Shown here in pieces: positions 1-64,000 of a stretch of 64,000 nucleotides of DNA. The stretch lies in contig DASRDP010000058.1 of NCBI GenBank assembly GCA_035652535.1, positions 62,001 through 126,000 of the forward strand, written 5' to 3'. The notes under the pieces were generated by a model. That model saw only the letters and a list, made by a program, of their open reading frames with translations, did not search any database and was not told the DNA's origin. The DNA comes from Chloroflexota bacterium (lineage in GTDB: Bacteria; Chloroflexota; UBA6077; SHYK01). Made by a program: the position numbers and the translations under genes. Within the stretch, counting starts at the first letter, position 1; the number at the start of each line of letters is the position of its first letter.

Positions 1-659
1 ACCAGTGAGACACGGCCCTGGCGGGCAAGGGTGAGGCACGCCAGAAACGCCGCGACCCGCGCGTCGCGCGTGTCGCCGGCGATCTCGTGAAGCATCACCT
101 CGCCACGCGCTTCCAGCTCCACGAGTATGCGGGCCGAGGTGTGCTCGACGGAGGCCCGCACGATCTTCGGAGCGATGGTGGGAACGCTCGCCGCGCGTTC
201 GCGGCCGTCGAGCGCGAGGAAGACGGCGCGCAGGCGCATCGGGGCGATCGGCGCAAGCATGCGCGTGCTGGATTCCGCGTGCGCTCGGGCTGGGCCAATG
301 TGCGACAGGGGCCCAAGTGCAAGACGCGACGCCAGCCAGCTCCGCCTGATGGGCAGCTCGGGAGGTGGGCCGGTCCAGGTCGACGTTTGCTCCAGCAGAG
401 CCTCGTCGGAGTGGCCAACCAGGCGCCGTGATTTGAGGAGCGCGAGGCGCGCCGCGCTCTCCAGGACCCCGCACAGCTCCTCGAGTGACGGCTGGGATTC
501 GCCGCGTCGGCCGAGCAGCCAGCGGACGAGGTCCCCCAGGCGCACGAGCGTGAAGTCCAGCCGACCGCGATCGAGCAGGTCCCGAATGCGTTGGAGGAAG
601 CGGCTCGGCCCCGGCAACCAATGGCGGGCCCGTGCCTCTTCGATGCGAGTGACCGTCAA
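1..659 (-). CDS. scpA: Segregation and condensation protein A (ScpA), 3' end outside window
   Basis: ScpA is the kleisin subunit of the SMC-ScpAB chromosome condensation complex. The roughly 219 visible residues include a helix with DRGRLDFTLVRLGDL, like the ScpA N-terminal region (LIRRGELDIT type), then LESAARLALLKSRRL, matching the conserved ARLLLIKSRALL helix. Near the left edge VAAFLACLTLARQGRVSL matches the C-terminal winged-helix region (FLALLELVRQG type). The only usable start is TTG at 659: an in-frame TAA lies about 60 bases upstream and a GGGGATAGG Shine-Dalgarno sits just before the TTG. The stop codon lies beyond base 1, and scpB would be expected there but cannot be seen. The sequence is divergent, so the assignment rests on helix motifs and length. 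Confidence 0.68.
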   Translation of the reverse strand, partial: MTVTRIEEARARHWLPGPSRFLQRIRDLLDRGRLDFTLVRLGDLVRWLLGRRGESQPSLEELCGVLESAARLALLKSRRLVGHSDEALLEQTSTWTGPPPELPIRRSWLASRLALGPLSHIGPARAHAESSTRMLAPIAPMRLRAVFLALDGRERAASVPTIAPKIVRASVEHTSARILVELEARGEVMLHEIAGDTRDARVAAFLACLTLARQGRVSL

Positions 660-1053
660 ACGCGGCCTATCCCCACGCGACTGTCTCCACCCGGGGGCAG
701 GTGGGCGAGCACACTCTTAGGTTGCCACAAGCGCAGGCGAGAAACGCGGCCGGCAGGCCTACAAAGCCATCACAGTCCGTTGCGCCAGGGCGCGCGAGGT
801 GCCGCGCGGCGCGGAGCTGCGGGTGCCGGAGCGTGCGCGCGATTGCCGCTTCACCCGCGACTCGGCTCCGAGTCCCACCAGCAGGGGCGATCGACCTCGC
901 CAGGGACTCCCGCAGTGTCCCACAGCGCTGACCACCGTCGAGTCGCGCGCCGTCACCGACGACGTCCGCGGCGTGCTCGTCGGCCGCCACCCCCGATCGA
1001 TTTTCGAGTACATTTGGACGACAAGAAAACCGTCGCTTTACGGGAGGAACGCG
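660..1053. other. Intergenic region without a recognisable gene
   Basis: This stretch of 394 bases separates the divergent scpA-like gene and the first VOC gene. Possible reading frames on both strands give arginine-rich, low-complexity translations with no family resemblance. It must hold the promoters of both neighbours, but I see no convincing -35/-10 pair. The only clear signal is the GGGAGGA ribosome-binding site at 1042-1048 for the VOC gene. Confidence 0.6.
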
Positions 1054-1491
1054 ATGGCAGCGACAGCGGAAGTACCCCTCGCGGTCCAGGCGGGCGCGAT
1101 GGACGCCATGGAAGTCAAGCTCGACCACACGATCGTGCTCGCCCCGGATAAGCTCAGCTCAGCCCTCTTCCTGGGATACATTCTGGGCCGGCCCTACACC
1201 GGTATGTTCGCTCGGTTTGCCCCGGTCAAGCTGGATGACGAGCTCTGCCTCGACTACGCGGACGCGGAGAATGACGATTTTGAGCGCCGCACCTTCACCC
1301 TACTGGTGTCTGACGACGAATTTGACGGGATCCGCGGGCGCCTTGAAACCGAACGAGTTCCCTTCGGGAGTGAACTCGAGCAGATCGGCAACAAGCAGCT
1401 CAACAATCGGGGCGGAGGCCGGGGGCTGTTTTTCAAGGACCCTAATGGTCACATCTTCGAGATCACGACAGTCCCCTACCAGATGATCTAG
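1054..1491 (+). CDS. VOC-fold protein (glyoxalase/dioxygenase superfamily)
   Basis: A 145-residue protein of the vicinal oxygen chelate superfamily, whose members include glyoxalases, extradiol dioxygenases and antibiotic-binding proteins. The N-terminal strand LDHTIVLA carries a possible metal-ligand His. The C-terminal strand GLFFKDPNGHIFEITTVPY is the typical FxDPxGHxxEI ending with the ligand Glu. The start is ATG at 1054 because GGGAGGA lies six bases upstream; a longer frame to 799 has no such signal. It is followed 14 bases later by a second VOC gene, so the two are probably co-transcribed and may form a heteromeric or two-step activity. The substrate cannot be read from the sequence. 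Confidence 0.85.
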   Translation: MAATAEVPLAVQAGAMDAMEVKLDHTIVLAPDKLSSALFLGYILGRPYTGMFARFAPVKLDDELCLDYADAENDDFERRTFTLLVSDDEFDGIRGRLETERVPFGSELEQIGNKQLNNRGGGRGLFFKDPNGHIFEITTVPYQMI

Positions 1492-1505
1492 CACAGGAGG
1501 ATAAG

Positions 1506-1931
1506 GTGAGCGTTCGCATGCATCACGCGCTCGTGCCCTCCAAGGACGCGGAGGCATCGGCCACATGGTTCGCCAAGGTGATGAACTTGCCCCGTGAAGG
1601 GACGAGCGTCCGGCTCAACGACGTCCAGGTGCTGGAGTTCGTGCCCCATGGCCGACACTCGGGCCAGGGCGGAGAGCGCCACTTCTGCTTCCGAGTGGGG
1701 GATCAGCAATTCGATCAGCTCTTGGAGCGCGTCCGCGCGGAGGGCATCACGATTCGGAGCGATCCCGGCGGCGCCATGCACCCCGGCGCAAACAAGACAA
1801 CCGGGCAGATCAACTACTATCACTACGGGCGCGGTTTCTACTTCACCAGTCCGGACGGTCACGGGTTCGAGGCCATCACCATGCCGTACGTCCGTGGCAA
1901 GGGCGGCCACCAGGGAGACCAGCAGGCCTAG
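1506..1931 (+). CDS. VOC-fold protein, second tandem copy
   Basis: A 141-residue VOC superfamily protein. It opens with MHHALVPSKDAEASATWFAK, the usual first beta-alpha unit with a His, and closes with GFYFTSPDGHGFEAITMPY, including the ligand Glu. The start is GTG at 1506, preceded by AGGAGGATAAG. It shares the fold and the closing TMPY/TVPY with its upstream neighbour, but the core sequences differ clearly, so the pair is an old duplication or two distinct subfamilies. Its 3' end converges on trpA. Specific function unknown. Confidence 0.85.
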   Translation: MSVRMHHALVPSKDAEASATWFAKVMNLPREGTSVRLNDVQVLEFVPHGRHSGQGGERHFCFRVGDQQFDQLLERVRAEGITIRSDPGGAMHPGANKTTGQINYYHYGRGFYFTSPDGHGFEAITMPYVRGKGGHQGDQQA

Positions 1932-1966
1932 ACCTGCACGCGATCCTCGCGCCGTAGCGTCAGGTC
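1931..1966. terminator. Possible stem-loop between convergent genes
   Basis: GACCTG(C)ACGC and GCGTCAGGTC form a ten-pair stem with one bulge and a 15-base loop. It lies between the stop of the second VOC gene and the stop of trpA. There is no T-tract on either side, so its role as a bidirectional terminator is inferred from position only. Confidence 0.35.
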
Positions 1967-1974
1967 GACGCGGT

Positions 1975-2853
1975 TCAGCAGCTCGACGGCGAGGGGGCTG
2001 GCAGCTCGGTCGACGCGGGCGCGGGGGTTGGCTCGCATGCTGCGCGGAGCTCCGTCACGTACTCCCGGACCGCGGCGATCCAGCGATCGCGTCCCGCGCT
2101 CCCGAGCAGGTCCGCGATGGCGCTCGCCACGACGACGGCGTCCGCGTACGGCCGGACCGCCGCGATGTGCTCGGGTCGCGCGATGCCGAAGCCGATGAGG
2201 AGCGGGACCGGGACCGCGGCCCGTACCGCCCGCATGAAATCTGGCAGCCGGTCCGAAACCTGCGCGCGCACGCCGGTCGTGCCGAGGAGCGAGACGCAGT
2301 AGACGAACCCGCGGGCAGTCCTGCCGACCTCTGCGAGGCGCTCGGGCGTCGTCGTGGGCGCCACCATCTGGATGACGTAGAGGCCCTCGGCCTCCGCTCG
2401 CGCAATGAGCGGCCCCGACTCGACGGACGGTAGATCGGGCACGATCAGCCCGTCGACCCCCGCCCGCGCGGCATCGGCGGCGAAACGGCCGAGGCCGTAA
2501 CGGTGAATCGGGTTGTAGTAAGTCATGATGATGAGCGGCGCCGATACCAACCGGCGCAGGCGGCCAGCCGCCTCGATGGTCCACGGGAGGGATGCGCCAT
2601 TGCGCAGCGCAACCTCCCCGGCGCGCTGGAGCGTCGTCCCGTCCGCGAGCGGATCCGAGAACGGTACGCCCAGCTCAATTCCATCCCCGCCCGCCGCGAT
2701 TGCGGCCGCCGCGAGCTTCTCCGTGGCGTCTAGCTCGGGAAATCCGGCCGTGAGATAGGGGAACAGCCCGACCCGGCCCTCGGCGCGGATCGCCGCGAAC
2801 GCGTCGTCGATGCGATTGCCTGTCACTGTCGATTCAATCCGGTTCGCCGACAT
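1975..2853 (-). CDS. trpA: Tryptophan synthase alpha subunit
   Basis: Cleaves indole-3-glycerol phosphate to indole and glyceraldehyde 3-phosphate and channels indole to TrpB. The 292-residue TIM barrel shows [11 protein letters not shown] near residue 30, the catalytic Glu in [15 protein letters not shown] together with the catalytic Asp of that motif, [12 protein letters not shown], and the phosphate-binding GFGIARPEH. Length is slightly above the usual 265-270 because of a Pro/Ser/Ala-rich C-terminal tail. It overlaps the end of trpB by 20 bases and is the last gene of the trp operon, so translational coupling is likely. Confidence 0.97.
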
Positions 2854-4099
2854 CGGTATGGGTGGCCCGGGCGTAGCTCTGGACGTCCTTGTCGCCTCTG
2901 CCCGAGAGGATGACGAGGATGAGCGACCCGCGGCCCAAGTCCTCCGCGTGATTCACCACGTACGCGATCGCGTGCGCCGACTCGAGGGCCGGAATGATGC
3001 CCTCGAGTCGCGTCAACGTCTGAAAGGCCGCGAGCGCCTCGTCGTCGGTCGCGCTGACGTAGCGCGCTCGCCCGGATGACCGGAGGTAGGCGTGCTCGGG
3101 GCCAACGCCAGGATAGTCGAGGCCGGCCGATACGCTGTGAGTTCCGATTATTTGTCCGTCGGCATCCTGCAGGACAAACGACCGGCTTCCGTGGAGAATG
3201 CCAGGCGACCCTGCCGAAAGCGTCGCCGCGTGCGCGCCGGTGGCGAGCCCTCGACCGGCCGCCTCCACGCCGATCAGCTGGACGGAGGGATCATCGACGA
3301 AGGGCATGAACGACCCGATCGCGTTGCTGCCGCCTCCAACGCAGGCGACCACGGCCTTCGGCAATGCGCCGAATCGCTCCAGGCATTGATACCGCGCCTC
3401 CCAACCGATGACCGACTGGAAGTCGCGCACCATCAAGGGGTACGGATGCGGGCCGACGGCAGAGCCCAGTAGGTAGTGGGTGGTCTCCACGTTGGTCACC
3501 CAGTCACGGATTGCCTCGTTCACCGCGTCCTTGAGCGTGCGCGTCCCACTCGTAACGGGCCGCACGTCTGCGCCGAGGAGTCGCATCCGATAGACGTTTG
3601 GCGCCTGGCGCTCGATGTCTTCGGACCCCATGTAGACGATGCATTCGAGCCCGAGCTTGGCACAGACCGTTGCCGCCGCGACGCCGTGCTGGCCCGCGCC
3701 GGTTTCCGCGATGATGCGCCGCTTTCCTGTTTTCAGTGCCAGAAGAGCCTGGCCCAGCGCGTTGTTGATCTTGTGCGCGCCCGTGTGATTGAGATCCTCC
3801 CGCTTCAGGACGATCCGGAGCTCGTTGCCCGCTAATTCTGATAGGCGCGGCGCCTCGTAGATCGGCGTGGGGCGCCCCGAAAAATCGCGGCCGAGCTGGT
3901 CGAGCTGCATCCAGAACTCGGGATCGCCCCGGACCTCCAGATAGGCGCGCGCGAGCTCCTGCGCGGCGGGGATCAGCACTTCGGGCACGTAGGCCCCGCC
4001 GAACTCGCCGAAATGTCCGTCGAGCCCCGTCGATTCAATGCTCTCGACCAGGCTCGGGCGCCAGTAGCTCGGAAGGCGCATCGATGTGGGCGCGATCAT
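2834..4099 (-). CDS. trpB: Tryptophan synthase beta subunit
   Basis: PLP enzyme that condenses indole with serine to give tryptophan. The 421-residue protein has [13 protein letters not shown] at the N-terminus, the PLP lysine in [15 protein letters not shown], the [11 protein letters not shown] loop carrying the substrate-binding residues, [11 protein letters not shown] for the PLP phosphate, and a closing [10 protein letters not shown]. All catalytic segments look intact. This is a TrpB1-type sequence suited to pairing with TrpA. Its start overlaps the trpF stop by ATGA, and its end overlaps trpA. Confidence 0.98.
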
Positions 4100-4800
4100 A
4101 CCCGCGCGCCTCGCGCCGCGGCGAGGAACCGCTCGATCAGCTCGCCGCTCTTCACGCCGTCACACTCGACGCCGGAGCTCACGTCCACGCCCCACGGAGC
4201 GGACAGTTCGATGGCGCGCTGGACGTTCTCCGGCGTCAGTCCGCCCGCGAGGAAGCCGTCCGCGACGGCGCGGCGGACGAGCGTCCAGTCGTACGTCTGG
4301 CCGGTTCCGCCATAGCGTCCGGGAACGTTCGCGTCCACCAGGATGCGCTCGGCGCCGAGGGCCGCGGCGCTCGGGACGTCGATCTCTGCGTCGTCGCGAT
4401 CATCTTCGGGCTCCGATGACGCAGCTCCGACGTGCCGCGCCGCGCTTCCGACGGCCACTCGCGGGGCGTGTAGCGGAATCCGAACGGCCTTGAAGACGGG
4501 CGCGTTCACGCGCCGAATGTACTCGGTAGGCTCCTCACCGTTGAGCTGAACGACGTCCAGCCCGGCGATCTCGCGTGTCCGCTCGACCACGCGGAGGGGC
4601 TCGTTGACGAAGACGCCGACGGCCTTCCACCCCCGGGGTCGCGCGTCCCGCAGGTCGCGAATCAGGCGCGCAGCGCTGGGGACCGAGATGGCCCGGATGC
4701 TGGGCGGATAGAAGACGAACCCGAGAAACTCGGCCCCCGCGTCGATGGCGATCAGCCCATTCGCGCGGTCCGTGATCCCGCAGATCTTTACCGCGGTCAT
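4096..4800 (-). CDS. trpF: Phosphoribosylanthranilate isomerase
   Basis: Isomerises phosphoribosylanthranilate to CdRP. The 234-residue protein begins [15 protein letters not shown] with the catalytic Cys of KICG. It continues through [13 protein letters not shown] and VQLNGEEP, then [19 protein letters not shown] with the catalytic Asp, and ends with the phosphate-binding [12 protein letters not shown] and VDVSSGVE. An acidic insertion of about 25 residues, around [14 protein letters not shown], precedes the LVDA strand and makes the protein longer than usual. The ATG at 4800 overlaps the trpC stop in an ATGA; longer in-frame sequence upstream is only trpC read in another frame. Confidence 0.95.
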
Positions 4801-5597
4801 GGAAACGCCGCCGTGACGGAGACGTGGCCCAGGAGCTCGGCGAGCTTTGCCGCGGGGTCCGCCGCCGTGACGAGGGCCTCCCCGACCAGAACGGCGTGCG
4901 CTCCCGCGGCGACCACGCGCTCGACGTCGGCGCGCCGCGTGATGCCGCTCTCGCTCACCACGAGCGCCTCGTCGGGAATGAGCGGTCTGAGTCGCTCCGT
5001 CGTCCGGAGATCCACGCGGAAGGTCGCAAGATCGCGATTGTTGATGCCGATGATCGCGGCATCGAGGGCAACGGCTCGGCGCACTTCCTCCTCGGTGTGC
5101 GTCTCGACGAGGGCGTCCATCTCGAGGTCGCGGGCTGCCTCCATGAGCCGGGCGAGCTGCTCGTCTGAGAGCATCGCCACGATGAGCAGCACGGCGTCCG
5201 CGCCGAGCGCGCGCGCTTCGGAAACCTGGTACGCGGTGATGACGAAATCCTTGCGGAGGATCGGCGCATCGATCCGCGCGCGCACCGCCCGCAAGTCGGC
5301 ATCGGAGCCGGAGAAGAATCGCTCGTCGGTCAGCACCGAGACGGCCGCCGCGCCGCCGTTCACGTACCGCTGGGCGACGATCGACGCGTCGGCGTGGGGC
5401 GCGAGATCGCCCTTGGCGGGGGATCGACGCTTGACCTCGGCGATGACCTGCGTGCCGGGGCGTCGGAGCGCCGACGAAAGGCTGCGCGGCGGCGGCGCCG
5501 AATCGCACTCCCGGAGGACGTCGTCCAGCGAGCGGCGCCCCTCCCGCTCGGCGACCTCGCGCTCCTTATGGGCTCGGATCTCGTCGAGAATTGTCAT
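4797..5597 (-). CDS. trpC: Indole-3-glycerol phosphate synthase
   Basis: Closes the indole ring from CdRP. The 266-residue TIM barrel shows VIAEVKRRSPAKGDL with the catalytic lysine and phosphate-site Ser, VLTDERFFSGS, ILRKDFVITAYQVSEARALGAD with the second catalytic Lys, IGINNRDLATF, and VSESGITRRADV followed by the phosphate-binding VLVGEALV. The catalytic Glu and Lys positions look normal. It starts 14 bases after trpD and overlaps trpF by ATGA. Confidence 0.97.
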   Translation of the reverse strand: MTILDEIRAHKEREVAEREGRRSLDDVLRECDSAPPPRSLSSALRRPGTQVIAEVKRRSPAKGDLAPHADASIVAQRYVNGGAAAVSVLTDERFFSGSDADLRAVRARIDAPILRKDFVITAYQVSEARALGADAVLLIVAMLSDEQLARLMEAARDLEMDALVETHTEEEVRRAVALDAAIIGINNRDLATFRVDLRTTERLRPLIPDEALVVSESGITRRADVERVVAAGAHAVLVGEALVTAADPAAKLAELLGHVSVTAAFP

Positions 5598-5611
5598 CGT
5601 GTGCCGGTTCC

Positions 5612-6643
5612 TCAGCTCGCCGGCGCTGGCTTTAGGCGCTGCGATACCTCGGCCACGTGCTCCAGCTTCCGCTGTGCCGAGCCGTCATCGATGACGCCTC
5701 GCGCGACGTCGAGTCCTTCTTCGATGGATTTCACGCGATCCGCGGCCAGCATGGCTGCGGCGGCGTTCAGCTCGATGACGTTGCGGTATGCGCTCGGCTT
5801 ACCCGCCAGGATCGTGCGCGCGATGACGGCGTTCTCCTTCGCGTCCCCGCCCAGGATCGCGTGCCGAGGCGCGCGGGCGTACCCATAGTCGGCGGGGTTG
5901 AGGGTCCAGTGCCGGACGGCTCCGTGCTCCACCTCGAACACGGCCGTTGGCCCGGAGAGGGAGATCTCGTCCATCCCGTCGTCCCCGCGCACGACGAGGG
6001 AGTGCACGCTTCCAAGCCGGCGCAGCACTTCGGCCATCTTCGGCGCCAGCTCGGCCACCGGCACGCCGAGAAGCTGGTGCTGGGCCCGCGCCGGATTCGT
6101 CAGGGGCCCGAGGACGTTGAAGACGGTCCGGACCCCGATCTCCCGCCGCGGTCCCGCGGCCGTGGCCATGGCCGGATGGTAAGCGGGCGCGAAGAGGAAG
6201 CAGACGCCGGTCTCGCGCAGGCATTGGGCCGCCTGCTCCGGCGGAAGATCGCAGACGACCCCGAGCGCCTCGAGGAGATCAGCGCTGCCCGCGCGGCTGC
6301 TGATCGCTCGATTGTGGTGCTTGGCGATGTGCACGCCCGCCGCGGCGGCGACGATGGCCGCGATGGTCGAGATGTTGATGGTTCCCTTCCCGTCACCACC
6401 CGTACCGGCGGTGTCGAGCACCGGCCCGTCGGTCACCACCTGGAGGGCCGCGTCGCGCATGACGCGCCCGAGACCCGTCATCTCTTCGATCGTCTCGCCC
6501 TTCATGCGCAGGGCCACGGCGAAGGCGCCGATCTGGGCAGGGGTCGCGGAGCCGCCGACGATGTCGGCCATGGCCTCCGAGGCCTCCTGCTCGCTGAGAT
6601 CGACTCGCTCGACGACCTTTGCCAGCGCTTCGCGAATTCCCAT
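5612..6643 (-). CDS. trpD: Anthranilate phosphoribosyltransferase
   Basis: Transfers phosphoribose from PRPP to anthranilate. The 343-residue protein starts at ATG 6643, chosen because GAGGAGG precedes it and the family N-terminus MGIREALAKVV follows. The PRPP motif LDTAGTGGDGKGTINIST, SSRAGSADLLEALG and NVLGPLTNPARA are present. The normally invariant KHGNR reads KHHNR here, a Gly-to-His change in the anthranilate/PRPP-binding loop. The gene stands alone, not fused to trpG, and begins 25 bases after trpG ends. Confidence 0.96.
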   Translation of the reverse strand: MGIREALAKVVERVDLSEQEASEAMADIVGGSATPAQIGAFAVALRMKGETIEEMTGLGRVMRDAALQVVTDGPVLDTAGTGGDGKGTINISTIAAIVAAAAGVHIAKHHNRAISSRAGSADLLEALGVVCDLPPEQAAQCLRETGVCFLFAPAYHPAMATAAGPRREIGVRTVFNVLGPLTNPARAQHQLLGVPVAELAPKMAEVLRRLGSVHSLVVRGDDGMDEISLSGPTAVFEVEHGAVRHWTLNPADYGYARAPRHAILGGDAKENAVIARTILAGKPSAYRNVIELNAAAAMLAADRVKSIEEGLDVARGVIDDGSAQRKLEHVAEVSQRLKPAPAS

Positions 6644-6668
6644 TCCGCTCGCCTCCTCGACCCTGTCC

Positions 6669-7346
6669 CTAGCCTCGCGACGCCGTCGACGCCACCGGTT
6701 CCTCGATCCCGTCCGTGCCGAATGTCCGTGCAATGTCCAGAAAATTGGCCAAGAGCTGCTTTCCCTCCGGCGTGAGCGCCGATTCCGGATGGAACTGGAC
6801 GCCCTCGACCGGAAGCTGCCGGTGCCGGACCCCCATGATGACCCCGTCAGCGGTGCGGGCGGTGACTTCCAGGCACGCGGGGACCGTCCCGGGCTCGATG
6901 ACCAGCGAATGATAGCGGGTTGCGATGAACGGATTTGGGAGCCCGCGATACACCGACCGTCCGTCGTGCTGGATCGCCGAGACTTTTCCATGGAAGAGCG
7001 CGGGGGCGCGCACGATCCGTCCTCCAAAGACCTCGCCGATGGCCTGGTGTCCCAGACAGACCCCGAGGATCGGCGTGGTCGGGGCGAAACGGTCGATGAC
7101 GCGTGGGGTTAAGCCCGCCTCGGAGGGGCGACCGGGTCCGGGCGAGACCACGATGGCCTGTGGGCGTGCCTCGGCCAGCTCGTCCAGGGAGAACCGGTCG
7201 TTTCGCCGCACCGTGACCGCTGAGCCCAGCTCGCTCAGGTACTGGAAGAGGTTGTAGGTAAACGAGTCGTAGTTATCGACGAGAAACACGCGGATCTCGG
7301 TGCTCTGGGAGGAAGCGGGCCCGGGCCCGACGACGCGTTCAGCCAT
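6669..7346 (-). CDS. trpG: Anthranilate synthase component II (glutamine amidotransferase)
   Basis: Supplies ammonia from glutamine to TrpE. The 225-residue class I amidotransferase has VFLVDNYDSFTYNL, VSPGPGRPSEAG, the nucleophile Cys in GVCLGHQAIGE, and the His/Glu dyad in GVQFHPES. An extra N-terminal segment of about 17 residues precedes the usual start, but no internal start codon exists, so the ATG at 7346 is kept. It overlaps trpE by 8 bases. As the only pabA/trpG-like gene seen here, it could also serve folate synthesis; the operon setting favours tryptophan. Confidence 0.96.
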   Translation of the reverse strand: MAERVVGPGPASSQSTEIRVFLVDNYDSFTYNLFQYLSELGSAVTVRRNDRFSLDELAEARPQAIVVSPGPGRPSEAGLTPRVIDRFAPTTPILGVCLGHQAIGEVFGGRIVRAPALFHGKVSAIQHDGRSVYRGLPNPFIATRYHSLVIEPGTVPACLEVTARTADGVIMGVRHRQLPVEGVQFHPESALTPEGKQLLANFLDIARTFGTDGIEEPVASTASRG

Positions 7347-8961
7347 GGGTCATCTCCCGCACGCCGGAGGCGATGCCCCCCATCTCGGCGGCGGGCGCGA
7401 GCGGCTCCGCCCGGCCGCCCTCGGGCCGCGCGGTGAGGCCCTCGGCGAGCTGTACGCTGGTCAAGAGCGCCTGGGCCTTGGAGACGCACTCGTCGTATTC
7501 GGCCGCGGGATCGGAGTCCGCGACGATGCCCGCTCCCGCCTGGACGTGGGCCACGCCGTCGCGGACGATGGCGGTCCGAATCGTAATGGCCGTTTCCAGG
7601 TTGCCGTTGTACCCGAAGAACCCGATAGCCCCTCCATACGCCCCGCGCCCCTCGGGCTCCAACTCGGAAATGATCTGCATCGCGCGGATCTTCGGCGCGC
7701 CGGACAGTGTCCCGGCGGGAAAGCACGCGCGTAAGGCGTCGATCGGTCGGAGGTCTTTGCGTAGCCGCCCGACTACGTTCGACACGATGTGCATCACGTG
7801 CGAGTACCGCTCCACGGACATCAGATTGTCCACGTGCACCGTACCGGGCACGCACACGCGTCCGATGTCATTCCGACCGAGATCGACCAGCATAACGTGT
7901 TCGGCGCGCTCCTTTTCATTGGCCAGCAGCTCGCGCTCGAGGGCGTCGTCTTCTTCCCGGGTCGCGCCGCGCGGCCGCGATCCGGCGATCGGGTGGGTCG
8001 ATACCTGGTCGCCGTCGACGAGAACGAGGAGCTCCGGCGACGATCCCACGAGCTGATAATCCCCGAAATCGAGGAGGTACATGTAGGGTGAAGGATTGAC
8101 CATTCTGAGCGCGCGGTAGATGGCCAACGCCGACGCCCGCGTCCTGACCGCGAAGCGCTGCGCCAGGACCACCTGAAAGATGTCGCCCGCCGCGATGTAG
8201 TCCTTCGCGGTGGAAACGTGTTCTTCGAACGCGCTCCGTGGCATGTTGCTGTCCGCGACGGGGGCGCGCAGGGGTCGGGATGGCACGTCCGCGAGCACCG
8301 CGTCGCCGCTCGCGAGTGGCTCCGCCGTTCTCAGCCGCGCCACCACGGCGTCGATCCGTTCGACAGCGGCCGCGTATTCGGCCCGAACGTCGCCCTGCAG
8401 GGGAACGTGGGACACGACCTTGATCGTGTGCTTTACGTGATCGAAGACGACGAGCGTGTCGCAGATGGCGAGCTGTCCCAGGGGCAGATCGTATGGCGCG
8501 GGACGGGATGGCCCGACCTCCTCGTAGGCGCGAATCAGATCGAATCCGAGGTAGCCGAGCGCGCCGCCATGAAAGCGCGGCAGCCCGTCGACGGCGACCG
8601 CCACGCGCTCCTTGAGACGCTCGTCCACGATGGCAAGCGGGTCAGGGCACGGCTCGCGCCTTGTCTGGCCGTCTCCGACGATCTCGACCTCGCCGTCGAG
8701 GAATCGCAAGGATTCGCGCGGGTGTGTCGCGATGATCGAGTAGCGCCCCTGCCGCTCGCCGCCCTCAACGCTCTCGAGCAGGAAACTGGGTGAGCGTCCT
8801 CGCAGCTTGACGTACGCCGATACCGGCGTCTCCGTATCGGCGATGCATTCCCGATAGACGGGGAGCAGGGAGCCGCGATGACGAAGAGACAGCGCGGCGT
8901 CGAGGGACGGCGTGTGGATCGTCGCGAGAGACGCAAATTCGGTCGAAGGGCGGGAGGTCAT
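7339..8961 (-). CDS. trpE: Anthranilate synthase component I
   Basis: Makes anthranilate from chorismate with ammonia from TrpG. The 540-residue protein has the N-terminal feedback domain with SFLLESVEGGERQGRYS, where LLES is the usual tryptophan-binding motif. The chorismate-binding domain shows GDIFQVVLAQRF, THPIAGSRPRGATREED, MLVDLGRNDIGRV, FPAGTLSGAPKIRAMQII and YGGAIGFFGYNGN. The LLES motif suggests feedback inhibition by tryptophan in addition to T-box control. Start ATG at 8961 overlaps trpS by four bases. A non-conserved tail of about 30 residues extends the C-terminus. Confidence 0.97.
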   Translation of the reverse strand: MTSRPSTEFASLATIHTPSLDAALSLRHRGSLLPVYRECIADTETPVSAYVKLRGRSPSFLLESVEGGERQGRYSIIATHPRESLRFLDGEVEIVGDGQTRREPCPDPLAIVDERLKERVAVAVDGLPRFHGGALGYLGFDLIRAYEEVGPSRPAPYDLPLGQLAICDTLVVFDHVKHTIKVVSHVPLQGDVRAEYAAAVERIDAVVARLRTAEPLASGDAVLADVPSRPLRAPVADSNMPRSAFEEHVSTAKDYIAAGDIFQVVLAQRFAVRTRASALAIYRALRMVNPSPYMYLLDFGDYQLVGSSPELLVLVDGDQVSTHPIAGSRPRGATREEDDALERELLANEKERAEHVMLVDLGRNDIGRVCVPGTVHVDNLMSVERYSHVMHIVSNVVGRLRKDLRPIDALRACFPAGTLSGAPKIRAMQIISELEPEGRGAYGGAIGFFGYNGNLETAITIRTAIVRDGVAHVQAGAGIVADSDPAAEYDECVSKAQALLTSVQLAEGLTARPEGGRAEPLAPAAEMGGIASGVREMTHG

Positions 8962-9971
8962 CGCGCCGCCGCCATCGCGAAGTAGTCGAGGTGCATCGCA
9001 CGCTTCATGGCGCGCACAGTCGCCGCCGCCTCGGCGCGGGCGCGCTCGCTACCGGTCACGATAATGTGGTCCACGAGGTCCGGATCGCTCGCGAACTCGC
9101 GCCGACGGGCCCTGATGGGCTCCAGGAACTCGTTCAAGGCGTGGGCGAGCCGTCGCTTCACCTCCACATCCCCGACCGTCCCCGCGCGGTAGCGCCGCTT
9201 CAGGCTGGCGACCTCCGCGCGGTCGGGATTGAACGCGTCGTGGTAGGCGAAGACGGGATTCCCGCGCACGTGGCCCGGGTCCGTCGCATGGATGCGGGTC
9301 GGGTCCGTGTACATCCCCATCACGCGACGAGTCACCGTCTCCTCGTCGTCTGACAGGTAGATGGCGTTGTTGAGGGACTTACTCATCTTCCCTCGCCCGT
9401 CGGTGCCCGGCAGCGTGCCCACGCGACCCACCAGGGCCTGCGGCTCGGGGAAAACGTTGCCGTACAGGGAGTTGAACCGACGGGCGATCTCGCGGGTCAG
9501 CTCCACGTGAGAGACCTGGTCCTTGCCCACCGGAACGATCTCTCCCCGCACCATCAGGATGTCGGCCGATTGCAGGACCGGATAGGAGAGCAAGCCAAGC
9601 GACGCGGTCTCCAGCTTCAGGTCGCGAACCATGTCTTTCAGGGTGGGCATCCGTTGGAGGCGAGGCACCGAGACCAACATGCCGAAGAGGAGGGCGATCT
9701 CCGCGACTTCGGGGACCAGCGACTGGAGATAGATGGTGCTTCGCGTCGGATCAATTCCGACGCTGAGGTAGTCCAGCACCAGCTCGCGAATATTGCGCCG
9801 AATGGGCGATGGATCGTCGTAGGCGGTCGTGAGAACGTGCAGGTCGGCGATGATGAAGAAACACTCGAACTGGTCCTGGAGCCGCACCCGGTTCTCCAGC
9901 GTGCCGACGTAATGACCCAGATGCAACGGGCCTGTCGGTCGATCGCCCGTCAACAATCGCCCCGTCGCCAT
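8958..9971 (-). CDS. trpS: Tryptophanyl-tRNA synthetase
   Basis: Class I aminoacyl-tRNA synthetase charging tRNA-Trp. The first motif is GPLHLGHYVG (HIGH signature) and the second GKMSKSLNNAI (KMSKS). DLHVLTTAYDDP, LQSADILMVRGEIVPVGKDQ and the C-terminal helical domain fit the usual 330-residue length (337 here). The start is ATG 9971 because GGGAGA lies 8 bases upstream; a TTG five codons earlier would place that signal inside the gene. It is the first gene behind the T-box leader and overlaps trpE by ATGA, so charging and synthesis share one transcript. Confidence 0.97.
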   Translation of the reverse strand: MATGRLLTGDRPTGPLHLGHYVGTLENRVRLQDQFECFFIIADLHVLTTAYDDPSPIRRNIRELVLDYLSVGIDPTRSTIYLQSLVPEVAEIALLFGMLVSVPRLQRMPTLKDMVRDLKLETASLGLLSYPVLQSADILMVRGEIVPVGKDQVSHVELTREIARRFNSLYGNVFPEPQALVGRVGTLPGTDGRGKMSKSLNNAIYLSDDEETVTRRVMGMYTDPTRIHATDPGHVRGNPVFAYHDAFNPDRAEVASLKRRYRAGTVGDVEVKRRLAHALNEFLEPIRARRREFASDPDLVDHIIVTGSERARAEAAATVRAMKRAMHLDYFAMAAAR

Positions 9972-10004
9972 CGCTCGATCTCCCAAATAAATCAGCGCCG
10001 TGCC

Positions 10005-10359
10005 GAAAACAAAAAGCCCTCGTCCCGATTCAGGGACGAGGGAACCCTCGTGGTGCCACCCTTATTCAGCCGCGCCGTGCGCGACCCTCACCGGCAGGGG
10101 ACTGGATGCGGCTCCAACGCCGCCAGCCCTGCATGCCACCGCACAGGTAACGGTTGCGGTTCCGTCAGCGCCTACGCATCGCCGCGGCGTCGGGCCGCCA
10201 TCGACTTCGGGCTGCGACTCCGAGATCCATTCCGCGCACCGGTGTCTACCGGGGTCCTGGTCGCCAGGACGGCGCCGCTTCGGCCGGCTCCCACCAACCC
10301 GGCTCGCTGGGCGGCCAGCGCCGCGTACTCGTTCTCTTCTCAGTCGTTGCTCTTGAGTT
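10005..10359 (-). promoter_or_regulatory. T-box riboswitch, tryptophan-specific, upstream of trpS
   Basis: A complete T-box leader read on the minus strand. The Stem I base carries the AGTA element (10323-10330). The distal part of Stem I has GAGCCGGGTTGGTGGGAGC (10287-10305), a classical AG-bulge/distal-loop sequence. The specifier loop GGAATGGATC places codon UGG (Trp) at 10229-10227. The antiterminator T-box sequence AGGGTGGCACCACG lies at 10062-10049, with the competing terminator at 10042-10006. Known mechanism: uncharged tRNA-Trp pairs with the UGG specifier and, by its CCA end, with the T-box bulge, which stabilises the antiterminator. Low tryptophan would therefore switch on trpS and the whole trp operon. 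Confidence 0.93.
10006..10042 (-). terminator. T-box intrinsic terminator
   Basis: On the minus strand CCCTCGTCCC and GGGACGAGGG form a perfect ten-pair stem with a six-base loop (10042-10017), followed by CTTTTTGTTTT (10016-10006). The 5' half is also available to pair with the T-box sequence, as expected for a terminator/antiterminator switch. Confidence 0.93.
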
Positions 10360-10365
10360 TCGCAA

Positions 10366-10395
10366 ATTATCCGCGAGCCTGTTGGCGTTCGTCAA
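10366..10395 (-). promoter_or_regulatory. Promoter of the T-box/trp operon
   Basis: Minus strand: -35 TTGACG (10395-10390), an 18-base spacer, -10 GATAAT (10371-10366). The predicted transcription start is near 10359, just ahead of the Stem I sequence. The TGA inside TTGACG is the stop codon of thpR. Confidence 0.8.
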
Positions 10396-11033
10396 CTCGC
10401 TGGTTCATCCTGCGTGCCGAGCTGGGACCGGGCGCCGAGCTGAGATCGGTGGATGCACGTATAGCTCGGACCCTCGCGTCGCAGATCGCTCCGGATGAGG
10501 TCGATGCTCTCGCAGCGGAACGGCTGGAGGGCGGCCAGCGCGGAGGATGCCGTGGCACGACCTTTCAGTGCGCGGTGCATCGCCTCCGAGCGGGCGGCGG
10601 GCTCCCGCCGATTGGCCCGACCGAGGGTCAGGTGCGGGTGGAAGTCGGACGGCTCCCACCTCACCCCGGCCTCGGCCAAGGCGTCCACGAGGCCGCGCTG
10701 GAGTAGCCCCAGCGATCCCGGGGGGAGATCTCGGACGCCTGCCCAGATCACCCGGAGTGAGCGAGGGGAGCCGAAGGAGCCGAGCTCGCCAGGCTCCAGG
10801 CTAAAAGCCGGCCGTCCCGTGCAAACCGCCTCCATGCTCCGATGTACGCGATCCAGGACCGCCTGCGGCTGTGCCCCGAGGAACAGGAGCGTCAGGTGCA
10901 TGAGCTCCGGCTTGACCCAGCGAGCGAACCCGGGGACCGCCGCCTCGAGCGCCTGTTCCTCCCGGACCAGCGCTTCGCGCCATGCTGTCGGCAGCTCGAT
11001 GGCGATGAAGAGCCGCAGGCGGTCGTCGGTCAT
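10392..11033 (-). CDS. thpR: RNA 2',3'-cyclic phosphodiesterase
   Basis: A 2H-phosphoesterase superfamily member (LigT/ThpR) that opens 2',3'-cyclic phosphates at RNA ends. The 213-residue protein begins RLFIAIELP and has both HxTx catalytic motifs, HLTLLFLG near residue 50 and HLTLGRANR near residue 136. Its ATG at 11033 overlaps the MFS stop in an ATGA, so it is the last gene of the MarR-MFS-ThpR unit. Its stop codon lies inside the -35 box of the trp promoter. The cellular RNA substrate is unknown for most bacterial members. Confidence 0.93.
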   Translation of the reverse strand: MTDDRLRLFIAIELPTAWREALVREEQALEAAVPGFARWVKPELMHLTLLFLGAQPQAVLDRVHRSMEAVCTGRPAFSLEPGELGSFGSPRSLRVIWAGVRDLPPGSLGLLQRGLVDALAEAGVRWEPSDFHPHLTLGRANRREPAARSEAMHRALKGRATASSALAALQPFRCESIDLIRSDLRREGPSYTCIHRSQLGARSQLGTQDEPAS

Positions 11034-12370
11034 CGCATGCGACGCAGGTCGGGAGCGGACACGAGCATCCAGAGGGCGAGCAGCGCGCAGGCGCCGCCCA
11101 TCAGGGCGACGGTGTGGGGGGCGCCCAGCGCCGACGCCATCGCCCCCGCCACCAGGCTCCCCAGGGGAACCAGACCGCGGCTGAGAAAATACACGCCCAT
11201 GACGCGCCCGCGAATCGCCGACGGCGTGTGGACCTGCAACAGGGTGTTCGCCTGGGTGCCATAGGTGACGTTGCAGAGCCCGCTCAGCGCCATCAGCCCG
11301 AGGGAGACCACGAACCACGGCGACGCCGAGAAGCCGACCAGCGCGAGGCCGAAGATGGCTGCACCAAGGAGCATCAGTAGGCCCTGGCGGCCGGTATTGC
11401 CAACCGTCGCTACCGCGAAGGCGCCCACCAGGGCTCCCAGCCCGACAAACGTCAAGAGCAAGCCCTGCCCGGTCGCCCCGACGTGCAGGATGTCCCGAGC
11501 GAAGACCGGCATCAAGCTGGTGTAGGGCTGGCCCAAAAACGACGGGACCAGCACGATGAGGATCACGCTCCGGACGGCGCGGTTCGCCCAAATGTATCGT
11601 CCCCCCTCGATGGTGCTGCCGAGAATCGAGCCGTCACCCCTGCCCCTCGCGTGGCCGGTCTGCTCGCGCGGATCGGGCACGTTCATCTGGACCGTCCAGA
11701 CAGTGGCCACAACAAAGATGACGCCCTGCAAGATGTAGGACCCGCCCACGTCGAAGGCCGCGATGAGTACGCCCGCCAGGGCTGGCGCCACGCTCCGGCT
11801 CGCGTTGAAGACCATCGAGTTCAGCCCGACCGCGTTGGCCAGGTGCGCCTCGTCGACGAGGTCGGAGATCATCGCCTGGCGCGCGGGCTGCTGGAAGGAC
11901 ATCACCACGCCCGCCAGCAGCGCAGTCGCATACACGTGCCACGGGCGGACGTGGTGGGTGACCACGAGAGCCGCCAGGACGAAGTTCAGGACGGCGTTCG
12001 TGATCTGGGCGATGACGAGCTGCGCCTTTCGGCCGTGACGGTCGGCCACGGCCCCCGCGACGACGCTGAACAGGATGAGGGGGATGGCGCGGCTGGCGCT
12101 GACGAGACCCAACTGGAGCGGCGAATTCGTCAGCTCGTACATGAGCCAGCCTCTCGTGACCTGGTCCATCCACTGGCCAGAGCTGGCGGCGGCCTGCCCC
12201 AGCCATAGCAAGCGGAAATCCCGGAACTGCAAGGCTTCGAACGTGCGGAGGCGCAGAATGGACGTCAGCGTTGGTCGATGGGACGAGGCGAGAGCGCGCA
12301 TCCCCCTCATGCGAGGGCGACGCCCGTCCTTCGAGGTATCGGCGCCGACGCTGACCTCGTCGGCCGCCAC
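11030..12370 (-). CDS. MFS transporter (EntS/MFS_3-type exporter)
   Basis: A 446-residue major facilitator with about 12 membrane spans. After a hydrophilic N-terminus of about 45 residues it shows ALQFRDFRLLWLGQ at the first span, typical of the MFS_3/enterobactin-exporter group. GAVADRHGRKAQLV is the loop 2-3 MFS signature, and QQPARQAMISDLV in span 4-5 is also typical. It directly follows, and touches, a MarR-family regulator, an arrangement common for drug or small-molecule efflux pumps. Substrate cannot be read from the sequence. Confidence 0.9.
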   Translation of the reverse strand: MAADEVSVGADTSKDGRRPRMRGMRALASSHRPTLTSILRLRTFEALQFRDFRLLWLGQAAASSGQWMDQVTRGWLMYELTNSPLQLGLVSASRAIPLILFSVVAGAVADRHGRKAQLVIAQITNAVLNFVLAALVVTHHVRPWHVYATALLAGVVMSFQQPARQAMISDLVDEAHLANAVGLNSMVFNASRSVAPALAGVLIAAFDVGGSYILQGVIFVVATVWTVQMNVPDPREQTGHARGRGDGSILGSTIEGGRYIWANRAVRSVILIVLVPSFLGQPYTSLMPVFARDILHVGATGQGLLLTFVGLGALVGAFAVATVGNTGRQGLLMLLGAAIFGLALVGFSASPWFVVSLGLMALSGLCNVTYGTQANTLLQVHTPSAIRGRVMGVYFLSRGLVPLGSLVAGAMASALGAPHTVALMGGACALLALWMLVSAPDLRRMR

Positions 12371-12864
12371 TAGTGACCTCGGCCGTTAGGCCTCGTCGAC
12401 TCGCTTCGCCCGGGCGCCTGCCGCCGCTGAAGCTGAATTGCCCCGCGCAGCGCCTCGAGCCCGCGAACGAGCGCCCGTCGCTCGGGCGCCGTCATGTGGT
12501 CCATCAGGTCGCGCAGCCGATCTTCGGCGGCCACGCCGGCGAAGCGGGCGGCCGCGCGTCCGCTTTCGGTGAGTGCCAGCCACACCTTTCGGCGGTCAGT
12601 CGGGTCATCCCTACGCTCGATCCACCCGCGCTCGACCAGCACGTCAACGATCTGGGTGAGGGTCGGGAGTCGCACCGAGATCGCTCGTGCCAACTCGCCG
12701 GCCGTTCGGTCTCGGTGCTCGAGCGCGCGAACGGCATAGAATTGCGTCGACGAGATCGTGTCGCCCTCCGCGTTGACGGGCACGTCGGTGCCCACCGCCC
12801 GCCGAAGGGACGGTAGACAATCCAGGACCCGGGCGACGTCGCTTGTCAGGTTCGGCTCTAACAT
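12370..12864 (-). CDS. MarR-family transcriptional regulator
   Basis: A 164-residue winged-helix regulator. The DNA-binding region is RTAGELARAISVRLPTLTQI, followed by the wing in ERRDDPTDRRKVWLALTESG, where DxRxxxLxLT is the family signature. It is the first gene of an overlapping unit with an MFS exporter, so the likely role is ligand-relieved repression of its own operon. No clear palindromic operator was found upstream. Start is ATG 12864. Confidence 0.92.
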   Translation of the reverse strand: MLEPNLTSDVARVLDCLPSLRRAVGTDVPVNAEGDTISSTQFYAVRALEHRDRTAGELARAISVRLPTLTQIVDVLVERGWIERRDDPTDRRKVWLALTESGRAAARFAGVAAEDRLRDLMDHMTAPERRALVRGLEALRGAIQLQRRQAPGRSESTRPNGRGH

Positions 12865-12938
12865 TTCAGGTCCGGAACCATTTGCTGCAACATCCTATCC
12901 GGGCGCCGCGCGTCCCGCAAGGGGCGCGGATTTGGCTG

Positions 12939-12947
12939 TGGTATGAT
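12939..12947 (+). promoter_or_regulatory. Possible extended -10 promoter for the glycosyltransferase cluster
   Basis: TGGTATGAT at 12939-12947 is an extended -10 element (TGn plus TATGAT) about 70 bases ahead of the first large membrane-protein gene. No -35 match is visible at the right distance. Confidence 0.35.
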
Positions 12948-13016
12948 TCCGCCGCCCGCGGAGGAATTCACACGACGTACCGTGCCTATGCGCCGCTCCG
13001 TCGTTAGCCCATTCTC

Positions 13017-16000
13017 ATGATCGATCTGCTGGTCTTCACGCTCCTCACCGCCGCCTGCGTCCTCCTCGTCCGGCGTGTCCGCCTTCTCGGCTTCGCCGCC
13101 CTTCGGCCCCCAACAGGGCTGTTCGCTTCAATGGCCGCGCGAATCGCGGGGCCCGAGGAGACGGAGGCGCACCCACCCCCCCTGCGGCCCACGCCCCCGA
13201 TCGCGGCTCCGCCCGTGACCGCCGACGAGGAAGCTCCCGGATGGGCGACGGCCCCGCCGTCCCGCGAGCCGGAGGCCGTCGCGGAGGGCGCGGTCGCCCC
13301 GCCGTATCCGCTCTCTCGGCGGCTCGCCGTCTCCTGGATCGCCGCCGCCGGGCTCTCCACCGCCGCGATCCTCTTCCAGCACCAGCTCTGGCTGAATCAG
13401 GACAATCTTCGGCCGTTCTGGGCGCTGCTCGCTACCTCGACGGCCGCGGCGCTGGCGCTATGGATCGGAGCACGCTGGCCCCAGTCCCTGCCAAGCAGCG
13501 GAGGCGCAGGGCCGCCCGGCGCCAACCGCGTCGGCATGTGGCTCGCGCGACGCGCCCCCGCGATCTTTGCCCCCGGCCCGCGGCGTTCGGCGGTCACGGG
13601 CGTGCAACTCCTCGTCGCGGCGGCGGTCGGCGCGGCTGCCTCGATCGGGCTCTTCTGGACCGAGCGCCACGGCGGAATCGCGTGGGTCCTGTACGTCGCG
13701 GCGTGCGTGCTCTTCCTTGTGGGCGTCTGGCTCCTGACTCGAGCGACCGTCGAGGGACTGGTCGGAAGCTGGCAACGCTCGGACTCGATCGCTATCGGAA
13801 TCGCCCTGCTGTCCGCCTTCGTCGCGCGGACGTGGTCGCTGAGCGACGTGCCGCGCGGTGTGTGGTTCGACGAATCGTTCCATGCCATCTCGATCGCCAT
13901 GCGTGTGATGCAGGACCCCACATATCGGCCGATCTGGCTGCCCGGAATCGCGCCGGAGGCCGCCGCATACTGGTTCCTGACCATTCCCTTCCTTGCCCTC
14001 TGGCCCCACGACCCCATGGCCATTCGCTTGCCCGCCGCCATCAGCGGGACGCTCGCGGTGGGGGCCGTCTATCTCCTGGCCCGGGGCCTCTTCGATCGAC
14101 GCGTCGCCATCGCGGCCGCGGGGCTGAGCGTCGGGCTGGTCTGGCAGCTCAATTTCAGCCGGATCGCATTCAACGCGATGAGCTCGGTGTTTCTCGACAC
14201 CTTTGCCGCCGCGCTCTTCGTCGCCGGGTTGAAGCGGAGGAACACGTTCGCGTTCGCCGCTGCGGGACTCTCCCTCGGCGTCGGCTTCAATTTCTACTAC
14301 ACGACGCGCGTCGCGATTGCGGTCCTCGCGGTGGTCGCAGCGCACCGGATCCTCTTCATGCGCCTGGCGTTCTTCCGCGATTACTGGCGAGGCATCGCGC
14401 TCTTCCTCGTCGGCATCGTCCTCGGGGCGAGCCCGATTCTCGAGTACGGCGTGCAGCATCCGGACGAGTTCAACCAGCGCATGGGCCAGGTCACCGTCAT
14501 GACGGAGATCCGCCAGGCGAATAGCTGGCAGCCTCTCGTCAACAACGTGCGGGCGCACCTCCTGATGTTCGACGTTCGCGGCGACCCCAACGGGCGCCAC
14601 AACTGGACCGGGCGGCCGATGTTGAGCCCCGTGATCGGTGCCATGGCCGTCCTGGGGCTGATCCTCGCGCTGTCGCAGATCGCTCGATGGACCTATGTGC
14701 TTCCGCTGGCGTGGTTCGTGCTCATGCTGGCAGGAGGCGTATTCTCCGTGACGTGGGAGGCGCCGCAGGGGCTTCGAACGATCGACGAGGTAACCGGCGT
14801 CGCCCTATTCGCGGGAATCGGCATGGGCGCCCTGTGGGGGACGCTGCAGGCCCTTCTCGGCGGCGCCCTGCGCACGGTGCCCGTCGGCGCGATCCCGGGC
14901 GCGCGCGTGGGCGGGGGCTTGCGCCTGCGCCTCGCCGGGGTCGTTTCCGGCATCCTTGCCATCGCGCTGGTCAGCGGCACCAGCGCGACGGAGATCAGCC
15001 GCTACTTCACCGTGCAGCAGCGAGACAACCGCACCTGGGGCGAGTTTCTCACGCCGCAGGCCGAGGCGGCTCGCCGGATCAATCGGGTGCCGACCGACTG
15101 GAAAGTGCTCGTCGACCCCTTCTTCGCCGGCGATCCCAGCGTCCAGTTCCTGCTGAACCCAAAGCGCGACCTCGTCCCCTTCGAGCGGACCGATCTGCCG
15201 GTCACGGGGGCGGGAGCCGCGGCCATCTTTCTTTCTGACCGTGAACCGTCTCTCGCCGACCGAATCGCTCAGCTCTACCCGACAGCCCAGGAAGACACCG
15301 TCACGACCCCCAGCGGCGACCACATCGGGATGTACGAATTTCAGCTCGGGCCCGAGGACATCCAGGCGACGGAGGGGGTTCTCGCGCACTATGGGGTCGG
15401 CGACCGGAGGATGGACCGGCGTGAAGCGCGCCTCGATTTTCCCTGGCCAGCCTCGACGCCGATGCCGGCGCCGTTTCCGGCGTCCTTCGAAACCACCCTG
15501 AGCGCGACGACGTTCGGGAGTTATCGCTTCCGATTGGAGGGCCCGGGCGATGCGACCGTGACGATCGACGGCGCTCGCGTCGTCAGGGGCGGCCAGGAGG
15601 CGGCAATTGCGCTGGCGAAGGGGCCCCACGCGCTCCGGGTCGACCTCTCCGACGCCGGTTTGGCGCCACTCCGCCTCCTCTGGGCGCCTCCGCAGCAGGA
15701 GCTCGGGGACGTCCCCATCGACGTGCTGCACGCGCCGCCAGTCCGGGTGACCGGGCTCCTGGCCAAGCTGTACAACGGCCGCGAGCCCACGAGCCAGCCA
15801 GCGATTGAGGAGATCGATCCCTCGGTCGATATTCGCGTGAACGCGATCCCGCTGCCCCGCCCGTACAACGTCGAGTGGACCGGATCGATCCTCGCGCCGC
15901 AGGATGGGACGTACCGGTTCGGTACCAACAGCATTGACTCCAGCACCCTCTGGATCGACGGCCAGCAGGTCCTGACGAATACCGCACCCAACGCCATGGT

Positions 16001-17018
16001 CGAGGGGACGATCCAGTTGAGCGCGGGCTGGCACGACATCCGCGTTGGCTGGCTGGACGCGACGGGATTCACCCACATCCAGATGTCCTGGACGCGGCCG
16101 GGCGGCGCTCCGGAGACCGTGCCAAGCCAGGCCCTCCGCCCGTGGCCGCCGGCGGTCATCGCCGAGGCGCAGCCATCTGACGCGGATGTCGCGCAGGCCG
16201 CCGCCCTCCTGTCATCGCAGCCGATCGCGCGCGGGGAAGCCCCCCAGGCGCCCACGAGCGGCACGGTTCTGGCAGGGTCCACTGCCCTCTCTCAGCCGCG
16301 GGGCGTGACCGTCACCCCGGACGGTACGACGTACATCGCCGACGCCGGGCGCCGTGCCATCATCGAGATCCCGCCCGACGGCGGGGCGCCGCGCGCCCTG
16401 GCGCAGGGTCAGTTGAAGGAGCCGTCGGCGGTCGCGGTCCTGCGCGACCGAACGGTCCTGGCGCTCGACGCCGGTGCCGGGGCCATCTGGCGGATCGACA
16501 TGGACACCGGGAAACTCGGCGACCGCTTCGCGCCGGATCAGGGCTTCTACGGGCCGCGTGGCATCGCGGTCGCGCTCGACGGTCGCGTCGCGGTGGCGGA
16601 CACCGGCAACAATCGGATCGTCATCATTCCATCGACGGGCTCCGGTGCCCAGGTGATCGGAGGCCTTCGAGAGCCAACCGACGTGGCCTTTCTGCCGGAT
16701 GGGAGCTTGTTGGTCGCGGAGACCGGCGCGAAGCAGATCACCATCGTTCGGTCGGATGGCGGTCGAGTCTCGAGCTGGCCCATGCCCGAGGCCTATACCG
16801 TCGTCGGTCCGCACGTTGCCGTGCTGCCGCGCGGGGGCTGGGTGGCCACGGCGCCCGAAGCGCGAACGCTGCTGCGGATGGCGCCGAACGGTCGGGAGCC
16901 GCAGCAGTGGGGAGTCGACACCGGGTTCAAGAAGCCCGTCGGCATCGCCGTGAGCGCGCAGGGGATCGTCGTGACGGACACCGACGCAGGAACGGCCACG
17001 ACCTACCGAGCGCCGTGA
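13017..17018 (+). CDS. PMT/ArnT-like membrane glycosyltransferase with PA14 and NHL domains
   Basis: A 1333-residue protein. Residues 1 to about 680 are hydrophobic with many spans and resemble GT39/GT83 lipid-linked-sugar transferases. RGVWFDESFHAISIA carries the Asp285-Glu286 pair at the site of the catalytic acidic motif in the first outside loop. A Pro/Glu-rich cytoplasmic linker lies at about 45-95. About 822-890 is a divergent PA14-like sheet, and 910-1029 is a clear PA14 domain (GLLAKLYNGREPTSQPAIEE, APQDGTYRFGTNS). From about 1091 to the end are NHL-type repeats such as GPRGIAVALDGRVAVADTGN. PA14 and NHL domains usually bind carbohydrate or protein and should lie outside the membrane. 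It is the first gene of the cluster. The donor and acceptor are unknown. Confidence 0.82.
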   Translation: MIDLLVFTLLTAACVLLVRRVRLLGFAALRPPTGLFASMAARIAGPEETEAHPPPLRPTPPIAAPPVTADEEAPGWATAPPSREPEAVAEGAVAPPYPLSRRLAVSWIAAAGLSTAAILFQHQLWLNQDNLRPFWALLATSTAAALALWIGARWPQSLPSSGGAGPPGANRVGMWLARRAPAIFAPGPRRSAVTGVQLLVAAAVGAAASIGLFWTERHGGIAWVLYVAACVLFLVGVWLLTRATVEGLVGSWQRSDSIAIGIALLSAFVARTWSLSDVPRGVWFDESFHAISIAMRVMQDPTYRPIWLPGIAPEAAAYWFLTIPFLALWPHDPMAIRLPAAISGTLAVGAVYLLARGLFDRRVAIAAAGLSVGLVWQLNFSRIAFNAMSSVFLDTFAAALFVAGLKRRNTFAFAAAGLSLGVGFNFYYTTRVAIAVLAVVAAHRILFMRLAFFRDYWRGIALFLVGIVLGASPILEYGVQHPDEFNQRMGQVTVMTEIRQANSWQPLVNNVRAHLLMFDVRGDPNGRHNWTGRPMLSPVIGAMAVLGLILALSQIARWTYVLPLAWFVLMLAGGVFSVTWEAPQGLRTIDEVTGVALFAGIGMGALWGTLQALLGGALRTVPVGAIPGARVGGGLRLRLAGVVSGILAIALVSGTSATEISRYFTVQQRDNRTWGEFLTPQAEAARRINRVPTDWKVLVDPFFAGDPSVQFLLNPKRDLVPFERTDLPVTGAGAAAIFLSDREPSLADRIAQLYPTAQEDTVTTPSGDHIGMYEFQLGPEDIQATEGVLAHYGVGDRRMDRREARLDFPWPASTPMPAPFPASFETTLSATTFGSYRFRLEGPGDATVTIDGARVVRGGQEAAIALAKGPHALRVDLSDAGLAPLRLLWAPPQQELGDVPIDVLHAPPVRVTGLLAKLYNGREPTSQPAIEEIDPSVDIRVNAIPLPRPYNVEWTGSILAPQDGTYRFGTNSIDSSTLWIDGQQVLTNTAPNAMVEGTIQLSAGWHDIRVGWLDATGFTHIQMSWTRPGGAPETVPSQALRPWPPAVIAEAQPSDADVAQAAALLSSQPIARGEAPQAPTSGTVLAGSTALSQPRGVTVTPDGTTYIADAGRRAIIEIPPDGGAPRALAQGQLKEPSAVAVLRDRTVLALDAGAGAIWRIDMDTGKLGDRFAPDQGFYGPRGIAVALDGRVAVADTGNNRIVIIPSTGSGAQVIGGLREPTDVAFLPDGSLLVAETGAKQITIVRSDGGRVSSWPMPEAYTVVGPHVAVLPRGGWVATAPEARTLLRMAPNGREPQQWGVDTGFKKPVGIAVSAQGIVVTDTDAGTATTYRAP

Positions 17019-17103
17019 CGGAGCTGTGGGCAGCGCCCGGAATCCGGGCTTGGGGCATTTGGCGGCGAGGTCCATTGCTGGAGACCCTGGGCCGGGCCCC
17101 CGG

Positions 17104-18855
17104 ATGAGGGCGACTCGCGTTGTCAGCCTCGGGTTGCTCGCGACGGGGGCCGCCCTCTGGTACGCTGGCGCCGAGATCCACTACACCGACCCCTCACGCT
17201 ACGATGAGGGCTCCTTCCGGCTTTTCGCGGCGCTCGGGGCCGTCACGCTGGCCAGCCTCATGGACGTGGCGTCGACGCGGGGTCGAACGGCGTTGCCGCG
17301 GATCCCATCCCGGCGGCTCTGGCTCGAAATCGGCCTGATGATCGCGCTGCTGGTCCTCGCGTGGTACATGCGCACCCGGTTCGTGAGCTGGGTCCCGCCC
17401 GGCGACGATGTCGGATACGAAGAGGCCCAGACGGGCGGGATCGCCTACGGAATGCTGATCCACGGGGATCGTCCCCTGGAATACGCCTTCACCAACTACT
17501 GGGCCACTCTCGGGTTCGTGACCGGGGGACTCACGATCGGCGCGCTGCGCGCGCCGTTCACCTGGCTTGGCATCGCATCGGTCGTCCCGACCTACCTGTT
17601 TTTCCGGGAGCTCGTTGCGTGGCGGGTCGCCGCCTTCATCGCCGGCGTCTGGGCTGTGACGCAGTGGCTCGTCGTCGCATCCCGAATCGCCGACGAGATC
17701 TTCTTCGGCGTGGCGGTGCTGCCCTTCGCGCTGTACTTCCTCGCCCGCGGGCTACGCCGGCGGAACGCTGTTTGGCTCTGCTGGGGCGGAGCGCTGTGCG
17801 GGATGCTGCTGTACGAGTACCCGTCGTACCGGTCGCTCCCCGTCATGCTCCTCGCAGCTGCCTTACTCGCGGCCGCGTGGCACGCGGCTCGACTCGCGAC
17901 GCGCCGGCTCAGCATGGCGGATGCCCTTCGGACAGCTCGGGCCTGGGTGTTTCCACTCGTCGCCTTCGGCTTCAGCGCCATCATCGTTGCGACACCGCTT
18001 CTCACCTTCGAGCTTCACGGCGGTGGGTTCCTCCTCCAGGACGTTCAGCGGCACGAAGCGTCGCGGGCGGGCGGCGGCCTGATCTCTCGGAACTCGGTCA
18101 CGCGGCTCGAGTCGCTCGCCCGGGGCTACTTTATCGGCGGGGCTCCCCAGGAGATCCGCCTCAATCTCCCGGCATTCCCGTACGTCGACCACGTGACCGG
18201 CGCGCTACTCGCCCTCGCGATCCCCTACGCGGCGATCAACATTCGCCGCCCCATTCTCGCCTTCGCATCGGCGTGGCTCGGCGTCATCCTCCTAGTGGGC
18301 GGCGTCGTGCCGTCCAACTACTACGTCCCGCGATTCACCGCGGCCCTGCCGGCCATCTTCGTGCTCATCGCGGCGGTGGTCCAGGCGCTCGCGCAGCGCC
18401 TGGATCGCGTGCGGGTTAGGCTCGGGCGGATCCCCGTCGGCGGCGCGGTGCTCGCGGCTCTCTGGGCTGCGTGTGTGGCGGCCAACGTCTCAAGCATGAA
18501 CGCGTGGGCCGCCGACACGCAGGTGCTGCAGGCGTACGGCGACCCGACGTTTGGAGCCTGCGTCGAGATGGCCCAGACGCCCCCGGGCGAGCCGGTGTTC
18601 ACGTGGATGCAGGGACGCGATGTCTCGTTCCTCTACCGGCCGAGCGACTACACGTGGGCCTGCCCGAACCCTGCTGGCGCGCCGCTACGGTCGCTGTCCC
18701 AGATCCGCGATCTGCCCCGACCGTCGAGCGTTGTGGTGGTCGATCCCGAACGATATGCGCGTGATCTCGAGCCGCTTCTCTCGATGCTGGACCAGAAGTC
18801 AGCGCGCATCGGCTCCGACGGCACGTACACCGTCGTGCGGTACGAGCTTCGGTAG
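17104..18855 (+). CDS. Multi-spanning PMT-like glycosyltransferase
   Basis: A 583-residue protein with roughly 11-12 hydrophobic segments and a soluble C-terminal part of about 120 residues. In the first large outside loop, VPPGDDVGYEEAQTGGIAYG has acidic residues where ArnT/PMT enzymes hold their catalytic acids, and ADEIFFGVAVLPFALYF resembles the family's middle spans. The start at ATG 17104 gives a normal signal-anchor N-terminus (MRATRVVSLGLLATGAALWY). A GTG at 17026 with a weak GGAG would add 26 hydrophilic residues. It follows the PA14/NHL protein by 85 bases and is probably co-transcribed. The family match is by topology and motif pattern, so moderate only. Confidence 0.72.
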   Translation: MRATRVVSLGLLATGAALWYAGAEIHYTDPSRYDEGSFRLFAALGAVTLASLMDVASTRGRTALPRIPSRRLWLEIGLMIALLVLAWYMRTRFVSWVPPGDDVGYEEAQTGGIAYGMLIHGDRPLEYAFTNYWATLGFVTGGLTIGALRAPFTWLGIASVVPTYLFFRELVAWRVAAFIAGVWAVTQWLVVASRIADEIFFGVAVLPFALYFLARGLRRRNAVWLCWGGALCGMLLYEYPSYRSLPVMLLAAALLAAAWHAARLATRRLSMADALRTARAWVFPLVAFGFSAIIVATPLLTFELHGGGFLLQDVQRHEASRAGGGLISRNSVTRLESLARGYFIGGAPQEIRLNLPAFPYVDHVTGALLALAIPYAAINIRRPILAFASAWLGVILLVGGVVPSNYYVPRFTAALPAIFVLIAAVVQALAQRLDRVRVRLGRIPVGGAVLAALWAACVAANVSSMNAWAADTQVLQAYGDPTFGACVEMAQTPPGEPVFTWMQGRDVSFLYRPSDYTWACPNPAGAPLRSLSQIRDLPRPSSVVVVDPERYARDLEPLLSMLDQKSARIGSDGTYTVVRYELR

Positions 18856-18983
18856 CGATGCACGATGGGGATTGACCAGATGTCCCCACGGCGGGGCTCC
18901 ACGCGCGCTCGGGCCCCGCGCTTCGCTGGCCGATGCGGCTTCGGCCGAAGTAGCCCGGGGGAGGGCTCGACCGCGGCCAACGC

Positions 18984-21900
18984 ATGGGCTCAAGAGACTC
19001 AATCAGGTACCATGAAAACCGCATGAGCAGCGAAGACCCCCACGTCTACGCGCGGCAGCAGGGCGATCCCCCATCGTCGCCCCCGGTGACTCGCCTCGGA
19101 CCGCAGGATCCGCCCTCATCCGCCATCGAAGGTTCCCCGGCAGCTCCGCATGCGACGTCGATCGACGGCGACTCGCCGCGCCCACGCGACGCTTTCGACG
19201 ACGCGGAGCGCGGACTGAACGGCAGCTCGGCTGACGTGGAAGGCGGACGGGAACCGGACGGCCACCGGGAGCGATGGCGCGTCCGGCGCGCCCTGGCGAG
19301 CATGCGGGCACCACGGCTGCGGCTCGCCCGATCGACGCGAATCGTCGTGGGGCTCCTCATCATCGCCGCCGCGCTTCGGCTCTACGGCCTGGACTGGGAC
19401 CAGGGACATCACCTGCATCCAGACGAGCGATTCGTCACCGGCGTCGCGGCCGGGCTCAAGCTCCCCAGCCTCGACCACTACTTCGATACCGCGACGTCGC
19501 CCCTAAACCCAAACCGACCGCAGGGCGGATCGTACGTGTACGGGACGTGGCCGCTGTTCGTGGTGCGGGTGAGCGGGGAGATCGTGAGCGACCTCGTCCG
19601 CGTCGTGATCCCGCAAGGGGACGCGTCCGGACTTCTCCAGCATCTTCGTGAGCTGACGAGCTATGACAACATCTATCTCCTGGGACGGGCATGGTCCGCC
19701 GTCGCGGACGTGGCGACGATCTTCGTCATCTACCTCATCGGGCGTCGGCTGTACGGCGCGGCCGTCGGCGTCCTGGCAGCCGCGCTCGCCACATTCACCG
19801 TGCTTCAAATCCAGACGGCCCACTTCTTCACCGTTGAGGCGCCCCTCACCCTCTTCGTCACGCTCGCCTTCTACTACGCCGTGCGCGCGTCCGCTTCCAA
19901 CGCCCTTCGGGACTGGAGCCTCTTCGGGGTCATGATGGGGTTGGCCGCGGCGACGAAGCCGACCGCGCTGATGCTTGCGGTCGTCGCGGGCGGCGCGGCC
20001 GTCCTGCTCTGGTATCGCACGGCGCGGCTCGGGGCGCACCCCGAGCGCCGGCACCGGCTTGCCGAGGACATCGCCACCGGCCTCTTCTCCGCGGGCGCGC
20101 TCGCGTTCCTCGCGTTCCGCCTGACCCAGCCGTACACGTTCAATGGTCCAGGAATCTTCAACATCACGCTCAACCCGAGGTACGTCGAAGTCTTCAACAA
20201 CTTCCAGCACATCGGTGTTGGGGACGCCGACGTTCCCTTCAACGAGGTTTGGGCCGGGACGACGCCGTACCTCTGGCAGCTCGCCCAGATGTTCCTGTGG
20301 GGAATGGGACCGCCCTTCGCCGTCGCCGCGTGGGGCGGGGTGATCCTCGCGGGAGTCCAATTCGTCCGGGATCCCCGCCGCTATTTGATCCACTCGCTGG
20401 GCTTGCTCTGGGTCCTGGCCAACTTCGCATATTGGGGCATGCAGTTCACCAAGCTCATGCGGTACATGCTCCCGATCTACCCGCAGCTCACGATCTTCGC
20501 CGCCCTCCTCGTCGTCACGATCTGGCAGCACGCTCGGCGCTCGAGACCACGCGCCGTTCGGGCAGTACCCGGACCCGACGTGCGCGGCGCCGCGTTGCAA
20601 GCGCTGCGGATCGGCGGGCGGCCATGCGGCGTGGTCGTCGTGGGCTGGACCGCGCTCTATGCCATCGCGTTCATGGCGATCTACACCAGGCCCGTGACCC
20701 GCGTGGCGGCCTCTGAATGGATCTATGCCAACGTTCCCGCCGGCGCCAGCGTCGCCAGCGAGCACTGGGACGATCGTCTGCCGCTGGGCATGACCGGCCA
20801 CCAGGACACGTTCAAGGCTGTCGAGCTGCCCCTCTACGCCGACGAAACGCCGGAGAGCCGGGCGACGCTGATCTCGCGACTCGATCAGAGCGACTACATC
20901 GTCGAGTCGAGCAACCGCCTCTACGGATCGATCCCCCGCAACCCCCGTCGTTATCCGATGGGCACGCGCTACTACCAGGCGCTGTTCGACGGCGAGCTGG
21001 GGTTCGACCGCGTCGCGGAGTTCACGTCACGCCCGACAATCCTCGGCTTCGAGTTCAACGACGACGCGGCGGAGGAAAGCTTCACCGTCTACGACCACCC
21101 GAAGGTCACGATCTTCCGGAAGGGTGATCGCTACACCAGCGATCAGGTCCACGCGGTCCTCGACGCGGTGCCCGTCGAGCAGGCGCTACGCGGCTTGAAG
21201 CCGATCCGCGCCTCCTCGCACGGGCTCCTCCTCGATGCGGCCACGGCGGCCGCCGACCGCGCGGGCGGAACCTGGAGCGCCATCTTCGACCGCGGCTCGC
21301 CGGCCAACTCGCTGCCGATCCCCATCTGGTACGCCACGGTCGAGGCGCTATCCGTCCTGGCGCTTCCACTGGGCTGGCTGGTCTTCCGTCGCCTCGGCGA
21401 CGCCGGCTACCCGCTGGCCAAGACCATCGGCATCCTCCACATCGCCTACGTGCCCTGGCTTCTGGGGAGCCTGCACATCGTTCCCTATACGACCCTCTCC
21501 ATCTGGATCGGGATGGCGTCGCTTGCCATCGCATCGGGAATCGTATTGATGCGTCACCGAAGGGCGTTCCTCGCGGACTACGCGGCGCGGGGAACCGTCA
21601 TCGTGGCGACCGAGACCATCTTCCTCGTCACGTTCCTCGGATTTACCCTGCTGCGCTCCGTGAATCCGGACCTGTGGCACTCGGCCTACGGCGGCGAAAA
21701 GCCCATGGACTTCGCCTACCTCAACGCGACCATCAAGACGACGTGGTTTCCGCCGTACGATCCGTGGTTCGCGGGTGGCTACCTGAACTACTACTATTTC
21801 GGCTACGTCATCGTCGCGTCGCTCATCAAGCTGACCGGCATCGTACCGTGGGTCGCCTATAACCTGGCGATCCCAACCATCGCCGCGCTCGTCGCCGTGT

Positions 21901-23831
21901 CCATCGCCTCCGCCATCTACAACCTCCTCATCGCACGCCCGGACGCCCCGCGCCGTCGGCAGCTCTGGGCGATCGGCGGTGGCGTGGCCGGCGTGCTGCT
22001 GGGCATCGTCGGTGGCAACCTGCATCCGATCGGGCAGATCTTCACCTGGTTCACCAAGCTCGACCCGACGCCAGTACAGACGTTTATCCCCGGCGTGACG
22101 GGCACGTTGAGCCTGGCTCGCGGCCTGTGGATCTGGGCCACCTCCTTTGGAAATGGTCTTCCGCCCCTCAACTTCGACTTCTGGGCCCCAACGCGCGTGA
22201 TCTCGACCGAGCCAACCATCCCGATCACCGAATTTCCGTACTTTACGTTTCTGTATGGAGACCTCCACGCCCACATGATCGCCATGCCCGTGGGGCTTCT
22301 CGCCGTCGCCCTTGTCATCAATCTCGTCCGGCAGCCGGCGTGGATCCCGTCCGTGGTGGGAACGGCGTGGACCGAAAGGTGTCGCGACGGCGCCGTCGCG
22401 TTGCGTACCCCCGGCGCCCTCACGTTGTTCGGAGCCGCCCTCAGCGTTGGGATCGCTCGGATGGCCAACTCGTGGGACTTTCCCACGTACCTGGGGCTCA
22501 CGGGCGCGGTGCTCCTTCTCTCCGAGGCGCTTCGACGGCCGGTGGACTGGTGGGGCGCCATCATCCGCAGCGTTGTCCTCGCCGGCGCGGTTGTGGTGGC
22601 CAGCCAGCTGCTGATCTTCCCCTACCTCCAGAGCAACGAGCTGTTCTACACGGGCGTCGAGATCAATCATGCCCACACCATCGCGCTCCATTACGTGACG
22701 ATACTGGGGAGCTTCCTGGCGGTCTTCGCCGTGTACCTCGGCTTTCAGCTCTGGGGACTGCGCGGTCGCATCGGTCTCGGCGTTCTCGGCGCCTTGGGGG
22801 AGATCAGCGCCCCGACCACCGCGCACTCGATCGCGTCGGCGGAGACGGCGCTTCGGCGCTCCTCCGTGCAGGGCCAAGCCGTCCCACTTCAGCGGGAGCG
22901 ATCGGCGGCGATCCTTGGGGCGGTCGCCGTCTTCTTGGCAGCCCTGCTGGCCATGGCAGGGCTCCCGGTCATCGGCATATCGCTCCTCTTCGTTGCGGCG
23001 ATGGCCGTGGTCGCGCTCTTGAGGCCGCTTCCCGCCGCGACCGCGTTCGCGTTTCTCCTCGCCGCGACCGGGTTCGCCATCACGTCGGGCGTCGAGGTCT
23101 TCGTGCTCAAGGGCGACCTCGGACGGATGAACACGGTGTTCAAGTTCTACCTGCAGGCGTGGCTCTTCTTTGCTATCGTCGCAGGAGCGATGCTGGCGCT
23201 CCTCACGCGTCGAGCCTGGGGATCCAATTGGCTCCGCCACGGAAGACGGCGGGTCGTTGCCGGCGCGCTTGCGCTGATCCTGGCCATCCCGTTTCTTTAC
23301 ACACTCCTGGGAACGCCCGTGAAGGTCAGCGCGCGGTTCGTGGACCTGAGCCCGACCATCGACGGGATGGCGTACATGCGTTTGGCGCACTATGGCGACG
23401 ATAAGGGTGACATGGTGCTTCCGGACGATTACGCCGCGATCAACTGGATGTTGGACCACATTCAGGGCTCGCCGGTGATCGTCGAGGGCATCGCGCCCCT
23501 CTATCACTGGCGCTCCCGCGTGTCCGTGTACACGGGCCTTCCCACCGTCATCGGCTGGGACTGGCACCAGACGCAGCAGCGGGGCGACTTCGCGTACATG
23601 ATCGAGGGGCGCCTGAAGGACACCGACAAGATCTTCACCTCGACCTCGCCCGAGGAGGTTCGCCAGCTCCTCGACCGCTATCAGGTGGCGTACGTCTACG
23701 TCGGGGGGCTCGAGCGCGCCTACTATCCAGCGACGGGGATCCAGAAGTTTGAACGCATGGTCGGTCCAGGATTCGAAAAGGTGTACGAGCAGGGGGTCGT
23801 GACCATCTACCACGTGGTGCGGAGCTCTTGA
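18984..23831 (+). CDS. Fusion of PMT-like glycosyltransferase and Chlor_Arch_YYY (DUF2298) domain
   Basis: A 1615-residue integral membrane protein. About 115 disordered, charged residues come first. A GT39-type half follows (about 120-770), with HHLHPDERFVTG near 143 as the acidic motif and QTAHFFTVEAPLTLFV and AATKPTALML in the spans. The second half (about 780-1615) is a YYY domain: GGEKPMDFAYLNA near 900, GGYLNYYYFGYV near 932, RMNTVFKFYLQAW near 1381, and a soluble end with GLPTVIGWDWHQTQQRG. ATG 18984 is the longest start; ATG 19023 is equally possible and neither has a strong ribosome site. The next gene starts inside its stop codon. The YYY family is known mainly from Chloroflexi and Archaea and has no established reaction. 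Confidence 0.8.
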   Translation: MGSRDSIRYHENRMSSEDPHVYARQQGDPPSSPPVTRLGPQDPPSSAIEGSPAAPHATSIDGDSPRPRDAFDDAERGLNGSSADVEGGREPDGHRERWRVRRALASMRAPRLRLARSTRIVVGLLIIAAALRLYGLDWDQGHHLHPDERFVTGVAAGLKLPSLDHYFDTATSPLNPNRPQGGSYVYGTWPLFVVRVSGEIVSDLVRVVIPQGDASGLLQHLRELTSYDNIYLLGRAWSAVADVATIFVIYLIGRRLYGAAVGVLAAALATFTVLQIQTAHFFTVEAPLTLFVTLAFYYAVRASASNALRDWSLFGVMMGLAAATKPTALMLAVVAGGAAVLLWYRTARLGAHPERRHRLAEDIATGLFSAGALAFLAFRLTQPYTFNGPGIFNITLNPRYVEVFNNFQHIGVGDADVPFNEVWAGTTPYLWQLAQMFLWGMGPPFAVAAWGGVILAGVQFVRDPRRYLIHSLGLLWVLANFAYWGMQFTKLMRYMLPIYPQLTIFAALLVVTIWQHARRSRPRAVRAVPGPDVRGAALQALRIGGRPCGVVVVGWTALYAIAFMAIYTRPVTRVAASEWIYANVPAGASVASEHWDDRLPLGMTGHQDTFKAVELPLYADETPESRATLISRLDQSDYIVESSNRLYGSIPRNPRRYPMGTRYYQALFDGELGFDRVAEFTSRPTILGFEFNDDAAEESFTVYDHPKVTIFRKGDRYTSDQVHAVLDAVPVEQALRGLKPIRASSHGLLLDAATAAADRAGGTWSAIFDRGSPANSLPIPIWYATVEALSVLALPLGWLVFRRLGDAGYPLAKTIGILHIAYVPWLLGSLHIVPYTTLSIWIGMASLAIASGIVLMRHRRAFLADYAARGTVIVATETIFLVTFLGFTLLRSVNPDLWHSAYGGEKPMDFAYLNATIKTTWFPPYDPWFAGGYLNYYYFGYVIVASLIKLTGIVPWVAYNLAIPTIAALVAVSIASAIYNLLIARPDAPRRRQLWAIGGGVAGVLLGIVGGNLHPIGQIFTWFTKLDPTPVQTFIPGVTGTLSLARGLWIWATSFGNGLPPLNFDFWAPTRVISTEPTIPITEFPYFTFLYGDLHAHMIAMPVGLLAVALVINLVRQPAWIPSVVGTAWTERCRDGAVALRTPGALTLFGAALSVGIARMANSWDFPTYLGLTGAVLLLSEALRRPVDWWGAIIRSVVLAGAVVVASQLLIFPYLQSNELFYTGVEINHAHTIALHYVTILGSFLAVFAVYLGFQLWGLRGRIGLGVLGALGEISAPTTAHSIASAETALRRSSVQGQAVPLQRERSAAILGAVAVFLAALLAMAGLPVIGISLLFVAAMAVVALLRPLPAATAFAFLLAATGFAITSGVEVFVLKGDLGRMNTVFKFYLQAWLFFAIVAGAMLALLTRRAWGSNWLRHGRRRVVAGALALILAIPFLYTLLGTPVKVSARFVDLSPTIDGMAYMRLAHYGDDKGDMVLPDDYAAINWMLDHIQGSPVIVEGIAPLYHWRSRVSVYTGLPTVIGWDWHQTQQRGDFAYMIEGRLKDTDKIFTSTSPEEVRQLLDRYQVAYVYVGGLERAYYPATGIQKFERMVGPGFEKVYEQGVVTIYHVVRSS

Positions 23832-26080
23832 CGACAATCTTGCTCGACGTCGTGCTGTGGCTCATCGCGATCGAGGCGCTCAGCCTCGCGGTCCTTCCCC
23901 TCACGCTTCGCGTGCTCTTCGCCCTGCCCGATGGAGGCTACGCCAGCGCCAAGATCCTCGGACTGATCCTGCTCGGGTACGCGGCCTGGGTAACGGGAAT
24001 TCTCGGCATCACCGCTTTCACCGGCGCCACGCTGGTCGCCTTCACGGCCCTGCTCGCCGCCATCGCGTGGCTCGCCTGGGGGCGCCAGCTCCGGGCCGCG
24101 TGGACCGAGATTCGGCCGCTGGCGATCGGCGCCGAAGTCACCTTCGTGGTGGTGTTTCTCATCGCGGTCGGGATTCGCGCCTATAACGCGCCGATCGCCG
24201 GCCAGGAGAAGGAGATGGACTTCACCTTCCTCCACTCCTTGATCAAGACGGCGTCGCTTCCCGCCCCCGATCTCTGGCTGATCGGCTACGGCATGCCCTA
24301 CTACTACTTCGGGTACCTGACGCAGTCGCTGCTGCCGAAGGTGCTCCCGATCGACCCGGCCGTCTCGTACAACCTCGCCCTCGCGACCGTTCTTGCTCTG
24401 GCCGCGTGCGGCGCGTTCGGCCTCGTCGCGGGTCTCGTGAAGCTCGCGGGCGGCGCCCGCCGCACGACGCTCGCCCTCGGGGCCCTCGCCGCCTTCGCGC
24501 TGACGATCATGGGCAACCTCGAGGCGTTCTTCGAGCTGATCGCCGACCACGGGCTGGGGAGCGCCGCGTTCTGGTCCGCGCTCGGCATCAAGGGACTCAC
24601 GGCGAACGTCGGCGGCTTTCCGCCCGATGGAGGCTGGTGGTTCCGCGCCGCTCGAGTAATTCCCAACATTCAGCCCGATGGGATCACGGAATTTCCGTAC
24701 TTCAGCTTCCTGCTCGGGGACCTCCACCCCCACTACGTGGCCATTCCGCTCGGCATCCTGATCCTCGCCCTCGCTGCGCACGAGCTGCTCGTCGCTCGTC
24801 CGTTGCGCGGCGATGCGATCCGGCTCGCCGTTGCCGCCATCGTTCTGGGCGCAGTCATCCCCTCGAACACGTGGGACGTTCCCATCTTTTGGGGCGTCTT
24901 CGCACTGGCGCTGGCCGCCTCGGCGTTGCGGAGGACAGACGAATCTCTCACGATGCGGGCGCGCGGCTGGGACCTGCTCTTTGTGGTCCTTCTCGCGGTG
25001 GTCTGCTATGCGCCCTACCGAGTCGGATACGTCGCCCAACCCCTCGGCGTCGCGCTGGTCGACGAGCGCACGATGTTCGGGTCGCTCTTCGTGCTCTTCG
25101 GTCCGCTCATCGTCCTGGCATTCGCCGGTGGGATCGTCGGGCTGCTGATGAATCACGAACCCGAGGAGCGCGGCGCCCTCGGCCGATGGGCGCTTCTGGT
25201 CGGGACAGCCGCGGGAGCCGCCCTCCTGGTCGCGCGCCAGCCTACGCTGGGATTTCTCGTCGCGTCGCTGATCTTCTGGTCGTCGATTTCCTGGCAGCGC
25301 GCGACCGGCGGCGGGTCAGCTTCGAGGGTCGCGACGGCCCTCCTCACCCTCGCCGGACTCGGGAGCATCCTGATACCGGAGGTGGTGTACCTCCGGGACG
25401 TCTTCGGCACGCGCATGAACACGGTGTTCAAGTTCTATTACGACGCCTGGATCCTCCTGGCGCTGGCGGCCCCGCTGATCCTTTGGGAGCTTGGCCTCGT
25501 CGCGCGATCCCGCGCTGCCAACGCCGCCCTCTGGGCGCGCCCGGTGGCGGCGACCGCGATCGCGGGCTCCGCCGCGCTGATCGGCGTCAGCGCCATCTAC
25601 CCGGTGGCGGCGACCTGGACCAAGTCCGGGGCTTTTGCGGGTGCCGCGACGCTGGACGGGATGGTCCACATTCGAAACGGGCGCACCGACGACGCCGCCG
25701 CCATCGACTGGCTGCGGCGCCTGCGACCGACAGTAGGGGTCGTGGAGGCGGTCGGAAACGACTACTCGGATGCGGGCCGCTTCTCCACCTTTGCCGGGCT
25801 TCCAACCCTCGTCGGCTGGACCGGTCACGAGCTGCAGTGGCGCGGCACGTCGCCGGAGGTGGACGCGCGCAAGGATCTGGCCCGCCGGGTCTATACGGAC
25901 CCGAACGCCAGGAGCTGGCGCCCCGAGCTGGAGCGGCTGGGCATTCGGTACGTCGTCGTGGGAAGCATGGAGCGCGAGATCTACGGACAATCCGCTGGCG
26001 CCGACCTGGGGAGCTCGCTCCCGGTGGCCCAGCGTCTAGGGAGCACAACGATCTATGAGGTTTCCGACCGCGGGCAATAG
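23828..26080 (+). CDS. Chlor_Arch_YYY (DUF2298) membrane protein, single domain
   Basis: A 750-residue hydrophobic protein that repeats the YYY half of the preceding fusion. Matching motifs are GQEKEMDFTFLHSLIKT near 124, MPYYYFGYLTQSLLP near 157, EFPYFSFLLGDLHPHYVA near 280, RMNTVFKFYYDAW near 528, and a soluble end with FAGLPTLVGWTGHELQWRG. The shared order shows a duplicated ancestral unit, one copy having been fused to a transferase. It starts at TTG 23828, overlapping the previous stop (TTGA) with GGAGCTC before it. In this family a single-domain form of 700-900 residues is the common version. Reaction unknown. Confidence 0.82.
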   Translation: MTTILLDVVLWLIAIEALSLAVLPLTLRVLFALPDGGYASAKILGLILLGYAAWVTGILGITAFTGATLVAFTALLAAIAWLAWGRQLRAAWTEIRPLAIGAEVTFVVVFLIAVGIRAYNAPIAGQEKEMDFTFLHSLIKTASLPAPDLWLIGYGMPYYYFGYLTQSLLPKVLPIDPAVSYNLALATVLALAACGAFGLVAGLVKLAGGARRTTLALGALAAFALTIMGNLEAFFELIADHGLGSAAFWSALGIKGLTANVGGFPPDGGWWFRAARVIPNIQPDGITEFPYFSFLLGDLHPHYVAIPLGILILALAAHELLVARPLRGDAIRLAVAAIVLGAVIPSNTWDVPIFWGVFALALAASALRRTDESLTMRARGWDLLFVVLLAVVCYAPYRVGYVAQPLGVALVDERTMFGSLFVLFGPLIVLAFAGGIVGLLMNHEPEERGALGRWALLVGTAAGAALLVARQPTLGFLVASLIFWSSISWQRATGGGSASRVATALLTLAGLGSILIPEVVYLRDVFGTRMNTVFKFYYDAWILLALAAPLILWELGLVARSRAANAALWARPVAATAIAGSAALIGVSAIYPVAATWTKSGAFAGAATLDGMVHIRNGRTDDAAAIDWLRRLRPTVGVVEAVGNDYSDAGRFSTFAGLPTLVGWTGHELQWRGTSPEVDARKDLARRVYTDPNARSWRPELERLGIRYVVVGSMEREIYGQSAGADLGSSLPVAQRLGSTTIYEVSDRGQ

Positions 26081-27785
26081 CGAATCGATCGTCGGAATCG
26101 ACGGTGCCGAATCGACGTGGCCGATTCGGCTCGACCCGGCTCTGATCCCATGGCTCGCCATCGCCGCTGTCGCGGCCTTCGTGCGGCTCGTCCTCATCGA
26201 CCGACTGCCCCTCTCGGACCCCGAGGCGGCCTTGGCCTTCGCCGCTTGGCGCGCCTCCCAGGGAATGGAGCCCGGGACCCTCGTCGACTTCAATGCTCCG
26301 GCCCTGAGTCATCTCATGACCGCGCTCGTGTGGATCTTCGGCGCGAGCGATGTCGTCGCTCGAATGGCGCCGGCGCTGGCCGGGGTGGCGCTTTCCCTGA
26401 CGCCCGCGCTCCTCTCCGACGTTCTCGGACGCCGCGCGATGGCGGCGGCCGGCGTGCTGATCGCCACCTCGCCCATCGCCATTCAGCTCTCGCGAACCGT
26501 GGATCCCGCCGCCATCACGGCGGCGATCACCATGCTGATCGTCGGGAGCGCCGTTCGGATCGCGACAGACCGACCCCGGTGGGCTCCCTGGGCCCTCGCC
26601 CTCGGGGTCGGGCTGGGGCTCGCCGCCGCCCCGGGCGTGGTCGTCGGGCTCGCGACCGCGGGTGTCGCTGCCGCTGCGACGTGGGGCGTCTTGCCAGGCA
26701 CCTGGCCAAGGACGATCACCGATATCCGGTCCACTGGCCGCCTCAAGGAGATGACTGGACCGGCGCTGCTGGGCGCTGGCGCCTTTCTCCTCTTGGGAAC
26801 CGGCGCCCTCACCGATCTCGCCGGCATTGGCTTCGCCGTCGGGCCTCTCTGGGGGAATGGATTCGCACTGTTTCGTCCCGCCCCGTTCCCCACCCGTAAC
26901 CTGGCGGCGCTCCTCGCGGACGCCTGGCCTCTGTTGGCGCTTGCCGCCATCGGATTCGCCCAAGAGGCCCGCAGCCCGAATCGCGTCGCCCTGTTCGTCG
27001 GACAGTGGGCGCTCCTCCTGGCGGCGCTCGCGGCGGTAACCGGGCAAGCCACCTTCGACCTGGCGCTCCTGCCCGTGGGTCCCCTCGCCGTCCTGTCGGG
27101 CATCGCGGTCGATCGAATCATCAGCGAACGCCTGGGCGTGCGGCCCGACGGGGCAGCCTGGGGCGCGGCCCTGGCGGCTTTCCTCCTCATCGGGGCCGTT
27201 CTCCTCGGCATCTCGCAGTCCGTCGGCGCGGGTAAGGTCCCCGCCCCGCCGGGCGTCGCCGGGGTCCTTGCCGTGCTGGTCGCCGTGACCGCCATGTGGT
27301 GGCGCGGCCTCGAACCACGCCAGCGGAGCGCGGCCGGCCTCGTACTGGGGACCCTCCTCATCGGCGGAGCAACCGTCGGTACGGTCATGCGCGTGAGCTT
27401 CGGCGGAAGCCCACCAGGTACCGAGCCGTTGCTGCGCGAGCAGACCGAGCCTACGCTTCGTGAGGTCTTTCGCGACATCACAATCACAGCACGGGCCGAC
27501 GGGCGCGCGCTCGCCGTCGACAACGACACCCCAATGGCCGTTCAGTGGTATGGGCGAGACATCCTGCGGGTGGACAGCGTCCCGGCGAGCGGGGCGCCGC
27601 CCATCACGGTGAGTATTGCGCCGCCGATGATCGCTGGGAGCCCGCAGAATCAGCGTCGGACACCGTGGAAGACGACGTCGAGCCTCGTTCGGAGCGATCT
27701 CAAGCCGCTTGCCATCGCGCAGTGGGTGGTCGCTCGCAGAGGACTCGTGAGCGGAAAAGCGAGCGATATAATCATCTCTCAATAA
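26055..27785 (+). CDS. Multi-spanning membrane protein, Agl23/PMT-like
   Basis: A 576-residue protein with about 12 hydrophobic segments and a soluble C-terminus of about 110 residues (from about 465). The first outside loop reads RLPLSDPEAALAFAAWRAS, with Asp-Pro-Glu where ArnT/PMT-type proteins hold their catalytic DE. The region SRTVDPAAITAAITMLIVG matches the second family segment. It overlaps the YYY gene by 26 bases, so the two are translationally linked. It is more divergent than its neighbours, and the assignment as a glycosyltransferase-like protein relies on topology and context. Confidence 0.62.
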   Translation: MRFPTAGNSESIVGIDGAESTWPIRLDPALIPWLAIAAVAAFVRLVLIDRLPLSDPEAALAFAAWRASQGMEPGTLVDFNAPALSHLMTALVWIFGASDVVARMAPALAGVALSLTPALLSDVLGRRAMAAAGVLIATSPIAIQLSRTVDPAAITAAITMLIVGSAVRIATDRPRWAPWALALGVGLGLAAAPGVVVGLATAGVAAAATWGVLPGTWPRTITDIRSTGRLKEMTGPALLGAGAFLLLGTGALTDLAGIGFAVGPLWGNGFALFRPAPFPTRNLAALLADAWPLLALAAIGFAQEARSPNRVALFVGQWALLLAALAAVTGQATFDLALLPVGPLAVLSGIAVDRIISERLGVRPDGAAWGAALAAFLLIGAVLLGISQSVGAGKVPAPPGVAGVLAVLVAVTAMWWRGLEPRQRSAAGLVLGTLLIGGATVGTVMRVSFGGSPPGTEPLLREQTEPTLREVFRDITITARADGRALAVDNDTPMAVQWYGRDILRVDSVPASGAPPITVSIAPPMIAGSPQNQRRTPWKTTSSLVRSDLKPLAIAQWVVARRGLVSGKASDIIISQ

Positions 27786-27827
27786 GCCGGGCGTTCGAGG
27801 GGCGCTCTGATACAACAGAGCGCCCCT
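27767..27827 (+). promoter_or_regulatory. -10-like TATAAT and 12-bp inverted repeat before the Agl23-like gene
   Basis: TATAAT lies at 27767-27772 at the end of the preceding gene, without a recognisable -35. Then AGGGGCGCTCTG (27798-27809) and CAGAGCGCCCCT (27816-27827) form a perfect 12-pair hairpin with loop ATACAA. No T-tract follows. It could terminate the upstream transcript, or act as an RNA structure in the leader of the next gene. Confidence 0.5.
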
Positions 27828-27863
27828 CCTGGTGCGACCGCGCTTATGGGGCGGAGAGGAGAC

Positions 27864-30785
27864 ATGGTCCAGGTCCAAGAGCGAGAGCAGATCGAGCCCG
27901 TAGCCCCGCGACTACCCTCTCCCCCCGCCGCACCGGCGCAGCCCACGCTCTGGCGGTCGTGGATGCCGTACGTCCTGATCGTGGGCGTCGCGTTCGCGCT
28001 GCGAATGTGGGACCTCGGCTCCCGCGCGATGCACCACGACGAGAGCCTCCACGCGCTGTACGGCTGGTACTTGTACGTCGGGCGTGGGTACGTTCACGAC
28101 CCCATGATGCATGGGCCGTTCCTCTTCCACCTGACCGCGCTGATGTACCTGCTGTTCGGGGACAGCGAGGTCAGCTTCCGCTTCTCCTTCGTGCTCCTGG
28201 GAACGGCGGCGATCGCGCTGACGTACTTCCTGCGCCACGAGCTGGGCCGCGTCGGGTCCGTTGCAGCGGCCCTGATGCTGGCGTTCGGACCGGTGTTCAT
28301 GTACTTCTCGCGGTTCGGCCACAACGAGTCCCTCCTCCTCTTTCAGGAGCTGCTGGTGGTCGTCGGCCTGTTTGGCTGGCTCCGGACGCGCAGGGCGGCC
28401 TATCTGTATGCGGCCGCCATTGCGTACGGCTTGATGTTCTCGACGAAGATGACGTCGCTGATGTTTGGCTTCATCGTCGCCGCCTTCGTCGCCGCCGCCA
28501 TCGGTTATGAGACCTGGCGCAAGGGCGAGGAGCAGCCCGTCCTCACGGCTGTTCGCGATGTCGGGTGGTCTCGCCTCGTGGTGTGCGTCGCCATCGTGCT
28601 GGGGATCTCGGTGGTCCTCTACACCACCTTTTTCACCAACCTGGAGGGGCTCTGCACGGCGTTTTGGTCCCCGTCCATCGGCTCTTGCGCGGGGAAGCAG
28701 GGGATGCTCCAGTACTGGCTGGCGCAGCAGGGTGTGGCGCGCGGCTCCCAGCCCTGGTTCTACTATCTGCTGCTCATTCCGCTTTATGCCATCGTCCCGC
28801 TCACGCTCTCCCTTGCCGCGCCCTTCCTCGCGCCGCGTCCGCGCTCGCACATCTTCTGGTTCACGGCGTGGTGGGCGCTCGCGTCGATCCTCCTGTACTC
28901 GTACGCGGCGGAGAAGATGCCGTGGCTGGTGGTGCACCCGACGACACCGCTGGTGCTGCTGGGAGCCCTCACCGTCGAGGGCGTCGCGCGCCACTTCCGA
29001 CGGCCCTGGGGGCTGACGCCACGACAGTGGTCCCTTGTCGGGCTGGCAGTCCTCGCGGTTGCCGCCCTCATCGCCCTGGCGAGCGCTGGCGCGGGGCCCG
29101 CCGCGTCGGCGCTGGCGGCGCAGTCCGCCGCCTTGCGCAAGATCCCGCTCCTCCTCATTCTCGCCGCGCTCCTCGCGTCGGCGCTCGCTGTCGCCTTCCG
29201 TCTCACGACGCGACAGGCGCTCGGCGCCCTCGGCGCAGGGGCACTCGCGATCCTCGTCGTCTATTCGCTCCACACCGCGTGGCAGGTCACGTACAAGAAC
29301 GGCGACATCCCAGTCGAGATGTTGGTGTACGTCCAAAGCTCGCCCGACGTGCCCTACATTGCACGGGAGGTCGAGCGGCTCGGAAACGAGACAGGGCTTC
29401 GGAAGGACCTCCCGATCCTCCTGGACGGCGGCTACACCGAGAACGTTGGCGGCCAGAACGTCGAACACGAGGCCGTTTCTTGGCCCTTCGAATGGTATTT
29501 CCGCAACTACACGGCGAAGACGTACTATTCGAAGACCCTCCCGGGCGACTTCTCGACCGGGAAGTACGCGGCCCTCCTGGTGATGGGGACGAACCTCGAC
29601 CCGATTCGCGATCAGCTCTCCGGATACACCGGGCACAAGATGCGGCTGAACTGGTGGTATCCAGAGGACTACAAGCAGCTCACGTGGAGCACCATCCCGC
29701 AAACGCTCCTGGACCCGCAGGAGCGCCTCAAGCTGCTGAAGTACATCCTGTATCGCGAGCTGATGAACCCGCCGCTCGGCGCGCGCGAGATGTGGTTCTA
29801 CGAGCGCAACGATCTCATCGGCGGCGGCGCCGGAGCTGCCCCGTCCGAGGCGGCCGCCAGCGTGCCCCCAGGTCGACCGAACGCGGCGGTGCCCGAGGTG
29901 GGTAGCGTGCGCGTGATCGGCTCCATGGGCCGACCCGGCGGCGTCGCGGCGCTCCGCGAGCCAAAGGGGGTCGCGACGGGTCCGGACGGCAAGATCTATG
30001 TGGCCGACGCCGGCTCATCGACCGTCACGGTGTTCAATCCAGACGGCACGGTCGCCGGGACGTGGGGAACTCGGGGTGATGGCGATGGGCAATTCAACGA
30101 GCCGTGGGGGATCGCCGTCGCGCCGGACGGTTCGGTATTCGTCGCGGATACATGGAACCACCGAATTCAGAAGTTCGACGCGAGCGGCCGGTTCCTCCTG
30201 AAGTGGGGAACCGGGCAGATCGGCTCCGAGCCATCCCGGTTCTACGGGCCGCGCGATATCGCGATCACGCCGTCGGGACAGGTCCTGGTCACGGACACCG
30301 GAAACAAACGCATCCAGGTCTTCGACCAAAACGGCGTGTACTACCGCTCCTTCGGCACAGAGGGCGCAGGACTCGGGCAGTTCCGCGAGCCGGTTGGGAT
30401 CGCCGTCGACGCGCAGGGCAAGGTCTACGTGGCCGACACGTGGAACGAGCGAATCCAGGTCTTCGACGCGACGTTCCAGCCTCTTGGCCAGTATGCCGTG
30501 AGCGGGTGGAGCAGTCAGACGCTCACCAATAAGCCATATCTCGCGGTTTCGTCCGACGGCACCGTGTACGCGACCAGGCCCGACGACCACTCCATCGTGC
30601 GCGTGCAGGACGGGCTCGTGGGCGAACTGGCGCTCCCCGCCGGTACGCAGCTCCGCCAGCCCGTTGGCATCAAGCTGGACCGCGACGGGCACCTCCTTGC
30701 GAGCGACTCGCAGAGTGGCACCATCGTCGAGCTGGACGTCGGCGCGGGTGCGGACGCCGAATCATCGGACGCGTCCGGCCAATGA
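27864..30785 (+). CDS. Agl23-like (TIGR03663) membrane protein with C-terminal NHL beta-propeller
   Basis: A 973-residue protein. Residues about 30-470 are multi-spanning with the family marks: GSRAMHHDESLHALYGWYL (acidic motif near residue 59), FGHNESLLLFQELLV, and SYAAEKMPWLVVHPTTPLVL, the EKMPWL signature of Agl23-type proteins. A soluble domain follows. From about 697 to the end come five or six NHL repeats such as EPWGIAVAPDGSVFVADTWN and GPRDIAITPSGQVLVTDTGN. Start ATG 27864 is preceded by GGAGAGGAG; an upstream in-frame start at 27846 lacks such a site. Agl23 proteins often occur beside YYY proteins and are linked to lipid-linked glycan handling, though the activity is not settled. The fused propeller is unusual. 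Confidence 0.85.
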   Translation: MVQVQEREQIEPVAPRLPSPPAAPAQPTLWRSWMPYVLIVGVAFALRMWDLGSRAMHHDESLHALYGWYLYVGRGYVHDPMMHGPFLFHLTALMYLLFGDSEVSFRFSFVLLGTAAIALTYFLRHELGRVGSVAAALMLAFGPVFMYFSRFGHNESLLLFQELLVVVGLFGWLRTRRAAYLYAAAIAYGLMFSTKMTSLMFGFIVAAFVAAAIGYETWRKGEEQPVLTAVRDVGWSRLVVCVAIVLGISVVLYTTFFTNLEGLCTAFWSPSIGSCAGKQGMLQYWLAQQGVARGSQPWFYYLLLIPLYAIVPLTLSLAAPFLAPRPRSHIFWFTAWWALASILLYSYAAEKMPWLVVHPTTPLVLLGALTVEGVARHFRRPWGLTPRQWSLVGLAVLAVAALIALASAGAGPAASALAAQSAALRKIPLLLILAALLASALAVAFRLTTRQALGALGAGALAILVVYSLHTAWQVTYKNGDIPVEMLVYVQSSPDVPYIAREVERLGNETGLRKDLPILLDGGYTENVGGQNVEHEAVSWPFEWYFRNYTAKTYYSKTLPGDFSTGKYAALLVMGTNLDPIRDQLSGYTGHKMRLNWWYPEDYKQLTWSTIPQTLLDPQERLKLLKYILYRELMNPPLGAREMWFYERNDLIGGGAGAAPSEAAASVPPGRPNAAVPEVGSVRVIGSMGRPGGVAALREPKGVATGPDGKIYVADAGSSTVTVFNPDGTVAGTWGTRGDGDGQFNEPWGIAVAPDGSVFVADTWNHRIQKFDASGRFLLKWGTGQIGSEPSRFYGPRDIAITPSGQVLVTDTGNKRIQVFDQNGVYYRSFGTEGAGLGQFREPVGIAVDAQGKVYVADTWNERIQVFDATFQPLGQYAVSGWSSQTLTNKPYLAVSSDGTVYATRPDDHSIVRVQDGLVGELALPAGTQLRQPVGIKLDRDGHLLASDSQSGTIVELDVGAGADAESSDASGQ

Positions 30786-30801
30786 CGCGGCGCAGGAACT
30801 C

Positions 30802-31812
30802 GTGAGCGCCGGGAGGATCCTACGCCCGGTCATCGGCATTGGGATCAGCGTCGCCTGCCTCGCGCTCCTCGCGCGCTCCGTGCCCCTTGGCGACGTGGTG
30901 AGCAGCCTGCGGTCCGCGAACCTGCTGCTTCTCATCCCGGCCGTTCCCCTGTACTTCCTGGGGACGGCGGTCCGGAGCCTTCGATGGCAGCGGCTCATGC
31001 GGGGCTACCCGGTCGCGTTTCCCGATCTCTTCCGCGCGCTCGTCATCGGCCTCACCTTGAACGATCTGCTCCCCGGCCGGCTCGGCGAAGTGGCGAGGAT
31101 CTTTCTGGTCGCGCGCCACGGCGTGCCGGTCGGCACCTCCCTGGCCGCCATCGTCGTGGAGCGCGTACTGGACGGAATCGCCCTCACGGTGCTGCTCGTC
31201 GTCGGAATTCTGCTCTCCGGGGCAGGCGACCCCATGCGAAATGTGGCGGCGGCCTCGGCGGTGCTCTTCGCGGTGGTCACCATCGCGCTCCTTTGGGCCG
31301 GGTCCGTCCCGGGTCCATCTCGATGGGTCGGGATTCGCGTCATCCGCCTTTTCCCGGAGCGGTTTCACGGGCCGCTGGAGCGCGCCATGGAGACCGCGCT
31401 CAGCGGTCTCGGGGCGATCGCGAACCCCACGACCGGACTCGTGGTCCTCGGGCTGTCGCTCGTCGCGTGGGTGATCGAGGCCGGCATGTATCGCGTCATC
31501 ATGGCCGGCTTTGCGCTGCCGGGCTCGATGGCCGTGAGCATGATGGGGGCGGCCGTGGCCAACCTCGCCACCCTCGTTCCGTCGTCCCCTGGCTACGTGG
31601 GAACATTCGACGTGGCGCTGAAGGAGCTGCTGGTGGATGTCGTCCGAGCAACGCCGCCGGACGCGGTCGGCTTTACCCTTACCGTTCATCTGGTGTTGAT
31701 CGTTCCTGTCGTTGTGGCCGGACTCTTCTTTCTCTGGCAGGAGAACATCAGCATCCCGGAGATCACGCGGCGGCCACGGCGGGCGACAGAGCCGCCGGTT
31801 GCTGGCCGCTGA
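30802..31812 (+). CDS. Flippase-like membrane protein (lysylphosphatidylglycerol synthase TM family)
   Basis: A 336-residue protein with about eight spans, matching the LPG_synthase_TM/UPF0104 family, whose members include the flippase half of MprF and AglD-like proteins. Marks are YFLGTAVRSLRWQRLMRGYP, GLTLNDLLPGRLGEVARIFL, AAIVVERVLDGIAL, and LVPSSPGYVGTFDVALKELL. The start is GTG 30802 with AGGAAC upstream. Position right after the Agl23-like gene suggests movement of a lipid or lipid-linked glycan across the membrane. Confidence 0.88.
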   Translation: MSAGRILRPVIGIGISVACLALLARSVPLGDVVSSLRSANLLLLIPAVPLYFLGTAVRSLRWQRLMRGYPVAFPDLFRALVIGLTLNDLLPGRLGEVARIFLVARHGVPVGTSLAAIVVERVLDGIALTVLLVVGILLSGAGDPMRNVAAASAVLFAVVTIALLWAGSVPGPSRWVGIRVIRLFPERFHGPLERAMETALSGLGAIANPTTGLVVLGLSLVAWVIEAGMYRVIMAGFALPGSMAVSMMGAAVANLATLVPSSPGYVGTFDVALKELLVDVVRATPPDAVGFTLTVHLVLIVPVVVAGLFFLWQENISIPEITRRPRRATEPPVAGR

Positions 31813-31828
31813 GAGGTGTTGCTATAGT
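31799..31828 (+). promoter_or_regulatory. Possible promoter for ugd
   Basis: Weak -35 TTGCTG (31799-31804), an 18-base spacer and -10 TATAGT (31823-31828), extended by TG one base before it. The implied leader before the ugd GTG is about 50 bases. Confidence 0.5.
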
Positions 31829-31886
31829 CGCCTCGAGCCTCCTATCTCCTCCGGAAGCGCTGCCGTCGGCAACCAAGGGGTAGCTT

Positions 31887-33245
31887 GTGGCAAGGATTAC
31901 CGTGGTGGGCGCGGGATATGTGGGGCTCGTGACGAGCGCCTGTTTCGCTGACCTCGGCAACCGCGTGATCTGCATCGACATCGACGCGGACCGGATCGCG
32001 GCACTCCAGCGCGGGCGGATCCCCATCTTCGAGCCAGGGCTCGACGAGATGGTGGAGCGCAACGCATCGGCGCAGCGCCTCGCGTTTACGACCGACTACG
32101 GCGCGGGCGTCGCCGGCGCCGAGTTCGTCTTCATCGCTGTTGGCACCCCCAGCGGAGCCGCGGGCGAAGCGGACATGCGATATTCCGAGGCCGCCGCGCG
32201 GAGCATTGCGCAATCGGCAACCGGTCCTCTCACCATCGTCAACAAGAGCACCATGCCCATCGGCGCTGGTGACACCATCACGAACATCGTCCGGCAGGAG
32301 CTGTCGGAGCCGTATCCCTTCCACGTCGTCTGCAACCCCGAGTTTCTCAGGGAGGGGTCGGCCATCGGCGACTTCTTCAATCCGGATCGCATCGTTCTCG
32401 GGGCAAACGACCGGGAGGCCGCGGAGCGCGTCGCGGATCTGTACCGTCCGCTCGGGGCCCCGATGCTGATCACGGACATGCGCACGGCGGAGATGGTCAA
32501 ATACGCCTCGAACGCCTTTCTCGCGGCGAAGATCTCGTTCATCAATGAGATCGCCGGCATCTGCGAGCGGCTCGGCGCCGACGTCACCCAGGTGGCCCAG
32601 GGAATGGGCTACGACCGCCGCATCGGCCGGAGCTTCCTCGACGCGGGCCTCGGCTACGGCGGCTCCTGTTTTCCGAAGGACGTTCGGGCTCTCGAATACA
32701 TGGCGTCGATCCACGGCTCGCACCCACAGCTTCTCCGTGCCGTGATGGAGATCAACCGCGACGTCCGCCGCTCGGTCATCCAGAAGCTCCGCGGCGTCTT
32801 CGGGGGGCTCGACGGCCAGGTCGTGGGGGTTCTCGGGCTCGCGTTCAAGCCCAACACCGACGATCTGCGCGACGCGCCATCCCTCGAGATCGTCCACCTC
32901 CTCCAGACCGAGGGAGCGACGGTGCGCGCCTTCGATCCGGCGGCGATGGACCACGCCAAGCGCACCCTGTCCAACGTCTACTTCGCCAGCGACCCGTACG
33001 ACATGGCCCGCGGATGCGACGCCATCGTCCTGGTGACCGAGTGGAACGAGTTCAAAGAGCTGGACATGGCGCGCGTGGCGGATGTGATGCGCTCGCGAGT
33101 GCTCCTGGACGGGCGAAATATCTACGATCCCGACGAGATGGCGCGCCGCGGATTCCGCTACATCGGCATGGGGCGAGAGGATCGACACGCCGATCTTCCG
33201 GTGGACCTGCACGTCGGCGACTCCGCCATGAGCCGCACCGGGTAG
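31887..33245 (+). CDS. ugd: UDP-glucose 6-dehydrogenase
   Basis: Oxidises UDP-glucose to UDP-glucuronate with two NAD+. The 452-residue protein begins ITVVGAGYVGLVTSACFADLG (NAD-binding Rossmann). It has GTPSGAAGEADM, NKSTMPIGAGD, CNPEFLREGSAIGDFFNPDR, EMVKYASNAFLAAKISFINE with the catalytic Lys/Asn, and the catalytic Cys in GYGGSCFPKDVRAL, followed by GLAFKPNTDDLRDAPS. Start is GTG 31887 with AAGGGG upstream. Placed next to the membrane glycosyltransferase cluster, it suggests uronic acid as a building block of the surface glycan. Confidence 0.95.
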   Translation: MARITVVGAGYVGLVTSACFADLGNRVICIDIDADRIAALQRGRIPIFEPGLDEMVERNASAQRLAFTTDYGAGVAGAEFVFIAVGTPSGAAGEADMRYSEAAARSIAQSATGPLTIVNKSTMPIGAGDTITNIVRQELSEPYPFHVVCNPEFLREGSAIGDFFNPDRIVLGANDREAAERVADLYRPLGAPMLITDMRTAEMVKYASNAFLAAKISFINEIAGICERLGADVTQVAQGMGYDRRIGRSFLDAGLGYGGSCFPKDVRALEYMASIHGSHPQLLRAVMEINRDVRRSVIQKLRGVFGGLDGQVVGVLGLAFKPNTDDLRDAPSLEIVHLLQTEGATVRAFDPAAMDHAKRTLSNVYFASDPYDMARGCDAIVLVTEWNEFKELDMARVADVMRSRVLLDGRNIYDPDEMARRGFRYIGMGREDRHADLPVDLHVGDSAMSRTG

Positions 33246-33251
33246 CTCGGG

Positions 33252-35981
33252 ATGCAGCTCGCGTTCGTGCCACCGGCTGCGAGCCCCATCCGCAGGCAGT
33301 ACCTCCGCCTGAAAGAGCAGCATCCGGACGCGATCCTGTTTTTCCAGCTCGGGGACTTCTACGAGACCTTCGAGGATGATGCCCGCGTCGTGTCCTCCGT
33401 GTGCGATGTGGCGCTCACCTCGCGGGAGATGGGGCGCGGGGAGCGGCTGCCGATGGCCGGCGTGCCGGTCCACGCGGCGGATCCCTACATCGCGCGCCTG
33501 GTCGAGCGCGGATACCACATCGCCATCGCCGAGCAGCGCGCGGATGGTCAGGCCGCCACGGCGGCTGCCTCGTCGTCCGGGACCCTCGTCCCGCGGGAGG
33601 TGACGCGCGTCATCACGCCGGGCACCCTTGTCGAGAGCGCGCTTCTCACGCCGAGCAAGTCCAACTATCTCGCTGCGATCGTGGTCGGTCACCAGCGAAT
33701 CGGATTGGCGTACGCGGACATCAGCACGGGCGCCTTCGCGTGCACGGAGATCGACGGACCGGACGCCCCATCCATCGCGCGCGGCGAGCTTGCCCGCCTC
33801 CGGCCGGCCGAGTGCCTCGCCGAGGTGACGGAGCCGATCGCGGCGCTCCTCCCCGCCGACACCCCCTGCACCAGCGATCAGATGCTCTTCTCGCGGTCTG
33901 GCGCGGAGCGAGCGCTGTGCCAGCATTTCCACGTATCCACCATCGCCGCGTTGGGGCTCGACCGTGATGGCGCTTCGGCGGCGGCGGCGTCCGCGATCCT
34001 TCGATACGTCGGCCGTACGCAGCCGCGGGCATTGGCAAGCATCGAGCGCCTCCGAGTCTACGATGCGCGCGGGTTCATGCTCATCGACCCGGCGACGCGC
34101 GACCACCTGGAGCTGATTCGCGGCGCGACGGGCCAGCGCGCCGGGTCCCTCCTCGAATCGCTGGACGTGACGCGGACGGCCATGGGCGCCCGATGCCTGG
34201 CGCAGTGGATCGGCCATCCCCTGCTGGAGCTTCGCGCCATCGAGGAGCGCCTCGACCTCGTCCAGGGGCTGGCCGAGCTGCGGGAGCTTCGAGCAGAGGT
34301 CCGGAACGTCCTCGCCACCGTGCCGGACCTGGAGCGGCTGGCCGGGCGCGCGGCGCAGCGGCTCCTAACTCCTCGGGAAGCTCTGGCCCTGGCGTCCGGC
34401 CTCGAGGGCGCGTCCGCGCTGCGCGCAATACTTCGGTCCGAGACAGCGAACGCGGGGGCGCTCGCGCCGGTGACGGATCGAATCGATCCGCCGGCATCCG
34501 TCGTCGACGACGTCCGGTCGACCGTGATCGACGACCCGCCCTCGACCTTCGGCGAGGGCGTGATTCGCTCCGGACGGATTCCCGAGCTGGACGAGCTGCG
34601 CTCGAGCGCTGCCGATGGTCGACACTGGCTCGTGGAGTTGGAGCGCCGCGAGCGGATGCGGACCGGCCTCAAGAACTTGAAGGTCGGCTACAACCGGGTG
34701 TTCGGGTACTACCTCGAAGTCAGCACGTCGACGCTGGGGCAGGAGCTGGACTACTACCGACGGCAGGAGACCGGCGCACGGACTGTGGGCGAGCTGCTGG
34801 AGTCACTGGGATACCAGCGGCGTCAGACTCTTGCCTCGGTGGAGCGATTCGTGATCGCCGAGCTGCGCGAGCACGAGGCGAGCCAGGCCCGATCGGCCGC
34901 CCGCATGGCCGAGATCGAGCGCGAGGCGATGGAAGCGCTCAACGCGCGCATAGCCCAGGAGGCGGCCCGCCTCCAGTCCACGGCCGTCGCCATCGCCGAG
35001 CTGGACGCGCTCGCGTCGCTGGCCCAGATCGCCGACGAGCGCCGGTACGTTCGCCCGACGATTCTCCAGGAGCCGGTGACCGAGATCACCGCGGGTCGGC
35101 ACCCCGTCGTCGAGCAGGCTCTGGGATGGGACGCGTACATCCCGTCCGACATTCGGATCGGCGCGACGGGGCCGGACCAATCCGGCGGCGCCGAAGCGCC
35201 GGCCGTGCTGTTGCTGACGGGGCCGAACATGGCTGGCAAAACGACGTTCGGCAGGATGGTGTTGCTCGTCACGCACATGGGACAGTGCGGCTTCTTCGTT
35301 CCCGCCGAGTCTGCGCGCCTCGGGCTCGTCGATCGGATCTACCTGCGCTCGGGCGCGGGAGACGACATCGCGGGCGGGCGGAGCACCTTCATGGTCGAGA
35401 TGACCGAGACCGCCGCCATTCTGAGGAGCGCGACGCGCCGCAGCCTGATATTCTTCGACGAGGTTGGGCGGGGGACCAGTACGTACGACGGGATGGCGAT
35501 CGCTCGGGCCATCGTCGAGCAGCTCGCCAATCCCTCCCACGCCTGCCGCACCATCTTCTCAACCCACTATCACGAGCTTGCCGCCCTCGAGCGCGAGGAC
35601 GGCGTGATCCAAAACGTCCACACCGAGGTCGTGGAATCCCGGGACCGCATCGCCTTCACCTACCGGGTCGTACCGGGGAGCGCCGATCGGAGCTACGGCG
35701 TGCACGTCGCGCGGCTCGCCGGGATTCCGGAGCCGATCATCCAGCGCGCGACGGAGGAGCTGGAGCGGCTCGAGCGCGAGGGTGGCGCGACGACACGCGG
35801 GAACTCGGCGGCGGGCCCGTGCGCGCCAGCCATCCCGCCCGTCGTCGCCGATCTCACCGAGCTGGATATCGACCACCTGTCGCCGATTCAAGCGCTCACA
35901 GCGCTCGCCCAGCTCCGGGACCGCGCGCGGAGCTGGGTCGAGGCCTCGTGTCCCAGTCCCACCAACGCATCCGGGGACTGA
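33252..35981 (+). CDS. mutS: DNA mismatch repair protein MutS
   Basis: Recognises mismatches and recruits MutL. The 909-residue protein carries the mismatch-reading Phe-x-Glu motif in LFFQLGDFYETFEDDA near residue 35. The connector domain holds LVPREVTRVITPGT, and the clamp domain holds LKNLKVGYNRVFGYYLEVS. The ATPase has the P-loop LLTGPNMAGKTTF at about 655 and Walker B LIFFDEVGRGTSTYDG at about 731. THYHELAALE and the MutS C-terminal helix follow. Start ATG 33252 is six bases after the ugd stop. The Ala-rich SSGT insert near residue 105 is the only oddity. Confidence 0.97.
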   Translation: MQLAFVPPAASPIRRQYLRLKEQHPDAILFFQLGDFYETFEDDARVVSSVCDVALTSREMGRGERLPMAGVPVHAADPYIARLVERGYHIAIAEQRADGQAATAAASSSGTLVPREVTRVITPGTLVESALLTPSKSNYLAAIVVGHQRIGLAYADISTGAFACTEIDGPDAPSIARGELARLRPAECLAEVTEPIAALLPADTPCTSDQMLFSRSGAERALCQHFHVSTIAALGLDRDGASAAAASAILRYVGRTQPRALASIERLRVYDARGFMLIDPATRDHLELIRGATGQRAGSLLESLDVTRTAMGARCLAQWIGHPLLELRAIEERLDLVQGLAELRELRAEVRNVLATVPDLERLAGRAAQRLLTPREALALASGLEGASALRAILRSETANAGALAPVTDRIDPPASVVDDVRSTVIDDPPSTFGEGVIRSGRIPELDELRSSAADGRHWLVELERRERMRTGLKNLKVGYNRVFGYYLEVSTSTLGQELDYYRRQETGARTVGELLESLGYQRRQTLASVERFVIAELREHEASQARSAARMAEIEREAMEALNARIAQEAARLQSTAVAIAELDALASLAQIADERRYVRPTILQEPVTEITAGRHPVVEQALGWDAYIPSDIRIGATGPDQSGGAEAPAVLLLTGPNMAGKTTFGRMVLLVTHMGQCGFFVPAESARLGLVDRIYLRSGAGDDIAGGRSTFMVEMTETAAILRSATRRSLIFFDEVGRGTSTYDGMAIARAIVEQLANPSHACRTIFSTHYHELAALEREDGVIQNVHTEVVESRDRIAFTYRVVPGSADRSYGVHVARLAGIPEPIIQRATEELERLEREGGATTRGNSAAGPCAPAIPPVVADLTELDIDHLSPIQALTALAQLRDRARSWVEASCPSPTNASGD

Positions 35982-36019
35982 GCCGCCCGTCGCACACGCG
36001 AATCGACAAGGAGGATCAG

Positions 36020-37819
36020 ATGGCTACAGGAGACGCAGCGCTGGCGACGCCGACGGAAGGCACGCGCTCGCGGGCCGAGTTCGGATCAGACTACATCGTC
36101 GAGGTGATTCGCGCCCTGGGGATCGAGTACGCGGCCTTCAATCCCGGCTCAAGCTTTCGTGGCATTCACGATTCCCTGGTGAATTTCGCGGGCCAGCAGC
36201 GGCCCGAGATCATCGAGTGCCTCCACGAAGAGATCTCCGTCGCCATCGCCCACGGGTATGCCAAGGCGGCGGGACGCCCCATGGTCGCCATCGCCCACAA
36301 CGTCGTGGGTCTCCAGCACGCCACCATGGCCATCTTCAATGCATGGGTGGACCGCGTGCCGATCCTGGTCCTCGGGGGGACCGGGCCCGTGGACCCCATG
36401 CGGCGAAGGCCGCGCATCGATTGGATCCACACGGCTTTGGTCCAGGGCAACCTCGTACGCGACTTCGTCAAGTGGGATGACCAGCCTCCCAGCCTCGCCG
36501 CGTGCGCGGAGTCCCTCACGCGCGCCTATAAGGTTGCGACGACGCAGCCCACCGGACCCGTTTACGTTTGCTTCGACACCGAGCTGCAGGAGATGCGGGT
36601 TGAGGGCGAGCTGGTGGTTCCAAACGTCTCCCGGTTCGGCACGCCGACCCCAATCGCGCCCGATCCAGCGTCGCTCGAACGGCTTGCCGACCTGCTCGTC
36701 GCCGCCCAGCGGCCCACCATCGTGGCCGACATGGTTGGGCGGGAGCCGGCCGCCGTCCCGGCGCTGGTGGCGCTGGCCGAGGCCCTCGGCGCGCCGATAA
36801 TCGAGGTCGGGGACCGGTTCTCCGTTCCGACCACGCACCCTCTGGACGCCACGGGCGCCTCAGCCGAGGCGCTCGCCGAGTCCGACCTCGTCCTGCTCCT
36901 CGGTGTGCAGGACCCCTATGGCGCCCTCACGCGTGTCGACCGCGTCCGCCGCACGACCGAGTACGTCCAGAGTCGCGAGTGCACGGTGGTCTCCATCGGG
37001 GTCAACGACCTCCTCGTGCGAAGCTGGACCGGGGATTTCCAGCGCCAGGTTCCCACCGACATGAACGTGGTGGCCGATACCGCGGTCGCTCTCCCGCTGC
37101 TCGATGCGCTGGTCCGCGAGCGGCTCGTGAGCCGCGCGGAGGCCCGCGACCGATTCTCCCAGCGCGGCGCCGCATGGGCTGACCGGAACCGAGCCCGCCG
37201 CGCGCAGTGGCGCCAGCAGGCGGCCCAGTCGACGGGGCGGTCCCCCCTGGCGCTCGCGGCGGTCGCCGCAACGGTGTGGGACGTCATCAAAGCCGAGGAC
37301 TGGTGGCTCGTCAATGGCTCGCTCAACGGCTGGGCGCGCCGCCTCTGGGACTTCCGCGAACCCCACCAGTACCTCGGCGGGAGCGGCGGCGCGGGCCTCG
37401 GATATGGGATGGGAGCTGCCATCGGCGCCGCGCTGGCCGCGCGCGGCACGAACCGACTCACCGTCAATCTCCAGGCGGACGGCGACTTCCTCTTCACCCC
37501 CAGCGCGCTCTGGACCGCCGCCCACCACCACGTCCCCATGCTGGCCGTTCTCCACAACAACCGGTCCCTCTACAACTCCGAGGAGCATGGGATCCAGATC
37601 GCCGAGTACCGAGACCGCGCGGTGGAGAACGCCGGGGTTGGAACGAAGATCACGGACCCGAACGTCGACTTCGCGACGCTGGCCCGCGCCTACGACTGCC
37701 ACGGCGAGGGCCCCGTCACCGAGCTGTCCGAATTGAGACCAGCCCTGGAGCGCGCCATCCGCGCCGTCAAGGAGCAGGGGAAGACGGCGCTCGTCGATGT
37801 CGTGTGCGAGCCGCGGTAG
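36020..37819 (+). CDS. ThDP-dependent enzyme, acetolactate synthase/decarboxylase-like
   Basis: A 599-residue thiamine diphosphate enzyme with the usual Pyr, central and PP domains. The catalytic Glu70 lies in ECLHEEISVAIAHGYAKA, followed by VVGLQHATMAIFNAWVDRVP. The ThDP/Mg2+ motif is ADGDFLFTPSALWTAAHHH ending in LHNNRSLYNSEE; the usual first Gly of GDG is Ala here. This pattern fits a group of uncharacterised ThDP-requiring proteins rather than IlvB. Start ATG 36020 is preceded by AAGGAGGATC, the best ribosome site in the region. It sits between mutS and mutL with no obvious functional link. Substrate unknown; a 2-keto acid or acyl-CoA decarboxylase is plausible. Confidence 0.88.
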   Translation: MATGDAALATPTEGTRSRAEFGSDYIVEVIRALGIEYAAFNPGSSFRGIHDSLVNFAGQQRPEIIECLHEEISVAIAHGYAKAAGRPMVAIAHNVVGLQHATMAIFNAWVDRVPILVLGGTGPVDPMRRRPRIDWIHTALVQGNLVRDFVKWDDQPPSLAACAESLTRAYKVATTQPTGPVYVCFDTELQEMRVEGELVVPNVSRFGTPTPIAPDPASLERLADLLVAAQRPTIVADMVGREPAAVPALVALAEALGAPIIEVGDRFSVPTTHPLDATGASAEALAESDLVLLLGVQDPYGALTRVDRVRRTTEYVQSRECTVVSIGVNDLLVRSWTGDFQRQVPTDMNVVADTAVALPLLDALVRERLVSRAEARDRFSQRGAAWADRNRARRAQWRQQAAQSTGRSPLALAAVAATVWDVIKAEDWWLVNGSLNGWARRLWDFREPHQYLGGSGGAGLGYGMGAAIGAALAARGTNRLTVNLQADGDFLFTPSALWTAAHHHVPMLAVLHNNRSLYNSEEHGIQIAEYRDRAVENAGVGTKITDPNVDFATLARAYDCHGEGPVTELSELRPALERAIRAVKEQGKTALVDVVCEPR

Positions 37820-37830
37820 ACGACCGTCCC

Positions 37831-39594
37831 ATGTCCATCCGCCAGCTCTCGCCGGACGTCATCGCGCAGATCGCCGCTGGCGAGGTGATCACCCGGGCGG
37901 GCGATGCCGTGAAGGAGCTGATCGAGAACGCCGTCGACGCGGTGCTCGCCCGGCCCATCCGGCGCGAGGCCGGCGCTTCGTCCGAGCTGGCTGAGGATTT
38001 CGTCCGGGTCGGGCGGATATCGATCGAGATCTGGGATGGCGGCTACACCCGGATTCGAGTCGCGGACGACGGCTGCGGAATAGCCGCCGAGGATCTTCCC
38101 GCGGCATTTCGGCGCCACGCAACCAGCAAGATCGAGTCGGCCGATGACCTGGAGCGGCTCGCCACGCTGGGATTTCGCGGGGAGGCGCTCGCCGCCCTGG
38201 CCGCGGTCGCCGACGTGGCCATCGTGAGCGCAACGGAGGGCGCGCCGGGCGCGCAGATCGCCGCGAAGGGCGGCGCCGTCGGGTCCGTTGTGCCACAGGC
38301 GCGCCGGACGGGGACGAGCGTGACCGTCGATCGCCTCTTCGACCGCGTGCCCGCCCGGCGGAAGTATCAGCGCGCGGCCTCCTCGGAGACCGCCCACATC
38401 GGCGCGATCGTGCAGGCATACGCGCTGGCGTACCCCGAAATCGCCTTCGCGCTCGAATGCGACGCGCGCCCGGTGCTTCGGACCTCCGGCTCCGGCGACC
38501 TCCGCGACGTCGCCACGGCGCTGTTCGGGCCGGAGGTGGCGCGGAACCTCCTCGTGCTCCGTGGACCGCCCGACGAGCAGACCGGCGACACGGTCGGGCT
38601 CAGCGGTCTCATCGGCGCCCCCTCCCTTCACCGCGCGACGCGCAACGGGATCTTTCTCACCGTGAACCGACGCCCGGTCGACAGCCGTAGCCTCACCTAC
38701 GCCATCGAAGACGGATACGCTACGCAGCTCCCCATCGGGCGCCACCCCGTTGCCCTGGTGGACATCTGTGTCGCCCCGCACGAAGTCGACGCCAACGTGC
38801 ACCCCACCAAGCGTGAGGTGCGTCTCCTGCGCGATCGACCCATCTTCGGGACGGTCCACCGAGCCGTCCGCGCGACACTCATGGAAGCGGTCGGAATACC
38901 AACGCTCGACGTGCGACCAACGTTCGCGGCGACCGCAATGCCGGAGAACCCCCTCGACCCCGCGCCCGCCTCGCTCTTCGGGGCGGGACCGCCGGTCGAC
39001 CCGAGCGATCCGATCGACCGACCCCGTCTTGGCTCCCTGCGTATCCTCGGGCAGATCGCGCTGACGTACATCATCTGCGAAGGACGAGCCGGCCTCTACC
39101 TGGTGGACCAGCACGCCGCCCATGAGCGCGTCCTGCTCGAGCGGCTCGAGCGGGCCTACGCCGATCGGCAGCGCGCGCAGATCCTCCTCGATCCGGTCGT
39201 CGTCGATCTGCCACGCGCGCTGCGCGGCGCCGCCGATGAGTACGTCGCCGCGCTCGCTCGGCTGGGCTTCGACGCCGCCCTCTTCGGCGACGGCGCGATC
39301 ATCGTGCGCTCGGTTCCGAGCGCGCTACGCGCGCGCCAGCTCGATCAGGTGCTCCGTGAGACCCACGAAGCGCTCGACGAGCTTGGGGCCGGGCCCGATT
39401 GGCGCGAGCGCCTCGCCCTCCTGCTCTCCTGTAAGACGGCGGTCAAGGCGGGCCAGCGGCTCGAAATGGCCGAAATGCAGGCGCTCCTCAACCAGCTCGA
39501 CGAAGCAGAGCTGTGCGCGACGTGCTCCCACGGCCGTCCCACGGCGCTCTTGCTCTCGCACGCCCAGCTCGAGCGCGAGTTCGGGCGGCGCTGA
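37831..39594 (+). CDS. mutL: DNA mismatch repair protein MutL
   Basis: A GHKL ATPase that couples MutS to downstream repair. The 587-residue protein starts MSIRQLSPDVIAQIAAGEVI with KELIENAVDA, then VADDGCGIAAEDL, RHATSKI and LGFRGEALAAL, the standard ATP-binding set. DANVHPTKREVRLL closes the N-terminal half. The C-terminal half has VDQHAAHERVLLERLE, matching the endonuclease motif DQHAx2Ex4E, and CATCSHGRPT, where Ser replaces the usual Pro of CPHGRP. It is therefore probably a nicking MutL, consistent with the absence of a mutH in view. About 20 extra residues (RPIRREAGASSELAEDF) are inserted after the first ATP-binding helix. Confidence 0.96.
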   Translation: MSIRQLSPDVIAQIAAGEVITRAGDAVKELIENAVDAVLARPIRREAGASSELAEDFVRVGRISIEIWDGGYTRIRVADDGCGIAAEDLPAAFRRHATSKIESADDLERLATLGFRGEALAALAAVADVAIVSATEGAPGAQIAAKGGAVGSVVPQARRTGTSVTVDRLFDRVPARRKYQRAASSETAHIGAIVQAYALAYPEIAFALECDARPVLRTSGSGDLRDVATALFGPEVARNLLVLRGPPDEQTGDTVGLSGLIGAPSLHRATRNGIFLTVNRRPVDSRSLTYAIEDGYATQLPIGRHPVALVDICVAPHEVDANVHPTKREVRLLRDRPIFGTVHRAVRATLMEAVGIPTLDVRPTFAATAMPENPLDPAPASLFGAGPPVDPSDPIDRPRLGSLRILGQIALTYIICEGRAGLYLVDQHAAHERVLLERLERAYADRQRAQILLDPVVVDLPRALRGAADEYVAALARLGFDAALFGDGAIIVRSVPSALRARQLDQVLRETHEALDELGAGPDWRERLALLLSCKTAVKAGQRLEMAEMQALLNQLDEAELCATCSHGRPTALLLSHAQLEREFGRR

Positions 39595-40737
39595 TCAGGC
39601 GCGGACCGCCGCGCAGAGATCCGCGAGGCATCCCGCTTCGATGGCGTCCCGCGCGGCGCGTGCGAGGTTGCAGGCGAACGCGAGATTGTGGATCGCGGCC
39701 AGGCGGGGCGCGAGCAGCTCGCCGGCCACGAAGAGATGGTGGAGGTACGCGCGCGTAAAGGTCACGCAGACGGCACAGCCGCAGCCGTCGTGGATGGGTC
39801 GAAAGTCGTCGCCGTACGCATCGTCCAACAGCTGGAGCCGCCCGGAGGCTCCGTACACGACCCCCGCTTCCGCCAGCCGCGCCGGCGCGTCAGAGGCGAC
39901 GATGTCGCACCCGAGGGCGGCGAGGGCCGGTAAGTCGCCCAGCTCGGCCGCCACGATGATGCGAGGCTTGTCGTCGGGCAGCGCCGAGGTGGCGACGCCG
40001 ACGAGCTCGGCGCGAAGGGGCGTCGGCGCTGATGGGAGGCCGTCGACCGTAAAGCCGTCGAAAGGAAGAGAAGCGACGCCGGCTGCGCTCGCATGGCGCA
40101 GGTCCGGGAAGGTCCCGCCGACGGCGCAGCCGAAGAGCCAGACGTCCGAGCGCGTGCGCGCCTCGAGGGCGTCGCGCCCCCACGTGAGGCTTCGGTCCAC
40201 GGCCGCGCGCGCCCGACTGGGGCTGGCCGCTCCCGACAAGTCAGCGAGGGCGCACATGCCGTCGACGCCGAGCCGCTCCTGATCCACGATCGCGCCCCGG
40301 GCCGTGAGGACGCGAGCGGATCCGTCGACGTGAGACACGTACTCCAGGCCGTCCAACCTCACCCGCCGCAGGGGCGGCCGCGCCCGGAGCACGGCGCCTT
40401 CCGTGTCCCCAGTGGAGGAGGACCGTGCGGAAATCGACCCAAATATGGCGCGGGCGCCGCTCTCCGCAATCACGATGCCAGACCATCCCTGAAAGCGATG
40501 CAGGCCGCCGAGGGACGCCACGACGTCGACGCCGCTGCGCAGCGTGAGATCGTAGAGGCTCACCATCAGGGCTGCGGCGCCCACGCCAGCGATGTCGGTC
40601 GGCGTGAGCCGCCGCTCGACGCTGTGCGGGCCCGCCGGCACGAACGCGGGCGTGGCGATCGAACCGTGTCTCCCCGTCAGCACCCCGGTTCGAGCACGGC
40701 CGTCGACGGCGTGGATGGCGAACCGCGCTGGGCTCAA
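39595..40737 (-). CDS. tRNA-guanine transglycosylase paralogue with altered active site
   Basis: A 380-residue TIM-barrel protein related to Tgt, which exchanges guanine for preQ1 in tRNA. The zinc site is intact: C319, C321 and C324 in GCGCAVC, plus His350 in AAIHN, followed by the typical YLHHLFVAGELLAPRL. An Asp at 278 (CDIV) fits the nucleophile. Base-recognition elements are not kept: DSGGFQ reads ESGARA (92-97), IVQGG reads CAVGG (204-208), GGLAVGE reads VDGLPSA, and FDE near 163 is ALADL. It is therefore unlikely to bind preQ1 or queuine in the normal way. The start is TTG 40737 with no clear ribosome site. It converges on mutL, with adjacent stop codons. Confidence 0.8.
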   Translation of the reverse strand: MSPARFAIHAVDGRARTGVLTGRHGSIATPAFVPAGPHSVERRLTPTDIAGVGAAALMVSLYDLTLRSGVDVVASLGGLHRFQGWSGIVIAESGARAIFGSISARSSSTGDTEGAVLRARPPLRRVRLDGLEYVSHVDGSARVLTARGAIVDQERLGVDGMCALADLSGAASPSRARAAVDRSLTWGRDALEARTRSDVWLFGCAVGGTFPDLRHASAAGVASLPFDGFTVDGLPSAPTPLRAELVGVATSALPDDKPRIIVAAELGDLPALAALGCDIVASDAPARLAEAGVVYGASGRLQLLDDAYGDDFRPIHDGCGCAVCVTFTRAYLHHLFVAGELLAPRLAAIHNLAFACNLARAARDAIEAGCLADLCAAVRA

Positions 40738-40763
40738 GGGCGCAGAAGCCCGGGGGCGATCGA

Positions 40764-40793
40764 TTGACCGTCCGATTTAGCGGATGGTATCGT
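40764..40793 (+). promoter_or_regulatory. Promoter of tRNA-Leu
   Basis: TTGACC (40764-40769), an 18-base spacer and TATCGT (40788-40793). The predicted start, near 40800, is just before the tRNA 5' end. Confidence 0.72.
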
Positions 40794-40803
40794 GACACGT
40801 GTC

Positions 40804-40885
40804 GGGGGAGTGTCGGAACTGGCAGACGAGCGTGACTTAGGATCACGTGCCGAGAGGCGTGCGGGTTCGAGTCCCGCCTTCCCCA
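40804..40885 (+). tRNA. tRNA-Leu (anticodon UAG)
   Basis: An 82-base class II tRNA. The acceptor stem GGGGGAG pairs with CTTCCCC at 40878-40884. The D-loop is CTGGCAGAC, the anticodon loop CTTAGGA reads CUN leucine codons, and a short variable arm (TGCCGAGAGGCGT) is present. The T-arm is GCGGGTTCGAGTCCCGC. The bases after the discriminator A are CCC, so the CCA end is not encoded. Confidence 0.96.
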
Positions 40886-41021
40886 CCCAGGGCAGGTCGC
40901 TTCCCCCCAAGCTGCAGACCTCGCACGTTCGTTCGTCCATCTTGCCCACCGGCGTCCCCATGGTGAAGCGCACCGGCCCGATCTGTCGGCGGATGTGTAC
41001 ACTCCTCGGTAGAGGGGAGTC

Positions 41022-41531
41022 GTGGAAGACGTCTGGAATGGCCTCCTCGACCACTTCGAGGCCCGGGCCGACTATTTTCGCATCTTCGATCGCTATCGCA
41101 TGCGCCCCGACTCCTGGCTGCAAGTCGAAGCGCTCGCGACGCTGCTCCCGCTGGCCGGCTCCCGGATCCGCGACCTTCGGCCCGACCATCATGGGTGCGA
41201 CGTTTGGCTCGCCACAGCTGACGGGGAGTGGTGGCTCATGGTGCAGAGCCTCCTCACCAGCTATGCCGGCGCCGGGCGGGACGCGCGGCCGACCGTCATC
41301 TCGGTCGAGCAGGTCGCGCGCGAGATGGATAAGCTCAGTGGGCTCGCCATGCTCTCCGGCGGGCGCGGGGCCCTGCTCCTCGCGGCCTTCCCGTTTGGAC
41401 CCGAGCCGCGCGAGCGCGATGAGTGGAAGAGCCAGCTCCTTCGATTCGAGGCGAAGGGATTCGCGCTGTCTGGACTCCGGACCGTCTCCCTGCGGCCCGA
41501 GCGCGAGTGCCGCATCTACATGTTCGCGTAG
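41022..41531 (+). CDS. Hypothetical protein
   Basis: A 169-residue soluble protein I do not recognise. It starts at GTG 41022 with AGAGGGGAG upstream, so translation is well supported. The middle reads CDVWLATADGEWWLMVQSLL and RPTVISVEQVAREMDKL, mixed alpha/beta with several Trp residues and no signal peptide or membrane span. The acidic-strand pattern around CDVWLA could be compared with PD-(D/E)XK nuclease folds, but the key Lys is missing, so no function is claimed. It lies between tRNA-Leu and a small membrane protein. Confidence 0.75.
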   Translation: MEDVWNGLLDHFEARADYFRIFDRYRMRPDSWLQVEALATLLPLAGSRIRDLRPDHHGCDVWLATADGEWWLMVQSLLTSYAGAGRDARPTVISVEQVAREMDKLSGLAMLSGGRGALLLAAFPFGPEPRERDEWKSQLLRFEAKGFALSGLRTVSLRPERECRIYMFA

Positions 41532-41543
41532 GGGCGCCTGGCT

Positions 41544-41753
41544 GTGGACGGTAGCGGATTCTCCATCTGGGTGCTCTTGGTCCTCGTGGCGCTCTTGTTT
41601 GTGGTCCTGTGGGGGTCGCTCGTGTTCCTGCTCGCCTTCGCCACGTGGTTCATCGCGCGCAACAAGCTCCCCGGCGACGAGGAGCGCCCACGGCGAGGCG
41701 CCGACGACTGGGACGTGCCGTTGCCGCGCGATCTCCATCCCCCGGACCGATGA
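41544..41753 (+). CDS. Small single-span membrane protein
   Basis: A 69-residue protein starting at GTG 41544, 12 bases after the previous stop. Residues 6-38 are one long hydrophobic segment (WVLLVLVALLFVVLWGSLVF), followed by a charged cytoplasmic tail rich in Arg, Asp and Pro. No family recognised. Its location just ahead of the cytochrome c maturation genes may mean a shared role, but nothing in the sequence shows it. Confidence 0.6.
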   Translation: MDGSGFSIWVLLVLVALLFVVLWGSLVFLLAFATWFIARNKLPGDEERPRRGADDWDVPLPRDLHPPDR

Positions 41754-41872
41754 AGCCCTTGGGCGGGGCGAAGCGAAGGCGACGCGGTACAATGTGTGTT
41801 GATCAGCTTTGAGGAAGGCCCTGCGCCCTGATTGATCGACTTGCGCGCCCGCTGCTGGCCGCGCCCCCTCTC

Positions 41873-42391
41873 GTGCTCATCGCAGCGATCTTGCTCGCCC
41901 TCGGGACCGTCCTGGCCCGGCAGTCGTCCGGTGGCGGGTCATTCGGCGTTAACACGGCGGGAGGGCCGGGGACCCTCGCTAGCGCCGTGATGCCCGACTT
42001 CACCCTCTCCCTCGTCGACGGCGCGACGCTGAAGGCGAGCGACCTTGAAGGCAGGCCCGCCGTCCTGAATTTCTGGGCGAGCTGGTGCGTGCCGTGTCAG
42101 GAAGAAGCGCCGCTCTTTGCCCGCATGGCGCGCGAGTACGAGGCGGAGAACGTCGCCTTTCTCGGTATCAGCGAGTGGGACACGGAGAGCGACCTCCGCG
42201 CGTTTCTGGCGCGATACGGCGTGGGCTACAAGAACGGGGTCGATCTCGGCGGCAAAACGGCGATTGAATTTGGGGTGACGGGAATTCCGGAGACCTTCTT
42301 CGTCCGGGCGGATGGAAGCCTCGCAAGCCGATGGATCGGTCCGCTCGACGAGGACCAGCTGCGGAAGCTGGTTCGAGAGATCCAAACGTGA
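41873..42391 (+). CDS. Membrane-anchored thioredoxin-like protein (TlpA/ResA family)
   Basis: A periplasm-side thiol:disulfide oxidoreductase. After an N-terminal hydrophobic anchor comes MPDFTLSLVDGATLKASDLEG, then the active site NFWASWCVPCQEEAPLF (CxxC), the cis-Pro strand VTGIPETFFVRADG and WIGPLDEDQLRKLV. Such proteins reduce the haem-binding cysteines of apocytochrome c, which fits the ccmF/ccmH neighbours. The first conventional start, GTG 41873, lacks a ribosome site and would cut into the anchor. GAGGAAGG at 41811-41818 lies before an in-frame CTG (41828) and ATT (41831), which would give a better signal anchor (IDRLARPLLAAPPLVLIA). The real start may be non-canonical. Confidence 0.88.
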   Translation: MLIAAILLALGTVLARQSSGGGSFGVNTAGGPGTLASAVMPDFTLSLVDGATLKASDLEGRPAVLNFWASWCVPCQEEAPLFARMAREYEAENVAFLGISEWDTESDLRAFLARYGVGYKNGVDLGGKTAIEFGVTGIPETFFVRADGSLASRWIGPLDEDQLRKLVREIQT

Positions 42392-42410
42392 GTCGGCGCC
42401 GCGCGTCGCC

Positions 42411-42833
42411 GTGATCGCGGAGCTGCTCATCGGCATCCTGCGGCTGGCGCACGCCATAACGGCGGCAACGTGGGTGGGAGGTACCCTGACATACGCGCTC
42501 GTGCGCTCCAGCGTCGCGCCGCCCGATTCCGCGGCGTGGCGGGGGTTCCGCGAGATCCTCCGCGCGGGGATCGGCGTGTTCGTGGTGACGGGCGTGGTGC
42601 TGAGCGTCGAACGGCTCTCGTCCGCGGCGCTACCGCCCATCTATGTTGCGCTGCTGGCCGTCAAGGTCGCGCTGGCCATCTGGATGTTCCGGGAGGCGCG
42701 ACGCCTGGGCGCGGGGACACAGCCGGCGAGGCCATGGTGGCGCGGGCCCGAGGGTCGCGTCCTCGCCCTCGGCCTCGCGATCTACGGTCTTGCCGTTGCT
42801 TTGAAATCCGTGTACGAAGAGACCATTCGGTAG
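42411..42833 (+). CDS. CopD-like integral membrane protein
   Basis: A 140-residue protein with four hydrophobic segments. LLIGILRLAHAITAATWVGGTL near the start is the first span of the CopD/DUF2269 type with its conserved His and WVGG; GVVLSVERLSS and a C-terminal span follow. Start GTG 42411 fits this span; a longer reading frame lies inside the tlpA-like gene. Position between the thioredoxin and ccmF suggests a role in haem or copper handling during cytochrome assembly. Function not established. Confidence 0.75.
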   Translation: MIAELLIGILRLAHAITAATWVGGTLTYALVRSSVAPPDSAAWRGFREILRAGIGVFVVTGVVLSVERLSSAALPPIYVALLAVKVALAIWMFREARRLGAGTQPARPWWRGPEGRVLALGLAIYGLAVALKSVYEETIR

Positions 42834-42855
42834 AGCGATTGGACGGAAAGGAACG

Positions 42856-44901
42856 ATGGAGCTGACCGCGGCCGACCTCGGCGTCGCTGCCCTGATTGCC
42901 GCGCTGGTCGCGGCGGGCTGTTCTGTGCTGGCTGGCGCCTTGGGAGCGAGATCCGGCGACGAGCTCCTGCTCAGGGCGGCCCGCAACGGCGCCTTCGTTG
43001 TCGCTGGCATGATCGCCCTGGCCGCCGGCACGCTGGTCGCGGCGTTTCTCACCCACGATTTCTCCCTCGCCTACGTGGTGGAGCACTCCAGCCGATCGAT
43101 GCCCGTCCAGTACATCATCGCCTCGTTCTACAGCGGTCAGCAGGGCTCCCTCCTGTACTGGGCGCTGGCGCTGAGCGTCTTCTCGGCCATCGCTATTCGC
43201 GCGACCTTCGACCGCCTCCGCCAGATGATCGGCTACGTGATCGCCGTGGCGATGGCGATCGAGGTGTTCTTTCTCTACATCCTGACGTTCGTCTCGAGCC
43301 CCTTCGATCGCATGCTGGCAATCCCAGCAGACGGGCGCGGTTTGAACCCCCTCCTCTACGACCAGGGCATGCTCATCCATCCACCCATGCTCCTGCTCGG
43401 CTATGCCAGCGTCGGGGTCCCGTACGCGTTCGCCATGGGCGCCCTTCTCGCCGGGCGCACGGACGCGGACTGGATGCGCGCCACGCGTCGGTTCGCCCTG
43501 TTCGCGTGGGCGTTCCTGGGCGCGGGCAACCTCCTGGGCGCGTGGTGGGCCTACCACGTGCTCGGCTGGGGCGGATACTGGGGCTGGGACCCGGTCGAGA
43601 ACTCCGCCATCATGCCGTGGCTCGCCCTCACCGCCTACGTCCACTCCGTGATGGTCCAACAGCGGCGCGGCATGCTGAAGGTGTGGAATATGGCCCTGAT
43701 CGTCGCCACCTTCTGTCTCGCCGTCCAGGGCACCTTCATCGTCCGGAGCGGCGTCATTTCGTCGGTCCACTCCTTCGCCCAGTCGACGATCGGCCCATAT
43801 TTCTTCGCCTTCCTAGCCACCGTGGTGATCGGATCGGTGGCGGCGCTTCTGGCGCGCCTCCCATCTCTGCGCGACAGCGAGCAGTTCGAAGGGATCGTGT
43901 CGCGGGAGTCGGGCTTTCTCCTGAACAACGTGCTCCTGGTGGGCATCGCGTTCGCCACCTACTGGGGAACGATCTTCCCGGTCCTGTCGGAGGCCGTGCG
44001 CGGGACGAAGGCGACCGTCGGCCCGCCCTTCTACCGGCAGGTCAACGGGCCGCTCCTGCTCGGCCTGCTCCTCCTCATGGGGATTGGGCCCCTGCTCCCG
44101 TGGCGCAAGGCGACCGCGACCCAGCTCCGCCGGACATTCGTCGTCCCGCTCGCCGTCGCCGGGGTCGCGACGACCGTGATGGCCGTTCTCGGCCTTCGGG
44201 AGGTGGCGGCGATCCTCGCGCTGGCGGCCGCGGTCTTTGCCGCCGCCACCGTCGCATCGGAGTACTGGCGTGGAATCCGCGCGCGTATGCGGTCGACGGG
44301 CGAATGGTTCCTGCCGGCCGTCCGCCACCTGATCGCGCGGGCCCGACCCCGCTACGGCGGCTACCTCGTTCACCTGGGGATCGCCTTCATCGCGGTCGGC
44401 GTGGTCTCCTCCTCGTTCTACCAACAGTCCCGGGACGTGACCCTGCCGGTCGGCGGATCCCTCACCATCGGGCGCTATACGTTGACGTACCAGGGTTTGA
44501 CCGACCGGACGGTCGGCGACGCGCGGTCCGTCACAGCGCAGCTCGCCCTGTCGGAAGATGGCGGTCCCTCGCGAACCGTCTCCCCCGGGCGCGTCTTCTT
44601 TCAAAACTTCAACGATCAGCCGGCGACGCGGGTCGCCATCGAGACGGAGCGCCTGGAGGACCTGTATCTCGTCCTCACCGGCTGGGGAGACGACGGCACC
44701 ATCAGCCTCGTCGCCATCATCAACCCGATGGTGCCCTTGATCTGGTTTGGCGGGGTCATCCTCCTCGTCGGCGCGTTCGTGAGCCTTTGGCCGGAACGAG
44801 CGCCCGCGATCCAGCGCGTGCCCATCGCGAGCCGCGGACGCGCCGGCCAGCCGCTGGGCGTTTCCCCCGCGCCGTCGGCGCCCAGCCAGCCCTTCGGATG
44901 A
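42856..44901 (+). CDS. ccmF: Cytochrome c-type biogenesis protein CcmF (haem lyase)
   Basis: Attaches haem to apocytochrome c in the system I pathway. The 681-residue protein has about 14-15 spans. The WWD signature is VLGWGGYWGWDPVENSAIMPW near residue 240. Conserved elements flank it: VQYIIASFYSGQQGSLLYWALALS, DQGMLIHPPMLLLGYASVG with haem-ligand His, SVHSFAQSTIGPYF, and a large outside domain ahead of the last span. AAGGAACG precedes ATG 42856. Its stop overlaps the next start by ATGA. CcmABCDE are not in the window. Confidence 0.95.
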   Translation: MELTAADLGVAALIAALVAAGCSVLAGALGARSGDELLLRAARNGAFVVAGMIALAAGTLVAAFLTHDFSLAYVVEHSSRSMPVQYIIASFYSGQQGSLLYWALALSVFSAIAIRATFDRLRQMIGYVIAVAMAIEVFFLYILTFVSSPFDRMLAIPADGRGLNPLLYDQGMLIHPPMLLLGYASVGVPYAFAMGALLAGRTDADWMRATRRFALFAWAFLGAGNLLGAWWAYHVLGWGGYWGWDPVENSAIMPWLALTAYVHSVMVQQRRGMLKVWNMALIVATFCLAVQGTFIVRSGVISSVHSFAQSTIGPYFFAFLATVVIGSVAALLARLPSLRDSEQFEGIVSRESGFLLNNVLLVGIAFATYWGTIFPVLSEAVRGTKATVGPPFYRQVNGPLLLGLLLLMGIGPLLPWRKATATQLRRTFVVPLAVAGVATTVMAVLGLREVAAILALAAAVFAAATVASEYWRGIRARMRSTGEWFLPAVRHLIARARPRYGGYLVHLGIAFIAVGVVSSSFYQQSRDVTLPVGGSLTIGRYTLTYQGLTDRTVGDARSVTAQLALSEDGGPSRTVSPGRVFFQNFNDQPATRVAIETERLEDLYLVLTGWGDDGTISLVAIINPMVPLIWFGGVILLVGAFVSLWPERAPAIQRVPIASRGRAGQPLGVSPAPSAPSQPFG

Positions 44902-45455
44902 GCGCGACCATCATGCCCCGCGCCAGCGCGTCCGTCGCCGGCTCGCGAGCGACCCAGCGACGACGACCCGCTGGAAACGCTCTTCTCGGCCTCGGGCTCG
45001 CGGCCATCGCGCTCCTCATGATTCCGTCCATCGGCCGTGCCGCCTCGGGGGGCGATATGCCGGTCGATGAGCGGGCGCGACAGATCGCGCAAGAGCTCCG
45101 GTGCCCGATCTGCGAGGGGCTGTCCGTTGCCGATTCGCCCTCGCAGCTTGCCGTTCAGATGCGGGGGGTGATTCGGGAGAAGCTGGAGAGCGGAGAGAGC
45201 AGGGACGAGATCGTCCGGTACTTCGTGCAGCGATACGGCGAGAGCATCTTGATGGAGCCGCCGCGGCGGGGGTTCACCACTGTCGCCTGGGTGGCGCCGT
45301 ACCTCGCGCTCCTCGCGACGCTGGCCTTTCTCGGGTGGAAGCTTCGTCGCAAGCCAACGCCGGCCTCGCCCCCCGTTCCCGACGACGACCTGGCGCCGTA
45401 TCTCGAAACCGTGGACGAGACCTACGAGCTGATCCACGACGAGGCGATTCGTTGA
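44898..45455 (+). CDS. ccmH: Cytochrome c-type biogenesis protein CcmH
   Basis: A thiol reductase component that presents apocytochrome to CcmF. The 185-residue protein has a long Arg-rich start, a hydrophobic segment ending near residue 48 (AASGG, probable cleavage or anchor), then RQIAQELRCPICEGLSVADS with the family motif LRCxxC, SPSQLAVQMRGVIREKL, YGESILMEPP and a C-terminal span (VAWVAPYLALLATLAFLGW). ATG 44898 overlaps ccmF by ATGA, and the stop overlaps the next start (TTGA). Confidence 0.93.
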   Translation: MSATIMPRASASVAGSRATQRRRPAGNALLGLGLAAIALLMIPSIGRAASGGDMPVDERARQIAQELRCPICEGLSVADSPSQLAVQMRGVIREKLESGESRDEIVRYFVQRYGESILMEPPRRGFTTVAWVAPYLALLATLAFLGWKLRRKPTPASPPVPDDDLAPYLETVDETYELIHDEAIR

Positions 45456-46717
45456 CCGCGATCGCCGCGATCGTTCTGGTCGCCATCGGCCTTGCCGTCA
45501 TCAGCCGGCCGCTCTTCGCGCGATCAACGCGCCGTCGGCTCGAAGGGGTCGAGAGCCGACTCGCGGAAGTGGAGGAGCGCTACCGGAGCGCGCTCGCCGA
45601 CATCCAGGACGCGCAGAACGATTGGGAGATCGGCAACCTCTCCGAAGCCGACTACGCGCGATTCCGATACGACGGGCGGCGGCGCGCCGCGGAGGCGCTG
45701 CGCGAGATCGCGGCCTTCACCGAGCGGCGCGCGCACATTCGGCGGGAGGTCGAACGCGAACTGGCCGCCATGGGGCGGCCGACGGGCGTCGCGAGCGCGG
45801 TCGTGGACCACGCCAATGGTCGCGTCCCGGCGGCGTCGCCGCGAACGACGGCAGCGTCCCAGCGCGGCGGGATCGTTTACGCCGTCGGCGGAGCGGCGGG
45901 CGTCGCGGCGGCCATTGCCGGCATCGTGTTCATTTATGCCCACGCCCGGAGCATCCAGGCCGCCCAGGCGCCGGTCGGCGCGCTCCCGGGCCTGCAGGTT
46001 CACGCCGTCGTCACGGACGCGAGGGGCGGCTTCTGGGTCGCGACACAGAACGGGCTCCTCCGAAGCGACGATGGACGGGCCTGGCGTCCTGGCGGGGCCG
46101 CGGCGGACATCTCCGGCATCGCGACGCGCGACGGCGCGCCCTGGCTCGCGGTCGGCCGCGACGTGTCGCTCGAGAGCGACGACGGCGGCGCGACATGGGT
46201 CGAGATCACGACAGACCTGCCCGATGGAGGGATCGCGGGTGCAGGCAGTGGCATGGACGGCGCATTCGCCTACGTGGCCGGTGCCGGCCTCTATCGCACC
46301 GACGACGGAGCACACTGGATGCTCGTCGCCGCTCCCGTGAACGATCCGGTCACTGGCCTTGCAATCCTGCCGGGATCCCAGGGAGGGCAGGCGATCTACC
46401 TGGCGGCCGGCCGGTCGGTGATTCGTTCCGGCGACGGCGGGCGCACATGGGCCTCTGCCGCCGGCGCCGTGAACCTCGCCGTGACCGGCGTGGTGCGCGG
46501 CGTTAGCGCCGACGCCACCCGGGGCGCGCTCTACGCGGCGTCCTCCGACGGGATCTTCCGGACGACGCGCGACGGGTCGGAATGGGAGAAGCTGCCGTTC
46601 CAGGGATCGGTGCGCGCGGTGGCCGGCCGCGGGGATCGACTGGTGGCCATCGACGACGACGGCCACGTGTTCGTTAGCAACAGCGGCGGAGCTGCCTGGA
46701 CGGCCGACCAGGGATGA
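45452..46717 (+). CDS. CcmI-like membrane protein fused to a beta-propeller
   Basis: A 421-residue protein starting at TTG 45452 inside the ccmH stop. Residues 1-20 form a span (IAAIVLVAIGLAVI). The next 80 are coiled-coil-like with EERYRSALADIQDAQNDWEI and LSEADYARFRYDGRRRAAEAL, as in the CcmI start of cytochrome maturation clusters. A second span lies near 140-157. From about 170 the chain is made of sialidase/YCF48-type repeats such as GLLRSDDGRAWRPG, VSLESDDGGATWVEITTDLP and VIRSGDGGRTWASA. CcmI normally ends in TPR repeats, so a propeller in that place is unusual. The propeller probably sits outside the membrane and binds a protein or ligand. Confidence 0.75.
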   Translation: MTAIAAIVLVAIGLAVISRPLFARSTRRRLEGVESRLAEVEERYRSALADIQDAQNDWEIGNLSEADYARFRYDGRRRAAEALREIAAFTERRAHIRREVERELAAMGRPTGVASAVVDHANGRVPAASPRTTAASQRGGIVYAVGGAAGVAAAIAGIVFIYAHARSIQAAQAPVGALPGLQVHAVVTDARGGFWVATQNGLLRSDDGRAWRPGGAAADISGIATRDGAPWLAVGRDVSLESDDGGATWVEITTDLPDGGIAGAGSGMDGAFAYVAGAGLYRTDDGAHWMLVAAPVNDPVTGLAILPGSQGGQAIYLAAGRSVIRSGDGGRTWASAAGAVNLAVTGVVRGVSADATRGALYAASSDGIFRTTRDGSEWEKLPFQGSVRAVAGRGDRLVAIDDDGHVFVSNSGGAAWTADQG

Positions 46718-47907
46718 GGCGGCTCGTTCGACTCGCGGCGCTGGCCGGTCTCGCCCTCGCCGTCGGCTGGCCCGGAGCGACCGTGATGCGTGCCCAGAGC
46801 GCGGATCCGGACGCCGGCGGGCCGGGCGAAGCGTTTAGCGTCGAGGGGCAGGTCGTCAACGGCACAGCGGGCGCGGCGCCGCCAGCGGACCTCCAGATCA
46901 AGGTCGTGTCCTTCGCCGACGAAAAGATTCAGGGCTCGTGGGACGCGAGCCTGGGGGACGACGGGCACTTCGTGGCAAGCGGCATCCCAGTCGCGGCGGG
47001 CGCGACGTACGTGCTGGCCAGCGACTATGAGGGAGCGACCTACGTCGTCCAGGTGACCCCGCCGGACGGCGGCGGCGCCGTGAGCAAGGACCTCACGGTG
47101 TACGAGAGCGTCACGACGGATCCCGGCATCCGATTCGACCAGAGCGCGGTGATCGTGACCGATGTCGACACCGGCAGCCGGGCCATCACGGTCACGGAGC
47201 TGCACACCATCGTGAATCCGACCGATCGGACCTTTGCCCCCCAGATGGGCGGGCCGGGCGGCCCCGCGGGGCTGTTGGTCTTTGGCCTGCCGCCCAACTC
47301 CTTCGATCTCACGCCCGGCCTGGGGCTCGACCCTTCGCAAATCGTGGAGATCGGCCTGGGATTCGCGTCGCTCACGCCGATCTTTCCCGGCCGGCGGGAG
47401 ATCTCCTTCAGCTATCGGTTCCCGTACACCAGCAGCCAGGCGGAGTTCCAGCGGACCGTTCGGTATCCCGTGGATACGGTTCGGGTCCTCGCCGAGACCC
47501 CGGGCCCGGCGATCGCGAGCCAGCAGCTCGCGGCCGCGGACAACGCCACGATCGGCGGCCACCAGTATCGAATCCTGAGCGGGGGCCCGCTTGGCGTTGG
47601 CGACACCCTGCGTTTCACCGTGGACGACTTGCCGGTTCCCGGCGGCATCTTCGCGCGCATCCCGCCGGCCGCCCCGGCCGCCATGGGCGCGCTCGTGGGC
47701 GCCGCGGTCATCGCCCTCTACTGGCGGCGGACGCGTCGCGCGCCACCGATCGCAGAGTTGGGCGCCAGCGTCTCGAGCGACGGTGGCCTGGTGGAGCAGC
47801 TCGTCGCGCTCGAGGAGGAGCACGCCGCCGGCCGGATCTCGGATGCGGAGTTCAATCGATCGAAGGCGGCGCTGCTGGAGCGTGCCGGCGCTCCGGATCA
47901 GTCCTGA
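46714..47907 (+). CDS. Secreted/membrane-anchored beta-sandwich protein
   Basis: A 397-residue protein. An N-terminal signal peptide (LVRLAALAGLALAVGWPGAT, likely cut near AQSA) is followed by about 285 residues of beta-rich sequence: VEGQVVNGTAGAAPPADLQI resembles a carboxypeptidase-regulatory or Ig-like repeat. A span lies at about 317-335, and the short cytoplasmic tail LVEQLVALEEEHAAGRISDA resembles a SHOCT-like helical hairpin. Start ATG 46714 overlaps the previous stop. It is the last gene of the cytochrome maturation unit, so a role at the outer face of that system is possible. No family assigned. Confidence 0.72.
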   Translation: MRRLVRLAALAGLALAVGWPGATVMRAQSADPDAGGPGEAFSVEGQVVNGTAGAAPPADLQIKVVSFADEKIQGSWDASLGDDGHFVASGIPVAAGATYVLASDYEGATYVVQVTPPDGGGAVSKDLTVYESVTTDPGIRFDQSAVIVTDVDTGSRAITVTELHTIVNPTDRTFAPQMGGPGGPAGLLVFGLPPNSFDLTPGLGLDPSQIVEIGLGFASLTPIFPGRREISFSYRFPYTSSQAEFQRTVRYPVDTVRVLAETPGPAIASQQLAAADNATIGGHQYRILSGGPLGVGDTLRFTVDDLPVPGGIFARIPPAAPAAMGALVGAAVIALYWRRTRRAPPIAELGASVSSDGGLVEQLVALEEEHAAGRISDAEFNRSKAALLERAGAPDQS

Positions 47908-47992
47908 CCCGAGCGCCGGCGAATGATCCGGCTCGGGAGGACATCCGGACTTTCCGCGCGCCGAGGCACTGGCTGGGCCATGTTCGTCGATG

Positions 47993-48069
47993 TGGTCGGG
48001 GATGGCAGATTCGAACTGCCGACCTCTTGGTCCCAAACCAAGCGCGCTACCAGACTGCGCTAATCCCCG
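47993..48069 (-). tRNA. tRNA-Pro (anticodon UGG)
   Basis: Minus strand, 77 bases. Acceptor CGGGGAT pairs with ATCCCCG, the D-arm is GCGCAGTCTGGTAGCGC, the anticodon stem-loop CTTGGTTTGGGACCAAG reads CCN codons through UGG, and the T-arm is GGCAGTTCGAATCTGCC. The CCA end is encoded, unlike the tRNA-Leu in this window. Confidence 0.96.
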
Positions 48070-48079
48070 GGCGTCGAAA

Positions 48080-48085
48080 ATTATA
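48080..48085 (-). promoter_or_regulatory. -10 box of tRNA-Pro
   Basis: A perfect TATAAT on the minus strand about 11 bases before the tRNA 5' end. It contains the TAA stop of rdgB. No good -35 is visible, so the tRNA may also be read from the upstream operon. Confidence 0.55.
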
Positions 48086-48703
48086 GCGACTGCAGGTACC
48101 GAACCAGCCTCGCCGCCGCTCGCGCGCGGTGGCTGATCCGGTTCTTTTCCGCCTCGGCCAGCTCGGCCATGGTCCGGCCCAGCCTCGGGATGCGCACGAT
48201 CGGGTCGAACCCGAACCCGCCCGTGCCGGCCGGCGCCAGGGCGACGACACCCGCGCAGCGCCCCTCGAAGGTTCGCTCCGTTCCATCCTCGTCGATCAGC
48301 GCCATGACGCACACGTACCGACAGCGTCGCCGGCGTGGCGGCACCTCCCGCAGCGCCTCCAGCACGCGCGCGTTCTTCTCGGGTCCGTCGGGGAGTCCCA
48401 GGTACCGGGCGCTGAAGACGCCCGGCGCTCCGCCCAGCGCGTCGATCTCGAGCCCGGAGTCCTCAGCGATCGTCGGCATACCGGTCGCCGCGAACCACGC
48501 GCGGGCCTTCAGAAGCGCATTGTCGGCGTAGGTCGCGCCCGTCTCCTCGACGTCCAGATGCGTCGCGAGGTCCTCGGGCGAGACCAAGCGGCGAGTCGCC
48601 ACCGACAGGAGCGCCGCGATCTCCCGGATCTTTCCGCTGTTGGTGGTGGCGACGAGGAGCGCCGAATCCGGGCGCGCCGCCACCGCGCCCGGGATGCCGT
48701 CCG

Positions 48704-48710
<7 letters not shown>
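48081..48710 (-). CDS. rdgB: XTP/dITP diphosphatase (Ham1/RdgB family)
   Basis: Removes non-canonical purine nucleotides (XTP, dITP) from the pool. The 209-residue protein has LLVATTNSGKIREIAALL, where family members keep T/SxNxxK, EETGATYADNALLKARAW, AEDSGLEIDALGGAPGVFSARYLG with the catalytic acids, GGFGFDPIVRIP, and a closing NRISHRARAA. Start ATG 48710 overlaps the FtsH-like gene by seven bases, so the two are co-transcribed. About 15 extra residues precede the usual start. Confidence 0.95.
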
Positions 48711-50530
<1,820 letters not shown>

Positions 50531-50539
50531 CGGACGCTC

Positions 50540-51055
50540 CTATTCGACGCGGTCAATTTTGCCTTTCGTGTCGAGCGTGAAAACGTAGGGAATGTAGGTG
50601 GCATCGCTACTGGATGGATTGGTGCGCGCCACGACGTAGAACTGCATGCTCCCGCTGGGGATCGGGTACCCGCCGATATACTGGACCCGGTCGATGCGGC
50701 TTCCAATTTCGCGCACGCGGTCGAGCTGCCGCTGCGTCTCGTCCTGGCTCACCCCGCGCTGCTGCAGATCCTGAATCACGCGGTCGCTGTATGCCTGCCA
50801 CACGAGCTTGGCGTCGTACGTCTGCTGCCCGCGCAGATACGCCGCCGTCGAGCTTGGCTCATTCTGAGCAACGGGAGCGCTCGAGGATCCCGTGGACGGG
50901 ACCGAGAGGCTCAGCGACGGCCAGAGATCGAAGCTCGACAGGGCGATGATGCCCGCGATCACGAACAGTGCCAGGGCGATGATTCTGCCCCGGCGTGCGC
51001 TCCCCCGGACGGTTCGGGCGGCGATACGCCGGAGGACGCGAACAACTATGGTCAT
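50540..51055 (-). CDS. Single-span membrane protein of unknown function
   Basis: A 171-residue protein. A short Arg-rich start is followed by one span (IIALALFVIAGIIALSSF) and then an outside domain of about 120 residues with a Ser-rich linker. A helical part (VIQDLQQRGVSQDETQRQLD) precedes a beta part (VQYIGGYPIPSGSMQFYVVA) that ends with TLDTKGKIDRVE. The start is ATG 51055 because the promoter lies just upstream; an earlier ATG at 51124 would fall within that promoter. It is the first gene of the unit with the FtsH-like protease and may be its partner or substrate adaptor, which is inference only. Confidence 0.75.
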   Translation of the reverse strand: MTIVVRVLRRIAARTVRGSARRGRIIALALFVIAGIIALSSFDLWPSLSLSVPSTGSSSAPVAQNEPSSTAAYLRGQQTYDAKLVWQAYSDRVIQDLQQRGVSQDETQRQLDRVREIGSRIDRVQYIGGYPIPSGSMQFYVVARTNPSSSDATYIPYVFTLDTKGKIDRVE

Positions 51056-51115
51056 GCTATCCAGCGGTGTGGCGGTTGCACGGATAGGCGTCGAGATCCG
51101 TGCGCGCTCTTTGAT

Positions 51116-51145
51116 AGGGTATCCTAGCATTCCCGATCTGGTCAA
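51116..51145 (-). promoter_or_regulatory. Promoter of the membrane protein/FtsH-like/rdgB operon
   Basis: Minus strand TTGACC (51145-51140), an 18-base spacer and TACCCT (51121-51116). The -10 is weak, but the -35 is good and the spacing matches other promoters in this window. Confidence 0.5.
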
Positions 51146-51292
51146 CGTTCGTCTGGTCGTTCGGCCATCCGTCTCCCAGCCCATCGGGCGACTCAAGCGG
51201 CTCCAGCGGGACGCGCCGAGGTCGCGCCCGACCTGGACCGACGTCTTGACCCGCGCTCGGGTAACAGTGGGCGTCCCGATCGGAGGAATCCC

Positions 51293-52375
51293 ATGTCGAA
51301 GGCGCGCGTAGCGCTGATCTATGGCGGTCGGTCTGGCGAGCACGAGGTGTCCGTCGCGTCCGCGCGCTCGCTGGTGCGGGCCATCGACCCGGATCGCTAC
51401 ACCGTGCTCCCCATCAAGATCGACCACGAGGGATCGTGGCTGCTGTCGGAGCCCGGATCTCCCGCGGCCACGAGCACGCAGCGCGTCCTTCCCAGCGCTG
51501 ATCCTGGCCGCCGCGGGTTCGTCTGCCTCGCCACCTCGGGCAACCCCGACGGCGACTTCTACGAGATCGACGTCGCCTTCCCCCTCGTCCACGGGACGTA
51601 CGGCGAGGATGGATGCCTTCAGGGCCTGCTCGAGATGGCCGGCATCCCGTACGTGGGATCGGGTGTGCTCGCCTCCGCGGTGTCGATGGACAAGATCGTG
51701 ATGAAGTCCGTCTTCCGCGCGGAGGGATTCCCGACGCCACGGTGGATCGCCGTCGATCGGACGGACGCCGAGACCGATCCGTGCCTGCCCGAGCGGATCG
51801 CCGAAGAGATCGGCTTCCCTTGCTTCGTGAAACCGAGCAACCTCGGGTCAAGCGTTGGGATCAACAAGGCGCGCGACGAGGACCAACTCGCGGATGCGAT
51901 CGCGCTCGCAGCGCAGTTCAGCGCCCGCCTCATCGTCGAGCAAGGGCTCGAAGTGCGGGAGATCGAGTGCGGAGTTCTCGGCAACCACGAGCCCAGCGCA
52001 TCGGTGGTCGGCGAGATCATCCCAGCGCGCGACTTCTACGACTACGAGGCGAAGTATCATGACCAGCGCACCCAGTTCGTGATTCCCGCGTCGCTACCCG
52101 AGGCGATCGCGTCGCGGGTGCGTGATCTGGCCGTGCGCGCCTTTCAGGCGATCGGCGGGGCGGGCATGGCGCGCGTCGATTTCTTCCTCGGGCGCGACGA
52201 CGGCGCCGTTTACTTGAACGAGATCAACACGATACCGGGATTCACCGACATGAGCGTATATCCGCGCCTGTGGAACGCGTCGGGAGTCGCCTATGGGCAG
52301 CTCATCGACCGATTGATCTCCCTCGCCTTCGAGCGCCACGCCGATCAAGCCCGCAACCGGACCCGGTACGCCTAG
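51293..52375 (+). CDS. ddl: D-alanine--D-alanine ligase
   Basis: Makes D-Ala-D-Ala for peptidoglycan. The 360-residue ATP-grasp enzyme has VALIYGGRSGEHEVSVASA, FPLVHGTYGEDGCLQGLLE, IPYVGSGVLASAVSMDK, FVKPSNLGSSVGI for ATP binding, and VYLNEINTIPGFT with the Mg2+ ligands. The GEHEVS motif carries the catalytic Glu that binds the first D-Ala. Start ATG 51293 has GGAGGAATCCC upstream. No TTGACA-type promoter with correct spacing was found between it and the divergent operon. Confidence 0.96.
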   Translation: MSKARVALIYGGRSGEHEVSVASARSLVRAIDPDRYTVLPIKIDHEGSWLLSEPGSPAATSTQRVLPSADPGRRGFVCLATSGNPDGDFYEIDVAFPLVHGTYGEDGCLQGLLEMAGIPYVGSGVLASAVSMDKIVMKSVFRAEGFPTPRWIAVDRTDAETDPCLPERIAEEIGFPCFVKPSNLGSSVGINKARDEDQLADAIALAAQFSARLIVEQGLEVREIECGVLGNHEPSASVVGEIIPARDFYDYEAKYHDQRTQFVIPASLPEAIASRVRDLAVRAFQAIGGAGMARVDFFLGRDDGAVYLNEINTIPGFTDMSVYPRLWNASGVAYGQLIDRLISLAFERHADQARNRTRYA

Positions 52376-52411
52376 GCGTCGACAACCTCCAGAAAGGATT
52401 GGGCGAGTCGC

Positions 52412-54295
52412 GTGCGAGCGCTGTGGTTCGAGGCGTCGGAGCGATTTGGGGTCGGCGCGCCAGACCTGTGGCCGCTCATCTCGGACACGGCGCGTCTTAA
52501 TCGGGCCATCGGTCTGCGCGCGGTCACGTTCGCCGCTACGCCCCGCCCGGACGGGGGGAGCACGGTCGTCGGCGAGTACCGGCAGCTCGGTCGCGTGATC
52601 GCCCGATGGACCGAGCACGCGTTCAATTTCGTCCGCCCGCGTCGGTACAGCGTTCTCCGCGAGTACAGCGTCGGGCCGCTTTTGCGGCTCGACGGCGGCG
52701 TTGAGTTGACGCCCGATGGGGACGGAACGATCGTTCGCGTGTTCGCGGAGATCGTCCCGCGCAGCGTCCTCGGCGTGTTCCTCGCGAACCGAGTCGTGGG
52801 CCCAGCCGCGACCACACGCGTCATCGACCAGTGCCGCGTGTTCGCCGCCTACGTGGAGGGCCAGCGCGACAACCCGTTTCCGCAGCTGACGCCCCAGAGT
52901 CGCGCAGACGAGCGACATCTCGACGAGCTGATCGCGCGCCTCAATGCCGGCGGGTCCGCCCCGGCCGTCACCCGACGGCTGCGGGACCATATCCGCACGG
53001 CCTCGGACGAGCGAGTCGTGGGCATGCGCCCCTTCGAGCTTGCCGACGACTGGGGTACGGACCGCCACACGACCCTCGTCACGTTTCTCCAAGCCACTAC
53101 CGTCGGGCTCGTCAAGCTTGGGTGGGACGCTCTCTGCCCCAACTGCCGAATTCCCAAGGCCGAATTCGCACGCCTGGCGGACCTGACGGCGCAGGCCCAT
53201 TGCGACACCTGCAACCTCGCATTCGACGCCAGCTTCGACCAGCTCGTCGAGGTCCGTTTCACCGTGTCTCCTTCCGTGCGCGACGCCCGCGTGCATCTGT
53301 ACTGCGTCGGGGGTCCACAGATCACCCCGCACGTCGTGGCGCAGGCCGAGCTGGCGCCGGGCGATGTCGCGCGCTGGCCGCTGCCGCCGGACGCGACCAC
53401 CCTGCGCCTGCGTTCGCCACAATCGGCGGTCGCCGCGCTCGTCGACGTGGCGTCTTCGTCCGTGGGCAGCGACGGGGGAGTGCGCCCGTTCGCGGCGCCG
53501 GCCGACGCGACAGTGGACGCGCGACTGGCCATTCGCGGCGAGGCCATCATCCCCAATCGGCTGCAGCTTGCCCAGGAGGGGGCCACGCTGGTCGTCGAGA
53601 ACCAACTGGACGCGCCGGCCGTCGCGGTGCTGGAGGACCGCCTCTGGCCGGACACGGCCGCCACGGCGGCGCTCGTGAGCACCCTTCAGGAGTTTCGCGA
53701 CCTCTTTTCGGCCGACGTCCTCGCGCCGGGCCTGCAGGTCGGGATCGAGCGACTCACGATCCTGTTCACGGATGTGGCGGGCTCCACCCGCCTATACGAG
53801 GCGATCGGCCAGGCGCGGGCGTTTCGTGTCGTCCAGCGCCATTTCCAGCTCATCGGCGACGCGGTTCGCGAGAATCGGGGCGCGGTGGTGAAGACGATCG
53901 GGGACGCCGTCATGGCCGTCTTTCCCACGGTCCCGCAGGCCCTGCGCGCGGCGTTTCAGATGCAGCGCGCGATGGCGCAGATCGAGACGTTCGGGGCGGT
54001 GGAGCCCGAGCGCTTCCTCCGCGTCGGCATCCACGCTGGACCGTGTCTCGCGGTCACCCTCAACGACCGGCTGGACTACTTCGGAACGGCGGTCAACGTG
54101 GCTGCACGGGTGGAGCACGAGGCGGATGGCGGCGAGATCGTCCTGACGAACGAGGCGTTCGCGGAGCCGGGGGTCGCGGAGGTGGCCCAGGCCGAGTGCC
54201 TCGCTCCGGAGACCTGTGAGGTCCAGCTCAGAGGGCTGTCCGCGTCGACGGGCCTGGTCCGCATAGCGCCCGTGCGCGACACGATGGCGCCCTGA
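52412..54295 (+). CDS. Class III adenylate/guanylate cyclase with SRPBCC-like and zinc-ribbon-containing domains
   Basis: A 627-residue soluble protein. Residues 1-155 resemble a START/SRPBCC fold (LWPLISDTARLNRAIGL, YRQLGRVIARWTEHAFNF). About 160-430 resembles the DUF5939 region that precedes some bacterial cyclases, with a CPNC...CDTC zinc-ribbon pattern near 240-268. The catalytic domain starts near 445: LTILFTDVAGSTRLYEAIG has the first metal Asp, VVKTIGDAVMAVFPTV the second Asp and the substrate-reading Lys, and LDYFGTAVNVAARVEH the transition-state Asn/Arg. The Lys/Asp pair favours ATP over GTP. Start is GTG 52412, 36 bases after ddl. The N-terminal domains are likely ligand sensors. 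Confidence 0.87.
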   Translation: MRALWFEASERFGVGAPDLWPLISDTARLNRAIGLRAVTFAATPRPDGGSTVVGEYRQLGRVIARWTEHAFNFVRPRRYSVLREYSVGPLLRLDGGVELTPDGDGTIVRVFAEIVPRSVLGVFLANRVVGPAATTRVIDQCRVFAAYVEGQRDNPFPQLTPQSRADERHLDELIARLNAGGSAPAVTRRLRDHIRTASDERVVGMRPFELADDWGTDRHTTLVTFLQATTVGLVKLGWDALCPNCRIPKAEFARLADLTAQAHCDTCNLAFDASFDQLVEVRFTVSPSVRDARVHLYCVGGPQITPHVVAQAELAPGDVARWPLPPDATTLRLRSPQSAVAALVDVASSSVGSDGGVRPFAAPADATVDARLAIRGEAIIPNRLQLAQEGATLVVENQLDAPAVAVLEDRLWPDTAATAALVSTLQEFRDLFSADVLAPGLQVGIERLTILFTDVAGSTRLYEAIGQARAFRVVQRHFQLIGDAVRENRGAVVKTIGDAVMAVFPTVPQALRAAFQMQRAMAQIETFGAVEPERFLRVGIHAGPCLAVTLNDRLDYFGTAVNVAARVEHEADGGEIVLTNEAFAEPGVAEVAQAECLAPETCEVQLRGLSASTGLVRIAPVRDTMAP

Positions 54296-54311
54296 GGGGC
54301 GTCTCTCCGGC

Positions 54312-55643
54312 TCAACCGGCGGCTGGGCCGCTCCCGGCCTTCGTCTCCGAGATCGCCGTGCGAAGCGCATCGTCGATGGCGGAAATCGACTGATCGAGGT
54401 CGCGCTCGGTGTGAGCCAGGGATACGAACCAGGCCTCGAACTGCGAGGGAGGCGCGTACACCCCGCGATCGAGGAGACCGTGGAGGAATCGCCCGTACAG
54501 GCGCGTATCGCACCGGCGGGCAGCAGACTCGTCGCGGACGGGCTGATCTGTAAAGAAGGGCGTGAGCATGGACCCCACGCGCTGGACGGTGACCGTCGCG
54601 CCCGCGCGGGCCGCCGCCTGGACGATCCCGTCTTCGAGGCGCTTGCCCAGGCTCTCGAGACGGTCGTAACAGCCCGGCGTGTGGAGCTGACGGAGCGTCG
54701 CGGCGCCGGCAGCCATGGCGACCGGATTCCCGGAGAGGGTGCCCGCCTGGTAGACCGGCCCCTCGGGGGCGATGAGGCGCATGATCTCAGCCCGCCCGCC
54801 GTACGCCGCAGCGGGGAGCCCGCCACCGATGATCTTGCCCACGCATGTCAGGTCGGGGCTCACGCCGAATCGCGCTTGCGCGCCGCCGAGGGCCACGCGA
54901 AAGCCGGTGATGACCTCATCGAAGATGAGGAGCGCGCCCTCCCGCCGGGTCAATTCACGGAGTCCGTCGAGGAACCCATCAGCGGGCGGGATGACCCCCA
55001 TGTTCCCGGCGACCGGCTCCACGATCACGGCGGCGATGGCGCCGGGGTGGACGGAGAGGGCGTGCTCCACGGCTTCGAGGTCGTTGAAGGGCACGCTGAT
55101 CGTGTCGGCCACCCACGCGTCGGGCACGCCCGCGCTGCTCGGAAGCGCGTTCGTCAGCAGCCCTGAGCCCGCCGCCACGAGGAGCGCGTCGCTGTGCCCG
55201 TGGTATCCCCCGTCGAATTTCAGGATCTTCGTCCGGCCGGTGTAGGCTCGAGCGAGCCGCAGCGCGCTCATGGCCGCTTCGGTTCCGGTCGAGACGAACC
55301 GCAGCCGCTCGAGGGAGGGCATGGCGGAGCGGATCAGCTCGCCCAGCACCACCTCACGCTCCGTAGGCGCGCCGAAGGTCAAGCCAGCGCGGGAAGCGTC
55401 GGCGACGGCCGCCTCGACCGCTGGATGCGCATGGCCGAGGATGAGCGGGCCCCACGAGCCCAGATAGTCAATGTAGCTCCGCCCGTCGGCGTCCGTCACG
55501 AAGGCGCCCTCGCCTCCGACCATGAAGGGTGGGACGCCGCCCACCGCGCGAAATGCGCGCACAGGGCTGTTGACCCCGCCGGGAAAAATCTCCAACGCTC
55601 GGTCGAACAGCTCGGCCGATCGCCGTCCGGACGAATCAGCCAT
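54312..55643 (-). CDS. hemL: Glutamate-1-semialdehyde 2,1-aminomutase
   Basis: PLP enzyme that makes 5-aminolevulinate from glutamate-1-semialdehyde in the C5 pathway. The 443-residue protein has FPGGVNSPVRAFRAVGGVP, GSWGPLILGHAHP, FVSTGTEAAMSALRLARA, GYHGHSDALLVAAGSG, LLIFDEVITGFR, the PLP-lysine motif CVGKIIGGGLPAAAYGGR and QAGTLSGNPVAMAAG. Start ATG 55643 is chosen over a GTG two codons earlier. It is the last gene of the haem operon, 21 bases after hemB. Confidence 0.97.
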   Translation of the reverse strand: MADSSGRRSAELFDRALEIFPGGVNSPVRAFRAVGGVPPFMVGGEGAFVTDADGRSYIDYLGSWGPLILGHAHPAVEAAVADASRAGLTFGAPTEREVVLGELIRSAMPSLERLRFVSTGTEAAMSALRLARAYTGRTKILKFDGGYHGHSDALLVAAGSGLLTNALPSSAGVPDAWVADTISVPFNDLEAVEHALSVHPGAIAAVIVEPVAGNMGVIPPADGFLDGLRELTRREGALLIFDEVITGFRVALGGAQARFGVSPDLTCVGKIIGGGLPAAAYGGRAEIMRLIAPEGPVYQAGTLSGNPVAMAAGAATLRQLHTPGCYDRLESLGKRLEDGIVQAAARAGATVTVQRVGSMLTPFFTDQPVRDESAARRCDTRLYGRFLHGLLDRGVYAPPSQFEAWFVSLAHTERDLDQSISAIDDALRTAISETKAGSGPAAG

Positions 55644-55664
55644 GGGCACGCGTCAGGTAGGCCA

Positions 55665-56693
55665 TCACCGCCAGGCCAGCGCACGAGCGGCCGCGCGTGC
55701 GTGGTAGGTCAGAATGAAGTCGGCACCCGCGCGCTTGATGGAATGCAGGACCTCGAACATCACTGCTTGGCCGTCGATCCAGCCTCGCTCGGCGGCGGCC
55801 ATCAGCATGGCGTACTCGCCACTCACGTTGTACGCGCCAACCGGCACCGGCGACATCGCCTTGACCCGCCACAAGACGTCGAGGAAGGCGAGGGCCGGCT
55901 TCACCATCACCATATCCGCTCCCTCGTCGAGGTCGAGCTGCACCTCGTGGAGCGCTTCCCGACCATTCGCCGGGTCCATCTGGTAACCGCGGCGGTCGCC
56001 GAACTGCGGCGCCGACTCGGCAGCCTCCCGAAAGGGACCGTAGAACGACGACGCGTACTTCGCCGCATACGACAGGATCGGCACGTCGGCGCGGCCGGCG
56101 CTGTCGAGCCCCGCGCGAATGGCCGCCACCCGCCCGTCCATCATGTCGGACGGCGCGACCACGTCCGCCCCTGCCTCCGCGTGGGACACCGCCGTGCGCG
56201 CCAGCAGGTCGAGGGTGGGGTCGTTCAACACCTCTCCGTGGTCGACCACGCCGCAGTGCCCGTGGCTGGTGTACTCGCAGAGGCAGACGTCGGTCATCAC
56301 GACAAGATCGGGCGCCGCGTCTTTGATGGCTCGCACCGCGCGCTGAACGATCCCGTCGGGGGCATATGCCTCGGTCCCGAGGTCGTCTTTCCTGTCCGGG
56401 ATGCCGAAGAGGATGACGGCGGGGATCTGCGCGGACGCGATGTCCCGGCACTCTCGAACGGTTTCGCCGATGGAAAGCTGGTGGACGCCCGGCATCGAGG
56501 GGACCGGAATGCGGCCGTCGATCCCATCGGCGACGAACAGCGGCTCCACGAAGTCATTCGGGGTCAAGACTGTCTCGCGCACAAGGCCGCGGAGGCCAAC
56601 GCTGCGTCGGAGGCGACGCGGCCGACGCACCGGAGATCGATCCCGCGACAGATCGAGAGGACCCGCCTCAACGTTGGGCTGCAGTGTGCTCAT
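55665..56693 (-). CDS. hemB: Delta-aminolevulinic acid dehydratase (porphobilinogen synthase)
   Basis: Joins two 5-aminolevulinates into porphobilinogen. The 342-residue protein has [27 protein letters not shown], a cysteine-rich metal site [14 protein letters not shown] (zinc-dependent type), the two active-site lysines in [18 protein letters not shown] and [13 protein letters not shown], and [10 protein letters not shown]. Start ATG 56693. It lies 30 bases after hemD and 21 before hemL. Confidence 0.97.
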
Positions 56694-56723
56694 GGCGTTT
56701 GTCCTTTCTGGGATTCGCGCCGC

Positions 56724-57524
56724 CTACCGGGCCGCAAAGTAGGCTCTGAGGGCCGTGACGAGCCCTTCGGCGGTGTAGGTGTGGGCGACCACGGCCGGGT
56801 GGAGCCCAAGGGAGCGTGCCGTGTCGGCCGTGACCGGACCAATACACGCGACCACCACGCCATTCAGCGCGTCCGTTTCGCCGCCGAGCATCTCCAGCAG
56901 CCCCCGAACCGTGGACGAACTGGTGAACGTGACGGCGTCGATCTCGCCGGCCCGGAGCTGCGCCAGGAGCCCGGGCGGCGGCGCGCTGGTGACCGTGCGA
57001 TACGTGGCGACCTGATCGACGACGGCGCCCCGATCGCGAAGCCCCACGGCCAGGGTCTCGCGGGCGATATCCGTTCGGGGAAGGAGGACCCGCATTCCAT
57101 CGAGGGGCCCAGCGTCGGCAAGGCAGGCGATGAGCGCCTCAGCCACGTACTCATCCGGCACAAGGTCCGGTCGAACCCCGATTGTCGTGAGGGCGCGAGC
57201 CGTCTCCGGCCCGATGGCTGCGATCCGGGCGCCGGCGAACCAGTCCGCCCCCCGATGGGCCTCATTCAGGCGCCCCCAGAAGGCCCGCACGCCGTTGGCG
57301 CTGGTGAAGATGACCCAATCGTACCCGCCGTCTCGGATGGCCCGATCGACGTCCTCCCATGAGGCCGGCGGCTCGATGCGAATGGCCGGCGCCGTCACCG
57401 CCTGGGCGCCCTCATCCTCCAGCGCCTCGACGAGCCGCCGGGCCTGGCCGGCGGGGCGGGTGATCAGGACCCTCCGGCCCCGCAGCCCCCCCTTCGGGAC
57501 CGCGGCCGGACGCTCGATGCTCAT
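56724..57524 (-). CDS. hemD: Uroporphyrinogen-III synthase
   Basis: Cyclises hydroxymethylbilane with inversion of ring D. The 266-residue protein has the two-lobed layout: RVLITRPAGQARRLVEALED, DWVIFTSANGVRAFWGRL, IAAIGPETARALTTIGVRPDLVPDEY, VLLPRTDIARETLAVGLRDRG, VTFTSSSTVRGLLEML and VACIGPVTADTARSLGL. The ATG at 57524 overlaps the hemC stop by ATGA; a longer reading frame upstream lies inside hemC. Confidence 0.95.
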   Translation of the reverse strand: MSIERPAAVPKGGLRGRRVLITRPAGQARRLVEALEDEGAQAVTAPAIRIEPPASWEDVDRAIRDGGYDWVIFTSANGVRAFWGRLNEAHRGADWFAGARIAAIGPETARALTTIGVRPDLVPDEYVAEALIACLADAGPLDGMRVLLPRTDIARETLAVGLRDRGAVVDQVATYRTVTSAPPPGLLAQLRAGEIDAVTFTSSSTVRGLLEMLGGETDALNGVVVACIGPVTADTARSLGLHPAVVAHTYTAEGLVTALRAYFAAR

Positions 57525-58447
57525 GACGCGCGCGCCGCGGCCGTTGCCAGCGCCACCCCGACGGCCCCGCCGATCTCGAGCGCGTCCTCCCGCGACCCAG
57601 TGATCGCCCGTCGGACGATGCCGCCGACCCCGTCGGGGGCGAGAAACGCAGAAACCGAGATCTCTCCGTCCTGGATCTTTGCGTACGCGCCGAACGGCGT
57701 CTGACAGCCGGCGTCGACTGCGACCGCCACGGATCGCTCGGCTTGAGCGCACACGCGCGTCTCCGGATCGTCGAGAGCGTGCGCGAGCTCGTAGACGGAC
57801 GGGTCATCGCGCCGCGCCTGCACCGCGAGGATCCCCTGTCCCGGTGAAGGAATAAAGGTCGCGGGGTCGAGAATCTCGGTCGCGGCGTCACTTCGCTCGA
57901 GGCGCGCGAGGCCCGCGGCGGCGACCACGACCGCGTCGAGGTCGCCCCGGGCCACCCTACCCAGCCGCGTGTCCACATTCCCGCGAATAGGGCGAAGGTC
58001 CAGGCGAGGCCGGACGTCTCGGATGAGGGCCTGTCGTCGGGCGCTGCCGGTCCCGACGGTCGCGCCGTCGGGGAGAGACGCGAGCGAGGCGGATCTCGAA
58101 ACGAGCGCATCCCGGGGATCTTCGCGAGGGAGAAAGGCGGCGATCGTCAGCGCATCCGGCGATGAGGACGGCAGGTCTTTGAAACTGTGCACCGCCAGGT
58201 CGATCCGCCCGTCGAGCAGCGCCGCTTCAATCCGCCGAACGAAGACACCCGGAGCGGCGAAATGGGAAAAGTCGACATCCGCGGCCTCGTCTCCCTCGGT
58301 CCGAATGACCTCGATGGTGCATTGCAACGTCGGGAACATCGCGCAGAGGGCATCCATCACGATGGCGGCCTGGCGGCGAGCGAGGAGGCTTCCGCGCGTC
58401 CCGATCCGAAGCTGGCGCCGATTGCCGCCAGCGCGCCGTGCTCTCAT
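57521..58447 (-). CDS. hemC: Hydroxymethylbilane synthase (porphobilinogen deaminase)
   Basis: Polymerises four porphobilinogens. The 308-residue protein starts near LRIGTRGSLLARRQA and has VIRTEGDEAADVDFS, FVRRIEAALLDGRIDLAVHSFKD with the catalytic Asp region, GTGSARRQALIRDVRP, RGNVDTRLGRV, and the dipyrromethane-attaching Cys in DAGCQTPFGAYA. ATG 58447 overlaps the hemA stop (ATGA), which decides the start over the further upstream candidate at 58501. Confidence 0.97.
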   Translation of the reverse strand: MRARRAGGNRRQLRIGTRGSLLARRQAAIVMDALCAMFPTLQCTIEVIRTEGDEAADVDFSHFAAPGVFVRRIEAALLDGRIDLAVHSFKDLPSSSPDALTIAAFLPREDPRDALVSRSASLASLPDGATVGTGSARRQALIRDVRPRLDLRPIRGNVDTRLGRVARGDLDAVVVAAAGLARLERSDAATEILDPATFIPSPGQGILAVQARRDDPSVYELAHALDDPETRVCAQAERSVAVAVDAGCQTPFGAYAKIQDGEISVSAFLAPDGVGGIVRRAITGSREDALEIGGAVGVALATAAARAS

Positions 58448-59772
58448 GGCCCAGGCCGCGCGCCGGTCGCGTCGTCCAGCGCAAACAGCTCGCGCACCCA
58501 CCGAACCAGACGCTCCGCGTCAGGGCCCTGCCCGCGCTCCTTGAGCGCCGCGACCGGACTGTGGAGAATGCGGCGAACGATCGCGGCGGTCATCACGTCG
58601 ATCAGCTCGCGATCGTCCGGCGATAGCGATTGCAGCCTGGGAATCGTCCGGGCGACCTCGGACTGACGGATCGACTCAGCCTGCCGGTAGAGCGCACCAA
58701 TGGTGGGGACGAGGGATTGCAGGCTCGCCCACTGGCGATAGTCGTTCAGGCCCGCGTCGACGATCTCCTCGACGGCGGCGACCTCGCGCTGACGATTCAA
58801 GAGGTTCGCCGAGCAGATCGCCTCCAAATCATCGATGTTGGAGAGGATGACGCGTGGGATGGACGCCACCGCCGGATCGATGTCGCGCGGAACTGCGATG
58901 TCGACAAAGAGCAGCGATCGGTCCCCGCGACGGTTCATGGCCGCCCGCACGTCCGGCACTCCGATGACGTGCTCGCTGGCGCTCGTAGAGCTGATGACGA
59001 TGTCCGCAGCGCAGAGCCCCTCCACGAGATCGTCGTAGGGGACGGCCCTCCCTCTGACAACGGCCGCCACCTCCTCGGCGCGCTGAAGAGAGCGATTCAC
59101 GACGAGGATCTCGCGGACCCCGGCGTCCACGAGGCTGCGCGCGGTCGCCTGCGCCGCGTCACCGGCACCGACCACGAGGACGGCGCGGCTCCGCAGATCG
59201 CCCAGCGCGCGCTTCGCGAGATCGACGGCGACGGAGCTGGGGGAGATGGCGCCCGCCCCGATCCTCGTTTCGGAGCGCGACCGCTTCCCGATCTCCAGGG
59301 CGAGGGGAACGACTTTTCCAAGCACGGGCCCAATGGCGCCCGCGGTGGCCGCGCTTTCCAGCGCGTCGCGCACCTGCCCAAGTATCTGCGTTTCGCCCAG
59401 CACCATCGAATCGAGCCCGCTCGCCACGCGCAGAAGATGGCGGACGCAGCCCTCACCGGAGCGCACGTACCGATGCGCTTCGATCTCCCCGCGCCCCACC
59501 CCGGTGTACTGCGCGAGGATTTCCGTCATCGCATCAGCCGCATCGCTGTCGTCGGACACCATGTAGACCTCGGTGCGGTTGCACGTGGACAGCACGAACG
59601 CTTCCCGCGCGACCGCGCGCAGGAGCTGGAGGGCGGACGGCAACGCGGCGTCCGTGATGGCCAGTCGCTCACGGAGGGAAAGCGGCGCGGTGCGATGGTT
59701 GACCCCGACGACGGACAGCGAGGCGTGCGTCGCCAGGGTTTCCCCCGCCGCGAGCTCGAAGGGATGGCTCAT
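58444..59772 (-). CDS. hemA: Glutamyl-tRNA reductase
   Basis: First committed step of C5-pathway haem synthesis, reducing glutamyl-tRNA to glutamate-1-semialdehyde. The 442-residue protein has VVGVNHRTAPLSLRERL, the catalytic Cys in FVLSTCNRTEVY, HLLRVASGLDSMVLGETQILGQV, GAISPSSVAVDLAKR, the NADPH-binding AVLVVGAGDAAQATARSL, STSASEHVI, FVDIAVPRDIDP and NIDDLEAI. Start ATG 59772 overlaps the regulator's stop by ATGA. About ten extra residues precede the usual N-terminus. Confidence 0.97.
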   Translation of the reverse strand: MSHPFELAAGETLATHASLSVVGVNHRTAPLSLRERLAITDAALPSALQLLRAVAREAFVLSTCNRTEVYMVSDDSDAADAMTEILAQYTGVGRGEIEAHRYVRSGEGCVRHLLRVASGLDSMVLGETQILGQVRDALESAATAGAIGPVLGKVVPLALEIGKRSRSETRIGAGAISPSSVAVDLAKRALGDLRSRAVLVVGAGDAAQATARSLVDAGVREILVVNRSLQRAEEVAAVVRGRAVPYDDLVEGLCAADIVISSTSASEHVIGVPDVRAAMNRRGDRSLLFVDIAVPRDIDPAVASIPRVILSNIDDLEAICSANLLNRQREVAAVEEIVDAGLNDYRQWASLQSLVPTIGALYRQAESIRQSEVARTIPRLQSLSPDDRELIDVMTAAIVRRILHSPVAALKERGQGPDAERLVRWVRELFALDDATGARPGP

Positions 59773-60476
59773 TGCGCGGCTCCCCCTGCGCTCGGCCTGG
59801 TTCCGGCAACGCCCGACAACACCTCGTCCATGAACCGCTCCGCGTCGCGGACGATCCTCGCGAGCTGGCCGCTGAGCTGGGGATGGGAGGAAACGCTCCG
59901 CGCGAGGACGTCGAGCAGGGGCCGACGAAAGAGCAAGTACGCCTCGATGGCCTGGTGGGTGTCCAGACCGGCTTCCCGCGCCACCTGGCCGTACTGGGCC
60001 GCGATTTTCCATCCGGCGCTGAGGGCACGCTGCCGCTGGCGCGGGCCGCGCGCCGAGAGGTACTCTCCTAGGCGCTCCAGCAGCTCGTCGCCGAGGCTGT
60101 GAAACCGGCTGCGCGTCGCCGGATCCAGAGCTTCGAGCCAGCCGGGGTGGACAGCGGATGCGTGGGCGAGGCCGCGATACCGTCCCCTGAGCTGCGCGAT
60201 GATCGCGTGCGGCAACGACTCGACAGAGGGAGATTCTTCGGTGCGAACGAGAGATGCGATCTCGGCGGCGCTAAAGCGGCGGTGGCCGCCCGGGGTTCGA
60301 TATACGTGGACCTTGCCCGTCGATGTCCAGTGTCGGAGGGTCGCCGGGTTGACCCCCAGCATCTGGCACGCGCGCCCGATTGCGATCCACTCCGGGGAAA
60401 GGACAGCGGGAGACGGCTCTGCCACCGGCACCTCGGCAAACCTATCAAAATCTTCAGGATTCTGCGGAATTTGCAC
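59769..60476 (-). CDS. MerR-like helix-turn-helix regulator heading the haem operon
   Basis: A 235-residue protein. Residues about 30-78 form a MerR/BldC-type DNA-binding domain: WIAIGRACQMLGVNPATLRHW with the wing TPGGHRRFSAAEI. The remaining 150 residues are helical, with RHxG-like segments (GDELLERLGEYLS, AREAGLDTHQAIEAYLLFRR) that resemble RsbR-type N-terminal or globin-like sensing domains; that resemblance is weak. It is transcribed first in the hem operon and touches hemA by ATGA, so feedback control of haem synthesis is likely. Start GTG 60476 is almost at the predicted transcription start. Confidence 0.82.
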   Translation of the reverse strand: MQIPQNPEDFDRFAEVPVAEPSPAVLSPEWIAIGRACQMLGVNPATLRHWTSTGKVHVYRTPGGHRRFSAAEIASLVRTEESPSVESLPHAIIAQLRGRYRGLAHASAVHPGWLEALDPATRSRFHSLGDELLERLGEYLSARGPRQRQRALSAGWKIAAQYGQVAREAGLDTHQAIEAYLLFRRPLLDVLARSVSSHPQLSGQLARIVRDAERFMDEVLSGVAGTRPSAGGAAQ

Positions 60477-60480
60477 CGAG

Positions 60481-60510
60481 ACCGTACCATCGCGCGCCAG
60501 ACCGCGTCAA
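60481..60510 (-). promoter_or_regulatory. Promoter of the haem operon
   Basis: Minus strand TTGACG (60510-60505), an 18-base spacer and TACGGT (60486-60481). Only four bases (CTCG) separate the -10 from the GTG start codon, so the transcript should be leaderless or nearly so. Confidence 0.62.
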
Positions 60511-60555
60511 CCGAAATCGCGGCGTGCGCCATCCCCGCGGAAGGGACCGTAGACG

Positions 60556-61644
60556 GTGCGGGTGCTCCTCGCGGGCGGGGGCTCGGGTGGGTCCGCCGCG
60601 CCGGTCATCGCGGTGGCCGAAGCCCTCAAGCGCACGTGCCCGGACGCCGAGTTCCTCTATCTGATTACGTCCCGTGGCCCCGAGGGCGAGATGGTGCGAG
60701 CGGCGGGAATCCCCACGCGACGGGTCCACTCGGGGCGGCTCCGCCGCTACGCGACCTGGCGCAATGCCACGGATCCCTTCCTGGTGCTCGCCGGGCTCGC
60801 TGAGGCGGCCACCCTCGCGCGCGATTTTCGGCCTGCTGTCGCCTTTGGTGCGGGAGGCTTCGCGACGGTGCCGCCGCTCATCGCGGCCGCGATGGCTCGA
60901 ACGCCCATCGCCATCCATCAGCAGGATGTGCAACCGGGCCTCGCGAACCGCATCCTGCGGCCCTTTGCCTCGGCGGCCACCATCGCCCTCCAGGACACGC
61001 GCCGGTGGTCACGGTGGCGGAACGCGCCCGTGGTGGGGAACCCCGTTCGGGACGCGATGCTCCACGGTAGCGCAGAACGCGCGCGGGCGACGTTCGACCT
61101 GGAGCAACGGCGACCCGTCGTGCTGATCACCGGTGGCGGCACGGGCGCGCTCCGCCTGAATCAGCTAGCGGCGGGGGCCGCGCACGCCATCCTCGACCAC
61201 GCGCAGGTCCTTCACCTCACCGGGGTGGGGAAAGGAATACCCGTCTCATCCAACCGGGGCTATCGCCAGATCGAATTTCTCACCACCGAGATGGCGGACG
61301 CGCTCGCGGTAGCGGACGTCATCGTCTCGCGCGCCGGGATGTCGGCGCTCAGCGAGATCGCCGCCCTCGAGAAGCCCGCCATCGTCCTGCCGATGCCCGG
61401 CTCCCACCAGGTGCTGAATGCTGATGCCCTCAGACGGCATGACGCGGCGGTCGTTCTGGATGAGCGAGCGTGCACGGGGGCTGAGCTCGCGGAGCAGGTC
61501 ATTCGCCTGCTCGGCGACCGGGATCGGCGGGCCCGTCTCGGGCGTTCCTTGGCCCGCATGCTGCCGACGGACGCCGCGGACGCAATTGCGCGGGGACTTA
61601 CCGCCATTGCCCGTGGGCGAGGCCAGGATCGGCGTCCCCATTGA
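60556..61644 (+). CDS. MurG-like UDP-N-acetylglucosamine transferase
   Basis: A 362-residue GT28-family glycosyltransferase. The N-terminal loop is LLAGGGSGGSAAPVIAVAEA; standard MurG has GGTGGHxxP, so the His is replaced by Ser. IAIHQQDVQPGLANRIL matches the MurG acceptor loop (EQNxxPGxxNR), and VVLITGGGTGALRLNQ, IEFLTTEMADALAVADVIVSRAGMSALSEI and VLPMPGSHQVLNADAL match the UDP-sugar half. It could be the only MurG of the cell or a paralogue for another lipid-linked sugar; no murein-cluster genes surround it. Start is GTG 60556, divergent from the haem operon. Confidence 0.8.
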   Translation: MRVLLAGGGSGGSAAPVIAVAEALKRTCPDAEFLYLITSRGPEGEMVRAAGIPTRRVHSGRLRRYATWRNATDPFLVLAGLAEAATLARDFRPAVAFGAGGFATVPPLIAAAMARTPIAIHQQDVQPGLANRILRPFASAATIALQDTRRWSRWRNAPVVGNPVRDAMLHGSAERARATFDLEQRRPVVLITGGGTGALRLNQLAAGAAHAILDHAQVLHLTGVGKGIPVSSNRGYRQIEFLTTEMADALAVADVIVSRAGMSALSEIAALEKPAIVLPMPGSHQVLNADALRRHDAAVVLDERACTGAELAEQVIRLLGDRDRRARLGRSLARMLPTDAADAIARGLTAIARGRGQDRRPH

Positions 61645-61646
61645 CG

Positions 61647-63866
61647 CTACCCTTGCTCGGGGGTCTGCACGATCACCTCGAGGTCGTCGGCGCCCGTCAC
61701 GTCACAGCGGACCGCGTCCCCATCGCGTCTCACGCGAATGCTGACACTTCGCGAGCCCAGGCGCATGTTCTCGAAGCGAATGGAGCCGAGCCATGGAAGG
61801 AGGCGCGGGCGGAGCGTGAGACGGCGATTCGGCAGATCGGGCTCGAGGCCGATCACGGACTGGAGCATGAGAAAGACGGCGCCCGCAGCCCACGCCTGAG
61901 GCGTGCATGAAACCGGGTACGCGGCCGGCGACGATTGATAACGCCGGTCTCGACTGAATCCGCAGAAAAGCTCGGGCATGCGGTATCCGGGAAGGCGAAA
62001 GCCCGCGTTCAGCACCTCGTCCACGACGCGCACCGCGGCCTCCGCGTGCCCGGCGCGCCGCAATCCGGCGGCGACCAGTGAGTTGTCGTGGGGCCAAATC
62101 GACCCGTTGTGGTAGCTCATGGGGTTGAACGTCGGATACTGGCTGCTGAGCGTCCGGATCCCCCATCCGCAGCGCATGTCCTCGCGCATGAGGCGTTCGG
62201 CGACGGCCGAAGCGCGCTCGCCGTCGACGAGTCCGGTCAAGAGGCAGTGGCCCGGGTTGGACGCAATGGCCGGGACTTGGCGCTTATCTCTATCGAGCGC
62301 GAGGGCGTAGAAGCGCTCCTCATCCAGCCAGAACGCGTCTTCGAACGCCCGCTTGGTCCGGCGCGCGGATGCCATGCATCGGGCAGCGCGAGCCGGTTCC
62401 CCCCAGCGGCGATACATCTCCGCCATCGCGACTTCGGCGCCGAACGCGTATCCTTGCACCTCGGCCACGGCGATCGGCGGAGACGCGAGGGTCCGGTCGG
62501 GAAACGCGATAGAGTCGAAGGAATCTTTCCAACCCTGATTGTGGATGCCGCGCGTCGAGTGCGATTCGTACTCGATCAGTCCATCGCCGTCGCGGTCCCC
62601 ATAGATGCGGAGCCACTCCAGCGCCCGCTCGAGATGCGGCCGCATCTCCTGGGCGAACGACCAGTCGTCGGTCCACTTCATCAGCTCGGCGAAGAGACAG
62701 ATAAAGAGCGGCGTCGAGTCGACACTGCCGTAGTAGGGAGTCTGGGGTACCTCGCGAAGCGCGGCCATTTCCCCGCTGCGGATTTCGTGGAGGATCTTGC
62801 CGGGCTCCTCATCCCGCCAGGGATCGAGAGTCGTACCCTGATTCGAGGCGAGGAAGCGTAGCGTTCCGTACGCGATGTCGGGGTTCAGACACAGGGTCTG
62901 CAGAGAGCAGATGCAGCTATCTCGCCCGAAGGGAACCGCGAACCAGGGAATGCCGGCGACGGGGAGCAATCCCGTTGGAAGCCGATTGATCGTGAGGCGA
63001 AGGTCATGAAGGCTCCGGCGGATTAGCACGTTGAGCAGCTCGTGGTCGGTGACGATCCGGGTCGATCGCGACTCCCAGCGCTCGTGCTCCTCCAAGATGC
63101 GGTGGAACGACGCATCGATGGACGTGATGTCTGCGGATTTCCGGGCCCCATCGCCGATCAGCGGCACGACGTCGACGGTCAACGACCAAACCTGACCCGG
63201 CTCCAGGTTCACATCGAACGCCGCTTCCGCGATGGGGGCCGCGAAGTCGATCTCGACCCGTGGATCGATGTCCTCCCCGTCGGCCGGTGTTGTCCTCTGG
63301 GGCGGGCGCCTGTCCTCGCCCTCCCGGATCTCGACCGCGCTCGGCTTCACGTCGAAGCGGATCCGTGTCGTCCGCTCGACGCCGTCGAGTCCGGTGTAGC
63401 GGAGACGGATCTCGCGCCCGCTGTGCTCCGGGGCGCCGAACGTGCCCCGCTCCGTGCGCTGAAGATAGCCGCGAACGTCGAACATGTCGCGAAAATCGGA
63501 CCCGAACGTGAGCCTGAGCCGGAGGGAGAGTTTCTGCGGGCTGTAGTTCTGCAGCCCGAATCGCTCGTGGAGCCCATCGTCGATGAACCGATTCCGGCGG
63601 ATGCTGAGAGCCCGCGCGCGCACGTGCACGTCGTCTGGCATGGTGGTCGGCAGATTCGCGAACTGGAAGTTGTTCATGAAGCTCAGCTCTCCCGCCGCGG
63701 AGAGAAGCTGCATTGGGACGTGGTCGATGGAGAACTCGTAGACGCTCAGGAAGCGGGTGTCCGCGCAATACAGCCCCTGGCCGTCGCGCGACAGCGCACG
63801 AATGTTCCCCTCCCTGTCTGTGACGGCAAAGACGTCATTCTCCTTGAGGACGAGGCGGTCGAGCAC
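61647..63866 (-). CDS. Amylo-alpha-1,6-glucosidase/glycogen-debranching-type protein
   Basis: A 739-residue protein. Residues about 1-290 form the N-terminal beta-domain found in some debranching enzymes (VLKENDVFAVTDREGNI, LYCADTRFLSVYEFSID). About 300-680 is a six-hairpin barrel with GIPWFAVPFGRDSCICSLQTL, RGIHNQGWKDSFDSI, AEVQGYAFGAEVAMAEMYRR and YHNGSIWPHDNSLVAAGL, which are the typical acidic-residue motifs of this glucosidase group. It probably acts on alpha-1,6-branched glucan or a related storage sugar such as trehalose-linked glycogen. Start is GTG 63866, 22 bases after purA, and it ends next to the MurG-like gene in a tail-to-tail arrangement. Confidence 0.87.
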   Translation of the reverse strand: MLDRLVLKENDVFAVTDREGNIRALSRDGQGLYCADTRFLSVYEFSIDHVPMQLLSAAGELSFMNNFQFANLPTTMPDDVHVRARALSIRRNRFIDDGLHERFGLQNYSPQKLSLRLRLTFGSDFRDMFDVRGYLQRTERGTFGAPEHSGREIRLRYTGLDGVERTTRIRFDVKPSAVEIREGEDRRPPQRTTPADGEDIDPRVEIDFAAPIAEAAFDVNLEPGQVWSLTVDVVPLIGDGARKSADITSIDASFHRILEEHERWESRSTRIVTDHELLNVLIRRSLHDLRLTINRLPTGLLPVAGIPWFAVPFGRDSCICSLQTLCLNPDIAYGTLRFLASNQGTTLDPWRDEEPGKILHEIRSGEMAALREVPQTPYYGSVDSTPLFICLFAELMKWTDDWSFAQEMRPHLERALEWLRIYGDRDGDGLIEYESHSTRGIHNQGWKDSFDSIAFPDRTLASPPIAVAEVQGYAFGAEVAMAEMYRRWGEPARAARCMASARRTKRAFEDAFWLDEERFYALALDRDKRQVPAIASNPGHCLLTGLVDGERASAVAERLMREDMRCGWGIRTLSSQYPTFNPMSYHNGSIWPHDNSLVAAGLRRAGHAEAAVRVVDEVLNAGFRLPGYRMPELFCGFSRDRRYQSSPAAYPVSCTPQAWAAGAVFLMLQSVIGLEPDLPNRRLTLRPRLLPWLGSIRFENMRLGSRSVSIRVRRDGDAVRCDVTGADDLEVIVQTPEQG

Positions 63867-63888
63867 AGGGAAGCTCCAGGGTGGATGC

Positions 63889-64000
63889 TCATATCGTATC
63901 CCACAGGCTACGGCGGCTTATCGTCTGGCTACGGGCAGGACCGACGCCGACGATGTCGGCCGGCGCCTCGACCATCTCCTCGATGCGTCGGACGAAGCGC
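63889..64000 (-). CDS. purA: Adenylosuccinate synthetase, C-terminal end
   Basis: Only the last 36 codons are inside the window. They read RFVRRIEEMVEAPADIVGVG then PARSQTISRRSLWDTI before TGA. RIEEMVxxPxDIVxVGPxRxQTI is the conserved PurA ending that contacts the GTP base. The start lies beyond 64000. Overlap with no other gene is seen; the glucosidase follows 22 bases later. Confidence 0.8.
   Translation of the reverse strand, partial: RFVRRIEEMVEAPADIVGVGPARSQTISRRSLWDTI

Follow-up and report, generated by a model that had tools for sequence, protein, structure and literature searches.

A dead Tgt2 descendant as the predicted non-catalytic subunit of a heterodimeric TGT in a bacterial order

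Bacterial TGT is treated as a homodimer, and in the Zymomonas mobilis (Zm) enzyme the β1-α1 loop-helix of each subunit packs on the αE and αD helices of its mate, with F92 of one subunit and W326, Y330 and H333 of the other forming an aromatic hot spot (PMC5395182). The active residues of the enzyme are Asp102 and Asp280, and preQ1 is stacked on by Tyr106 (PMC6165067). In both the Z. mobilis and the human TGT, the dimer is believed to use a single active site at any one time (reviewed in PMC13416341). The E. coli enzyme, on the other hand, is able to take up two tRNAs while contacts across the subunits are few (PMC13416341); help from the partner in handling tRNA is thus not universal. Queuine-salvaging bacterial TGTs, for example that of Chlamydia, typically carry GG[LS][AS]G at the pocket (PMC11570991). 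The eukaryotic enzyme, known from mouse and human, is a QTRT1:QTRT2 pair in which QTRT2 has the Tgt fold and keeps the zinc site, has its catalytic Asp residues and base-binding residues replaced, and coexists with a catalytic paralogue; why a catalytic and a dead subunit are used is unexplained (PMC6165067). A works-like analogy is offered by the tRNA deaminase ADAT2/ADAT3, which combines a catalytic subunit with a structural paralogue (PMC7713142), although it is eukaryotic and unrelated to Tgt in fold and reaction. A bacterial case of catalytic plus dead TGT subunits was not found described in the open-access papers searched. Here we report a bacterial protein that shares the listed features of QTRT2, and weigh what it may do.

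The gene, tgt2, occupies 39595..40737 on the minus strand of the window, by which we mean the whole 64,000-nucleotide stretch of DNA analysed. It encodes 380 aa from a TTG start, its stop abuts the end of mutL, to which it lies tail to tail, and its start is 66 bp from a divergent tRNA-Leu(UAG) gene (40804..40887, plus strand). Pfam gives a full-length match to PF01702 (253 bits, E 5e-75, residues 14-377), and phmmer matches the protein to Z. mobilis Tgt with E 1e-56. An AlphaFold2 model, for which the input alignment consisted of Tgts from other phyla, has a mean pLDDT of 86.5 and a pTM of 0.87, with very low confidence only in residues 101-122, the insert after the former DSGGFQ. Foldseek superposes this model on the Zm and T. 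maritima Tgts with TM 0.85-0.93 (about 0.9), and the overlay on the Zymomonas enzyme proposed in the initial annotation thus returns a Tgt fold. With its full-length fold and CxCxxC...H zinc site the protein belongs to the Tgt superfamily (PF01702/TIGR00449), and the ORF is a real Tgt-fold protein. The GC3 of the gene is 0.86 and the mean over called genes in the window is 0.82, which marks tgt2 as an ordinary gene, not a composition-relaxed relic. On the other hand, the protein scores 221.8 bits with the Tgt equivalog TIGR00430, below the curated cutoff of 306.75, compared with 425.6 bits for the genome's own Tgt1 and 465.7 bits for the intact Tgt2 orthologue L053. Automatic annotation guided by the superfamily model would probably label the gene an active Tgt. 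A single-protein search of genome contigs with the window protein returned only canonical Tgts of other phyla and so added no member to its family.

Two other features of the window were observed along the way. Beyond the tRNA-Leu lies an ORF of 169 aa (41022-41531, plus strand), and an ORF of the same length stands in the same place in a relative (L036:6265-6771); neither has a Pfam match. Two very large proteins encoded close together (18984-23828 and 13017-17015, both plus strand) carry glycosyltransferase-like membrane domains, namely DUF2298 with PMT_2, and PMT_2 with PA14 and NHL repeats.

In alignments with Zm Tgt, the general-base and stacking motif D102-S-G-G-Y106 corresponds to a degenerate E92-S-G-A-R96 (40450..40464, minus strand); the canonical DSGGFQ reads ESGARA, with A95 for G105 and A97 for Q107. 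The base-recognition residues D156 and Q203 are replaced by A165 (40243..40245, minus strand; middle FDE changed to LAD) and V206 (40120..40122, minus strand; IVQGG changed to CAVGG). GGLAVGE has become DGLPSA(P) (40027..40044, minus strand), where D232 and A237 stand for G229 and E235, and V262 replaces M260. The initial annotation, which had described all four motifs as changed and base recognition as lost, is borne out by these replacements. It was mistaken in seeing a retained nucleophile in D278: this residue aligns with the structural D277 of Zm, the first Asp of GxDMFDC, whose column is invariant across all Tgts in alignment A3, and the column of the nucleophile D280 holds A281 in three alignments (D278 to A281, 39895..39906, minus strand). 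The nearest Asp, D283, is two columns off, and the nucleophile is therefore lost too. By alignment, every catalytic or base-recognition residue is gone from the window protein. A pocket restored at shifted positions had been set beforehand as the refutation of such a reading, and the three alignments do not restore it.

What is retained lies elsewhere in the protein. The zinc ligands, correctly recognized from the start, are C319, C321 and C324 (39766..39783, minus strand; Zm C318, C320 and C323; invariant in 7/7 decayed copies, see below) and H350 (39688..39690, minus strand; Zm H349). The αD/αE dimer face is likewise present as F327, Y331, H334 and E340 (39718..39759, minus strand), equivalent to Zm W326, Y330, H333 and E339. 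The β1-α1 loop is eroded (40612..40635, minus strand), residues 35-42 reading AGPHSVER against VGTAATVK at Zm V45-K52. The protein thus resembles bacterial Tgts (TIGR00430; Z. mobilis, E. coli) in fold, zinc site and αD/αE face, and differs from them in its missing catalytic residues, its score below the equivalog cutoff and its eroded loop.

A second, canonical tgt was sought in the window's genome (G000) and found on another contig (tgt1; 458.8 bits with PF01702), about 1.2 kb from queA. The genome further has queC and queG; a search of it gave no qng1. This set (tgt1, queA, queC and queG) should allow de novo queuosine synthesis, with Tgt1 as the transglycosylase. The window protein is thus QTRT2-like in that catalytic residues are lost, the zinc site is kept and a catalytic paralogue is encoded in the same genome. 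In contrast to the eukaryotic pair, its presumed partner Tgt1 has a pocket of the preQ1 type (GGLSVGE) and is accompanied by a de novo Q pathway. In addition to the normal queC, the genome contains a weaker QueC-like gene scoring 96 bits (G000:C124:77220-77822), and each of the other four genomes in the window's family has genes of similar score.

Draft assemblies of 16 genomes of the order and 29 of the class were surveyed for relatives, and a second Tgt (Tgt2) occurs in many of them, marked by an insert after DSGGFQ and by GGSLGxSK in place of GGLAVGE. The gene of the queuine-releasing enzyme, qng1 (PF10343), directly adjoins Tgt2 in G008, G010, G013, G022, G024, G027 and G028, and lies elsewhere in the genome in seven more. 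Qng1 of G010 matches solved DUF2419/Qng1 chains with 333 bits; 7u91, one solved Qng1 chain, is that of Sphaerobacter thermophilus (PMC11592518), and this match points to Chloroflexota as the probable phylum. Given the GGSLG pocket motif and the qng1 neighbourhood, Tgt2 is probably a queuine-salvage Tgt, which would then be the likely ancestral type of the window protein. The fit of the intact orthologues is approximate, since the fourth residue of their GGSLG is L, not A or S, and the window protein itself, with its DGLPSA pocket in a genome devoid of qng1, does not fit. A third Tgt-like type was also noticed in several genomes of the phylum (L045:2227-3351, L069, L070, L071, L072). It forms its own clade (support 100), has GFGGWPL in place of GGLAVGE and the nucleophile loop FDSALPTRDAR, and barely passes the Tgt equivalog model (L045, 312 against 306.75 bits).

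Every decayed copy branches within the Tgt2 clade (SH-aLRT 92; 97/97 in a smaller careful tree). Within the window's family, tgt2 stands beside tRNA-Leu(UAG), a syntenic locus marker, in 5/5 genomes; the copy is intact in G002, partly decayed in G001 and dead in G000, G003 and G004. From tree placement and locus, the window gene is a Tgt2 gone dead in place. The divergent tRNA-Leu(UAG)/tgt2 arrangement, with its short common intergenic region (window 40738-40887; also L053, L054, L036 and L037), is conserved in five genera of one family, and coordinated expression of the pair is possible. Outside the family, decayed copies occur in three genomes that keep qng1, namely G007, G010 and G013, members of three other families. 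According to the careful tree, the pocket of Tgt2 has decayed at least twice independently, and gene order suggests more than two decays, because the f1 copies adjoin tRNA-Leu whereas those of G010 and G013 still follow qng1. A single decay event for the five long-branch decayed copies was considered and rejected: the tree program flagged a meeting of long branches, and f1 (tRNA-Leu) and G010 (qng1) are set apart by gene order. In G010 (L043:3798-5810, minus strand) the most degenerate Tgt2 is directly downstream of an intact-looking qng1, so that this genome retains queuine release and a dead Tgt side by side.

A total of 175 columns conserved in intact Tgt2 were scored across the seven decayed copies, which come from four families. 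Mean retention per column among the seven was 2.8 in the pocket, 2.7 in the β1-α1 loop and 4.2 elsewhere, compared with 5.2 in αD/αE and 7.0 for the zinc ligands. Y330, H333, E339 and F92 (Zm numbering) are kept in 7/7; K52 is kept in 0/7, and the loop retains 0.36 of the consensus. PDB mutants exist at Zm F92, K52, W326, Y330, H333 and E339, and we take K52 and E339 to be positions mutated to probe the dimer interface. These patterns bear on the idea of a relic en route to loss, according to which Qng1 was lost in the window's family, queuine insertion became unneeded and the gene is decaying functionless. The distribution of qng1 in that family agrees with it, as qng1 accompanies the intact copy in G002 and is missing, like an intact pocket, from G000, G001, G003 and G004; the very long branches of the decayed copies agree with it too. 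However, none of the seven copies contains a stop or frameshift, the GC3 of the window gene is normal, the zinc and hot-spot residues are kept in 7/7, and neutral decay would not spare the same 37 columns; moreover, G007, G010 and G013 show decay despite having qng1. We consider a functionless relic quite unlikely.

The same comparison addresses the suggestion, made when the locus was first described, that the protein may act on another base or on DNA. In principle, a TIM barrel whose pocket is new might have some other substrate, and D283 and E92 lie close to the former active site. The nucleophile column, though, reads A, D, S, S, E, S, D across the seven decayed copies, which leaves no acidic residue in common, and each pocket differs from the others. 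DpdA DNA transglycosylases share the Tgt superfamily with the window protein, but it matches neither the DpdA model NF041059 nor PADLOC, and a DpdA or defence role was accordingly set aside. A transglycosylase or glycosidase with a new substrate is, in our estimate, very improbable. Of the three roles originally proposed, that of a non-catalytic partner is the best supported, as pocket decay varies while the zinc site and one dimer face are invariant.

Further support for a partner role comes from the canonical Tgt, the matching face of which is lost in most paired genomes. Tgt1 was examined in 11 genomes of the window's order that also carry Tgt2. Its pocket retains on average 0.96 of the consensus and K52 is present in 11/11, yet Y330, H333 and E339 occur together in only 2/11 of these proteins, compared with 43/45 same-phylum Tgts without a Tgt2 partner (Fisher P = 4e-7, with relatedness ignored) and 21/21 Tgt2 (14/14 intact and 7/7 decayed). 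The replacements vary by family (H333Y or Y330F in f1, V/A in f2, Y330F in f4, T/W in f6 and H333S in f7), which indicates that the Tgt1 face was lost more than once. Two controls come from the same order: the single Tgt of G006 has an intact face, and G012, where only Tgt2 was found, has pocket, loop and face intact. Paired genomes of other orders (G022, G024, G027 and G028) show no erosion, so two Tgts alone are not enough. The face is still intact in Tgt1 of G001 and G002, and decay of the Tgt2 pocket therefore seems to precede loss of the Tgt1 face in the window's family, whereas in f2 and f6 (G005, G009 and G011) the Tgt1 face is lost with Tgt2 still intact. The order of events is thus not the same across lineages.

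We favour as likely the reading that the dead Tgt2 descendant is a non-catalytic heterodimer subunit with the canonical Tgt1, whose gene lies beside queA. A twofold homodimer has two identical half-interfaces. Here, both proteins conserve the half in which the Tgt1 loop would pack on the Tgt2 helices, and both show erosion of the half formed by the Tgt2 loop and the Tgt1 helices. Most simply, this would be because a heterodimer forms and neither homodimer is needed any more. Because the loop-helix packs on the mate's αD/αE, only the Tgt1-loop:Tgt2-helix half of the interface would survive, and with the opposing loop lost (K52) a normal Tgt2 homodimer is unlikely. In such a pair, Tgt1 would supply the active site and the β1-α1 loop-helix, Tgt2 would supply the zinc subdomain and the αD/αE helices on which that loop packs, and together they would hold tRNA and put preQ1 into position 34. 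If one active site per dimer works at a time, the Tgt2 pocket would be free to decay. Reciprocal erosion thus predicts a Tgt1:Tgt2 heterodimer; from it we infer both physical pairing and a need of Tgt1 for Tgt2. The intact Tgt1 face of G001 and G002 means that this dependence would not be complete in every lineage. Two further counter-points are F92, which decayed Tgt2 unexpectedly keeps in spite of the erosion of its partner face in Tgt1, and the sparse cross-subunit contact with tRNA in the E. coli enzyme.

Alternatively, the protein might be non-catalytic without pairing with Tgt1, either binding RNA (tRNA or other) as a homodimer or monomer or serving as a regulator, which in G010 might involve Qng1. 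Conservation of the zinc subdomain and of one helix face would suit this, as would the G010 dead copy still adjoining qng1 and the conserved divergent placement at tRNA-Leu. However, a Tgt2 homodimer would have no loop to pack on its own conserved helices, and the loss of the matching face in Tgt1 would be left unexplained. We judge this alternative unlikely, though slightly less so than a relic.

Turning back to the Tgt1:Tgt2 heterodimer and its eukaryotic counterpart, the window protein is bacterial, has its nearer match in bacterial Tgt (E 1e-56; QTRT2, E 5e-23), and nests in the bacterial Tgt2 clade (SH-aLRT 92, in a tree without eukaryotic rows), placing it apart from QTRT2 orthologues. 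This closeness, together with descent from a bacterial Tgt2, points to an origin independent of QTRT2, and on sequence grounds the resemblance to QTRT1/QTRT2 is convergent. We hold it somewhat more probable than otherwise that this order, probably of Chloroflexota, independently evolved an obligate heterodimeric TGT, in which Tgt1 is catalytic and the dead Tgt2 stems from a queuine-salvage enzyme, with the homodimer interface cut to one functional half, thereby replaying QTRT1/QTRT2 evolution with lineages at different stages. The division of labour seems to have arisen separately, and its stages are still living: both paralogues intact, the Tgt2 pocket decaying, and both eroded oppositely. 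These bacterial stages make the origin of the eukaryotic TGT testable and would allow catalysis to be told apart from the part that the second subunit plays in holding tRNA. They would also provide a natural example of a homodimer becoming a heterodimer where two paralogues are present in one cell.
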